Below are positions 1 to 40,466 of a DNA stretch of 40,466 nt, piece after piece. Within the stretch, counting starts at the first letter, position 1. Each line of letters starts with the position of its first letter. The translations under genes were made by a program, and so were the position numbers. Below the pieces are notes generated by a model. The model was not told the origin of the DNA. It was given only the letters and a program-made list of their open reading frames with translations, and ran no database searches. The stretch is from Bacillus sp. 103mf (GTDB lineage Bacteria; Bacillota; Bacilli; Bacillales; Bacillaceae_G): assembly GCF_900116295.1 (NCBI RefSeq), contig NZ_FPAF01000009.1, positions 113,767 through 154,232 on the forward strand. Reading direction: 5' to 3'.

Positions 1-84
1 CTTGCTGTTTAGCTGCTTCTGCCTGCTGTCTAGCTTCATCTGCCTGCTGTTTAGCTGCTTCAGCTTGCTTTCTAGCTTCTTCTA
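1..84. repeat. Tandem 36-bp coding repeats (coiled-coil units)
   Basis: Within the partial gene at the left edge, 36-bp units (gctgtttagctgcttct..., gctgtctagcttcatct...) recur with few changes. Each encodes 12 residues of an A/E/K/Q-rich helix. The array continues past the window edge, so copy number is unknown. Such arrays often vary in length between strains. Confidence 0.6.
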
Positions 85-412
85 GCCTTTCTTTTTCCTG
101 TGCCTCACTAACTTGTACTGGTTGTATTAAATTATTCATGCTGTTTGAAGTTTGATTGTTGTCGTTTTGTCCTAACTTAACGAAAGTAGCTTCCTTCTGT
201 ACTTCGGTAGAAACATTATTTTTAACATTTGCTTTAGAAGAATCGCTCTGACTGGATTTTTCTGAATCTTTATCCTCATGTACATCCGCTACATCATCAT
301 GAGACTTTTTCAAACTTGTTTTCTTACTTTGACAACTAACGCATAGGAATACTGCAACCAGCACAACAGTTAGCAAGAGTATTAAGCGTTTTTGTTGTTT
401 ATTTTCTGTCAT
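1..412 (-). CDS. Partial membrane-anchored protein with repetitive coiled coil
   Basis: The gene starts at ATG 412 and runs off the left edge, so only the first 137 codons are seen. Residues 10-26 form one hydrophobic segment (LILLLTVVLVAVFLCVS) followed by Cys27; the residues before this Cys do not fit a standard lipobox well, so it may be a plain signal anchor. Next comes a polar, Ser/Lys/Asp-rich linker. From about residue 100 there is a Glu/Ala/Lys/Gln-rich coiled coil with 12-residue units such as KQQADEARQQAE, encoded by near-identical 36-bp repeats. I do not recognise the family. An extracytoplasmic stalk or wall-associated protein is the most that can be inferred; any functional domain lies outside the window. 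Confidence 0.7.
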   Translation of the reverse strand, partial: MTENKQQKRLILLLTVVLVAVFLCVSCQSKKTSLKKSHDDVADVHEDKDSEKSSQSDSSKANVKNNVSTEVQKEATFVKLGQNDNNQTSNSMNNLIQPVQVSEAQEKERLEEARKQAEAAKQQADEARQQAEAAKQQ

Positions 413-534
413 AAACTACTCCCAACGCTCAAATTTGAGCTTTCCTTTTTGTGCACAATATTTACCTTAATAAAATCGTCAAAAAAAGTCTAGCATTTTC
501 AAAAAGAAAGGAAACATACATGATTCTACTAAAA

Positions 535-592
535 ATAAAGTGAAACTTTAATCACTGAAGGTCTTACTGTCCGTGAATAGCGAGATAAGCAT
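535..592 (+). repeat. Short bcr1 deletion derivative, copy A
   Basis: The sequence begins with the bcr1 5' end (ATAAAGTGAAACTTTAATCA) and passes directly to its 3' end (GGTCTTACTGTCC, then GAATAGCGAGATAA), skipping about 100 bp of the middle. A second copy with the same junction lies reversed at 32985-33038. Confidence 0.65.
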
Positions 593-608
593 GTATATAA
601 ATGTAATT

Positions 609-1148
609 TCAGTTCTTTTCAAAAAAGAAAACTTTCCACCAAGGTTTCTTTTTTGATTTTGCTAGTTCTCTTTTTACATTTTGCATCTCTCTAAGTAACT
701 GTGTTAATGTACGATCTCTTTCTTCTATTGCGATACGCTCTTTTTGTTCTAAATGCTCATTTAATTTTTGATGTAGCTTACTTATCTCTTTACTTTGCTC
801 CTGAACCATGTTCATAAGATTTTGATGAACATTATTTTCTTTTTCCAAATGTTTATGTAGTTCTAATAATAGAGGGACCTCATTACATGTATTCCCCTTG
901 ACTACCATTGCTGTGGAATTGTTACAAACTTTGTTCAAAATCTCTTTAATTTCTTCTTTATTCTTTCCTTCTTTATAGCATTGTCTAACCTCTTGTAGTG
1001 TAGAAACACATGTTTCATGAAATATATAAACTCCTTCTTCGTTACGCATATTTAAATATGACTCATAATCCTCTACATAGCGCTTTACCGTTTGAATAGG
1101 TATAGATGTATTTCGAGCAATTTCTCGAAGTGTAAACCATTTCTCCAT
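609..1148 (-). CDS. MerR-like HTH protein with C-terminal coiled coil (DUF3967 type)
   Basis: A 179-residue protein. Residues 1-45 (MEKWFTLREIARNTSIPIQTVKRYVEDY) look like a MerR-type winged helix-turn-helix. Residues about 95-165 are a long charged coiled coil (LHKHLEKENNVHQNLM, then LHQKLNEHLEQKERIA), and the C-terminus is basic with an aromatic patch (KKKPWWKVFFFEKN). This layout is that of the DUF3967 family, common in Bacillus cereus group genomes and plasmids, with loose similarity to RacA. AAGGTGAG lies 8 nt before ATG 1148. The protein probably binds DNA and oligomerises through the coiled coil; its targets are unknown. No effector-binding domain of classical MerR regulators is present. 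Confidence 0.7.
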   Translation of the reverse strand: MEKWFTLREIARNTSIPIQTVKRYVEDYESYLNMRNEEGVYIFHETCVSTLQEVRQCYKEGKNKEEIKEILNKVCNNSTAMVVKGNTCNEVPLLLELHKHLEKENNVHQNLMNMVQEQSKEISKLHQKLNEHLEQKERIAIEERDRTLTQLLREMQNVKRELAKSKKKPWWKVFFFEKN

Positions 1149-1183
1149 GCTTTCTCACCTTTTCAATGAATTTATTACATAAG

Positions 1184-1343
1184 ATAAAGTGAAACTTCCG
1201 TCAGTGGGGGGGGTTCTTCATCCCCCACTGACGGAAAGCTCTCACCAATCAGGCATTAACGGGCAGTTATCCCCCACCTATTCTTCTTTGCTTCTCTCTG
1301 AATCTTGAGGTTGGGGTCTTACTGCCCGTTAATGCGGGATAAA
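1184..1343 (+). repeat. bcr1 repeat element, full copy 1
   Basis: The element is bounded by ATAAA at both ends (1184-1188 and 1339-1343), which matches the TTTAT target duplication reported for bcr1 of the Bacillus cereus group. Internal stems are visible: CCGTCAGTGGGGG with CCCCCACTGACGG, and CGGGCAGTTATCCCCCACC with its partner ending in TACTGCCCG. It has no coding capacity. Confidence 0.85.
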
Positions 1344-1401
1344 AATAGATTATATCATTTATTCATAACGTTAGTAATAAACGAATGAGGGTGTTACAAA
1401 A

Positions 1402-1520
1402 CTATATATACAAGTTAAAAAAACGACATAAAAACCCCTTTCTTTTTAGGGGAGGGCGAGAGCATCTGGCCGTGTATAGAAGCGGTCAGGTCCTTTTCCT
1501 GCCACATGCGAGGTTTAAAT
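1402..1520 (+). repeat. Dispersed ~190-bp repeat family, truncated copy 1
   Basis: This copy starts CTATATATACAAGTT, continues through GAGAGCATCTGGCCG and AGAAGCGGTCAGG, and stops after TGCCACATGCGAGGTTTAAA. Six other copies lie in the window (16119, 17584, 24755, 26201, 33041, 36522). CTGGCCG pairs with CGGTCAG in a conserved hairpin. It probably belongs to one of the described bcr families, but I cannot say which. Confidence 0.7.
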
Positions 1521-1587
1521 TGCCTACGTAAGCAAATAATATATGTAAAAGGGATTGAGTTTCTTCAAATGTAGTTATCGTACGAGT

Positions 1588-1646
1588 AAATCCGTGCTTT
1601 CTGGAGATAGTTTAGCCTACTATCATTTTTCCAAAAAGACGGATTT
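1588..1646. other. Nested inverted repeat upstream of plc
   Basis: AAATCCGT (1588-1595) pairs with ACGGATTT (1639-1646), and inside it GATAGT (1606-1611) pairs with ACTATC (1619-1624). The outer stem is followed by CTTT. It could be a weak terminator insulating plc from upstream transcription, or a remnant of a repeat. It lies about 70 bp before the PlcR box. Confidence 0.4.
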
Positions 1647-1717
1647 CTTTATGCATGTATGATTGAATATTTATGGTTTTTGCAACACCCTCTATAATAT
1701 GAATCCCAAAAATAGGG

Positions 1718-1733
1718 TATGAACATTTACATA
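1718..1733 (+). promoter_or_regulatory. PlcR box upstream of plc
   Basis: TATGAACATTTACATA matches the published PlcR consensus TATGNANNNNTNCATA at every fixed position. It lies about 118 bp before the plc start, consistent with activation by the PlcR-PapR quorum-sensing system at the onset of stationary phase. No other perfect match was noticed in the window. Confidence 0.9.
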
Positions 1734-1851
1734 TTTCACTTTAATGATAGAAAGTGATTGGAAAATAAGATATTCTTATCGTAGGTTAATCAAATATCAC
1801 TAGAGAATTTTATTTTATGTTAGGACTACATATAAAATGGGAGGTTTTTTT

Positions 1852-2703
1852 ATGAAAAAGAAAGTATTGGCATTAGCTGCTATGGTTACTTTGGCTGCTC
1901 CAGTTCAAAGTATAGCGTTTGCACACACAAATGATTGTGGTGGGCATCAGGCACCAATTTTAAGATGGTCTGCTGAGGATAGACATAAAGAAGGTGTTAA
2001 TTCTCATTTATGGATTGTAAATCGTGCAATTGATATTATGTCTCGTAATACAACAATTGTAAAACCAAATGAAACTGCTTTATTAAATGAGTGGCGTGAA
2101 GACTTAGAAAACGGGATTTATTCAGCTGATTATGAGAATCCTTATTATGATAATAGTACATTTGCTTCTCACTTTTATGATCCAGATACACAGAAAACAT
2201 ATATCCCTCTTGCAAAACAGGCAAAAGAAACGGGATCGAAATATTTTAAACTTGCTGGTGAAGCGTACCAAAACAAAGATATGAAACAAGCATTCTTCTA
2301 TTTAGGATTATCTCTTCATTATTTAGGAGATGTAAATCAGCCAATGCACGCAGCAAACTTTACGAATCTTTCTTATCCAATGGGTTTCCACTCCAAGTAT
2401 GAAAATTTTGTTGATACAATTAAAGATAACTATAAAGTTGCAGATGGTAACGGATATTGGAATTGGAAGGGAACAAACCCAGAAGAGTGGATTCACGGAG
2501 CGGCGGCAGCAGCTAAACAAGATTATCCAGGTATTGTGAATGATTCAACAAAAAGTGGGTTTGTAAAAGCAGCTACATCTCAAGAATATGCAAATAAATG
2601 GCGGGCAGAAGTGACACCAATGACAGGGAAACGCTTAACGGAAGCACAGCGCGTTACAGCTGGTTATATTCACTTATGGTTTGATACGTATGTAAATCGT
2701 TAA
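1852..2703 (+). CDS. plcB: Phosphatidylcholine-preferring phospholipase C precursor
   Basis: A secreted tri-zinc phospholipase that cleaves phosphatidylcholine to diacylglycerol and phosphocholine. ATG 1852 is chosen over ATG 1837 because GGGAGG at 1839-1844 sits 7 nt before it and gives the 283 residues known for B. cereus PC-PLC. Residues 1-24 are the signal peptide ending AFA, residues 25-38 (HTNDCGGHQAPILR) the propeptide, and the mature enzyme starts at Trp39, whose amino group is a zinc ligand. Further metal ligands are visible in GVNSHLW, HFYDPD, LSLHYLGDVNQPMHA and GFHSKYENF. A perfect PlcR box lies upstream and a terminator follows. The sphingomyelinase gene that normally follows in the cereolysin AB cluster is missing. 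Confidence 0.97.
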   Translation: MKKKVLALAAMVTLAAPVQSIAFAHTNDCGGHQAPILRWSAEDRHKEGVNSHLWIVNRAIDIMSRNTTIVKPNETALLNEWREDLENGIYSADYENPYYDNSTFASHFYDPDTQKTYIPLAKQAKETGSKYFKLAGEAYQNKDMKQAFFYLGLSLHYLGDVNQPMHAANFTNLSYPMGFHSKYENFVDTIKDNYKVADGNGYWNWKGTNPEEWIHGAAAAAKQDYPGIVNDSTKSGFVKAATSQEYANKWRAEVTPMTGKRLTEAQRVTAGYIHLWFDTYVNR

Positions 2704-2777
2704 TGACGAATTTTTGTTTAAAACATATATGTATCCCAATCATTATCCAGTACAAGCCACAATTTCTATGAAATAAG

Positions 2778-2815
2778 AAAAAAAGTTTCTTCGATGAGAA
2801 GGAACTTTTTTTCTT
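2778..2815 (+). terminator. Rho-independent terminator after plc
   Basis: A 12-bp stem AAAAGTTTCTTC / GAAGGAACTTTT (one G-U pair) with loop GATGA runs into a T-rich tract about 75 bp after the plc stop. It would end plc transcription before the next gene. Confidence 0.8.
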
Positions 2816-2881
2816 TTGAAGAGGAAAATTTCATGTTCCTTCCAATATATATAAGAAATATATAGAAGGGGAGGGAGAGAT

Positions 2882-4054
2882 GTGGATCGTAGAACGTTTC
2901 AAGGACTTTCAATGCCATGTGCCTTTCTTAATGAAGATGCATTAGAGAGAAATATTCAATCTATTATTCAGCTTCATAAAGGAAAACATGTTCGGATTGC
3001 GAGCAAATCATTGCGCTCTGTTTCAGTGATGAAGAAAATTTTACAATCACATTCTTGTTTTCAAGGAATTATGTGCTACTCACCAGCGGAAGTCCTGTTT
3101 TTAATTGAACAGGGATTTGATGATTTATTGCTTGGATATCCGGCATGGGATGAAGAGGCTCTGCAAAAAATAAGTATACTTACAAAACAAGGATACAAGA
3201 TTACTTGTATGGTAGATTGCGAAGAGCACATTCTGTATTTGGAGCATATTGCATTGCAAGTAGAAGGAAAGTTTCGCATTTGTTTTGATATTGATATGAG
3301 CAGTCGTTTTCTTGGTTTTCATTTTGGAGTAAAACGGTCTCCTTTGCGTACCGCAGAACAAGTATTACAAGTAGCTGATAGAGTTTTACAATCATCTTGT
3401 TTCAAAATAGATGGTGTTATGGGTTATGAAGCACAGATAGCAGGTGTAGGAGATAATGTACCAAAACAAAGCTTACACAACAAAGTAGTTTCTTATTTAA
3501 AAAGACGATCAGTAAGAGAAGTTGCAAAAAGACGAGAGTTAATTGTACAAGCATTAGGGCAAAAAGGAATTTCATTACGTTTTGTAAATGGCGGAGGAAC
3601 AGGAAGTATAAAGACAACCGTTCAGGATGAGTCTGTTACAGAAATTACGGTTGGGTCTGCTTTTTATTCTCCGCTACTTTTTGATTATTACAAAGATATT
3701 GCATTTGAGCCAGCAGTTGGATTTGTATTACCAATTGTCCGCCAGCCAGAACCTCGTGTTTATACATGTTTAGGTGGAGGATATATTGCATCGGGAATGA
3801 CTGGAAAGGAGAAGCAACCACAGCCGTATATGCCAAGCGATGCAAAGTTACTTCCGTTAGAAGGAGCAGGTGAAGTGCAAACACCTGTTTACTATGAAGG
3901 CACAGAACAATTAAGAATTGGGGAGGGGATTGTGTTTCGGCATAGTAAAGCAGGGGAGTTATGTGAAAGATTTTCTTCTTTACATCGTATTTCTGATGGT
4001 GAAGTAGTAGGAGAATATCGAACATATCGGGGGGACGGGCAATGCTTTCTATAA
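2882..4054 (+). CDS. PLP-dependent alanine racemase-like / D-threonine aldolase-like enzyme
   Basis: A 390-residue fold-type III PLP protein. The N-terminal barrel starts near residue 12, with the probable PLP lysine at K42 (RIASKSLRS). A glycine-rich phosphate-binding stretch NGGGTGS lies near residue 237. The C-terminal domain has His354 and Cys361 in HSKAGELCERF, the pattern of the metal site in D-serine dehydratase and D-threonine aldolase-like proteins. It probably acts on a D-amino acid or a hydroxy amino acid; the substrate cannot be read from sequence. GTG 2882 follows GGGGAGGGAGAG; an ATG at 2880 is out of frame. The last 13 bp overlap the FAD-linked oxidase gene, so the two are co-transcribed and probably serve one oxidation pathway. 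Confidence 0.8.
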   Translation: MDRRTFQGLSMPCAFLNEDALERNIQSIIQLHKGKHVRIASKSLRSVSVMKKILQSHSCFQGIMCYSPAEVLFLIEQGFDDLLLGYPAWDEEALQKISILTKQGYKITCMVDCEEHILYLEHIALQVEGKFRICFDIDMSSRFLGFHFGVKRSPLRTAEQVLQVADRVLQSSCFKIDGVMGYEAQIAGVGDNVPKQSLHNKVVSYLKRRSVREVAKRRELIVQALGQKGISLRFVNGGGTGSIKTTVQDESVTEITVGSAFYSPLLFDYYKDIAFEPAVGFVLPIVRQPEPRVYTCLGGGYIASGMTGKEKQPQPYMPSDAKLLPLEGAGEVQTPVYYEGTEQLRIGEGIVFRHSKAGELCERFSSLHRISDGEVVGEYRTYRGDGQCFL

Positions 4055-5352
4055 GGGGCCAGAAGTGGCGAAATTGGACAGGGAATGTGCAAGGAATGCC
4101 GCAGTATACGATGTATCCGAAAAGTATTCAAGAAGTGGCCCAGGCTGTAAATTTTGCAAAAGAAGTTGGAAAGCGTATTCGTGTGGTTGGTTCAGGGCAT
4201 TCTTTTACACCACTTGTTCAAACTGAAGAGATTTTAATTTCTTTGGATGAATTACAAGGGATTAGCGGGATTGATTCACAAACATTAATCGTAGAAGTAT
4301 GGGCAGGTACAAAGCTATATCAGTTAGGTGAAATATTGCAAGAGAACGGATATGCACAAGAGAATTTAGGGGATATTGATGCGCAGTCTATTGCTGGGGC
4401 AATTAGTACAGGCACACATGGAACAGGAATTTCACTTGGAAATTTAGCAACACAAGTTGTGGAAGTAACGGCGGTTCTTGCATCAGGAGAAGTGATCACG
4501 TGTTCTGAAAAAGAATATCCACAATATTGGAAGGGGTTTCAATTGTCGCTTGGCATGCTAGGGATTATTGTAAAAGTCAAACTAAAAGTCATTCCAGCAT
4601 ATTCACTTGCTTATGAAAGTAAAAAAGAATCATTTGCTACTGTTATGAGTAAATTGGAAGAATATAAGAAGAATCGTCATTTTGAGTTTTTTATCTTTCC
4701 ATATTCTGACGATGTTCAAGTAAAAATTACAAACGTAACGGAGGAAGTAGGAGGAGAACTAAAGTGGCATAAACTCAAAACAGCTTTAATAGAAAATATG
4801 GCTTTTTCATTGTTATCAGAGAGTTGTCGCCTTTTTCCTTCTATAAGTAAAAGTGTGAGTCAATTATCGGGTAAGGGAGTACCAAATACCAAAATTGTAG
4901 GTCCAAGTTATAAGGTGTTTGCAACTGCTCGCAACGTCCGTTTTTATGAGATGGAATATAGTATTCCAGCAGAATATATGAAAGAAGCAGTAGAAGAAAT
5001 TTATAATCTCATTTACGAAAAAAATTTTCAAGTACATTTTCCTATTGAATGTCGCTATGCAAAAGGAGATGATATTTGGCTTAGTCCGTCATATGGAAGA
5101 GATTCTGCTTATATTGCGGTTCATATGTACAGAGGGATGCAGTACACACCTTATTTTCAAGCAGTAGAACGTATTTTTCAAAAGTATGAAGGACGTCCGC
5201 ATTGGGGAAAAATGCATACAATGACATATAATTCGTTGCAGCAAGTATATCCAAAATTGCATCATTTTTTAGAGGTGAGACAAACAGTAGATCCAACAGC
5301 AATGTTTTTAAATCCATATTTAGCAAAAATATTTTCGTTAAATATGGAATAA
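4042..5352 (+). CDS. FAD-linked sugar-lactone oxidase (arabinono/gulonolactone oxidase-like)
   Basis: A 436-residue VAO-family flavoprotein. The FAD domain contains VVGSGHSFTP; His53 is the expected covalent 8-alpha-histidyl FAD attachment site. GAISTGTHGTG near residues 133-143 is the second FAD-binding stretch. The C-terminal half is an arabinono-1,4-lactone oxidase (ALO) domain ending with HWGKMHT, a signature of L-gulonolactone, D-arabinonolactone and alditol oxidases. The substrate is probably a sugar lactone or alditol, using O2 and giving H2O2. Its start lies inside the preceding PLP enzyme gene (13-bp overlap), indicating translational coupling. The stop codon TAA is shared with the ATAAA boundary of a bcr1 element, so the repeat abuts the reading frame. 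Exact substrate uncertain. Confidence 0.85.
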   Translation: MLSIRGQKWRNWTGNVQGMPQYTMYPKSIQEVAQAVNFAKEVGKRIRVVGSGHSFTPLVQTEEILISLDELQGISGIDSQTLIVEVWAGTKLYQLGEILQENGYAQENLGDIDAQSIAGAISTGTHGTGISLGNLATQVVEVTAVLASGEVITCSEKEYPQYWKGFQLSLGMLGIIVKVKLKVIPAYSLAYESKKESFATVMSKLEEYKKNRHFEFFIFPYSDDVQVKITNVTEEVGGELKWHKLKTALIENMAFSLLSESCRLFPSISKSVSQLSGKGVPNTKIVGPSYKVFATARNVRFYEMEYSIPAEYMKEAVEEIYNLIYEKNFQVHFPIECRYAKGDDIWLSPSYGRDSAYIAVHMYRGMQYTPYFQAVERIFQKYEGRPHWGKMHTMTYNSLQQVYPKLHHFLEVRQTVDPTAMFLNPYLAKIFSLNME

Positions 5353-5505
5353 AGTGAAACTTCCGTCAGTGGGGGGGTTCTTCATCCCCCGCTGACGGTT
5401 AGTTGAACCAATCGGGCTTTTACGGGCAGTTATCCCCCACCTATCTTCTTTGCTTCTCTCTGAATCTTGAGGTGGGGGTCTTATTGCCCGTTAATGCGGG
5501 ATAAA
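5349..5505 (+). repeat. bcr1 repeat element, full copy 2
   Basis: Starts ATAAAGTGAAACTTCCGTCA directly on the stop codon of the lactone oxidase gene and ends GTTAATGCGGGATAAA. The stems CCGTCAG/CTGACGG and CCCCCACC/GGTGGGGG are intact. Immediately after it, GTGAAACTTCC recurs (5504-5527) as the beginning of a second, truncated copy sharing the ATAAA boundary. Confidence 0.85.
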
Positions 5506-5682
5506 GTGAAACTTCCTTTATGCGGAAGTATAATGAGAATGTTTTTTATGATGAATGGCTCCTTACACAAGAGCTATAGTTGTCGGGAGGAGCTGGCGGT
5601 AAAATATAACACATGATGTGTTTCGGAAGAATGAACATGTTATTCACTTATACTGTCAAGAAAAGAAAGTGTGTTAATTTTG

Positions 5683-5720
5683 AAGAGTATGGAAGCTATA
5701 TTGCTTCCATACTCTTTTTT
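5683..5720. terminator. Bidirectional terminator before the ABM-like gene
   Basis: AAGAGTATGGAAGC pairs perfectly with GCTTCCATACTCTT across a 6-nt loop, followed by TTTT on plus. It stands 9 bp past the stop of the convergent minus-strand gene, where the U-run is poorer. About 170 bp before it (5528-5682) hold no gene I can support, only two small palindromes around AACACATGATGTGTT and GAACATGTT. Confidence 0.75.
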
Positions 5721-5729
5721 AGTAGAATT

Positions 5730-6023
5730 CTAATGTAGTTGAACTGCGTTAGACTTGGAAGAAATAATATATGGTTGAATTTGCTGCTGCCATGTAATTG
5801 TAGTAGATTCCTTTTGATAAGTTAGCCATTCTCGATAGTCCTCTTGCGTTTTCCATAATGTGCGAATGAAGAATTCTGTAGTATCTCTAACACGTTTTGT
5901 ATAGGAGACTTCTATATTAATAAAACCTAGCGTATTAGGAGATGGGTAATATTGTTTTAATGCTTGTAGTACTTCGTTTTCGCAATCTATTTTTATATAA
6001 AGCGTGTTTGTCACAATGAACAT
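5730..6023 (-). CDS. ABM-fold (antibiotic biosynthesis monooxygenase-like) protein
   Basis: A 97-residue protein resembling the small dimeric alpha/beta-barrel ABM family, which includes haem-degrading IsdG/HmoA-type and quinol monooxygenases. The pattern is a first beta strand (MFIVTNTLYIKI), a helix (CENEVLQALKQYY), a strand pair (GFINIEVSYTKR and TEFFIRTLWKT), then a helix with the family-like W-x-T-x-x-D-Y-R-E-W (WKTQEDYREWLTYQ). I do not see the Asn-Trp-His triad of IsdG clearly, so haem degradation is not claimed. GAGGG lies 8 nt before ATG 6023. Upstream, in the same direction, is a c-di-AMP riboswitch aptamer ending about 60 nt before the start, so the gene is probably controlled by c-di-AMP. 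Confidence 0.6.
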   Translation of the reverse strand: MFIVTNTLYIKIDCENEVLQALKQYYPSPNTLGFINIEVSYTKRVRDTTEFFIRTLWKTQEDYREWLTYQKESTTITWQQQIQPYIISSKSNAVQLH

Positions 6024-6082
6024 AATGAATCCCTCTTTTTTTTATAGTAGATTAGCATTGATTTTCTTCAGTCATAACATAG

Positions 6083-6218
6083 GCAATCTCTCCAGTTATG
6101 CTTACGAAGTTAGCTGTCGGGTTCGGACCTTGAAGGGTACCCTACTGTAAAAGATTCACCCCTAGTAAGCTACTGCTTACAATAATGGTTCCTCCGCTCC
6201 ATATGGATTCAGCAAAAA
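6083..6218 (-). ncRNA. c-di-AMP riboswitch (ydaO/yuaA aptamer)
   Basis: Read on minus, the segments follow the ydaO consensus in order: GCTGAATCC hairpin, GAGCGGAGGAACCATT, GGGGTGAATC, AGTAGGGTACCCTTCAAGG, TCCGAACCCGACAGCTAAC, TTCGTAAGC, then GGAGAGA. All the highly conserved blocks of the RF00379 family are present. It reads toward the ABM-fold gene at 6023. No classical terminator stands between aptamer and gene, but CATAAC near the aptamer 3' end can pair with GTTATG 15 nt later, a possible expression platform. Off or on logic cannot be read; most family members switch transcription off when c-di-AMP is bound. Confidence 0.88.
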
Positions 6219-6252
6219 GTATTTATATAAAATATAATACTATTCAGAAAAA

Positions 6253-6420
6253 TTAGAGTAAACGTAAAGGAGACGACAATTTCTTACAAAAAAATGAAGT
6301 AATCACATTTTGATGTTCTAATTCTTGTATTTGATTTTGTAATTTGTAAACATGGTTTTCTCCCCAAGCTTCTATGATTTTCTGTTTCTTTTCATAATAG
6401 GTAGTGAGATTTTTAAAATC
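6253..6420 (-). pseudogene. Possible coding remnant without start codon
   Basis: An open frame of 55 codons, free of stops between a TGA at 6421-6423 and a TAA at 6253, reads DFKNLTTYYEKKQK, then IIEAWGENHVYKLQNQIQEL, and ends KKLSSPLRLL. The composition resembles a real charged helical protein end, but there is no ATG, GTG or TTG with a ribosome binding site at its head. It may be the decayed 3' end of a gene. The remaining DNA up to 6660 shows only a palindrome at 6405-6421 (GAGATTTT/AAAATCTC). Confidence 0.3.
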
Positions 6421-6662
6421 TCATTTTATCTCGTTACTTGTGAGTAATGGGGGAATAAGTAGAAATCTGCTCAGAAGAGTCCGATTTGTTCAATAAAGAA
6501 TAAGGAAGCTTCTCATTGAGAAATCTTTTGCTTTATATTGGGTATTAGCGTTATTTTCAAATGTTTATATATGGAAAAATAAAGATATTAAAATAAGTTT
6601 ATTACAGTTTTTCTATGATTCGTTATATTTTGTTATAAAAAATAAACTGTATTTAATGAGTT

Positions 6663-6679
6663 TGTAAACAAACTGTAAA
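6663..6679 (+). promoter_or_regulatory. WalR (YycF) box upstream of the 3D-domain hydrolase
   Basis: TGTAAACAAACTGTAAA is a perfect direct repeat TGTAAA-N5-TGTAAA, matching the WalR consensus TGTWAH-N5-TGTWAH. It lies 39 bp before the start of a 3D-domain cell-wall protein. In B. subtilis the 3D-domain autolysin gene yocH is a direct WalR target, so the site is very plausible. Confidence 0.75.
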
Positions 6680-6717
6680 ATAAATCATGTATAAATGTAG
6701 AAGAAGGGAGTCGGATT

Positions 6718-7908
6718 ATGAACTATTTTAAGCGTATCAGTAGTTTTGTATTAGCTGGATTTATTTGTTTCACTAGTACAGTTGCTGTAAAAGCTGAGTC
6801 AAACGACGAGAAATTAAACAACATGCAGCAGCAATTGCAAAATAATAATAATGACATTCAGCAAAAAGAAAAAGAAAAGCAAGCTGTAATGAAAGACATT
6901 GAAGGCATTCAAAAGGAATTATCAGACTTAAATAATACAATTGCAAAAAATAAAGAAGAGCAAGATGCAATTCAGCGTAAAATCGATGAAACGCATAAAC
7001 AAATTGAGCAAAAGATGAAAGAGATTATTAGTTTAGAAGAAAAAGTACTTATGCGTAAAGATATTATGAAAAAACGTATGGTCTCTGTTCAAGATAACTC
7101 AAATATAAATTTAGTAGTAGAAGTAATTGTAGATTCAAAAAACATTGCAGAGCTTCTGCAACGTATGACTGCAGTTTCTACAATTATGGATGCAGATAAA
7201 GAGATTCTTCGTTTACAAGAACAAGATCTTCGTCAAATTGAAGCCGATAAAAAGGTAATTGATGAAAAAGAAAGATCTTTAGAAGGCGATAAACAAAAAT
7301 TAGCAAAAGTACAAGCTGATTTACAAGACAACTTAAAGAAACGTCAAGATAATCTACAATCTGTACAAGCAAAGTATAATCAAATTGCTAGTCAGCTGAC
7401 ACTTGCTGCGCAAGAAAAAGCAAAGATTGAAGCAGATATGAAGAGCGTACAAGATACAATTGCTCGTGAACAACAAGCAGCTGCAGAGCGTGAAAAAGCT
7501 TTGAAAGACTCACAAGCCTCACAAGCTCCACAAGCTTCACAGGTTTCACAAGCACCAAAAGATGAGGGAAAAACTCCAGAAAAACCAACTAAAGGCGGTC
7601 GTGAAATTTTTGTAGAAGCTACGGCTTACACAAATGATCCAAGTGAAAATGGGAAACAGCCAGGTGAGCATGTATATTCTGCTTGGGGGCACTATGATTT
7701 AACTGCAAACCCAAATATGAAGTTAATTGCCGTTGATCCAAGGGTTATTCCATTGGGCTCACGCGTATGGGTTCAAAACTATGGAGAAGCTATTGCTGCT
7801 GATACTGGTGGAGCTATCAAAGGCTACCGTATTGATGTTTTCGTACCAGATAAAGGGGCTTCTAGTTCTTGGGGTAGAAGACAAGTTCGTGTTATCATTT
7901 TAGATTAA
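6718..7908 (+). CDS. Secreted coiled-coil 3D-domain cell-wall hydrolase
   Basis: A 396-residue secreted protein. Residues 1-26 form a signal peptide (SSFVLAGFICFTSTVAVKAES). Residues 30-265 are a long coiled coil (NNMQQQLQNNNNDIQQKEKE onward), the type found in PcsB/CwlO-like hydrolases. A Q/A/S/P linker with QAS repeats (about 270-285) precedes the C-terminal 3D domain (about 295-396), whose three aspartates are seen in IAVDPRVIPLG, AADTGGAIKG and YRIDVFV. The 3D domain has a lytic-transglycosylase-like double-psi barrel (MltA, YocH, EntA). GAAGGGAG precedes ATG 6718. A WalR box 39 bp upstream and a strong terminator downstream suggest a single-gene unit controlled by the cell-wall two-component system WalRK. 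Confidence 0.88.
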   Translation: MNYFKRISSFVLAGFICFTSTVAVKAESNDEKLNNMQQQLQNNNNDIQQKEKEKQAVMKDIEGIQKELSDLNNTIAKNKEEQDAIQRKIDETHKQIEQKMKEIISLEEKVLMRKDIMKKRMVSVQDNSNINLVVEVIVDSKNIAELLQRMTAVSTIMDADKEILRLQEQDLRQIEADKKVIDEKERSLEGDKQKLAKVQADLQDNLKKRQDNLQSVQAKYNQIASQLTLAAQEKAKIEADMKSVQDTIAREQQAAAEREKALKDSQASQAPQASQVSQAPKDEGKTPEKPTKGGREIFVEATAYTNDPSENGKQPGEHVYSAWGHYDLTANPNMKLIAVDPRVIPLGSRVWVQNYGEAIAADTGGAIKGYRIDVFVPDKGASSSWGRRQVRVIILD

Positions 7909-7911
7909 AGT

Positions 7912-7947
7912 AAAAATCTACTTTGCAAAAGCAAAGTAGATTTTTTT
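7912..7947 (+). terminator. Terminator after the 3D-domain gene
   Basis: AAATCTACTTTGC and GCAAAGTAGATTT form a perfect stem with an AAAA loop, followed by a T-run, a few bases after the stop codon. Confidence 0.9.
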
Positions 7948-8017
7948 ATTATTAAATGTTAAATTGACTTCACATTTTGTAAAGTTTATCATACAATAAT
8001 GGTGAGAGGTGGTAAAA

Positions 8018-8236
8018 TTGACCATTTGTAATCGAGTAAAAGAACTACGAGCCCGCTTTCATTTTTCGCAAAGTGTATTGGCTGAAAAGGTGGGGGTAAC
8101 GAGACAAACGATCGCTGCTATTGAAAAGGGGGATTATGTACCATCATTATTATTAGCGCTTATGATTTGTGATGTATTTGGCTTGCAGATGGGAGATGTA
8201 TTTGTACTGCAAAAGGAGGAGGGAGAAAATGAATAG
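8018..8236 (+). CDS. Small XRE-family transcriptional regulator
   Basis: A 72-residue Cro/C1-type helix-turn-helix protein of the YozG/YgzD type (RVKELRARFHFSQSVLAEKV, then GVTRQTIAAIEKGDYVPSL, and an acidic end). The DNA-binding helix pair spans about residues 14-40. TTG 8018 is chosen because GAGAGGTGG (8004-8012) sits 5 nt before it; the in-frame GTG at 8009 lies inside that ribosome binding site. The gene overlaps the next, a four-helix membrane protein, by 8 bp. Such small XRE regulators paired with a membrane protein are frequent in Bacillus; the regulator usually controls its own operon. Target and signal unknown. Confidence 0.82.
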   Translation: MTICNRVKELRARFHFSQSVLAEKVGVTRQTIAAIEKGDYVPSLLLALMICDVFGLQMGDVFVLQKEEGENE

Positions 8237-8702
8237 AATTGGTCTTTCTTATGTAATAAATATAGGTATACTTGTGATAGCGTGTTTTGCATTTTGTGAA
8301 TATTTTCATGTCATTACGGAACTTGCAAACATCATCCGTACTGAAAAGCAAACGTGGACTGTTACGATGAATATGCTGCCAATTACATTGCTATTGATTG
8401 TAGGGGCAGGGGTATTCACTGGTTACAAGGTGCAAAAAAAGAAATATAAGAAGTTATCATTTTGGACATTTCCGTTATTATTTCCAAGTGAAGATGAGAG
8501 AGAAGAAGTATTGACTGCGAAAGCATGTCGCACTACATTTCTTTCATTATGGTTTATTATGCCTTTCGCAGCTGCCTCATTAGGTGCTTATCCACTGCTC
8601 AATCGAAACATCCCAGAATATCCGCTATATGTATTATTTTTCATTTTACTAATCCAAATAACGGTATTTCATATTTCTTTATATCGTAACAAGGTTGTGT
8701 AA
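8229..8702 (+). CDS. Four-TM membrane protein paired with XRE regulator
   Basis: A 157-residue integral membrane protein with about four hydrophobic helices: residues 7-25 (SYVINIGILVIACFAFCEY), 45-65 (MLPITLLLIVGAGVF), 104-122 (TTFLSLWFIMPFAAASLG) and 130-150 (PLYVLFFILLIQITVFHI). A cytoplasmic loop contains basic and acidic clusters (KVQKKKYKK, SEDEREE). ATG 8229 lies inside the end of the XRE gene and GGAGGAGGGAG precedes it. It resembles DUF2178/DUF3169-like partners of small HTH proteins, but I cannot assign a family firmly. A membrane sensor or anti-regulator is possible by context only. Confidence 0.7.
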   Translation: MNRIGLSYVINIGILVIACFAFCEYFHVITELANIIRTEKQTWTVTMNMLPITLLLIVGAGVFTGYKVQKKKYKKLSFWTFPLLFPSEDEREEVLTAKACRTTFLSLWFIMPFAAASLGAYPLLNRNIPEYPLYVLFFILLIQITVFHISLYRNKVV

Positions 8703-8730
8703 AAGATGTGCGAAATTGCACATCTTTTTT
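8701..8730 (+). terminator. Terminator after the XRE/membrane pair
   Basis: AAAGATGTGC pairs with GCACATCTTT over a GAAATT loop, followed by TTT, starting directly at the stop codon. Confidence 0.85.
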
Positions 8731-8850
8731 GTATATTTAAAACTCGGCAGCTTCTTCCGCATTTTTACAAAAGCTTAATGAAATGCTATAGGGAGAGTTT
8801 ACAAATCCTTTTTACAATAGAAGAAGTATTGAAATTGGGGGGATTAGAGA

Positions 8851-10287
8851 ATGAGGAAGGCTTTACTCTGTGGAGGAATTATAGCGAGTGTATTATGGAC
8901 AGGTAATCATGTAAACGCAGAAAGAATCAATCAAGAAACGAAACAATTTGCCAATCAAATAGAAAGTTTACCAAAAGGGAGTATTTCAAATCCAGCATTT
9001 CGTGGGCAAATAGAGGAAATGGTAAATAAATTTATTAGTAATAAGCATAAGAATACAAAAATAGAAAGAACGGCTATTTTTCCAATGCCAAGCAAAAAAG
9101 CAGAAATCGCGGCATCTTCACCAGATGGTAAGACGTTAGTTGTAACAGAAGCAGACTTAGGACAAATTAGCATCCTTTCAATTGAAAATTTACAAGACAT
9201 TCAATTGAAAGGGACAGTGAGTTTGAAAGGAATTCATTCCGAAGCAGAGGTGACGAGTACAACAGTTACACCAGATGGTAAGTATGCATTTGTTGCTTTT
9301 CGCACTGGGGATAACTTGTATAATGCGCATAGAGGAAAGATAGCAGTTATAGAGTTATCATCCAAAAATATTGTGAAAATATACGAGGTGGGTGTAGGGC
9401 CGGACTCTATTGCTTTATCAAAAGATGGGGCAAAGCTTGTTGTTTGTAATGAGGATGAAGAAGGAGATCCAAATGACGGAAACGAAGTCAATATGAAAAA
9501 AACAAAGCGACCGGGTACAATTTCTATCATCACGTTCCCTAATGGAGATGTATTGAAAGGAATTCACCATGAGCTATCAATTGATATAAGTCAGATTGGA
9601 AATGGAACAGTGTACAAGCATGATCCGCAGCCAGAATATGTGGCGATTAGTCCAAATGGAGAAAAAGCTGCTGTTACATTACAGGAAAACAATGCAGTTG
9701 CTATTGTTAATTTGCAAGGACAAAACATTGAAACGATATTTGGCCTTGGAACAACAAAGCATAAAGCAGATTTGCAAAATGATGGTGTTGTTTCTTTTCA
9801 AGATGAACTGATTGCAAGACCAGAACCAGATGGTATAACGTGGGATCAATCAGGGCGTTTTGTAATTACTGCTAATGAAGGAGACCTAGGGAAAAATGAA
9901 TTTAAAGATGGTGTGAAATCAGGTGGACGCAATATATCTGTATGGAGTCAAAACGGTTCGCTTGTATATGATAGTATGAATTTTATTGATGAAAAAGTGG
10001 CAGCTAAAGGTTTATATTTAGATAGTCGCAGTAATAGCCGAGGCAGTGAAGTGGAAAATGTTGCAACAGGAATCATACAAGAAAGTCCGATTATGGCTGT
10101 TGCTGCTGAAAGAGCAAATGCAGTACTCTTTTTTGATATAACGATCCCGATGTTCCCTGTTTATATTGGTCTTGTTCCTTCAGGAGGCAAAGCGCCAGAA
10201 GGGATTCATAAGATTAGCAACCGTAATATATTTGTAAGTGCAGATGAAGCAGATGGAACATTGAGCTTTTATTGTTTGCAAAAATGA
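8851..10287 (+). CDS. Secreted beta-propeller protein (choice-of-anchor I type)
   Basis: A 478-residue secreted protein with a signal peptide (residues 1-23, MRKALLCGGIIASVLWTGNH then VNA). From about residue 75 there are propeller-type repeats with SPDGKTLVV, TPDGKYAFVAF, SKDGAKLVVCN, SPNGEKAAVT and DQSGRFVITANEGD. The motifs EPDGITWD and ITANEGD with the late PSGGKAPEGI are typical of the choice-of-anchor I family (related to mesenchyme-specific cell surface glycoprotein and alkaline-phosphatase-associated propellers). I see no enzymatic signature. GGGGGG lies 10 nt before ATG 8851. It stands alone between two terminators. A role in binding or phosphate-ester chemistry outside the cell is possible but not shown. 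Confidence 0.75.
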   Translation: MRKALLCGGIIASVLWTGNHVNAERINQETKQFANQIESLPKGSISNPAFRGQIEEMVNKFISNKHKNTKIERTAIFPMPSKKAEIAASSPDGKTLVVTEADLGQISILSIENLQDIQLKGTVSLKGIHSEAEVTSTTVTPDGKYAFVAFRTGDNLYNAHRGKIAVIELSSKNIVKIYEVGVGPDSIALSKDGAKLVVCNEDEEGDPNDGNEVNMKKTKRPGTISIITFPNGDVLKGIHHELSIDISQIGNGTVYKHDPQPEYVAISPNGEKAAVTLQENNAVAIVNLQGQNIETIFGLGTTKHKADLQNDGVVSFQDELIARPEPDGITWDQSGRFVITANEGDLGKNEFKDGVKSGGRNISVWSQNGSLVYDSMNFIDEKVAAKGLYLDSRSNSRGSEVENVATGIIQESPIMAVAAERANAVLFFDITIPMFPVYIGLVPSGGKAPEGIHKISNRNIFVSADEADGTLSFYCLQK

Positions 10288-10292
10288 TAATC

Positions 10293-10326
10293 ATGGCACT
10301 TCCTAATAAGGAGTGCCATTTCTTTT
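10293..10326 (+). terminator. Terminator after the propeller gene
   Basis: ATGGCACTTCC and GGAGTGCCAT form the stem with one bulge and loop TAATAA, followed by TTCTTTT. Confidence 0.8.
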
Positions 10327-10411
10327 GTCTTGTACATGTCACTTGTATATCTAGCATTCTTACTTTATCATTTTATATAAGAGGAACTTTGTGAAGGAAA
10401 GGAATTGAAGC

Positions 10412-11044
10412 ATGAATAAGAAAAAGATTTATAGTATATTGGCACTTCTTTTATTTATTGTAGGTGGCGTTTTAATTGCAAAACCATTTTATGATGGTTA
10501 CAAAGCTGGGAAGATGCAAGAAGAAAACATACAAGCTATTAAGAAAATGAAGTATGAAAAACAAGAAACGAAATTTGTTGATGCTTCTAAAATAAAACAA
10601 CCGGATTTAGCAGACGTCGCAAATGCTTCATTAGATAAAACACAAGTGATTGGGCGTATGTCTATTCCGAGTATTGGATTAGAACTACCGATTTTAAATG
10701 GTTCAACAGAGAAAAATTTATTATCAGGTGCAACAACAGTAAAAGAAAAACAAGAGATGGGAAAAGAGAATTATGCATTAGCAGGACATAACATGTCGAA
10801 AAAAGGTGTGTTATTTAGTGATATTTCGGGATTAAAAAAGGATGATAAAGTATATTTATATGATAGTGAAAATGAATATGAGTATGCGGTACAACAAGTA
10901 ACAAAAGTCACGCCGGATAAATGGGAAGTTGTTGAAGATCACGGGAAGAATGAACTAACCTTGATTACATGTTCGTCTGTACTTGATAATTCTAAGCGAT
11001 ATGTAGTATCTGGAAATTTGGTGCAGGTGAAAAAAATAAAGTGA
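10412..11044 (+). CDS. srtA: Sortase A (LPXTG transpeptidase)
   Basis: A membrane-anchored cysteine transpeptidase that links LPXTG proteins to peptidoglycan. It has 210 residues, as B. anthracis SrtA has. Residues 7-24 form the N-terminal anchor (YSILALLLFIVGGVLIAK), followed by a linker and the beta-barrel from about residue 57. The catalytic residues sit exactly at the B. anthracis positions: His126 in LAGHNMS, Cys187 in TLITCSS and Arg196 in NSKRYVV. GAAAGGAA precedes ATG 10412. No LPXTG substrate gene or pilin is adjacent, which fits a housekeeping sortase. The stop codon TGA lies inside the 5' end of a bcr1 remnant (ATAAAGTGAAACTT), so the repeat boundary forms the gene end. Confidence 0.93.
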   Translation: MNKKKIYSILALLLFIVGGVLIAKPFYDGYKAGKMQEENIQAIKKMKYEKQETKFVDASKIKQPDLADVANASLDKTQVIGRMSIPSIGLELPILNGSTEKNLLSGATTVKEKQEMGKENYALAGHNMSKKGVLFSDISGLKKDDKVYLYDSENEYEYAVQQVTKVTPDKWEVVEDHGKNELTLITCSSVLDNSKRYVVSGNLVQVKKIK

Positions 11045-11062
11045 AACTTCCATCAGTGGGGT
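11037..11062 (+). repeat. bcr1 5'-end remnant overlapping the srtA stop
   Basis: ATAAAGTGAAACTTCCATCA followed by GTGGGG equals the first 26 bp of bcr1; the rest is missing. A weak hairpin CCACTTTC-gtt-GAAGGTGG follows at 11081-11099 and may serve as the srtA terminator. Confidence 0.65.
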
Positions 11063-11191
11063 AAATAGTTAAAAAGAAATTCCACTTTCGTTGAAGGTGG
11101 GATTTCATTCTTCTATAAATGTTTTGTATCAAGTGACTACAAAGAGCATAAAGAGTTATATAAGTAAGTGATAGAAAAAGGAGAAAATGCT

Positions 11192-11226
11192 GAAAAAAGA
11201 TGAGGGGTAACCCCTCATCTTTTTTA
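11192..11226. terminator. Bidirectional terminator between srtA and the peptide transporter
   Basis: AAAAAGATGAGGGG and CCCCTCATCTTTTT form a perfect 14-bp stem with a TAA loop. A- and T-runs on both sides let it work in both directions. The stop of the minus-strand transporter gene lies inside its arm. Confidence 0.93.
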
Positions 11227-12609
11227 GTCCATCCACTTTACTAATTTTTTAGAAAGCAATAGTAAGATACATCCTAAGAAAATAGCGACAGCTCCAATAA
11301 CAGCAAATACTTCTGAGTAACCTAATGAAGTTGTAAAGTTTGCTAACTGTCCACCTAAAATATTAGCAACACCTGTACTTGCTAACCAAACGCCCATTAA
11401 TAGAGATGCAAGTTTGATAGGGGCAAGGGAGCTTACCATTGATAGTCCGACTGGAGATAAGAATAATTCCCCTAATGTATGGAATAGGTAAGTAAAGACA
11501 ATAAAGAGCAGGTTTGCTTTTTCGGCAATTTCTTGTTCATTACTTCCTGTTTTTAAGGTAGCAACAACAAGAATCATATAACCAATTCCAAGTAAGATCA
11601 TACCGAGACCCATTTTTGTTGGGATTTTTAAATCACCGCGTTTTGTAGAAGCAAGCTTTGTCCAAAGTGTAGAAACAACGGGTGCTAATAAAATAATGAA
11701 TAGTGGATTTACAGATTGAAACCAAGATGTTGGAATTTCCCAGCCGAATATAGAGCGGTCTACAAAGCTATTTGTATATAATGTTAAAGAGCTACCAGCT
11801 TGTTCAAATCCAGCCCAAAAGAAAACAACAAAACACGTTAAAATGATAATAACAGCTGTATGCTGTTTTTCTTTTTTAGTTAATGGTGTGTTGCCAGCTG
11901 TTTTGTTGCCTGTTCCTGTTTGTAAAGTTGCTGTCGGTTTTTTACCAATATCACCAAGAAAACGATCCGATAATGTTGTAAATAAAATTTGTCCAACAAT
12001 CATCCCAATAGACGCAGCTAAAAATCCATAACGGAAACCATAATGAATAACGCCATCTACTGTTGTTTTAAACAAATCTTCTGATAAATATCCACAAACG
12101 AGTGGAGCAAGGAATGAACCGACGTTAATTCCCATATAAAAAATCGTAAAGGCACCATCACGGCGTAGGTCGTTTTCTGTATATAATTCTCCGACGAGTG
12201 TAGAAATATTTGGTTTGAAGAAACCGTTCCCGATAATAATGAGTGCTAATCCGAGGTATAGTCCAAATTGGCTTTGCAGCGCAAATAACGTAAGGTTACC
12301 AAATGCAATTATTATACCACCGAGTGTAATAGCTAATCGTCTACCAAGAAAGCGATCTGTTAAAAATCCGCCAATTAATGGAGTAAAATAACAAGCGCCT
12401 GTATAAAAGCCGTAAATCGTAAGTGCCCAGCTTTTACTAAAACCAAGACCACCATTTATTAAGGCTGTTGTTAAATATAATGTTAATAATCCTCGTAATC
12501 CGTAATAGCTAAATCGTTCCCACATTTCTGTGAAAAAGAGTAAGTATAAACCTGGAGGATGTTTCTTTTTTTGCGGTTGTTTTTCATCAAACTGTAGCGC
12601 AGCTTCCAT
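11224..12609 (-). CDS. POT-family proton-coupled di/tripeptide transporter (DtpT-like)
   Basis: A 461-residue MFS protein of the proton-dependent oligopeptide transporter family. The N-terminal ExxERFxYYG signature is present as EMWERFSYYGLRGLL (about residues 28-42); the second signature follows in FYTGACYFTPLIGGFLTDRF with GRR. FKPNIST near residue 130 is the third hallmark. About 12-14 hydrophobic helices are visible, with a soluble loop near residues 215-245. It imports di- and tripeptides with protons across the cytoplasmic membrane. GAGGAGG precedes ATG 12609. It is a single-gene unit ending at a perfect bidirectional terminator. Confidence 0.93.
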   Translation of the reverse strand: MEAALQFDEKQPQKKKHPPGLYLLFFTEMWERFSYYGLRGLLTLYLTTALINGGLGFSKSWALTIYGFYTGACYFTPLIGGFLTDRFLGRRLAITLGGIIIAFGNLTLFALQSQFGLYLGLALIIIGNGFFKPNISTLVGELYTENDLRRDGAFTIFYMGINVGSFLAPLVCGYLSEDLFKTTVDGVIHYGFRYGFLAASIGMIVGQILFTTLSDRFLGDIGKKPTATLQTGTGNKTAGNTPLTKKEKQHTAVIIILTCFVVFFWAGFEQAGSSLTLYTNSFVDRSIFGWEIPTSWFQSVNPLFIILLAPVVSTLWTKLASTKRGDLKIPTKMGLGMILLGIGYMILVVATLKTGSNEQEIAEKANLLFIVFTYLFHTLGELFLSPVGLSMVSSLAPIKLASLLMGVWLASTGVANILGGQLANFTTSLGYSEVFAVIGAVAIFLGCILLLLSKKLVKWMD

Positions 12610-12750
12610 ATATAATTCCTCCTCACATAAAAAACAAAGTTAATCATTTTATATGATTAATAGTTTACTTTATTAAATTTATGAAGTCAATAAAGATCTA
12701 TTTTTGTAAAAAAATATTCTTATATAATGATAAAGGAGGAATGATACATA

Positions 12751-12782
12751 AAAAAACCCCCTTTCATCACGAAAGGGGGTTC
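12751..12782 (-). terminator. Terminator of the large secreted protein gene
   Basis: On minus, AACCCCCTTTC and GAAAGGGGGTT form a perfect stem with loop GTGAT, followed by a T-run. It lies a few bases past the stop at 12786. Confidence 0.93.
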
Positions 12783-12785
12783 CTT

Positions 12786-14369
12786 TTATCGAATAGCAGG
12801 TGTTCCAATTACAACTGTTTTATTTTCTTTTACAGTTGTATTTTGACGAAGGCGTAACGTAGCTTGTCCTACTGTATTAGGAGCAATTTGTACATTCACA
12901 ACTTTTTCAGCGGAACCTAGGCTATTTGTCGTGAAGGAAAATGAATTACTATAACCGTAAGAAGAAGGCCAAGTGCCGTTTACATTTTGAACTTTTGCTA
13001 CTTGTGTACCACCACTTGTATAAATGCCTAAAGAATAATTATTGTAAGTAGTGTTTGGTAATAAATGATTTGCTTGTATTTTTATTTGAAATACACCGCT
13101 GTTTGGAAGAGTACTAGGGTGAATAAAGTTATAATCATTTGTTGAGACGTTTCCATCATTATTATTATCAGTATTATTGTTAGTATAGCCGTAAGAACCA
13201 GATTTAAATGTGCTTGTGTTAAACCATTGATATCCTTGGTTAGGAGCGCTCCATGGTTCTGGTTGCGGCTCAGTTGATACGCTTGGTTGTTCAAATGATT
13301 TTAATGGTGTTGGTTTGTCTAATTGCAATCCGTTTACTTGATTTAAGCTCGTATATGATTCTTTTGTAGAGAGCCATTTTACAATATTTGTTAATAAAGT
13401 AGCATCGCTTTCTTCTTTATATCCATCATATGTTTTTTTAGACTGTCCCGTATCTTCACGAACATATTTTGGCGTTGCATCTTCAACTGGCGAAGAGTCA
13501 CCGATAAAGGCTGCTTTTCCTAAACCAACTTTTGCAACTGCAACGTAAGGACCTTCAGCGATGCCGCCGCCGTTATATACACCGCTATCTACAGCATTAT
13601 TCCATTTAGGTAAACTTTCTGGTAAGTAGACAATTCCTTTTGCTAAATTCGGATTTACAATTGCAACTGTAGCTCCAGCATGCATAGCAACAGATGAAAC
13701 ACCTGTAGTAATTCCGAATGATTGATCTGGCGCTACAACTTCATTTGTAGAAACATCGCCAATTGCATTATAGCGAAAGCGTACGCCAAAGTTATCTGCA
13801 AGCCAATCAGAGCTTTCTACACCTTGCATCGCTTGTGAAGATGCTTCTACAGAAGACATTCCTTTTACTGGATTATCCCATGCTCCGCGGCGGTACCCGT
13901 TAAAAACTTCTGAGGAATCCCAGCGATTTTTATTACGGTCAGCATTATAATGATCAGCTATAAAAAAGATACTTCCGCCATTTTTCACATATTGCAGCAT
14001 CGCATCTTGTTCTGATTTTTTATACGGAATGTTTGCTTCTGGAACGATGAACACATTGTAATCTTTTAAGTCATCATAAGTAATAGGTGTTGATTTACGT
14101 AGTTCTTTTACAAAGAAGCCTTTGTTTGCAACGCCGTTTCCGAAATCAGAAAATCCCCCATCAATAACCCAATCAGCTGTCCCTGCTGTTTGACCATGTG
14201 TATTATCAAATAATACTTTTTTTCCAGCGTTTTCGTTAACAATTTTTGCTGCAATTTGTGGAGCTGGATCTAAAGCGCTTTCAGCAAAAGTTGTTGGACT
14301 AAACATGGTGGCCATACTTAAAGTCATTCCTGTTGCTAATGTGAGCTTCAGCCATTTTTCTTTCTTCAT
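12786..14369 (-). CDS. Large secreted protein with GATase-like fold and C-terminal beta domain
   Basis: A 527-residue secreted protein. Residues 1-29 are a signal peptide (LKLTLATGMTLSMATMFSPT then TFAES). Residues about 45-340 resemble a Rossmann-like GATase1/DUF4350-type fold: KKVLFDNTHGQTAG, a strand-turn YNVFIVPEANIPY, a nucleophile-elbow-like GGSIFFIADHYNADRN, and later GKAAFIGDSSPVEDATP. A Pro-rich linker (STEPQPEPWS, about 365) leads to a C-terminal Asn/Thr/Gly-rich beta-sandwich (380-527). I do not recognise a proven function; homologs have been labelled secreted DNA-binding protein or nuclease, which I cannot confirm. GGGGGATT lies before ATG 14369. It is a stand-alone gene with a strong terminator. 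Confidence 0.75.
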   Translation of the reverse strand: MKKEKWLKLTLATGMTLSMATMFSPTTFAESALDPAPQIAAKIVNENAGKKVLFDNTHGQTAGTADWVIDGGFSDFGNGVANKGFFVKELRKSTPITYDDLKDYNVFIVPEANIPYKKSEQDAMLQYVKNGGSIFFIADHYNADRNKNRWDSSEVFNGYRRGAWDNPVKGMSSVEASSQAMQGVESSDWLADNFGVRFRYNAIGDVSTNEVVAPDQSFGITTGVSSVAMHAGATVAIVNPNLAKGIVYLPESLPKWNNAVDSGVYNGGGIAEGPYVAVAKVGLGKAAFIGDSSPVEDATPKYVREDTGQSKKTYDGYKEESDATLLTNIVKWLSTKESYTSLNQVNGLQLDKPTPLKSFEQPSVSTEPQPEPWSAPNQGYQWFNTSTFKSGSYGYTNNNTDNNNDGNVSTNDYNFIHPSTLPNSGVFQIKIQANHLLPNTTYNNYSLGIYTSGGTQVAKVQNVNGTWPSSYGYSNSFSFTTNSLGSAEKVVNVQIAPNTVGQATLRLRQNTTVKENKTVVIGTPAIR

Positions 14370-14397
14370 AATAATCCCCCTAAAGTAAGTTTAATAA

Positions 14398-14465
14398 AGT
14401 AAGAGTGCGATTCTTTCAACTAACTATCAGCTGCCCCTACGGATAAAAGTGTCCCTATATTACTT
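14398..14465 (-). repeat. Possible diverged bcr1-like fragment in the leader of the secreted protein gene
   Basis: On minus, TTTTATCCGTAGGGGCAGCT, then GATAGTTAGTTGAAAGAATC and GCACTCTTAC resemble the bcr1 stretch TTTATCCCCCACTGATTATT, AGTTGAACCAATCGGGC, TCTTACGG. Similarity is partial, so this may be an old copy or a different repeat family. Confidence 0.3.
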
Positions 14466-14565
14466 TACCGAAATATAACGGAAGAAGAAAGGGGGAATTC
14501 ATAAAATTTTGTAAAAATAAGATGAATTTTGTTGAGAAATATTTTTTTATATAGCAGTAGAAGAG

Positions 14566-14598
14566 AAAAAATCCCTTCCTCATATGAGGAAGGAATTA
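14566..14598 (-). terminator. Terminator of the minus-strand APC permease
   Basis: On minus, ATTCCTTCCTC and GAGGAAGGGAT pair across ATAT, followed by a T-run, just past the stop at 14602. Confidence 0.9.
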
Positions 14599-14601
14599 GT
14601 T

Positions 14602-15999
14602 TTACCCAATTTGCGAAGAAGATTTCGATGTTTTATCTGTTGTGTGAAATCCTTTTGCATAATAAACAGCTACTAAAGCGATGAGCCAAATTGGTCCAAC
14701 GATTAATGCGATACGTGTATCAGCGGAGTATGCCATAATACCTAATACTAAAGCAAGGAAAGCGAGCGTAACATAAGAGCTAAGTGGATACAATGGCAGT
14801 TTGTACGTTAATTTGCCTTGCGCCTCCTGTGATAGACCTTTGCGGAAACGAAGCTGTGCAACTAAAATGACGCCCCAAGTCCAAATTGCTCCGAACGTGG
14901 AAATACTTGTTAGCCACGTAAATACTTTTGCCGGAACAACGTAGTTTAATGCAACTCCTATTAACAATACGAAAGCTGTTGCTAAAATTCCTTTGCTTGG
15001 AATTCCATTTTTATTTAATTGACCAAATTTTTCTGGAGCTTGTTTTTGTTGTGCTAATGTAAATAACATACGACCTGTACTAAAAAGACCTCCATTACAA
15101 GAAGAAAGAGCAGCTGTTAAGACAACAAAGTTAATAATTCCTGCTGCTTTCGCAATGCCGATTTGTTCAAACGTTAGTACAAATGGACTTCCTTTTTCAC
15201 CAATCTCATTCCATGGATAAATTGCCATCATAACGAATAAGGCACCTACATAGAAGATTAAAATGCGCCAAAAAACGTTATCAATCGCTTTAGATAATGT
15301 TTTTTTCGGGTTTTCTGCTTCTCCAGCTGTTACACCAATTAACTCTACTCCTAAGTAAGCAAATAGTACCATCTGTAATGAGAGAAGAAGGCCAGAAAAT
15401 CCATTTGGGAACCAACCGCCGTGTGACCAAAGGTTTGAAATTCCAGTCGCTACGCCGCCGTTTCCAAACCCGAATAAAATAATACCGGTGCCAATTACAA
15501 TCATACAGATAATTGTGACAATTTTAATTAAAGCAAACCAAAACTCAAGTTCTCCGTACACCTTAACCGATAAAAAGTTTAGTGCGCTCATTAATACAAG
15601 AGCAATTAACGCCCACACCCAGCGTTCAGTGTTTGGGAACCAATATTGCATATAAATTCCTGCTGCTGTAATTTCAGCCATACAAGTTACAACCCATAAG
15701 AACCAATAGTTCCAGCCCGTTATATACCCTGCTAGTGGACCTAAATAGTCATGTGCATATTTACTGAATGAACCGGCAACAGGTTGCTCAATTGCCATTT
15801 CTCCAAGCGCTCGCATAATGAAAAAGATTGCAAGGCCAGCAATGATATAAGCAAATAAAATAGATGGTCCTGCGAGTTTAATAGCGGAAGCTGATCCTAA
15901 AAAGAGTCCAACTCCAATGGCAGAGCCAAGCGACATAAGGGTAATATGTCGTTGTTTTAATCCACGGTTTAAATTTTCTGCTTTGTTTGTTTGCTGCAT
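14602..15999 (-). CDS. Amino acid permease (APC superfamily, AAT family)
   Basis: A 465-residue, 12-helix cytoplasmic membrane transporter. The N-terminus has the AAT hallmark RHITLMSLGSAIGVGLFLGS with AGPSILFAY, then GEMAIEQPVAGSFSKYA and GWNYWFLWV. FAYLGVELIGVTAGEAENPKK is the conserved helix 6 region and FSTGRMLFTLA the helix 8 region. It imports an amino acid by proton symport; family relatives include YbxG, HutM, AapA and proline or threonine permeases, and specificity cannot be read reliably. GGAGG precedes ATG 15999. It is a single-gene unit with its own terminator. Confidence 0.9.
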   Translation of the reverse strand: MQQTNKAENLNRGLKQRHITLMSLGSAIGVGLFLGSASAIKLAGPSILFAYIIAGLAIFFIMRALGEMAIEQPVAGSFSKYAHDYLGPLAGYITGWNYWFLWVVTCMAEITAAGIYMQYWFPNTERWVWALIALVLMSALNFLSVKVYGELEFWFALIKIVTIICMIVIGTGIILFGFGNGGVATGISNLWSHGGWFPNGFSGLLLSLQMVLFAYLGVELIGVTAGEAENPKKTLSKAIDNVFWRILIFYVGALFVMMAIYPWNEIGEKGSPFVLTFEQIGIAKAAGIINFVVLTAALSSCNGGLFSTGRMLFTLAQQKQAPEKFGQLNKNGIPSKGILATAFVLLIGVALNYVVPAKVFTWLTSISTFGAIWTWGVILVAQLRFRKGLSQEAQGKLTYKLPLYPLSSYVTLAFLALVLGIMAYSADTRIALIVGPIWLIALVAVYYAKGFHTTDKTSKSSSQIG

Positions 16000-16118
16000 A
16001 ATAAACCTCCTTTAATTAGTAAGAAACATATTGTATCCGCTTACAAATTTATTTAACTATTTCAAATTATAAAACATTTCCATCTGTTATGCTACAAAAA
16101 AAGACAATGTTTTCTGTA

Positions 16119-16240
16119 CTATATAAATCTGTTTTCATGTGTCGATACATAAGTCGCGGCTATGCATAATACACCATGCCCCGCACTTGCTTGCTGAAAC
16201 CACGCATGTGGCAGAAAAGGGCCCTGAGCGCTTCTGTAGA
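16119..16240 (-). repeat. Dispersed ~190-bp repeat family, copy 2
   Basis: On minus it reads AGAAGCGCTCAGGGCCCTTT, then TCTGCCACATGCGTGGTTT, GTGCGGGGCATGGTGTATTA, GCATAGCCGCGACTTATGT and ends near AATTTATATAG-like sequence. The 5' third of the family consensus is missing. It lies between the APC permease gene and the rRNA methyltransferase leader. Confidence 0.7.
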
Positions 16241-16302
16241 TTTGAAATAAAGTCATACGGTTGTATCTCTTTTTATTCTACTAACACGTTTAAAATTATT
16301 TA

Positions 16303-16335
16303 GTTGCAATAAAAATTTAATCGTGTTAGTGTCTT
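16303..16335 (+). promoter_or_regulatory. Candidate promoter and inverted repeat of the methyltransferase leader
   Basis: TTGCAA followed after 17 bp by TAGTGT is a moderate sigma-A-like promoter. CTAACACG (16279-16286) and CGTGTTAG (16322-16329) form an inverted repeat enclosing the -35 element, a possible operator. Transcription from here would include the leader ORF at 16376. Confidence 0.4.
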
Positions 16336-16375
16336 TATGGGTTAAAACCTATACATCTACAAAGGAGTTAATTTC

Positions 16376-16405
16376 ATGATTATTCAATTCATTCGATATA
16401 GATAG
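16376..16405 (+). CDS. Leader peptide MIIQFIRYR of the rRNA methyltransferase attenuator
   Basis: A nine-codon ORF, ATG to TAG, with an excellent ribosome binding site (AAAGGAG at 16361-16367, 8 nt before ATG). The peptide MIIQFIRYR ends in Arg-Tyr-Arg, the R/K-x-R/K class of sequence at which macrolide-bound ribosomes are known to stall in resistance-gene leaders such as ErmDL. It ends 5 nt before the first arm of a terminator-like hairpin, and the RlmA(II)-like methyltransferase follows. A ribosome stalled at the final codons would cover the start of that arm and block the hairpin. It is too short for normal gene calling. Function is inferred from position, Shine-Dalgarno strength and motif. 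Confidence 0.7.
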   Translation: MIIQFIRYR

Positions 16406-16409
16406 TGAC

Positions 16410-16485
16410 AGGTATAGACTACTTTAAAATCCGACTCGTATTTTTTTGAAAATATGATGAGGGTTTATTTGTCTATGCCTTTTTC
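16410..16485 (+). promoter_or_regulatory. Transcription attenuator before the rRNA methyltransferase
   Basis: AGGTATAGAC (16410-16419) pairs with GTCTATGCCT (16471-16480) with one G-U pair, followed by TTTTTC. An inner hairpin forms around TATTTT-tttg-AAAATA (16439-16455). The first arm can alternatively pair with CTATAC (16349-16354), ahead of the leader peptide. These mutually exclusive pairings around a leader peptide are the layout of antibiotic-responsive attenuators. Confidence 0.65.
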
Positions 16486-16515
16486 ATTTATCTAAAAATG
16501 AATGAGGTGGCTTCT

Positions 16516-17403
16516 TTGTATAAAATGAACAAAAGAATGCAGAGCGCAGAATATTTAAGTAAATTTGAACATATTTTCAAGTGTCCTATTTGCGACTCAA
16601 CAATGAAGGTTTTTGAGTTAAAGAGTTTAATCTGCTCAAATAACCATACATTTGATTTTACTAAACAAGGATATATCAACTTGACAACTCAACTAGTAAA
16701 AACTAAATACACTAAGGAACTTTTTGAAGCGCGAAGAAAAATTATTGCAGAGGATGGCTTTTTTGCACTATTAAGTCAGGTAATTGTTGAAAGCATAAAT
16801 AAGCATGTTGCTGTTAAAAAAGAATCAATATCTGTAATTGATATGGGATGTGGCGAAGGTTCTCACCTAACTAGCATTTGTGAAATCGCTAGTTCTGCTT
16901 ATAAAAAAATAGTTACAGGAGTAGGGATTGATCTTTCTAAAGAAGGTGTTTTGGTAGCCGCTAAGAACTACACTAATAAGATTTGGACTGTTGCCGACCT
17001 AGCAAATACACCATTTAAAGATAAGCAATTTGATATTATTCTGAATATCTTATCACCTTCCAATTATGCAGAATTTAATAGATTGTTAAAAGCTGATGGT
17101 TTAGTGATTAAAGTCGTTCCTGGAAGTGACTACTTAAAAGAATTAAGAGAAATTATATTCGATGGATCTGAAAAACAATCTTATTATAATGTTGATACTG
17201 TTGAACGATTTAATGAGAACTTCCAATTGATAGATAGTTCAAGATTATGTTATACCGTGACACTTGATAGTCTATCAATGCAATCGTTAGTTCAAATGAC
17301 TCCTTTATTATGGGCGACCACAGAAAAACAAGTTAAATCATTCTTGGAAGGGAGTTCAGCTCAAATCACTGTTGATTTAGAAATATTAATCGGTAAGAAC
17401 TAA
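16516..17403 (+). CDS. RlmA(II)/TlrB-like 23S rRNA (guanine-N1) methyltransferase
   Basis: A SAM-dependent methyltransferase of the RlmA family, which modifies G745 or G748 in helix 35 of 23S rRNA; TlrB-type members give resistance to tylosin-like macrolides. The N-terminal zinc ribbon is CPIC...C-S-N-N-H with THE family pattern HTFDFTKQGYINL. The SAM motif is VIDMGCGEGSHL, followed by GVGIDLSKEGV, ADLANTPFKDKQFD, ILNILSPSNYAEF and VKVVPGSDYLKEL, closely following E. coli RlmA. TTG 16516 is chosen because GAGGTGG (16504-16510) precedes it by 5 nt; ATG 16498 has no ribosome binding site and ATG 16525 is 14 nt away. A leader peptide and attenuator precede it, suggesting drug-inducible expression. 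It sits between two same-orientation repeats. Confidence 0.85.
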   Translation: MYKMNKRMQSAEYLSKFEHIFKCPICDSTMKVFELKSLICSNNHTFDFTKQGYINLTTQLVKTKYTKELFEARRKIIAEDGFFALLSQVIVESINKHVAVKKESISVIDMGCGEGSHLTSICEIASSAYKKIVTGVGIDLSKEGVLVAAKNYTNKIWTVADLANTPFKDKQFDIILNILSPSNYAEFNRLLKADGLVIKVVPGSDYLKELREIIFDGSEKQSYYNVDTVERFNENFQLIDSSRLCYTVTLDSLSMQSLVQMTPLLWATTEKQVKSFLEGSSAQITVDLEILIGKN

Positions 17404-17500
17404 CTTTATGTCTTTATTCTGCAATCGGGCGTAATTACGAATCAACACTGGTAGAAAACGAATAAACTTTTTTATAAAAATCTCATCCTTAACTAAAAAG

Positions 17501-17545
17501 AAAAACTCCATTTTGATCAATCTTTTTTCAAAATGGAGTTTTTGT
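17501..17545. terminator. Terminator after the rRNA methyltransferase
   Basis: AAAAACTCCATTTTG pairs with CAAAATGGAGTTTTT over a 13-nt loop, flanked by A- and T-rich DNA. Confidence 0.85.
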
Positions 17546-17583
17546 ATTTGTTGTTAAATAATGATTGAAGGGAAAGTTCTATT

Positions 17584-17851
17584 CAAACTTTATTCTCACC
17601 CTACATCTACACATGGCCAGACGCTCTTGCCATCCCGAAAAGAAAGAGGGACGTCTATATACATAAATTCATTTTCATGTTTCAACATCCAAATCGCTGC
17701 TACGAAAAATACCCCATGCCCAGCACTCGCTTACTCCTTTTGTTTTAAAACATGGCAAGTAGCAGAAAAGGGCCCTGACCGCATCTACGCATGGCCGGTT
17801 TATCTCGCCTTCCCAAAAAAGAAGGTTTTTGATCTTATATATATTGTCTAA
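17584..17851 (-). repeat. Dispersed ~190-bp repeat family, copy 3 with partial second unit
   Basis: On minus: TATATATAAGATCAAAAACC, CCGGCCATGCGTAGATGCGG, TCAGGGCCCTTTTCTGC, AAACAAAAGGAGTAAGCGAG, GTATTTTTCGTAGCAGCGAT, ATGAATTTATGTATATAG. Near 17660-17590 the family's 5' part begins again (CGGGATGGCAAGAGCGTC, TGGCCATGTGTAGATG), so this is one full unit joined to a truncated second one. An open frame at 17561-17851 on plus lies wholly in the repeat and is not a gene. Confidence 0.75.
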
Positions 17852-17857
17852 TAAAAA

Positions 17858-17888
17858 TAAAAAGCCATCGAAATCGATGACTTTTTAT
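17858..17888 (-). terminator. Terminator of the C39-type peptidase gene
   Basis: On minus, AAAAAGTCATCG and CGATGGCTTTTT pair across ATTT (one G-U pair) and a T-rich tract follows, directly after the stop of the peptidase gene. Confidence 0.8.
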
Positions 17889-18634
17889 TATTTAAGAATA
17901 GTAATTGCTTGTTTCCCCATTTGTTCCCACGCTTTTTCAAATTGAGTACGTGGAATACTTTTACGCGGGTTATCTGCTAGTGGGTCATTTACATATACAT
18001 AGTTTTTATCATAACCAATAATAACTGCACTATGTTCATAATATGTAATCTTTAATTCTCCAGCATTTGTATTCCAACTTTCAAAGTTATCCGCATCTAG
18101 CGGTTGAAAAGTTGTATTAGCAATAATCCATACTGGCGAACCAGCACTAAGTACTTTATATATATCCTTGATTTCTCTTCCGGATAAATCAATCGTTTTA
18201 TCTGGAACATATTTTTGTGCTAATTGAAAAATTGGCTGATGGTATACACCATAGCCTGGTTCAGACTTTGTGTAAATATTTCCAACAAACCCTTCATGTG
18301 GGTTTCCTTTCACACCGTTTGCTTTAAATGGGACACGAGCGATTTCACTCGCAAGCTTCATTTTGTCCACTTGAATCCCGTTATATTGCAGTAGCATTGC
18401 TAAACTTGTCACTTCACAACCGCGTTCTAATTCAGGAAGTTGTTTTATAAATGGAACATTTTCAATCATCACTTGCTCTTTCATTTTAAATGAAAAGTCT
18501 ATACGAAGTTCCTGTGTTTTTTGAAAGATTTTATTTTTCCCTGTTTCAATTACTCCCATAACTTCTTTATTGCATGCCACACAAACAATAACTCCAATAC
18601 TTAAAATACATATGTATTTAATGCTCCTAAACAT
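17888..18634 (-). CDS. C39-like cysteine peptidase, exported (YvpB type)
   Basis: A 248-residue exported protein. Residues 5-21 form a hydrophobic segment ending VCVAC; Cys21 could be lipidated, though position -3 is unusual, so lipoprotein or anchored protein are both possible. The peptidase_C39_2 domain spans about 60-248: the nucleophile Cys in PELERGCEVTSLAMLLQYNG, the histidine in YYEHSAVIIGYD, and the acid/Asn in YVNDPLADNPRK. Relatives such as B. subtilis YvpB have unknown substrates. It is a single minus-strand gene, separated by a terminator from the repeat next to it. No bacteriocin or ABC exporter gene is adjacent, so a leader-peptidase role is unlikely. Confidence 0.82.
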   Translation of the reverse strand: MFRSIKYICILSIGVIVCVACNKEVMGVIETGKNKIFQKTQELRIDFSFKMKEQVMIENVPFIKQLPELERGCEVTSLAMLLQYNGIQVDKMKLASEIARVPFKANGVKGNPHEGFVGNIYTKSEPGYGVYHQPIFQLAQKYVPDKTIDLSGREIKDIYKVLSAGSPVWIIANTTFQPLDADNFESWNTNAGELKITYYEHSAVIIGYDKNYVYVNDPLADNPRKSIPRTQFEKAWEQMGKQAITILK

Positions 18635-18832
18635 ATCTCTAACTCCATTACATAATTATTTTTCTACATTTCGAAAATGATACTCTCTTCATTGTACCTT
18701 TGTTTTTGTTAGTTTACTAGAATGATTCTATAGATTGTTATTCCAATATTAAGGTCTAAAAATTCTAATTTTTTTAAATAAAAAGAAAAATAAATGTACA
18801 ACTTTAGGGTATTTTGTTAAAATTGAACATGT

Positions 18833-18898
18833 TTAACTTGGTTAAGTTTCTTCGGTGAGGAGAAATTTAATTAGCGGTTTACTGATGATTTCCGCTAA
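18833..18898 (+). other. Three consecutive hairpins in the leader of the second APC permease
   Basis: TTAAC-ttg-GTTAA (18833-18845), TTTCTTC-ggtga-GGAGAAA (18847-18865) and TTAGCGG-14 nt-CCGCTAA (18871-18898) lie head to tail, ending 30 nt before the permease start. No U-run follows. They may form a structured 5' untranslated region controlling the permease, but match no riboswitch I know. Confidence 0.4.
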
Positions 18899-18927
18899 AC
18901 AACATTAAAATATGAGGTGAGGGGTAT

Positions 18928-20334
18928 ATGATACAAAAAGAGAAGCAGTCGAATGAACTAAAACGTACAATGCAAAGCAGACACCTCTTCATGATTGCAC
19001 TAGGAGGAGTTATCGGAACCGGATTATTTATGGGATCTGGACAAATTGTTCACAATGCTGGGCCTGGCGGAGCTGTTCTTGCCTATTTAGTCGGCGGGTT
19101 TGTTATGTATTTAACTATGCTTTGTCTCGGAGAGCTAACAGTTGCAATGCCGGAAGCAGGTTCTTTTCAAAGTTATGCTAGCAAATTTATTTCACCTGGT
19201 TTTGGATTTGTCGCTGGATGGATGTATTGGCTAAATTGGGCTGTGACCGTCGGAGTGGAATTAACGACTGTCAGTATTTTAATGAAGCGTTGGTTTCCGG
19301 ATGTTGCATCTTGGATATGGTGTGTTGTATTCGCTGCCATACTCTTTATTGTAAACGCTTCATCTGCACGTGCTTATGCTGAAGCTGAGTTTTGGTTTGC
19401 GAGTGTTAAAGTAATGACGATTATTATTTTTATTTTACTCGGCGGTGCTGTTATGTTTGGTTTATTAGACTTTAACGGTAAGCCCGCACCGATGTTCCAT
19501 AACTTCACAGAAAATGGCGGGTTATTTCCAAACGGACTTCCAGCTGTTCTTCTTACAATGATTACCGTTAACTTTGCGTTTCAGGGAACAGAATTAATTG
19601 GTATTGCTTCAGGCGAAAGTAAGCAGCCGGAAATCACAATACCACGTGCTATAAAAAATACAATTTGGCGAACACTTTTCTTTTTCGTTCTTGCCATTTC
19701 TGTAGTTGTAGGATTATTACCATGGCAAGAAGCAAATCTTGTAGAAAGCCCGTTCGTACTCGTTTTTGACACAGCTGGAATCCCTTATGCAGCAGACATT
19801 ATGAATTTTGTTATTATTACAGCTGTATTATCGGTGGCAAATTCTGGTTTATACGCAAACTCTCGTATGCTTTGGGCGATGGCAAAACAAGGAATGGGAA
19901 GTCCGCGCTTCACAAAATTAACGAAAAAAGGGGTACCGATCAATGCTTTGATTTTTAGCTTAATCTTTGCTGGTCTTTCTCTTTTAACAAGTGTATTTGC
20001 CGCTGATACCGTCTTTTTAGTATTAACATCGATTGCGGCTATGGCAGCTGTCGTTGTTTGGATGTCCATTGCTGCATCTCAATTTTTCTTTAGAAGAGAA
20101 TTTATTAAGAACGGCGGGGATATACGAGACTTAAAATACCGTACGCCGCTTTATCCCCTTGTTCCTATTGCAGCGTTCTCTTTAAACTTTGTTACATTTA
20201 TAAGCTTAGCATTTATTCCAGAGCAACGCATCGCTTTATATTGTGGTATTCCATTCATGATTATTTGTTACATTTTTTATCAATTAAAATATAAAAAAAT
20301 TGTCACATTTGAACAGCAAAAAAACATCTCATAA
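18928..20334 (+). CDS. Amino acid permease (APC superfamily, AAT family)
   Basis: A 468-residue, 12-helix membrane protein. Signatures are SRHLFMIALGGVIGTGLFMGSG with AGPGGAVLAYL in helix 1-2, GELTVAMPEAGSFQSYA, GWMYWLNWAVTVGVELTTV, FQGTELIGIASGESKQPE in helix 6 and NSGLYANSRMLWAMAKQG in helix 8. It resembles the RocC/RocE, LysP and S-methylmethionine permease branch; the substrate is likely a basic or methylated amino acid but is not certain. GAGGTGAGGGG precedes ATG 18928. It is paralogous to the permease encoded at 14602-15999 but in a different branch. It is a single-gene unit with a structured leader and a terminator. Confidence 0.9.
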   Translation: MIQKEKQSNELKRTMQSRHLFMIALGGVIGTGLFMGSGQIVHNAGPGGAVLAYLVGGFVMYLTMLCLGELTVAMPEAGSFQSYASKFISPGFGFVAGWMYWLNWAVTVGVELTTVSILMKRWFPDVASWIWCVVFAAILFIVNASSARAYAEAEFWFASVKVMTIIIFILLGGAVMFGLLDFNGKPAPMFHNFTENGGLFPNGLPAVLLTMITVNFAFQGTELIGIASGESKQPEITIPRAIKNTIWRTLFFFVLAISVVVGLLPWQEANLVESPFVLVFDTAGIPYAADIMNFVIITAVLSVANSGLYANSRMLWAMAKQGMGSPRFTKLTKKGVPINALIFSLIFAGLSLLTSVFAADTVFLVLTSIAAMAAVVVWMSIAASQFFFRREFIKNGGDIRDLKYRTPLYPLVPIAAFSLNFVTFISLAFIPEQRIALYCGIPFMIICYIFYQLKYKKIVTFEQQKNIS

Positions 20335-20361
20335 AAATAAACTAAATATATGGAATATTCG

Positions 20362-20394
20362 GCTATCTTATTCTATTATGAGATAGCTTTTTTC
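20362..20394 (+). terminator. Terminator between permease and qox operon
   Basis: GCTATCT pairs with AGATAGC across a 12-nt AT-rich loop that can pair further (TAT/ATG), followed by a T-run. Confidence 0.8.
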
Positions 20395-20551
20395 TATTTA
20401 TTGGATATTTTGGTATAACTTTATTTATCTTAAAATTTTAAAAATCGAAATATGATCTCAAAAATAGTTTACAATATTAGCAAGTTACAAATGTTTTTCA
20501 TCGTAAAAACTGTGCATTTGTGTCTATTTTTTAACAATATCTCAAAAACTA

Positions 20552-20580
20552 TTGCCATCTATAAATTAATAGGTTTATAT
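20552..20580 (+). promoter_or_regulatory. Candidate qox promoter
   Basis: TTGCCA and TTATAT are separated by 17 bp, about 50 bp before the qoxA start. The region from 20395 to 20628 is otherwise AT-rich and shows no cre or Rex site I could recognise. Confidence 0.35.
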
Positions 20581-20628
20581 TGTTTTATTGGCATAGTTTC
20601 AATCCAAGGAGAAAGGAGATTTTCAATC

Positions 20629-21498
20629 GTGCAACTGAAAAAAAAATTTTGGAAGTTGGCTTCTCTTCTTCCACTATCATTACTCTTGTTCCTCGGTGGA
20701 TGCGAAAAAATCGCTGTATTAAATCCACAAGGACCTGTTGCAAAAACGCAGTATGATTTAATTATTTGGTCACTCATACTGATGTCAGTAATTATTGTAG
20801 TCGTATTCGTCCTGTTCACAATTATTTTAATTCGTTACCGTGAAAAACCAGAAAATATGGACTATGAGCCACCTGATATACACGGTAATACTCTTTTAGA
20901 AGTTATCTGGACTATTTTCCCTGTTATCATCGTGATTGCATTGTCAATCCCAACTGTAAAAGCAACGTACGCATCGGAAAAGCCACCAGAGCAAACAAAA
21001 GATATAAAACCTGTTGAAATTTACGTTACATCTGCTAACTGGAAATGGTTATTCAGTTATCCTGAGGAAGGAATTGAAACCGTTAACTATTTAAATGTAC
21101 CAGCAGGTGTACCAATTCAATTTAAATTAACTTCTGTTGGTCCAATGAATGCTTTCTGGATTCCAGAACTTGGTGGAATGAAGTATACAATGGATGGCAT
21201 GATTATGGATTTATACCTACAAGCTGATAAACCAGGTTCTTACACTGGACGTAGTGCAAACTTCTCTGGTGAAGGATTTACTCACATGGAGTTTGAACTT
21301 GAAGCAAAAACAAAAGAAGAGTACAACAAGTGGGTAAAAGAAGCAAAAGGTGCTCCTAAGTTATCAGAAAACAAATATAAAGAAATCATTCAACCAGGTG
21401 TAGTAGGGCGTATGACATACTCTAATACACATTTAAAATATGTAGATCCAAAATCACTTGAATATTGTGATTACAACTACTACAAAAACAAAAAGTAA
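20629..21498 (+). CDS. qoxA: Quinol oxidase subunit II (QoxA)
   Basis: Subunit II of the aa3-type menaquinol oxidase. GTG 20629 is preceded by AGGAGAAAGGAG and gives 289 residues; the open frame extends further upstream without support. A lipoprotein signal ends LLLFLGGC with Cys25. Two transmembrane helices follow (about 41-68 and 85-108), then the extracytoplasmic cupredoxin domain with SANWKWLFSYPEEGIETVNY. The cysteines and histidines of a CuA site are absent, as expected for a quinol rather than cytochrome c oxidase. Typical closing motifs MNAFWIPELGGMKY and FSGEGFTHMEF are present. First gene of the qoxABCD operon. Confidence 0.95.
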   Translation: MQLKKKFWKLASLLPLSLLLFLGGCEKIAVLNPQGPVAKTQYDLIIWSLILMSVIIVVVFVLFTIILIRYREKPENMDYEPPDIHGNTLLEVIWTIFPVIIVIALSIPTVKATYASEKPPEQTKDIKPVEIYVTSANWKWLFSYPEEGIETVNYLNVPAGVPIQFKLTSVGPMNAFWIPELGGMKYTMDGMIMDLYLQADKPGSYTGRSANFSGEGFTHMEFELEAKTKEEYNKWVKEAKGAPKLSENKYKEIIQPGVVGRMTYSNTHLKYVDPKSLEYCDYNYYKNKK

Positions 21499-21531
21499 TA
21501 ACGATTATTCCAACAGATTGGAGTGAATATA

Positions 21532-23466
21532 GTGAAGCTTGATGAATTTTTTGTCACAGGCGATCCGATTATATACGGAGCGGACGTATCTATTGTTCTT
21601 GTGACGTTAGGAATCATTTTTGTGCTGACAAAGTACAAAAAGTGGAGATGGCTTTGGGATGAGTGGTTAACTTCTGTTGACCATAAGAAAATTGGATTGA
21701 TGTATATCATTTCAGCAATTGTAATGATGTTCCGCGGCGGTATGGATGGATTAATGATTCGTGCTCAGTTAACGTTTCCTGACACAACATATTTAAACGC
21801 TGAACACTATAATGGTATCTTTACAACACACGGTACAGTTATGATTCTCTTCATGGCAATGCCGTTTGTTATGGGACTTATGAACGTTGTTGTTCCTCTT
21901 CAAATTGGAGCACGTGACGTTGCATATCCTTTCTTAAATGCATTAAGTTTTTGGTTATTCTTCGTCGGTGCTATGTTATTTAACATCGCCTTCGTTATCG
22001 GTGGTTCTCCAGACGCTGGGTGGACATCATACTTCCCAATGGCTGGTACAGAATTTAGCCCTGGTGTAGGAAATAACTACTATGCAATTGCATTGCAGAT
22101 TTCAGGTCTCGGGACGCTGATGACAGGGATTAACTTCATGGTAACAATCTTAAAAATGCGTGCACCAGGCATGAAGTTAATGCAAATGCCAATGTTTACA
22201 TGGTCTATTTTAATTACATGTGTCATCATCATCTTTGCTTTCCCAGTATTAACAGTTGCTCTTGCATTAATGTCATTTGACCGTCTATTTGACGCTCACT
22301 TCTTTACGATGGCGAGCGGCGGTATGCCAATGCTTTGGGCGAACTTGTTCTGGGTATGGGGTCACCCTGAAGTATATATCGTTATTTTACCGGCATTCGG
22401 TATTTTCTCTGAAATCGTAAGTACATTCTCACGTAAACGCTTATTTGGATATACAGCAATGGTTTACTCAATGGTTGCAATCGCAGCTCTAAGTGGTCTT
22501 GTATGGCTGCATCACTTCTTTACAATGGGTGCAGGACCAGCAGTTAACTCATTCTTCTCGATTTCAACAATGGCAATTTCGATTCCAACCGGTGTTAAAA
22601 TCTTTAACTGGTTGTTTACGCTTTATAAAGGTCGTATCCGTTTTACGGTTCCAATGCTTTGGTCATTGGCATTTATTCCAAACTTCGTAATTGGTGGAGT
22701 TACAGGGGTTATGCTTGCGATGGCAGCAGCTGACTATCAATACCATAACAGCTACTTCCTAATCGCTCACTTCCACTACGTATTAATTGCAGGTACAGTA
22801 TTCGCGATGCTTGCTGGATTTACATTCTGGTATCCAAAGATGACTGGTCATATGCTAAATGAGCGTCTTGGTAAATGGACATTCTGGATCTTTATGATCG
22901 GATTTAATATCTGTTTCTTCCCAATGTATTTCCTAGGTTTAGATGGTATGACTCGTCGTATGTACACTTACTCTGCAAACCTTGGATGGGGCGGATTAAA
23001 CTTAATCGCATCTGTCGGTGCAGTAATGATGGCAGTTGGCTTTGCCTTATTATGCTACAACGTAGTTTATAGCATTCGTCATGGTGAGCGCGATGTAACT
23101 GGAGATCCTTGGGATGCTCGTACACTTGAATGGGCAACACAATCTCCAGTACAACATTACAACTTTGCAAAATTACCAGAAGTTAAGCATAGCGATGTAT
23201 TCTGGGAAATGAAGAAAAACGGCGAAACTATTATACCAAAACCTGAAGAATTAAAACCGATTCATATGCCAAGTAATTCAGGCGTTCCAATCATTATGTC
23301 TTGTTTTATCGGTCTTGCAGGTTTTGCATTAGTATTTAGCTGGTTCTGGTTAGCAATTGTCGGTGGTATTGGTATGTTAGGTTGTATGATCTGGCGCTCG
23401 TTTGATTACGACGACGGATACTACGTTAGCGTAGATGAAATTAAAAAGACAGAACATGTTGCATGA
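21532..23466 (+). CDS. qoxB: Quinol oxidase subunit I (QoxB)
   Basis: Catalytic subunit carrying haem a, haem a3 and CuB; it reduces O2 to water and pumps protons. GTG 21532 follows TTGGAG by 8 nt and yields [12 protein letters not shown], aligning with the start of B. subtilis QoxB; GTG 21523 lies inside the ribosome binding site. The length is 644 residues. Key motifs are [15 protein letters not shown] (haem a ligand), [17 protein letters not shown] (CuB His and the His-Tyr crosslink), [11 protein letters not shown] (CuB His pair) and [13 protein letters not shown] (haem ligands). It follows qoxA by 33 bp in the operon. Confidence 0.97.
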
Positions 23467-23479
23467 GAGGTGAAACGAA

Positions 23480-24082
23480 ATGGCGGCTTTAGATAAAAGC
23501 TTACCTCTAGAATATCAAGCTGAACAAAGTAGATTGAATATTTTAGGGTTTTGGATTTTCCTTGGGGCTGAAATCGTGCTGTTTGCAACACTTTTCGCCT
23601 CTTACCTAGTATTAGCTGGTCGTACGGCAGACGGGCCAACACCAGCACAAATTTTCGAAATAAAGCCTGTTATGATTGAAACACTTCTTCTTTTAACAAG
23701 TAGTTTCACATGCGGGATTGCAATTCATGAAATGCGTAAAGAAAACAAAAATGGTATGCTCCTATGGTTTATCATTACGTTACTATTAGGTGCTGGATTC
23801 CTTTACATGGAGATTGAAGAGTTTATCATGTATGTTGGCCAAGGTGCTACACTACAAACAAGCGGATTCTTATCTGGATTCTTCGTTCTTCTTGGAACGC
23901 ACGGTGCCCACGTAACAGGTGGTATCATTTGGGCAACTTGTGTTATTATCCAAATTTTAAAACGAGGACTGACACCAGTTACAGCTCGTAAAGTATTTAT
24001 TATCAGCTTATACTGGCATTTCCTTGATGTTGTTTGGATCTTCATTTACACACTAGTTTACTTGAACGGGATGGTGGCGTAA
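23480..24082 (+). CDS. qoxC: Quinol oxidase subunit III (QoxC)
   Basis: A 200-residue subunit III of the haem-copper oxidase with five transmembrane helices. Signatures are LNILGFWIFLGAEIVLFATLFASY, GFLSGFFVLLGTHGAHVTGG (the subunit III lipid-binding region) and SLYWHFLDVVWIFIYTLVYL. GAGAGGTG lies 8 nt before ATG 23480. It follows qoxB by 13 bp and stops 2 bp before qoxD. Confidence 0.96.
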   Translation: MAALDKSLPLEYQAEQSRLNILGFWIFLGAEIVLFATLFASYLVLAGRTADGPTPAQIFEIKPVMIETLLLLTSSFTCGIAIHEMRKENKNGMLLWFIITLLLGAGFLYMEIEEFIMYVGQGATLQTSGFLSGFFVLLGTHGAHVTGGIIWATCVIIQILKRGLTPVTARKVFIISLYWHFLDVVWIFIYTLVYLNGMVA

Positions 24083-24084
24083 TA

Positions 24085-24384
24085 ATGGGACAAAACAATA
24101 CAAATGCTCATAGCGGATTTCCATGGTCACACGTTTTCGGATTTATTTTATCGCTTGCATTAACGTTCCTAGCTTTATATGTAGCGTTACACACAAGCTT
24201 GCCACTTTCAACAATTTTAACAAGCATTCTTGTAATGGCAGTGGCACAAGCGGCATTACAATTAGTTATGTTTATGCACATGACAGAAGGAGAGGGAGTA
24301 ATACAAACAATCACAATCGTATTCCACTTTTTCATCGCGGCAATAACGGTTGTTGGTACAGTTTGGATTTTCTTCTCTATGTAA
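24085..24384 (+). CDS. qoxD: Quinol oxidase subunit IV (QoxD)
   Basis: A 99-residue subunit IV with three transmembrane helices: HVFGFILSLALTFLALYVAL, STILTSILVMAVAQAALQLV and TITIVFHFFIAAITVVGTVW. MFMHMTEGE is typical of the family. ATG 24085 is preceded by GGGATGGTGG within the end of qoxC, showing coupled translation; an upstream in-frame ATG at 24034 lies inside qoxC and is not the start. Last gene of the operon, followed by a terminator. Confidence 0.95.
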   Translation: MGQNNTNAHSGFPWSHVFGFILSLALTFLALYVALHTSLPLSTILTSILVMAVAQAALQLVMFMHMTEGEGVIQTITIVFHFFIAAITVVGTVWIFFSM

Positions 24385-24393
24385 TATATTTTC

Positions 24394-24430
24394 AAAAGCC
24401 TGTTGGGACATTGTCTCAGCAGGTTTTTTT
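24394..24430 (+). terminator. qox operon terminator
   Basis: CCTGTTGGGACA pairs with TGTCTCAGCAGG (wobble and one mismatch) and TTTTTTT follows. Confidence 0.88.
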
Positions 24431-24503
24431 ATAATTATTCCTTAAGATTTACTTCTGTGTATGGTAAAATATTACTATTATATGACTAAGGAAGTGTCAA
24501 TAC

Positions 24504-24728
24504 ATGTCAATATCAACTTTAGCCCTTTTATTACTTGGAGAAGTACTTGTTGCAATTATACTAATTGGCTTAAGCATTGAAGTTTTGAGTTATGGGTGGA
24601 AAAAAACAAATGCAGTAAAATATTCTTGTATCTTATTTTCTCTTATTATGGGAACTTGTAGTGTATTAGGACTTTGCGTCGCACCTGCTTATTTCTTTTT
24701 ACAACTTATAGATAAGGTGAATCTTTGA
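24504..24728 (+). CDS. Small two-TM membrane protein, unknown function
   Basis: A 74-residue hydrophobic protein with helices at about 5-27 (TLALLLLGEVLVAIILIGLS) and 40-66 (YSCILFSLIMGTCSVLGLCV), joined by a short basic turn (GWKKTNAVKY). AAGGAAG lies 11 nt before ATG 24504. I do not recognise a family. It lies just after the qox terminator with its own short upstream region, so it is probably transcribed separately. Cys residues in helix 2 are notable but no metal motif is visible. Confidence 0.6.
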   Translation: MSISTLALLLLGEVLVAIILIGLSIEVLSYGWKKTNAVKYSCILFSLIMGTCSVLGLCVAPAYFFLQLIDKVNL

Positions 24729-24754
24729 GTATATTGCTATTGATGATTGGTTAG

Positions 24755-24832
24755 GTATATATACAAGTTAATAAACTCTTTCTTTTGGAGGAGCATCTGG
24801 CTGCGAAGAGAAACGGTCAGAGCTTTTTCTAT
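24755..24832 (+). repeat. Dispersed ~190-bp repeat family, truncated copy 4
   Basis: TATATATACAAGTTAATAAA, CTCTTTCTTTTGGAGGAGCA, TCTGGCTGCGAAGAGAAACG, GTCAGAGCTTTTTC correspond to the first ~80 bp of the family. CTGGCTG / CGGTCAG keeps the conserved stem with wobble. The 3' half is missing. Confidence 0.65.
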
Positions 24833-24854
24833 TTATAGACTAAAACATCAAATA

Positions 24855-24891
24855 AATAAAAACTATAATTTTCAGAATAGTTTTTATTTTA
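24855..24891. terminator. Terminator-like hairpin before the amidohydrolase gene
   Basis: ATAAAAACTAT and ATAGTTTTTAT pair across a 12-nt loop, followed by TTT. It probably ends transcription of the small membrane protein gene. Confidence 0.65.
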
Positions 24892-24945
24892 CAGAGCATA
24901 CAAGTTATAATAACAGGTAATTGAATGAAGAAAGGATGATTGTAT

Positions 24946-26121
24946 ATGGATCTAATCCAAGAAGCATCTATTTCAAAAGAACAGCTTATTTGGTGGAGAA
25001 GACATTTTCATATGTACCCAGAGCTTTCTTATTCTGAAGAACAAACATCTCAAATGGTTTATGATATACTGCAAACCTTTCCTCATCTAGAAGTTTCGCG
25101 TCCGGCGCGTTATAGTGTAATGGCACGATTGATTGGTAAGCAACCCGGAAGAACAATTGCGCTTCGTGCTGATATGGATGCCTTGCCTATCGAAGAGGAA
25201 AACCAGTTTGATTTTGTTTCCCGTTCTAAAGGAGTTATGCATGCGTGCGGACATGATGGACATATGGCGATGTTACTGGGAACAGCATACACACTTTCAC
25301 AAAAATATGATCAAATTGAAGGGGAAATTCGCTTTTTATTTCAACATGCTGAGGAGAATTTTCCGGGCGGTGCACAGGAAATGGTTGACGCTGGTGTTAT
25401 GGAAGGCGTTGATTGCATTATTGGTGCACACCTTTGGTCACCGCTAGAAGTTGGGAAAATTGGCGTTATATATGGTCCAGCGATGGCTGCTCCGGATGCA
25501 TTTTCGATTACGATTATTGGGAAAGGTGGACATGCTGGTATTCCGCATGAAACAATTGATAGTATCGCGATTGGTACACAAGTTGTTTCTCAATTACAAC
25601 AAATTGTCTCCAGGCTCACAAATCCGTTAGATTCATTGGTGTTATCGGTAACACAGTTCCATGCAGGGACAACTCATAATGTAATTCCTGATAGTGCGAC
25701 AATCGGCGGGACAGTGAGAAGCTTACGAAATGAACTTCGGAAGCAAACAGCAGAGCGCATTGAAAAAATCGTAAAAAGTATTACAGAGGCATACGGTGCA
25801 TCTTATACATTTACATACGAATATGGATATCGCCCAGTTGTAAACGAAGAGACTGTAACAAGACATGTAGAAACTACGGCATTGCAACTTTTAGGAAAAG
25901 AATGTGTTGTTCGCTTACAGCCAACAATGGCTGGAGAAGATTTTTCAGCATTTTTACAAAAAGCTCCAGGTACATTTTTCTTTATAGGGGCTGGAAATGA
26001 AGAAAAAAGGATTATATATCCCCATCATCATCCGCGTTTTACAATTGATGAGGATGCCTTGCCGATTGGGGTAAGCGTATTTGTTTCGTCAGTTTTGAAT
26101 TTCATGAGAAATGGAAAATAA
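24946..26121 (+). CDS. M20D family amidohydrolase (N-acyl-amino acid / hippurate hydrolase-like)
   Basis: A 391-residue metallohydrolase that removes acyl groups from N-acylated amino acids or related compounds in the cytosol. ATG 24946 lies 9 nt after AAAGGA; the in-frame TTG at 24940 is too close. Motifs in order: WWRRHFHMYPELSY, RADMDALPIEE, MHACGHDGHMAML (metal Cys/His), FQHAEENFPGGAQEM (metal His, catalytic Glu pair), GAHLWSPLEVG, the dimerisation domain GHAGIPHETIDSI, TMAGEDFSAFL and a terminal HHHPRFTIDE (metal His). The Cys-rich HACGHDGH is typical of the M20D subfamily. The exact substrate is not determinable. Single-gene unit by context. Confidence 0.92.
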   Translation: MDLIQEASISKEQLIWWRRHFHMYPELSYSEEQTSQMVYDILQTFPHLEVSRPARYSVMARLIGKQPGRTIALRADMDALPIEEENQFDFVSRSKGVMHACGHDGHMAMLLGTAYTLSQKYDQIEGEIRFLFQHAEENFPGGAQEMVDAGVMEGVDCIIGAHLWSPLEVGKIGVIYGPAMAAPDAFSITIIGKGGHAGIPHETIDSIAIGTQVVSQLQQIVSRLTNPLDSLVLSVTQFHAGTTHNVIPDSATIGGTVRSLRNELRKQTAERIEKIVKSITEAYGASYTFTYEYGYRPVVNEETVTRHVETTALQLLGKECVVRLQPTMAGEDFSAFLQKAPGTFFFIGAGNEEKRIIYPHHHPRFTIDEDALPIGVSVFVSSVLNFMRNGK

Positions 26122-26200
26122 GATCTTGTTTTATTCGAGTTATCCAGTCACTAAGGGATAACTCTTTTTGTATATATTTTCTTTAAGTAGAGAAATCTAA

Positions 26201-26395
26201 CTATATAAATTCGTTTTAAATTTTCGAAATATAGGCCACTGCTATGCAAAATACAACAGGACCACTACTGGCTTTCTCCCTTTGTTTTACACCTCGCATG
26301 GGGCAGAAAAAGGATCTGACCGTTTCTATGCATAGCCAGATGCTCTCGTCCCCCTCTAAAAAGAAATGGGTTTTTATGTCGCTTTTTTAACTCAT
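26201..26395 (-). repeat. Dispersed ~190-bp repeat family, full copy 5
   Basis: On minus: AAAAGCGACATAAAAACCC, GAGAGCATCTGGCTATGCAT, AGAAACGGTCAGATCCTTTT, TCTGCCCCATGCGAGGTGTA, AAACAAAGGGAGAAAGCCAG, GTATTTTGCATAGCAGTGGC, AAACGAATTTATATAG. It fills the gap between the amidohydrolase gene and the ger operon and is among the most complete copies. Confidence 0.75.
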
Positions 26396-26429
26396 ATAAT
26401 ATTTTGAAACAGAAAATTAGGTGATACAT

Positions 26430-27899
26430 ATGATTCAGTTAGATACTAACTTATCGAAAATAACAAATGAAATTCGAAACAAGTTAGATTCACCTAACGA
26501 CTTAACTGTGCGTGAATTTTCTCTTTTAGGGACAAATAATCGTTGTGCAGTCGTCTTTTTATGCGGACTCAGTAATAAAGACATGATTTATCGCTTTGTT
26601 ATTCGGCCGTTGCAGTATGAAAAAATTCCTAAACAAGCACCAATTATGCAAACATTAATGGATCAATTTTTGTCAATTGGAGAAGTGAGTATTGCTAAGA
26701 CATTTCCAGATGTTATGAATGCGCTATTAGCAGGAGATACAATTGTGTTACTCGATGGTATTCCTTCCGCAATGGTTATAAATTTCCGTGAATGGGAAAA
26801 ACGAAATCTCGATTCACCTTCTACGGAGACAATCATTCGAGGCCCTAATTTAGGATTTATTGAGGATATAAATGTAAATAAAATGTTGATTCGGCGTCAC
26901 ATCCGCGACCCGCAACTACGTTTTCGCTCCTATATTATGGGAAAGCGCTCACAGAAAGAAGTAACATTAGTTTACATTGAAGATATTATTAATCCTTATA
27001 TTGTAGAAGAATTACACAAAAGACTTCAGTCTATTGAAATCGATATTATTTTTGAAACAGGAACGATTGAACAACTGGTGCAAGATAATAATTTGTCACC
27101 GTTCCCTCAATTTTTAAATACAGAAAGACCAGATAATGTCGCGGCATCACTTGCAAAAGGAAAAGCAGCTATTTTAGTAGACGGTTCGCCATTTGCACTA
27201 ATTGCTCCGATGGTGATGGTTGATATTTTTCAATCACCAGAAGACCACTATGAACGGTGGATGATTGGAACGTTGTTAAGAGGACTTCGAATGTTAGCGG
27301 GCATGATTGCGATTTTATTACCGGCTATGTATGTAGCTCTTGTTTCTTATCATCAAGGGCTTATTCCCTCTACTCTTGCCTATTCAATTGCTGGAGCAAG
27401 AGAAGGTGTCCCATTCCCGGCGTATGTCGAGACGCTCATAATGACTTTCACAATGGAACTTATTCGCGAAGCTGGAATTCGTCTTCCTAAGCCGATGGGG
27501 CAAACGATTGGGATTGTAGGAGGTCTTGTTATTGGAGAAGCTGCTGTAAGTGCCGGGATTGTAAATCCGTTTCTTGTCATTATTATTGCAGTTACAGCGG
27601 TAGCTACATTTTCATTGCCGGTATATAGTATTACGATTACCTTTCGTATTTTACTGTTTGCATTTATTTTAGCTGCTACAGTCTTTGGTTTGTATGGAAT
27701 TATTTTAGGGTTAATTGCATTAGCGATTCACATCGTTAACTTAACGAGTGTTGGGGTACCATATTCCGCACCTATTACGCCTGCTTTTTATAAAGATTGG
27801 AAAGAAGATGTGGTCCGTTTGCCTAAAGCGATGTTAAAAGAAAGACCGGAATATTTACAACCAAAAGATAAAACGTTACGTTCGAAGGAGAGAGAATAA
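26430..27899 (+). CDS. GerA-family spore germinant receptor, A subunit
   Basis: A 489-residue A subunit of a nutrient germinant receptor in the spore inner membrane. ATG 26430 follows TTAGGTGA; GTG 26421 lies within that ribosome binding site. The N-terminal ~240 residues are soluble, with the family stretches DLTVREFSLLG, DTIVLLDG and ESPSTE-like LDSPSTETIIRGPNLGFIED. TERPDNVAASLAKGKAAILVDGSPFAL precedes the membrane part, about five helices from residue 270 (GLRMLAGMIAILLPAMYVAL onward), with PKPMGQTIGIVGGLVIGEAAV strongly conserved. First gene of an ABC-type ger operon with an extra small gene. By position relative to qox and feo it may be GerL of B. cereus (from memory). Confidence 0.93.
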   Translation: MIQLDTNLSKITNEIRNKLDSPNDLTVREFSLLGTNNRCAVVFLCGLSNKDMIYRFVIRPLQYEKIPKQAPIMQTLMDQFLSIGEVSIAKTFPDVMNALLAGDTIVLLDGIPSAMVINFREWEKRNLDSPSTETIIRGPNLGFIEDINVNKMLIRRHIRDPQLRFRSYIMGKRSQKEVTLVYIEDIINPYIVEELHKRLQSIEIDIIFETGTIEQLVQDNNLSPFPQFLNTERPDNVAASLAKGKAAILVDGSPFALIAPMVMVDIFQSPEDHYERWMIGTLLRGLRMLAGMIAILLPAMYVALVSYHQGLIPSTLAYSIAGAREGVPFPAYVETLIMTFTMELIREAGIRLPKPMGQTIGIVGGLVIGEAAVSAGIVNPFLVIIIAVTAVATFSLPVYSITITFRILLFAFILAATVFGLYGIILGLIALAIHIVNLTSVGVPYSAPITPAFYKDWKEDVVRLPKAMLKERPEYLQPKDKTLRSKERE

Positions 27900-27900
27900 A

Positions 27901-29019
27901 GTGAAACCATTTGAGTATGGAGATGAAGAAATTGGTACTCGTGAACTCGGTTTTGCTGTATCTTCTACTATTATTGGTACAGGCGCACTTTCGATGCCGC
28001 GTGTTATGGCAACTCATGGACTTTTTGCAGATGGATGGATTCTTTTACTCATAGGTGGATTAACAAGTGCTTGTTTTGCATGGTTTATTATGAAGGTTGC
28101 CATTTTATTTCCGAAACAAAATTTTGTTCAATATGCGAGCGTATATGTAACGAAGCCTATCGCTTATATTCTAAGTATGATTTTAATACTAACATTTACA
28201 GGAATTACGGCTTATGAAGCACGGACAATTTCTATTATTTCTCAAACATATTTATTTAGCGATACACCTGTTCAGCTTTTGTCTTTTTTTTATTTGCTTG
28301 TTGTTGTTTATGGTGTTTGTGGATCTAGGGTAGGATTATTAAGACTTAGTGTTCTGTTTTTACCGATTGTTTTTATTGCTATTATTTTGCTATCGTTGTT
28401 AAATTTTAATTTAATGGAATTTGAAAATGTATCGCCATTTTTTCAAACTAAACTTAGTAAATATATAGGGGGGGTCAGAGAAACTGCATTTACATTTATT
28501 GGATTTGAAGTAGGCTTTTTCTATGCTGCTATACTAAAAGCAACGAAAAAGGCCCCTCTTGCAGCAGTAAAAGGGGTTATGGTTACTGTTTTATCCTATA
28601 TATTAATTTATGTTACTTGTATAAGTGTATTTACTTATTTAACAACTAGCACTTTAACATATCCAACAATTGAACTTGGAAAGGAGATTGAAATAGGAGG
28701 AGGATTTCTAGAGAGATTTGATGCTATTTTTTTTATAACATGGATTATTACTGTTTTTAATACAACTGCATTGTATTATGATGTTGCTATTTTTTTATTT
28801 TGTGCAATGTTTCCTGCCATAAAAAAACATACGTTTATTTTTATTAGTGCACCTATCATTTATATTATGAATACGATTCCGGGTAATTTGGATGTGATAA
28901 GTAAGTATGGTACATATTTGGCTTGGATTGATATGTCTGTTATGTTTGTTATTCCTCTTCTCATTTTTATTTTCTATAAAATAAAAGGAGGGGAGAATAA
29001 AAATGAACCTTCTTCTTAA
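27901..29019 (+). CDS. GerB-family spore germinant receptor, B subunit
   Basis: A 372-residue, ten-helix membrane protein of the APC-like GerB (spore permease) family, the subunit that largely sets germinant specificity. GTG 27901 lies one base past the A-subunit stop, with AAGGAGAGAG upstream. Typical features are IGTRELGFAVSSTIIGTGAL near the N-terminus, ARTISIISQTYLFSDTP, VGGVRETAFTFIGFEV-like (GGVRETAFTFIGFEVGFFY) and a charged C-terminal tail. The codons are AT-rich, as in its neighbours. The last 17 bp overlap the C subunit gene. Confidence 0.92.
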   Translation: MKPFEYGDEEIGTRELGFAVSSTIIGTGALSMPRVMATHGLFADGWILLLIGGLTSACFAWFIMKVAILFPKQNFVQYASVYVTKPIAYILSMILILTFTGITAYEARTISIISQTYLFSDTPVQLLSFFYLLVVVYGVCGSRVGLLRLSVLFLPIVFIAIILLSLLNFNLMEFENVSPFFQTKLSKYIGGVRETAFTFIGFEVGFFYAAILKATKKAPLAAVKGVMVTVLSYILIYVTCISVFTYLTTSTLTYPTIELGKEIEIGGGFLERFDAIFFITWIITVFNTTALYYDVAIFLFCAMFPAIKKHTFIFISAPIIYIMNTIPGNLDVISKYGTYLAWIDMSVMFVIPLLIFIFYKIKGGENKNEPSS

Positions 29020-30190
29020 AGGAATGAGTTGTCTGTTTTTGATTTTACTTATAAGTGGCTGCTCTGAACGGCAGGAAATTGAAGAAAGAGGATTTGTTGT
29101 GGGGGTCGCATTAGATCAGGTGACTAATAAAGGGGAAAAAAGTGAAACGACAACTACTGGTCGTTCTCCTCTTATAAAAGGAACATATCAAATTGTGTTG
29201 CCGAGTTCTTTAACGGAGCAGGACAGTAAAGACGGCGGGAAACACTATATTAATATTAATGCAACGGCTGATAGTGTATTTGCTCAGATTCGTATTATCT
29301 CTAAAAAAATAAGTCGGTCCCTATTTTTTCCTCATATAGAAGCGCTTATTCTTTCTGAGGACTTATTAAAAAAGCCTTTCGTTTTAGAAGATACATTAGA
29401 TGTGTTTTTTCGTGATCATGAGATGCGAAGAAACATTCGCATCTTTGTTTCAAAAGGAAGGGCGGAAGACATATTAAAACAGAGTGCCAAACCAGAAAAC
29501 TTACCAGCCAAATATGTAAGTATGATATCAAATCATGCACAGAAAAATGCTCAAATGTTAGAAGCGACTCGAATTGGTGATTTACAACAGAAAATGTCTG
29601 CTAACAGAAGTTTTGTTCTTCCAGTCTTAGGATTAACGCGTCAGGGGATTAAAATGGAAGGAGCAGCTGTATTTCGAGGGAAAGACAAAAAACTTATAGG
29701 CAGATTAAATGGGATGGAAACATTAGGATTAAATTATATTATTGGGAAAAAAGTAGGAGGTTTTTTTAAAATACAAAGAGGAAATCAACAGATGGTATTT
29801 GAAGTCCGTTCAATGCGCCGGAAAATTCGTACATTCTTAATGGATCCTACAAAACCTAAATTTGTAATTGATGTATATTTAGCTGGGACATTAGCAGAAG
29901 TTTATTTAAGGAAAGATAATAAGATGATGAGTGACAAGGAAATCAGCAAATACCTTGCAAGTGAAATGGAAAAACAGCTACAAAAAACAGTTAAAGTTGC
30001 TCAAAAAGATTTGAAAGTGGATGTACTTGGGTTAGGAGAGTATTACAAGCGCAAAAATTATAAACAATGGATAAAAGTTAAAAAAAATTGGGATCAAGGT
30101 CAAAATTATTTTAGCAAGAGTAATGTTATTGTTCGTGTACATCCAAGTATTGAACATACAGGATCTGTGTTACCGATAAGAAGTGAGTAA
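29003..30190 (+). CDS. GerC-family spore germinant receptor lipoprotein, C subunit
   Basis: A 395-residue lipoprotein. The signal ends LLISGC with Cys20; the mature part begins SERQEIEERGFVVGVALDQ, the standard opening of GerC proteins. The three-domain fold is matched by SDSVFAQIRIISKK-like ADSVFAQIRIISKKISRSLF, HIEALILSEDLL and the C-terminal NYKQWIKVKKNWDQGQNYFS. AAAGGAGGGGAG precedes ATG 29003 inside the B gene. An inserted Lys/Gly/Thr loop at about residues 45-60 (KGEKSETTTTGRSP) is normal for the family. It is followed 12 bp later by a small fourth gene. Confidence 0.92.
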   Translation: MNLLLKGMSCLFLILLISGCSERQEIEERGFVVGVALDQVTNKGEKSETTTTGRSPLIKGTYQIVLPSSLTEQDSKDGGKHYININATADSVFAQIRIISKKISRSLFFPHIEALILSEDLLKKPFVLEDTLDVFFRDHEMRRNIRIFVSKGRAEDILKQSAKPENLPAKYVSMISNHAQKNAQMLEATRIGDLQQKMSANRSFVLPVLGLTRQGIKMEGAAVFRGKDKKLIGRLNGMETLGLNYIIGKKVGGFFKIQRGNQQMVFEVRSMRRKIRTFLMDPTKPKFVIDVYLAGTLAEVYLRKDNKMMSDKEISKYLASEMEKQLQKTVKVAQKDLKVDVLGLGEYYKRKNYKQWIKVKKNWDQGQNYFSKSNVIVRVHPSIEHTGSVLPIRSE

Positions 30191-30202
30191 AGGAGTAGCG
30201 TC

Positions 30203-30343
30203 ATGTTTACAACTTTAGGGATTATATGTACGGTTTTAATGGCAACTCTTCCATATACAGCTTATTTTATTCATAAAAAAATACAAGAATATGGTGCGCA
30301 ACCTTGGCAAAAACAAATGCAGTCCAAAAAGAAACCTGAGTAA
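30203..30343 (+). CDS. Small single-TM protein at the end of the ger operon
   Basis: A 46-residue ORF with a strong ribosome binding site (AAAGGAG at 30189-30195, 7 nt before ATG 30203), 12 bp after the C subunit and before the operon terminator. The protein is MFTTLGIICTVLMATLPYTA followed by YFIHKKIQEYGAQPWQKQMQ and SKKKPE: one hydrophobic helix (about 2-24) and a basic tail. Small 'D' genes have been described in some germinant receptor operons, where they change germination efficiency; those are usually longer with two helices, so homology is unproven. It is too short for routine gene calling but its position and translation signals are good. Confidence 0.65.
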   Translation: MFTTLGIICTVLMATLPYTAYFIHKKIQEYGAQPWQKQMQSKKKPE

Positions 30344-30376
30344 TACGGAGGGGACTGAAAAAGTCCATTTAAAGAG

Positions 30377-30424
30377 AAAAAGAAGATAACCATCTACTTT
30401 GTAGCGTCGGTTATCTTCTTTTTG
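30377..30424 (+). terminator. ger operon terminator
   Basis: AAAAAGAAGATAACC pairs with GGTTATCTTCTTTTT over a 17-nt loop. It ends 65 bp from the stop of the convergent feoB membrane gene and may serve both directions. Confidence 0.88.
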
Positions 30425-30488
30425 TTCTCTGTATATGGATGGGATTGTCATTCCTTACTTAAAGTCGCAATATGTCGCGTGTTTTTTA

Positions 30489-31889
30489 CTATATGATTCC
30501 TAACCAGTTTATTAATTGCGCAGAAAGGAATGTAACAACAATGGCAATTACAGTTGGAATTACAAATGAAAGAAAAGTCCATTTTGCACTCTTTGTTTCT
30601 TTATATATATTAACTAAAGTTGTTCCGCACGGGAAATGAAGAAGAGAAAACAGCATCATATTTAATGCAGTTAGCCAAGTCCAACCGTGCTCGAGAAATA
30701 ACTGTTTAATTTGTGTTAAATTTTCTAGCTCTGTTAATGAACCTGTTGATAAATAAGCCATTAATAAAATTGGAACAACAATTTCGTTTGCTGGTAAACC
30801 GAGAATAAATGCTGCTAAAATATATCCGTCAAGTCCAAGTAATTTTGCAAATGGATCTAAAAAGTTCACTATATACATAAGAAGGCTTGTTTCTCCAATA
30901 AATACATTTGCTAATATCCATGTTAATATCGCTGCAGGTGCTGCGACGATAACAGCACGTTTTAGAACGTATATGGATTTATCGAGTGTTGCACGTACGA
31001 TTGTATCCCAAATTTTAGGCTTTCTATAAGGTGGTAATTCTAGTGTGTAGTGGGTTGGGATACCTTTTAAAGCTGTTTTTGAGAGTACCCATGATACAGT
31101 TAAAGTTACGACAATACCAATTATAACCATACCGACAACAACACCGGATGTTACAAGGGTTTGCATACCACCCGTATATCCAGCGGCCATGAATAAAGAA
31201 GCTAATAAAATAAGTGTTGGCCACCTGCCATTACAAGGAACAAAGTTATTTGTTAAGATTGCGAGCATACGTTCACGTGGTGATTCAATAATACGCGTTG
31301 ACATAATTGCAGCTGCATTACAGCCAAAGCCCATTGCCATCGTTAATGATTGTTTTCCGTGTGCTCCGGCACGTTTAAAAAGACGGTCCATGTTAAAAGC
31401 AACACGTGGCAAGTACCCATAGTTTTCTAGTAAAGCGAATATTGGGAAGAAAATAGCCATTGGCGGTAACATAACACTAATAACAGCCCCTGTTCCGCGA
31501 AATAAACCGAGAATAAGAATACCATGTAACCATTTCGGGGCATTCATTGTTTGGAACCAAGTTGTTAAATGACCTTCTGCCCATCCGAAAAATTCAGCGA
31601 TCATATCAGAAGGAACGTTAGCTCCTGCAATTGTAAGGTAAAAAACAACAGATAAAATAGCAAGCATAATAGGAAAGCCAAATATAGGAGAAGTGAAGAT
31701 TTTATCGAGCTTCTCTGAGCGATATAATTTATTTTTATCTGTATATTGAACCGAATCCTTACAAATAGTAGCTGAAGCACGGTAAATATCACCGACAATT
31801 TCATCGCGAATGTCTTCTTTAACAAGTGTCCGCGCATGATGAACGATATAGTCTAATGGAAGGGCTTTACTGGCTGAATGAGATTTCAT
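30489..31889 (-). CDS. feoB: Ferrous iron transporter FeoB, membrane half (separate gene)
   Basis: A 466-residue protein holding the last part of the helical spacer and the whole membrane domain of FeoB, which imports Fe2+. Two Gate domains are visible, with motifs GFGCNAAAIMSTR and NNFVPCNGRWPTLILL (conserved Cys), and later AILTWIL and LPANEIVVPILL. ATG 31889 has its own ribosome binding site, AAGGGAGG, 9 nt upstream, and lies 23 bp inside the end of the GTPase gene in another frame. The two genes together equal one full-length FeoB (about 700 residues), so this looks like a true two-gene FeoB rather than a sequencing error. Third gene of feoA-feoB(N)-feoB(C). Confidence 0.88.
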   Translation of the reverse strand: MKSHSASKALPLDYIVHHARTLVKEDIRDEIVGDIYRASATICKDSVQYTDKNKLYRSEKLDKIFTSPIFGFPIMLAILSVVFYLTIAGANVPSDMIAEFFGWAEGHLTTWFQTMNAPKWLHGILILGLFRGTGAVISVMLPPMAIFFPIFALLENYGYLPRVAFNMDRLFKRAGAHGKQSLTMAMGFGCNAAAIMSTRIIESPRERMLAILTNNFVPCNGRWPTLILLASLFMAAGYTGGMQTLVTSGVVVGMVIIGIVVTLTVSWVLSKTALKGIPTHYTLELPPYRKPKIWDTIVRATLDKSIYVLKRAVIVAAPAAILTWILANVFIGETSLLMYIVNFLDPFAKLLGLDGYILAAFILGLPANEIVVPILLMAYLSTGSLTELENLTQIKQLFLEHGWTWLTALNMMLFSLLHFPCGTTLVNIYKETKSAKWTFLSFVIPTVIAIVVTFLSAQLINWLGII

Positions 31890-32589
31890 TAATTACGACC
31901 TCCCTTACAAGTGGTTCTTCATGATGTTTTTGAAGAGATTCTAAGAAATTCTTGTCTCCATCTAAAATGCGAAGTGCAATCCAACGAGCTGGATAAGCGT
32001 CTCCAAAAACTTTATATATTTGCGGCTCGAGTTCCTGAATCATTTTTTCTATTTTTGCGTTATAAGTAATTTGAAAAGGGGTAGGAATTAATTTTCTATT
32101 TACTACCTTTTCAATTGTATTTAGCAACTGACCGATTCCGATTTTGTTGCGAGCAGAAATTTTCACAACAGGAACTCCAAGAGATTTTGCTAATTTTTTC
32201 TCATCGATTATAATGCCTTTCTTTTCTGCTTCATCAATTAAATTCACACATATAATCACTTCTTTTGTCATTTCCATTACTTGCAAGGCTAAGTTCAAAT
32301 TTCTTTCCATTGCAGTGGCATCAACAACAACAACTGTCACCTCTGGTTTTTCAAAAATAATATAGTCACGTGCCACTTCTTCATCAGCAGAATTTGAGTA
32401 TAAGGAATATGTTCCTGGCAAATCGATTACAGTATAGAGGTTTCCATTATGCTCATATTCGCCTTCAGCTTTTAATACCGTTTTTCCTGTCCAGTTTCCA
32501 GTATGTTGTTTTAATCCAGTTAACGTATTAAATAATGTGCTTTTTCCTGTGTTTGGATTCCCAGCTAATGCGATGCGATGTTTCTTCAT
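31867..32589 (-). CDS. feoB: FeoB N-terminal GTPase half (separate gene)
   Basis: A 240-residue soluble protein equal to the G domain and most of the GDI helical domain of FeoB. G1 is GNPNTGKS (10-17), the switch Thr lies in NWTGKTV, G3 is DLPG (56-59) and G4 is NLID (116-119). The helical domain follows from about residue 165. It stops with ISFSQ, where an intact FeoB would continue into the first membrane helix. ATG 32589 overlaps the feoA stop by 4 bp (ATGA). GTP hydrolysis here would have to act on the membrane half by non-covalent contact. Confidence 0.88.
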   Translation of the reverse strand: MKKHRIALAGNPNTGKSTLFNTLTGLKQHTGNWTGKTVLKAEGEYEHNGNLYTVIDLPGTYSLYSNSADEEVARDYIIFEKPEVTVVVVDATAMERNLNLALQVMEMTKEVIICVNLIDEAEKKGIIIDEKKLAKSLGVPVVKISARNKIGIGQLLNTIEKVVNRKLIPTPFQITYNAKIEKMIQELEPQIYKVFGDAYPARWIALRILDGDKNFLESLQKHHEEPLVREVVINEISFSQ

Positions 32590-32843
32590 TGTGAATCATC
32601 TCCTATCAAGCTTCCTAATATGAGAGAGCTCTCTTCATTTCGAAGTGCGATTGTTGTATTGCTTACTTGATATGCAATGGGATCGCCAAGCGGGCTTTTT
32701 TGCAACACTTTAATCGTTGCCCCTGGAATGAATCCTAAATCTAGCAGGCGACGTTTCATAGTTCCTTCTAATTGGATTTTTTCAATTTGTACGAGCTGAC
32801 CTGTTTTAAAAGTAGAAAGTGGTTGAGTTTTAACCGATGTCAT
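32586..32843 (-). CDS. feoA: Ferrous iron transport accessory protein FeoA
   Basis: An 85-residue SH3-like protein thought to bind and modulate FeoB. Family features are LSTFKTGQLVQIEKI, MKRRLLDLGFIPGATIKVLQ, SPLGDPIAYQVSNTTIALRN and a final EESSLIL. GAGGTGAGG precedes ATG 32843. First gene of the feo operon; its stop overlaps the GTPase gene by 4 bp. A 24-bp perfect palindrome lies 39 bp upstream, next to the promoter. Confidence 0.92.
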   Translation of the reverse strand: MTSVKTQPLSTFKTGQLVQIEKIQLEGTMKRRLLDLGFIPGATIKVLQKSPLGDPIAYQVSNTTIALRNEESSLILGSLIGDDSQ

Positions 32844-32881
32844 AAGAGTTACCTCACCTCTATTTTTTTAGTACGAGTTCA

Positions 32882-32905
32882 AAAAGTTTCCCTAGGGAAA
32901 CTTTT
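32882..32905. promoter_or_regulatory. Perfect 24-bp palindrome, probable metalloregulator operator of feo
   Basis: AAAAGTTTCCCT (32882-32893) is followed at once by its exact reverse complement. It lies between the likely -10 and feoA, an ideal place for a repressor. The core TTTCCCTAGGGAAA is closer to MntR/DtxR-type operators than to the Fur consensus GATAATGATAATCATTATC, so a DtxR-family regulator is my first guess. Confidence 0.6.
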
Positions 32906-32912
32906 GGTTAAT

Positions 32913-32945
32913 ATTATACTAGATGATAGTGAAGGCTATTGTCAA
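32913..32945 (-). promoter_or_regulatory. Candidate feo promoter
   Basis: On minus, TTGACA (32945-32940) and TATAAT (32918-32913) are both perfect hexamers but 21 bp apart instead of 17. Such spacing is weak for sigma-A alone and recalls MerR-type promoters or a different true -35. Confidence 0.5.
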
Positions 32946-32984
32946 TTGTTACTTTAGAAATATTCAATCATTTATTTGAGTGTT

Positions 32985-33038
32985 CCGATTTATCCCGCTA
33001 TTCTTGGACAGTAAAACCTTCACTTATGAAAGTTTCAC
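32985..33038 (-). repeat. Short bcr1 deletion derivative, copy B
   Basis: On minus: GTGAAACTTTCATAAGTGAA, GGTTTTACTGTCCAAGAATA, GCGGGATAAA. It has the same length and the same internal junction as the copy at 535-592, with about eight substitutions. Confidence 0.65.
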
Positions 33039-33040
33039 AT

Positions 33041-33224
33041 CTATATATAAGTTGAAAAACGACATAAAACCTAGGGGCACGAGAACGTTTGATTGCGCAT
33101 AGAAATGATTAGGGCCTTTTCCTGCCACATATAATGTTTAAAACAAAAGGAGAAAGTGAGTGTAGTTCATGTTGTATTCTGCCTAGCAGCAACTTATTCG
33201 AAGAATTTAAATGGGTATATAAAT
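33041..33224 (+). repeat. Dispersed ~190-bp repeat family, full copy 6
   Basis: CTATATATAAGTTGAAAAAC, GACATAAAACCTAGGGGCAC, AGGGCCTTTTCCTGCCACAT, AAACAAAAGGAGAAAGTGAG, TATTCTGCCTAGCAGCAACT, AATTTAAATGGGTATATAAA. It abuts the short bcr1 derivative on its left with only about 3 bp between. Confidence 0.7.
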
Positions 33225-33324
33225 GTTATTTCATTGCGCGCTGAGGTTTTAGGTGTTTTAACAGGAGAAACGTAGAGTTTTTGTAAAAACAATCTTAATA
33301 AAATCGTAGAAATATATATTGAAA

Positions 33325-33361
33325 TTTACGTTTAATTTACATTATTAAAATTAAATTTACA
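33325..33361 (+). promoter_or_regulatory. PhoP-like direct repeats upstream of pstS
   Basis: TTTACG-N5-TTTACA (33325-33341) has the 11-bp periodicity of PhoP boxes (TT(A/T/C)A(C/T)A repeats), and another TTTACA follows at 33356. They lie about 200 bp before pstS. The DNA from 33225 to 33563 is otherwise AT-rich without a gene. Confidence 0.5.
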
Positions 33362-33563
33362 ATGTGTACGGTTTCTTTAGGTTTTTCGCTATTTTTTGTA
33401 GAGAAACAATGAATATATATAGCTTTTTCTAAGAATCTACAGCCTTTACTTAAAATTTAAAAACGCTTAACACTGACATAATATTATTATCCTACAATGA
33501 ATTTATGTTACGGGATATGCACATCAGGAAATGAAAAGTGATAATTAAATGGGGGTACAAAAC

Positions 33564-34466
33564 ATGGTTATGAAAAAAGGCTTGAAATTTTCTTTAGCGG
33601 CATTAGTAGTTGCTGGTGCTTTAGTAGGGTGCGGGAAATCAGAAAGCACAGGAAATAAAGAAACTGCTAAAGGTGGTAATGAACCGAAGCAAGAATTATC
33701 GGGTACAATTACAGCGGCCGGTTCTACAGCGCTTCAACCACTTGCAGAAGAGGCAGCTAAAGAATTTATGGACAAAAATTCAAAAGTATCAATTACAGTT
33801 CAAGGTGGCGGCAGTGGAACTGGAATTAACCAAGTAGCTTCTGGTGCTGTTCAAGTTGGTAATTCCGATGTTCCTGCTGCGGATAAAATAAAAGAAGCAG
33901 ATAAAGCGAAAGAATTAGTAGATAACAAAGTTGCAGGTATCGCATTTGCATTAGTTGTAAATAAAGATGTAAAAGTTGATAACTTAACATTAAAACAAGT
34001 GCAAGATATTTTCTCTGGTAAAGTTACAAACTGGAAAGATGTTGGTGGAAAAGATGAAAAAGTCAATATAGTTAATCGTCCAGCAGCCTCTGGTACACGT
34101 GCTACATTTGAAAAAACAGTTATGAAAGACGTGAAAATTAACGATGCTACAGGTACAACACAAGACTCAAATGGTGCAGTAGAGCAAGCGATTAACTCTA
34201 CACCAGGATCTGTTAGCTACTTAGCTATGTCCTACATGACTGGTGACAAAAAAGGTACTTTAAAAACATTGAAAATTGATGGCGTAGAACCAAAAACTGA
34301 AAATATTTCTGCTGGTAAATATCCGTTTTGGTCTTATGAATACATGATTACAAAAGGTGAAGCAAAAGATGCAACAAAAGGCTACATTGATTATGTAAAA
34401 GGTAAAGACTTTGAAAAGAAAGTAGAAGAGATGGGTTACATCCCAATGTCTAAATTAAAGCAATAA
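33564..34466 (+). CDS. pstS: Phosphate ABC transporter substrate-binding lipoprotein PstS
   Basis: A 300-residue lipoprotein that captures orthophosphate outside the membrane. ATG 33564 is chosen because GGGGG (33551-33555) lies 8 nt upstream; ATG 33549 has no ribosome binding site. The signal ends ALVGC with Cys23. Phosphate-binding stretches are GSTALQPLAEEAA, GGGSGTGINQVASG, GNSDVPA and NRPAASGTRATFE. A PhoP-like box upstream suggests induction in phosphate starvation. A full bcr1 element and a hairpin separate it from pstC. First gene of pstS-pstC-pstA; no pstB is found in the window. Confidence 0.95.
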   Translation: MVMKKGLKFSLAALVVAGALVGCGKSESTGNKETAKGGNEPKQELSGTITAAGSTALQPLAEEAAKEFMDKNSKVSITVQGGGSGTGINQVASGAVQVGNSDVPAADKIKEADKAKELVDNKVAGIAFALVVNKDVKVDNLTLKQVQDIFSGKVTNWKDVGGKDEKVNIVNRPAASGTRATFEKTVMKDVKINDATGTTQDSNGAVEQAINSTPGSVSYLAMSYMTGDKKGTLKTLKIDGVEPKTENISAGKYPFWSYEYMITKGEAKDATKGYIDYVKGKDFEKKVEEMGYIPMSKLKQ

Positions 34467-34469
34467 TAT

Positions 34470-34644
34470 AAAGTGAAACTTTAATCAGTGGGGGGTTCTT
34501 TATCCCCCACTGATTATTAGTTGAACCAATCGGGCGCATGCCAGCAGTTTATCTCCCACCGAATATTCTAGCCACTGGAGCTGGACAATGTTTTCGCTGA
34601 ATTTTGAGGTGGGAGTATTACTGCTCGCGAATAGCGGGATAAAG
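34470..34644 (+). repeat. bcr1 repeat element, full copy 3, inside the pst operon
   Basis: AAAGTGAAACTTTAATCAGT, through TATCCCCCACTGATTATTAG and TTGAACCAATCGGGC, to GAATAGCGGGATAAAG. It is about 15-20 bp longer than the other two because of extra sequence near 34563-34600 (TATTCTAGCCACTGGAGC). Stem changes relative to copies 1 and 2 are compensated on both arms. Confidence 0.85.
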
Positions 34645-34645
34645 C

Positions 34646-34669
34646 GGGGCTGGCTATTTAGCCAGTCCT
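34646..34669 (+). other. Hairpin between pstS and pstC
   Basis: GGGCTGGCT pairs with AGCCAGTCC across ATTT, followed by TGTTCATTTC. The U-run is broken, so it is more likely a partial terminator or an mRNA-stabilising end that lets pstS be made in excess over pstCA. Confidence 0.55.
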
Positions 34670-34703
34670 GTTCATTTCAATATATGAAGTGAGGTTGTGG
34701 TCT

Positions 34704-35597
34704 GTGATGAAGGGGAAAAAACAAATTAACTATGTAAAAAGTGAATATATTGGAAGAACACTTGTGACGCTTTGTGGTTTATTAATTGTTGCAATTACAT
34801 TAGCTATTATCGCGTTCATTTGTGCAAAAGGGATTCAATCATTTACACAAAGTAATATCTCGATTTCAGAAGTGTTTACATCAACAAAATGGGCTCCGAA
34901 TGAAGGGAATGGAAGTTTTGGGGCTGTTATTTTCATAGTTGGATCTACGCTAGTATCTCTTGGTGCGGTAATCATTAGTGCACCAATTGCAATTGCACTC
35001 GCAGTGTTTATGAATTTGATTTCACCGAAGTTTGGAAATAAAGTATTAAAGCCGGTTTTAGAATTGTTGGTAGGGATTCCGTCTGTTGTATATGGTTTAC
35101 TAGGCGTCACGATTTTAGTTCCGATTTTACGAGATTCATTTGGTGGTGTAGGATTTAGTTTAATTGCAGGTATTGTTGTATTAAGCATTATGATTTTGCC
35201 AACGATTGCAAGTATTGCTTCTGATGCAATTCGTTCGGTTCCTTTTGAATATTTAGAAGCCTCTTATGGTTTAGGATCGACGAAATGGCAAGCGATTAGT
35301 CGTATTATTGTTCCAGCTGCAAAAAAAGGTATTTTAACAGGGGTTGTTCTTGGATTAGCTCGAGCTTTCGGGGAAGCATTAGCAGTGCAAATGGTAATAG
35401 GAAATACAATAAAATTACCAGAAGGAATATATAGTCCAACTTCAACTTTAACGGGTATTTTGACAATGGATATGACAAATACGTTAAATGGAACGGCCTG
35501 GAATAATGCGCTATGGACGTTAGCGATGATATTACTTTTGATTTCTTTCTTATTTATTGTAGTAATTCGAGCGATTGGCCAAAGAGGTGAAAGATAA
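34704..35597 (+). CDS. pstC: Phosphate ABC transporter permease PstC
   Basis: A 297-residue membrane protein with six helices. The permease loop motif is FEYLEASYGLGSTKWQAISR followed by IIVPAAKKGILTGVVLGLARAFGEALAV. GTG 34704 lies 9 nt after GAGG (34691-34694); ATG 34707 is an alternative 3 bp later. The start of the family domain YIGRTLVTLCGLLIVAITLA follows. It ends 2 bp before pstA, so the two permease genes are coupled. Confidence 0.94.
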   Translation: MMKGKKQINYVKSEYIGRTLVTLCGLLIVAITLAIIAFICAKGIQSFTQSNISISEVFTSTKWAPNEGNGSFGAVIFIVGSTLVSLGAVIISAPIAIALAVFMNLISPKFGNKVLKPVLELLVGIPSVVYGLLGVTILVPILRDSFGGVGFSLIAGIVVLSIMILPTIASIASDAIRSVPFEYLEASYGLGSTKWQAISRIIVPAAKKGILTGVVLGLARAFGEALAVQMVIGNTIKLPEGIYSPTSTLTGILTMDMTNTLNGTAWNNALWTLAMILLLISFLFIVVIRAIGQRGER

Positions 35598-35599
35598 CG

Positions 35600-36517
35600 A
35601 TGAATGCTAGAACAGTTAATAGTATATGGACGGGTATTTTTTATGCAGTTGCATTGTTTATAGTCACTTTACTTGTTTTTCTTGTATATGAAATTTTACA
35701 AAAAGGTTGGGGATTCTGGGATCCAAGTTTTTTATTTGGAGAACCGAGTAATACAAGAGCAGGAGGAGGGATTGGACCTCAATTATTTAACTCCTTTTAC
35801 ATGCTTGTTATTACATTGATTATTTCGATTCCTTTAGGTCTCGGTGCAGGGATTTACCTAGCGGAATATGCAAAACAAGGTCGTTTTTTAAATTTTGTTC
35901 GCTTATGTATTGAGACAATGGCTTCCTTACCTTCTATTGTAGTTGGTTTATTTGGATTGCTTGTGTTTGTTACGACAGCGGGTTGGGGATACACTGTCAT
36001 GGGTGGAGCTTTAGCCTTAACGATTTTAAATTTACCAGGTTTAACGCGCGTTTGTGAAAATGCAATTACAGAAATTCCATCTAATGTGAAAGAAGCAAGT
36101 CTTGGATTAGGTGCAACAAAGTGGCAAACAATTGTAAGAACGATTCTTCCATCTGCATTGCCGCAAATTATTACAGGTGTAATTTTAGCGGCTGGACGTA
36201 TTTTTGGTGAAGCGGCGGCACTCATTTACACAGCTGGATTAACGTCACCAATTTTAAACTCGGCAGCAGATTTTTCAAGTCCTGCACATCCATTAAATCC
36301 ATTCCGACCAGCAGAAACATTAGCAGTGCATATTTGGAAGTTGAATTCTGAGGGAATTATCCCTGACGCGAAACTAATTGCAACAAAATCAGCAGCAGTA
36401 TTAATCATTATGGTATTACTATTCAATATTATTGCAAGGTTTACCGCATCTGTACTCCATAAGCACTTTACTGGTACGAAAAAATCTCGCAAAAGTAGTA
36501 AAGTAAAAGCAGCATAA
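35600..36517 (+). CDS. pstA: Phosphate ABC transporter permease PstA
   Basis: A 305-residue six-helix permease. Key stretches are PLGLGAGIYLAEYAKQGRFL, TMASLPSIVVGLFGLLVFV, the coupling loop NVKEASLGLGATKWQTIVRT and GVILAAGRIFGEAAALIYT. AAAGAGGTGAAAG precedes ATG 35600. The gene ends with a basic tail (KKSRKSSKVKAA). It should be followed by pstB, but instead a dispersed repeat and a terminator follow. The ATPase must be supplied from elsewhere on the genome. Confidence 0.94.
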   Translation: MNARTVNSIWTGIFYAVALFIVTLLVFLVYEILQKGWGFWDPSFLFGEPSNTRAGGGIGPQLFNSFYMLVITLIISIPLGLGAGIYLAEYAKQGRFLNFVRLCIETMASLPSIVVGLFGLLVFVTTAGWGYTVMGGALALTILNLPGLTRVCENAITEIPSNVKEASLGLGATKWQTIVRTILPSALPQIITGVILAAGRIFGEAAALIYTAGLTSPILNSAADFSSPAHPLNPFRPAETLAVHIWKLNSEGIIPDAKLIATKSAAVLIIMVLLFNIIARFTASVLHKHFTGTKKSRKSSKVKAA

Positions 36518-36521
36518 CTTT

Positions 36522-36716
36522 TTATATACAAATTGAATAACAGATATAAAAAACTTTCTTTTAGATGGACGAGAGCATTTGGCTATGCATAGAAGCGGTC
36601 AGGGCTTTTTCCTGCCACGTGCAAGGTTAAAACCAAAGGGAGAAAGCGAGCGGGGATCACTTTTTGTTTTGTATAGCTGCGATTTATGTGTCAAAAGTTT
36701 AAAATGGGTATATAGA
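36522..36716 (+). repeat. Dispersed ~190-bp repeat family, full copy 7
   Basis: TATATACAAATTGAATAACA, CTTTCTTTTAGATGGACGAG, AGCATTTGGCTATGCATAGA, AGCGGTCAGGGCTTTTTCCT, GCCACGTGCAAGGTTAAAAC, CAAAGGGAGAAAGCGAGCGG, TTGTATAGCTGCGATTTATG, GGGTATATAG. It begins 5 bp after the pstA stop, exactly where pstB would be expected. Confidence 0.75.
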
Positions 36717-36720
36717 ATAA

Positions 36721-36775
36721 AGAGAGTGTCCTAAAAGTTTGAGAAAATCGACTTTTAAAGGACACTCTTGTTTTG
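36721..36775 (+). terminator. Terminator after pstA
   Basis: AGAGTGTCCT pairs with AGGACACTCT, with an inner stem AAAGT/ACTTT, followed by TGTTTTG. Confidence 0.8.
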
Positions 36776-36802
36776 TCATGTGAAATTTTGAAAGGAAAAA
36801 TG

Positions 36803-36841
36803 CAAAAGCCGTATTCGGAAGTCTGAATACGGCTTTTATAT
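36803..36841 (-). terminator. Terminator of the RND pump gene
   Basis: On minus, AAAAGCCGTATTC pairs with GAATACGGCTTTT across an 8-nt loop. It is a few bases past the stop at 36844. Confidence 0.85.
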
Positions 36842-36843
36842 TT

Positions 36844-39800
36844 TTAAGATTTAGGAACATTTGTATAAGATTCGTGTTGCTTTTGGCGGTGTCTTCTACT
36901 ACCGATTCGATCTAGCAATTCGTACATAACGGGTACGACAACTAGTGTTAGTAATGTAGAAACTAATAAACCGCCAATGACTACAACAGCTAAGCTTTTG
37001 GATACCATGCTTCCAGCTTGTGTATCACCGAATAATAGAGGGAGCATTGCGAAGATGGTTGTAATAGCTGTCATGATAATTGGGCGTAACCGTACTGAAC
37101 CAGCTTCTAATAGTGCTTCTCTTGTTGCCATTCCTTTTTCGCGGTTTTGTTGTACACGTTCTATTAATACAATTGCGTTCGTTACAACAATCCCGATTAG
37201 CATTAAAGCTCCGATAAGAGAGTTTAAATCGACAGGTGTTTGTGAAATAATTAAACCTAAAATCCCGCCTACAGCTGCTAATGGGAGAGAGAATAAAATT
37301 GCAAATGGTGCACGTGCTTGCCCGAAAGTAATGACCATAATTAAGTAAACAACACCAATCGCAATTCCCATAACCTTAAATAAATCAGTGAAATTTTCTT
37401 GCATCGATTCTGTTGCTCCAGCAATGGTAACTTTCGCTCCATCAGGCAATTTCAAATCTGCAATAGCTGTATTTACTTCTGCGCTTACTTTACTTAAGTC
37501 TTCACCTTTCGCTTCTGCTGTAACTTGAATTGTTTCTTTTCTGTCCTTGTGAAATATTTCGGTTTGTATTTGTTTTTCAGAAATCGTTGCAACATCTTTT
37601 AATGCGATTAAACCAGTGATTGGTGACAAAATATTTGAGTTTAAAATCGCATCTTTATTAGGAGTCTCTGTTTTTTTGTGTTCTAGCATAAGAGTTGTCT
37701 TTTCATTGTCGAGTGTGATTTGGCCAATTGGCGATTTTTTCATTAGAAATGCCACTTGTTGTCCGATGACTTCAGAATTTAGTCCTGCTTTTTCTGCTTT
37801 TGTTTGATCGACGTTAACAACCCATTCGTTTTTTTCTTCCTCCGTATTCGTTTTTATTTTTGAAAGACCATTTAAGCTTTTTAATTTTGTAGTAACAAGG
37901 TCGGAAGTTTGTTTTAAATCTTTATTATTGTTAGCGGTGATGTTAAATTGTAATGCATTTCCACCACCGAAATTTGAAAAACTTACTTTTATATAATCAA
38001 ATGTTGCTGGTTGAAATTGATTCTGTTCTTTTTTTAGTTTATTAATGTACGTTTCAAGGTCAATTCCTTTTTTAAACCCTACATATATACTTGCAAGATT
38101 GTTTTTTGTCGTTTGTCCCCACTGTGCATCTTCTGAAGCAGAACCCATCCGTAATGTAACATCTTGTACTTGTGAATCTGCAAGTAACTTTTTCTCAAAT
38201 TCAAAAGCTTGCTGTTTCCCTTTCTCTAAATCGTAATTAGCAGGAAATGTCATATTAATGGAAAGCATGGTGTTATCATCAGATTTAATGTTGGCTTTTG
38301 GGAGTAGAATGTAAGCTGCAATTGAACCAACAAATAATAAAAAAGAAGTAAATAAAATGATAAATTTATGTGATAACGACCATTTTAAAATGGCTGTATA
38401 ACGTTTCGTTTCTTTTCGCTCTTCATGTTTTGTTTTCTTTAAAAGTAGAAAAGCCATGAGTGGAACAACTGTTAATGCTACCAATAAGGATGAAAGAATT
38501 GAATATACAACAGCTAACACCATAGGTAACATAAATTCACCGATTCCACCTGATACGAGACCGATTGGTAAAAAAACAGCGACGGTTGTTAAAGTAGAAG
38601 ATGTAATCGCGATTGCAACTTCTTTTGTAGCATCAATAATGACGTCTTTTGAGAAAGAATCTTTTTGTAAACGACGGAAAATGTTTTCAATTACAACGAT
38701 GCTATCATCGACAAGGCGTCCGACAGCAACTGCTAATCCACCTAATGTTAAAATATTTAAAGTGATATGAGATTGATTAAGTAAAAAGAGTGTAAGGAGT
38801 ATGGATAAAGGGATACTGACAACGGCGATTAAAGTAGTACGAATGTTACGCAAGAAAATTAAAATGATGAATGTAGCAGCAATAGCACCAAGAACAACTT
38901 CTTTAGCCATACTTGTAACAGCGTTTTGAACCTGTTCGTGCGTAGACATAAGTGTTTTTATCGTAAAAGTATCTTTATATTGTTTACTTATATCATTAAC
39001 CTTTTTCTCGATTTCTTTTCCGATTGTAACAGCATTTTTGCTTGGTTCTTTCATAACGACTAGTACAGCGCCATCTTCTCCGTTAATGTGAGAAATTGCA
39101 TCATGATGTTGTTTCAACTCAATTTTTGCGATATCACTTAATTTTACTTGCGGTGTGAGTGTAATGTTTTTTATCTCTTCAATACTTTTTATTTCTCCAA
39201 TTACACGAAGTAGATGATTTTCATTATTTATAGATATTTGCCCAGCTGGTATAGAAACTTCTTTTCCTTGAAGGGCAGATACGATTTGTGATGTTATGAT
39301 GTTTTGATCTTTCATTTTAACAGGATCTAATACAATAGATAGTTCTGATGTTGATTTCCCGTAAAACATAACATTAGAAACACCGTCGATATTTTCAAGT
39401 TGTGGGATAATTTCTTTTTCAATTTGTTTTTCATCGGCTTTTGTAAAGCCATTTTTCTTTTGGGCTGTAATTTGTGCGAGTGGAATCATAGAAGTATTTA
39501 GCTGGCTGACAACAGGTTTCATTATGCTTTTTGGAAGCGGCATTCCGTTTGTGAGTTTTTCGACTTCACGCGCTGCATCTTTCATATTTGTCTTTGCGGT
39601 ATACATAATTTCAATCTTTGACAATCCCTCACTTGTTGATGATGTAATGGTATCGACATGTGAAAGATTTCGAAACTGCTTTTCGAGAGGTTCTGTTACT
39701 TCTTTTGTCATTGTTTCAGCATCTAGTCCCTCAGATAAGGTAGTGATTGTTACAACTGGTTGATCCATGCTTGGTAAAAACTCCATCGGTAATTTAGAGC

Positions 39801-39888
39801 AGGAATAAATACCTAATACAGAGATGAGAAAAACCATGATGATAATAGCGGCCCTATTTTTTAATGAAAACTTCGTCAATCTTTCCAT
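36844..39888 (-). CDS. RND-family efflux transporter (AcrB/SwrC-like)
   Basis: A 1014-residue inner-membrane proton-driven exporter with twelve helices and two large periplasm-type loops. ATG 39888 is chosen because GGAGG precedes it by 9 nt; an in-frame ATG 39942 gives an unlikely 18-residue extension. Motifs are KLPMEFLPSMDQPVVTITT after helix 1, the proton-relay pair in GGLAVAVGRLVDDSIVVIEN (Asp-Asp), EVAIAITSSTLTTVAVFLPI and the mirror motif GIVVTNAIVLIERVQQNREKG in the second half. B. subtilis SwrC, which gives surfactin resistance, is the closest known relative type. No membrane-fusion or outer-membrane partner is adjacent, as expected in a Gram-positive. Substrate unknown. Confidence 0.92.
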   Translation of the reverse strand: MERLTKFSLKNRAAIIIMVFLISVLGIYSCSKLPMEFLPSMDQPVVTITTLSEGLDAETMTKEVTEPLEKQFRNLSHVDTITSSTSEGLSKIEIMYTAKTNMKDAAREVEKLTNGMPLPKSIMKPVVSQLNTSMIPLAQITAQKKNGFTKADEKQIEKEIIPQLENIDGVSNVMFYGKSTSELSIVLDPVKMKDQNIITSQIVSALQGKEVSIPAGQISINNENHLLRVIGEIKSIEEIKNITLTPQVKLSDIAKIELKQHHDAISHINGEDGAVLVVMKEPSKNAVTIGKEIEKKVNDISKQYKDTFTIKTLMSTHEQVQNAVTSMAKEVVLGAIAATFIILIFLRNIRTTLIAVVSIPLSILLTLFLLNQSHITLNILTLGGLAVAVGRLVDDSIVVIENIFRRLQKDSFSKDVIIDATKEVAIAITSSTLTTVAVFLPIGLVSGGIGEFMLPMVLAVVYSILSSLLVALTVVPLMAFLLLKKTKHEERKETKRYTAILKWSLSHKFIILFTSFLLFVGSIAAYILLPKANIKSDDNTMLSINMTFPANYDLEKGKQQAFEFEKKLLADSQVQDVTLRMGSASEDAQWGQTTKNNLASIYVGFKKGIDLETYINKLKKEQNQFQPATFDYIKVSFSNFGGGNALQFNITANNNKDLKQTSDLVTTKLKSLNGLSKIKTNTEEEKNEWVVNVDQTKAEKAGLNSEVIGQQVAFLMKKSPIGQITLDNEKTTLMLEHKKTETPNKDAILNSNILSPITGLIALKDVATISEKQIQTEIFHKDRKETIQVTAEAKGEDLSKVSAEVNTAIADLKLPDGAKVTIAGATESMQENFTDLFKVMGIAIGVVYLIMVITFGQARAPFAILFSLPLAAVGGILGLIISQTPVDLNSLIGALMLIGIVVTNAIVLIERVQQNREKGMATREALLEAGSVRLRPIIMTAITTIFAMLPLLFGDTQAGSMVSKSLAVVVIGGLLVSTLLTLVVVPVMYELLDRIGSRRHRQKQHESYTNVPKS

Positions 39889-40073
39889 AAGTGAATTCCT
39901 CCATGATAGGGTTTGATGGTTTACTGTTTTACTATATAACAAACGATAAGGATTTAGAGTTAAGTGTATGTAAAAAATTCTTAAGTGAGGCGTTCAATGT
40001 ATGGCTAGCGAAAGGTTTATAAAGGGTTGAATTGATATCATCAAAAAAACTTTATGTTTTTTTAAAAAAATAC

Positions 40074-40102
40074 TTGTATTAAAAAAAAGAAGATGATATA
40101 TT
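40074..40102 (+). promoter_or_regulatory. rRNA promoter P1
   Basis: TTGTAT and TATATT are spaced by 17 bp. A hairpin CTGCTG-cactt-CAGCAG follows in the transcribed leader. The AT-rich stretch upstream (40040-40073) could act as an UP element. Confidence 0.75.
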
Positions 40103-40153
40103 AATAAACGTCGCTGCTGCACTTCAGCAGAAAGCGAAAAATAAAAAACTTAG

Positions 40154-40182
40154 TTGACATTGAATAACTGAAATGTTAGCAT
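40154..40182 (+). promoter_or_regulatory. rRNA promoter P2
   Basis: A perfect -35 TTGACA is followed after 17 bp by TAGCAT, about 98 bp before the mature 16S end. Tandem P1/P2 promoters are usual for Bacillus rrn operons. The leader then contains GTTCTTTGAAAACTGAACG, a Bacillus rrn leader sequence linked to processing and antitermination. Confidence 0.85.
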
Positions 40183-40279
40183 AAGGAAGTCGCAATTGAG
40201 CGGCGGATAAGTTCTTTGAAAACTGAACGAAACAAACAACGTGAAACGTCAATTTTTATTTATGATGCTAGACAAACAC

Positions 40280-40466
<187 letters not shown>

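Follow-up and report, generated by a model that had tools for sequence, protein, structure and literature searches.

What controls the methyltransferase gene that begins near position 16500 of the window (the whole 40,466-nucleotide stretch of Bacillus sp. 103mf DNA analysed here), and to which drug would a nine-codon open reading frame in front of it respond? Ribosomes stall in a macrolide-dependent manner at R/K-x-R/K sequences in short leaders such as ErmDL, a behaviour that Erm-type leaders would have in common with the leader in the window. Erm itself methylates A2058, and its leaders act by translation attenuation, with neither a terminator nor a NusG pause; methylation of G748 by TlrB-type enzymes gives resistance to tylosin-class drugs. 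The initial annotation took drug-controlled attenuation of an RlmA(II) homologue to be undescribed, but precisely such a switch, with the same leader peptide, is the subject of a study in Bacillus subtilis (Yakhnin et al. 2019, PMC6851288).

In that paper, the B. subtilis gene yxjB was renamed tlrB, and its nine-residue leader MIIQFIRYR is followed by tandem stop codons. Toeprinting revealed tylosin-dependent stalling at RYR, lost in an AYA variant, while erythromycin causes no induction. The switch combines a NusA-dependent terminator, a hairpin that sequesters the Shine-Dalgarno (SD) sequence, and NusG-dependent pausing at U129–U131: without nusG induction is nearly abolished, and a pause mutation reduces it. 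The authors counted 180 leaders with R/K-X-R/K before tlrB homologues in Gram-positive organisms. We conclude that the window very probably contains an orthologue of this leader attenuator together with its RlmA(II)-type methylase: as read from its sequence, it has the same leader peptide, tandem stops, a terminator, an SD-sequestering fold, a T-rich pause motif and an RlmA-type methylase. As such, the element adds one genome to a known, well-studied switch and is of modest interest in itself.

The features of the window are listed below with the evidence for each. A1 is an alignment of 11 sequences; A3, fitted to the structure, comprises 41 leaders that precede RlmA-type genes, one of which is interrupted; A6 is a MAFFT alignment of 28 sequences built without structure.

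6084–6224, reverse strand: c-di-AMP riboswitch
16304–16332, forward strand: candidate promoter TTGCAA-17-TAGTGT, weak, read from the sequence
16358–16520, forward strand: predicted SD-sequestering fold, helices 16358–16370/16508–16520, 16388–16395/16499–16506 and 16399–16408/16484–16494 (fold; A3)
16361–16367, forward strand: leader SD AAAGGAG (sequence; partly conserved in A1)
16376–16405, forward strand: leader ORF MIIQFIRYR with its TAG, RYR being 16394–16402 (sequence)
16410–16419, forward strand: 5' arm of the terminator stem (folds; stem kept in A3 and in the structure-free A6)
16427–16466, forward strand: upper stems 16427–16432/16461–16466 and 16436–16444/16449–16457 (fold; putative pause hairpin by analogy)
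16464–16476, forward strand: TTTATTTGTCTAT, putative T-rich NusG-type pause motif (invariance in A1; fit to published bases)
16471–16484, forward strand: 3' arm of the terminator stem (16471–16480) and U-run (16480–16484) (folds, A3, A6)
16498–17403, forward strand: RlmA-family 23S rRNA methyltransferase, TlrB-like; ORF from ATG 16498, likely start TTG 16516 (profiles)
16504–16518, forward strand: methylase SD GAGGTG (16504–16509) and likely TTG start (16516–16518) (sequence, A1, plasmid annotation)
40281–40466, forward strand: start of a 16S rRNA gene

The leader ORF is present as initially annotated: AAAGGAG lies 8 nt before the ATG at 16376, the codons of MIIQFIRYR occupy 16376–16402, and TAG (16403–16405) is followed by an in-frame TGA (16406–16408), so that the SD-led, nine-residue peptide ends in RXR ahead of tandem stops, as does the tlrB leader. 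The identity of the peptide with that of B. subtilis tlrB also supports the reading of RYR as an R/K-x-R/K stall motif. Further upstream, TTGCAA-17-TAGTGT is a candidate promoter; by eye, TTGCAA-17-TAATGT or -TAACTT precedes the leader at loci L001–L003, and a transcription start near 16339 would give a leader of 177 nt, as published for B. subtilis, which is a positional fit only. A consensus promoter scanner did not list TTGCAA-17-TAGTGT, and a simple best-score scan picked other hexamers in the window. The candidate −35 is spanned by an 18-nt inverted repeat (16280–16297/16313–16330, 89% complementary), possibly an operator or a product of chance, which by eye was not seen in the upstream sequences of L001–L003.

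Folding of 16335–16500 recovered, to within 1 nt, the 10-bp hairpin that had been described as ending at a T-run 13 nt before the methyltransferase (−39.9 kcal/mol, z −4.27; none of 200 shuffles equally stable). Its lower stem pairs AGGUAUAGAC (16410–16419) with GUCUAUGCCU (16471–16480) and is followed by UUUUU (16480–16484), the last U lying 13 nt before ATG 16498. For the RNA as it would be terminated (16360–16486) the fold is only moderately better than shuffles (z −2.49; 2 of 200 equally stable), and a consensus terminator scanner listed no terminator at the window leader. Structure and conservation nevertheless argue for an intrinsic terminator between leader and gene. Within the 11 closest sequences no covariation was detected because these are too similar, and the set was therefore widened to the 41 leaders of A3, in which 93.4% of cells pair, as against 30–44% with partners slid by 1–3 columns. 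Two-sided changes occur at 9 of 33 pairs (5.2 in shuffles, 4 of 500 reaching the observed value) and in 51 cells (17.0 in shuffles, 0 of 500 reaching it). A6 recovered the lower stem as 8 pairs, one of which is U-A in 14 and C-G in 12 of the 28 sequences. As for the upper stems, helix 16427–16432/16461–16466 belongs to the A3 structure (89.3% of cells paired) and helix 16436–16444/16449–16457 is absent from it.

While the initial annotation was right about the leader, the terminator and the methylase, it overlooked two further elements, namely the fold that sequesters the SD and the pause motif of NusG type. Extending the folded segment to 16335–16530 gave a structure that closes over the methylase SD (−57.4 kcal/mol, z −6.73; 0 of 200 shuffles as stable), in which leader codons 5–7 (16388–16395) and the leader SD region (16358–16370) pair with the methylase SD and start. 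The second and third SD-sequestering helices of A3 are paired in 93.9% and 89.3% of cells, the outermost helix lying outside the alignments; a hairpin that sequesters the SD of the gene, as in tlrB, is thus predicted by the fold and kept among relatives. In the pause region, TTTATTT through CTATG is invariant across the 11 sequences of A1, TTNTTT is found in 38 of 39 methylase leaders, and TTTATTT in 30 of the 39. The stretch TTTATTTGTCTATG (16464–16477) fits the published B. subtilis bases T123–T125, C128, U129, A130 and U131, and 16474–16476 would correspond to the pause sites U129–U131. When the 24 bases named in B. subtilis were compared without gaps by their published numbering, the window matched at 10, L002 at 11, L115 at 9, L117 at 8 and L116 at 19, against a background (the best of 800 offsets in L115) of 13 that only L116 exceeds. 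The window differs from most relatives by a 4-nt gap before the methylase SD, which is also seen in L003.

The methylase is likely to start at TTG 16516 rather than at ATG 16498, because the ATG overlaps the SD region GAATGAGGTG, which is invariant in A1, and because public annotation places the start of two plasmid homologues 18 nt inside the ATG-equivalent match. The assignment to the RlmA family holds by profile, Zn ribbon and structure: the protein combines a Zn ribbon (Zn_ribbon_RlmA, PF21302, 41.7 bits, cut-off 27) with an SAM methyltransferase fold (Methyltransf_11, 35.2 bits, cut-off 21.2), as RlmA(II)/TlrB enzymes do, and RlmA 1p91 is its sole PDB match at E up to 0.001 (E 8.6e-31). 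Since its scores stay below the cut-offs of the named subfamilies (RlmA G745, NF008300, 170.3 bits against a curated cut-off of 303; Erm32, 88.6 against 550; ChrB, 80.6 against 620; MyrA, 65.7 against 625), the protein sequence is compatible with either G748 or G745, and it is the leader, together with the analogy to B. subtilis tlrB, that points to G748 of 23S rRNA as the target.

How widely is the arrangement kept? A protein scan of one genome per species (84,980 species), which reaches close relatives only, returned 34 loci; 27 of these were read for leaders, and seven Pseudoalteromonas loci were scanned by string match alone. The leader is found within 8 substitutions at 10 of the 34 loci. 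L004 has V in place of the first R (MIIQFIVYR), residue 8 is variable among relatives (RYR, RFR, RLR), and L005 retains a weak leader remnant only (36.7 bits with R1, a covariance model of the 11 leaders that includes the leader ORF). The closest relative found, L001 of Siminovitchia terrae (82%), reads ATT where the ATG of its leader (930–959) would be and keeps the rest of the leader. Applied with strict filters to the order sample, R1 matched in 10 of 396 genomes, nine times before an RlmA homologue and once before an alpha/beta hydrolase; its weak matches to the reverse strand of several leaders (window E 0.044, L018 5e-5) were set aside, as they are expected of long hairpins. Among the best 30 of 79 methylase homologues in the order sample, 8 have this leader, 2 have unrelated ones, and 20 lack a short SD-led ORF ending in R/K-x-R/K. 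At gathering thresholds, Rfam has no family over the window leader or over the leaders at six relatives' loci; L141 gave one BsrC sRNA match, elsewhere than the leader.

A comparison of 14 loci (flanks up to 4 kb, ORFs of at least 100 codons, E up to 1e-15) found the methylase to be the only ORF in common with the window at 13 of them, 12 of which also have the leader, so that leader and methylase seem to move as a unit. At L009 two neighbours match distant window genes, with 24% and 38% identity.

The surroundings of the unit include a dispersed intergenic repeat (16120–16235, 17660–17786 and 26196–26375 on the forward strand; 1430–1519, 33111–33190 and 36546–36650 on the reverse strand), the pieces of which, where at least 80 nt long, are 69–77% identical. 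A direct copy lies on either side of the leader-methylase unit, and the unit may have come in, or been exchanged, between this pair. After the methylase, a 22-nt inverted repeat with a T-run (17495–17549, 91% complementary) is likely to be a terminator readable from both sides.

Related genes occur on plasmids as well. A tlrB homologue of Priestia filamentosa (L172, plasmid NZ_CP015327.1) has the leader MIIQFMRYR, and its neighbourhood includes an msr-type ABC-F gene with a predicted role in macrolide resistance. Staphylococcus accounts for 19 of the 77 matching plasmid records; staphylococcal plasmids of about 3 kb, such as L175 (S. aureus NZ_CP119346.1), carry an RlmA-like methyltransferase of about 40% identity, before which no short SD-led ORF was seen in L175, the one such plasmid read. 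The match of CP063895.1 (15742–16494), a sequence deposited as a Klebsiella variicola plasmid and coming from human fecal samples, takes in parts of the leader and of the methylase region, 29% of the query at 74%; the record is possibly mislabelled or contaminated.

By analogy with B. subtilis, from which stalling, pausing, termination, the drug and the methylation site are carried over to the parts, conservation, covariation and peptide identity observed here, the switch would work as follows. In the absence of drug, the short leader would be translated, the ribosome would depart, and the hairpin 16410–16480 would terminate transcripts at about 16480–16486; in transcripts that escape, the leader codons and leader SD would pair with the methylase SD and start, keeping the start closed. 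When a tylosin-type macrolide occupies the exit tunnel, the ribosome would stall at R-Y-R, Tyr being in the P site and Arg in the A site; it would then cover the foot of the terminator stem as well as the helices beneath, allowing the methylase to be made. A pause of RNA polymerase at about 16474–16476 would keep polymerase and ribosome in step. The methylase would methylate G748 of 23S rRNA, and once ribosomes were protected the induction would end.

When 16382–16413, our own estimate of the footprint of the stalled ribosome, was masked, only 6 of the 10 stem pairs were left and the free energy of the RNA up to 16486 rose from −32.7 to −20.3 kcal/mol, in keeping with the initial suggestion that a ribosome stalled on RYR would mask the first arm of the terminator and prevent termination. 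The same masked fold does not free the methylase SD (mean unpaired 0.195 without the ribosome and 0.082 with it), because the leader SD can still pair with the start region. The model therefore agrees with the transcription arm of the mechanism and not with its translation arm, although a real ribosome may block the pairing of the leader SD sterically.

Three other readings deserve weighing. The same mechanism could answer to another inducer, be it another 16-membered macrolide, a ketolide or a lincosamide: the authors of PMC6851288 suggest that drug specificity may shift as leaders diverge, and residue 8 does differ among relatives, but we regard this as improbable, given that the peptide in the window does not differ by a single letter from the one reported there to respond to tylosin and not to erythromycin. 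That the leader is inert and the gene an ordinary constitutive RlmA would suit the 20 leaderless homologues among the 30 read and the missing leader ATG of L001, yet it is very hard to reconcile with a stem and an SD pairing that are kept with two-sided changes in 41 leaders, or with a peptide identical to that of the working B. subtilis leader. The slimmest chance of all goes to a classical antiterminator switch, in which stalling would free 16349–16354 to pair with the first arm of the hairpin as the initial annotation had noted; we rejected it, as the 6 Watson-Crick pairs possible in the window shrink to at most 3–5 in 10 relatives (L007 has 8 with G-U allowed), the pairing thus not being conserved over the 11 leaders compared, 41% of shuffles offer an equally long helix (G-U allowed), 16336–16353 folds on itself in the predicted structure, and no overlapping antiterminator was identified in B. 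subtilis (PMC6851288).

The tlrB-type attenuator that we favour for the window seems not to be confined to methylase genes. In the tenth genome matched by R1 (L084/L128), the leader MIIKYIRLR precedes the alpha/beta hydrolase P0002, which by profile is a macrolide esterase (NF052610, 479.3 bits, cut-off 420) and whose nearest PDB chain is annotated as EstT. The cut-off was exceeded by all eight proteins tested, P0002 and those of seven related loci (445–509 bits); in the window, tblastn with P0002 as query detected no macrolide esterase gene, even with E values up to 1 allowed. Searching with the esterase profile identified 38 places in 37 of 396 genomes, 36 genomes being above the cut-off. 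Thirty esterase places were read by a pattern-free scan for an SD plus a short ORF: 19 have a short SD-led ORF beginning M-I/V-I-K-W/Y 87–141 nt upstream, 17 of these ending in R/K-x-R/K, and 11 have none (L088–L090, L093–L095, L097, L101, L103, L104 and L106). By eye, several of the leaderless esterases share another upstream stretch (AAAGGAAATA...CATTTCTCTAA), which may be a different control element.

We also searched with the leader pattern ATGATHATHMARTDBRTHMRNNNNMRNTRR, using the reversed pattern as control. In the order sample there were 39 matches, from 38 of 396 genomes (reversed pattern, 0), and in the class sample likewise 39, from 37 of 398 genomes (reversed pattern, 1); the samples overlap, with 4 places common to both, leaving 74 distinct ones. 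Downstream genes were initially judged from their opening residues, after which tblastn with P0001 and P0002 was run at every pattern place; 10 relatives were also checked by profile. Thirty places lie before an RlmA homologue and 31 before an EstT-type esterase (one of them, L129, matching over 171 residues only and below the family cut-off), one precedes the interrupted RlmA frame of L181, one is an SD-led leader without a gene (L125), and 11 are not leaders, having been set aside because they lack a convincing SD, overlap other genes (AtpB-like or PurL-like, as identified by eye), contain a stop within the frame or fail to end at codon 10. As these sequences share the pattern residues by construction, we claim no residue conservation from them. 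L181 (862–1300) has the intact leader MIIQFIRFR and attenuator, after which the RlmA frame is interrupted early; in L125 (1501–1530, reverse complement) no gene was found downstream of MIIKFIRLR, which makes this leader an orphan or a relic.

Identical peptides serve both genes. MIIQFIRLR occurs in 6 of 39 methylase leaders and in 5 of the 11 esterase leaders of the FIRxR type, and MIIKFIRLR in 3 of 39 and 5 of 11, respectively. Genomes G419 and G634 hold both genes, each with its own leader; the esterase form is found on a Bacillus arachidis plasmid and the methylase form on a Priestia megaterium plasmid. Of the 11 FIRxR-type esterase leaders, R1 matches 10 with E values no higher than 7.5e-5; the eleventh, L158, stands at 0.12. 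Because R1 contains the leader ORF, we built R2, which leaves the ORF out, from 28 methylase RNAs cut so as to begin with the stop codon of the leader. R2 matches 9 of the 11 at E up to 3.5e-6, and all nine matches begin either at that stop codon or 3 nt upstream of it; L156 stands at 0.0077 and L152 at 0.3. On 28 other loci (14 KW-type, 11 leaderless esterases, L125, L174 and L175) the best R2 value is 0.039, and L143, at 0.39, gives the only match in register with a leader. Ten of the 11 FIRxR-type esterase leaders contain TTTATTT, as against none of 18 KW-type ones (18 of 21 leaders counted; L098, L113 and L114 left out). Taken together, the R1 and R2 matches and TTTATTT suggest that the FIRxR-type esterase leaders share the whole methylase attenuator. 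The KW-type leaders do not share it; in them, CUCCG can pair with the esterase SD CGGAG over five pairs, all intact in 11 of 13 with no two-sided changes, and the layout would be one of translation attenuation.

We consider it likely, on these sequence comparisons, that the tlrB-type leader is a portable sensor of 16-membered macrolides serving two unrelated defences in Bacilli, the methylase and the EstT-type esterase. The MII[QK]FIRLR version would carry the whole attenuator, with terminator, pause motif and SD-pairing leader codons; the MIIKW[I/V][R/K]xR version would have kept or converged on the peptide, while a different RNA (CUCCG/CGGAG) hides the esterase SD. The outputs differ in kind: EstT-like esterases hydrolyse the drug, whereas the window methylase would methylate the ribosome. 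The EstT-like NF052610 macrolide esterase genes of Bacilli (Zhou et al. 2025, PMC12704417) have, in related genomes, the same nine-residue leader type, some with the same attenuator RNA. PMC6851288 mentions, in general terms, that stalling is thought to control genes of macrolide-inactivating enzymes. The words 'leader' and 'attenuat' are absent from the main text of PMC12704417, which deals with Gram-positive macrolide esterases, and from the text available of the EstX paper PMC11214618; 'macrolide esterase' and 'leader peptide' occur together in one review, which in its available text does not link the two. We came across no account of macrolide esterases under the control of a leader in the literature searched, outside which most subscription papers lie, and as far as that literature goes the link between esterase and leader, well supported by sequence, is new.

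Many of the recently recognised Gram-positive macrolide esterases are thereby predicted to be drug-inducible, a control that expression tests from a foreign promoter would miss. Furthermore, these leaders form a natural set of nine-residue peptides, varying at residues 4, 5, 6, 7 and 8 and coupled to two outputs, which may help to establish which residues sense tylosin and not erythromycin.
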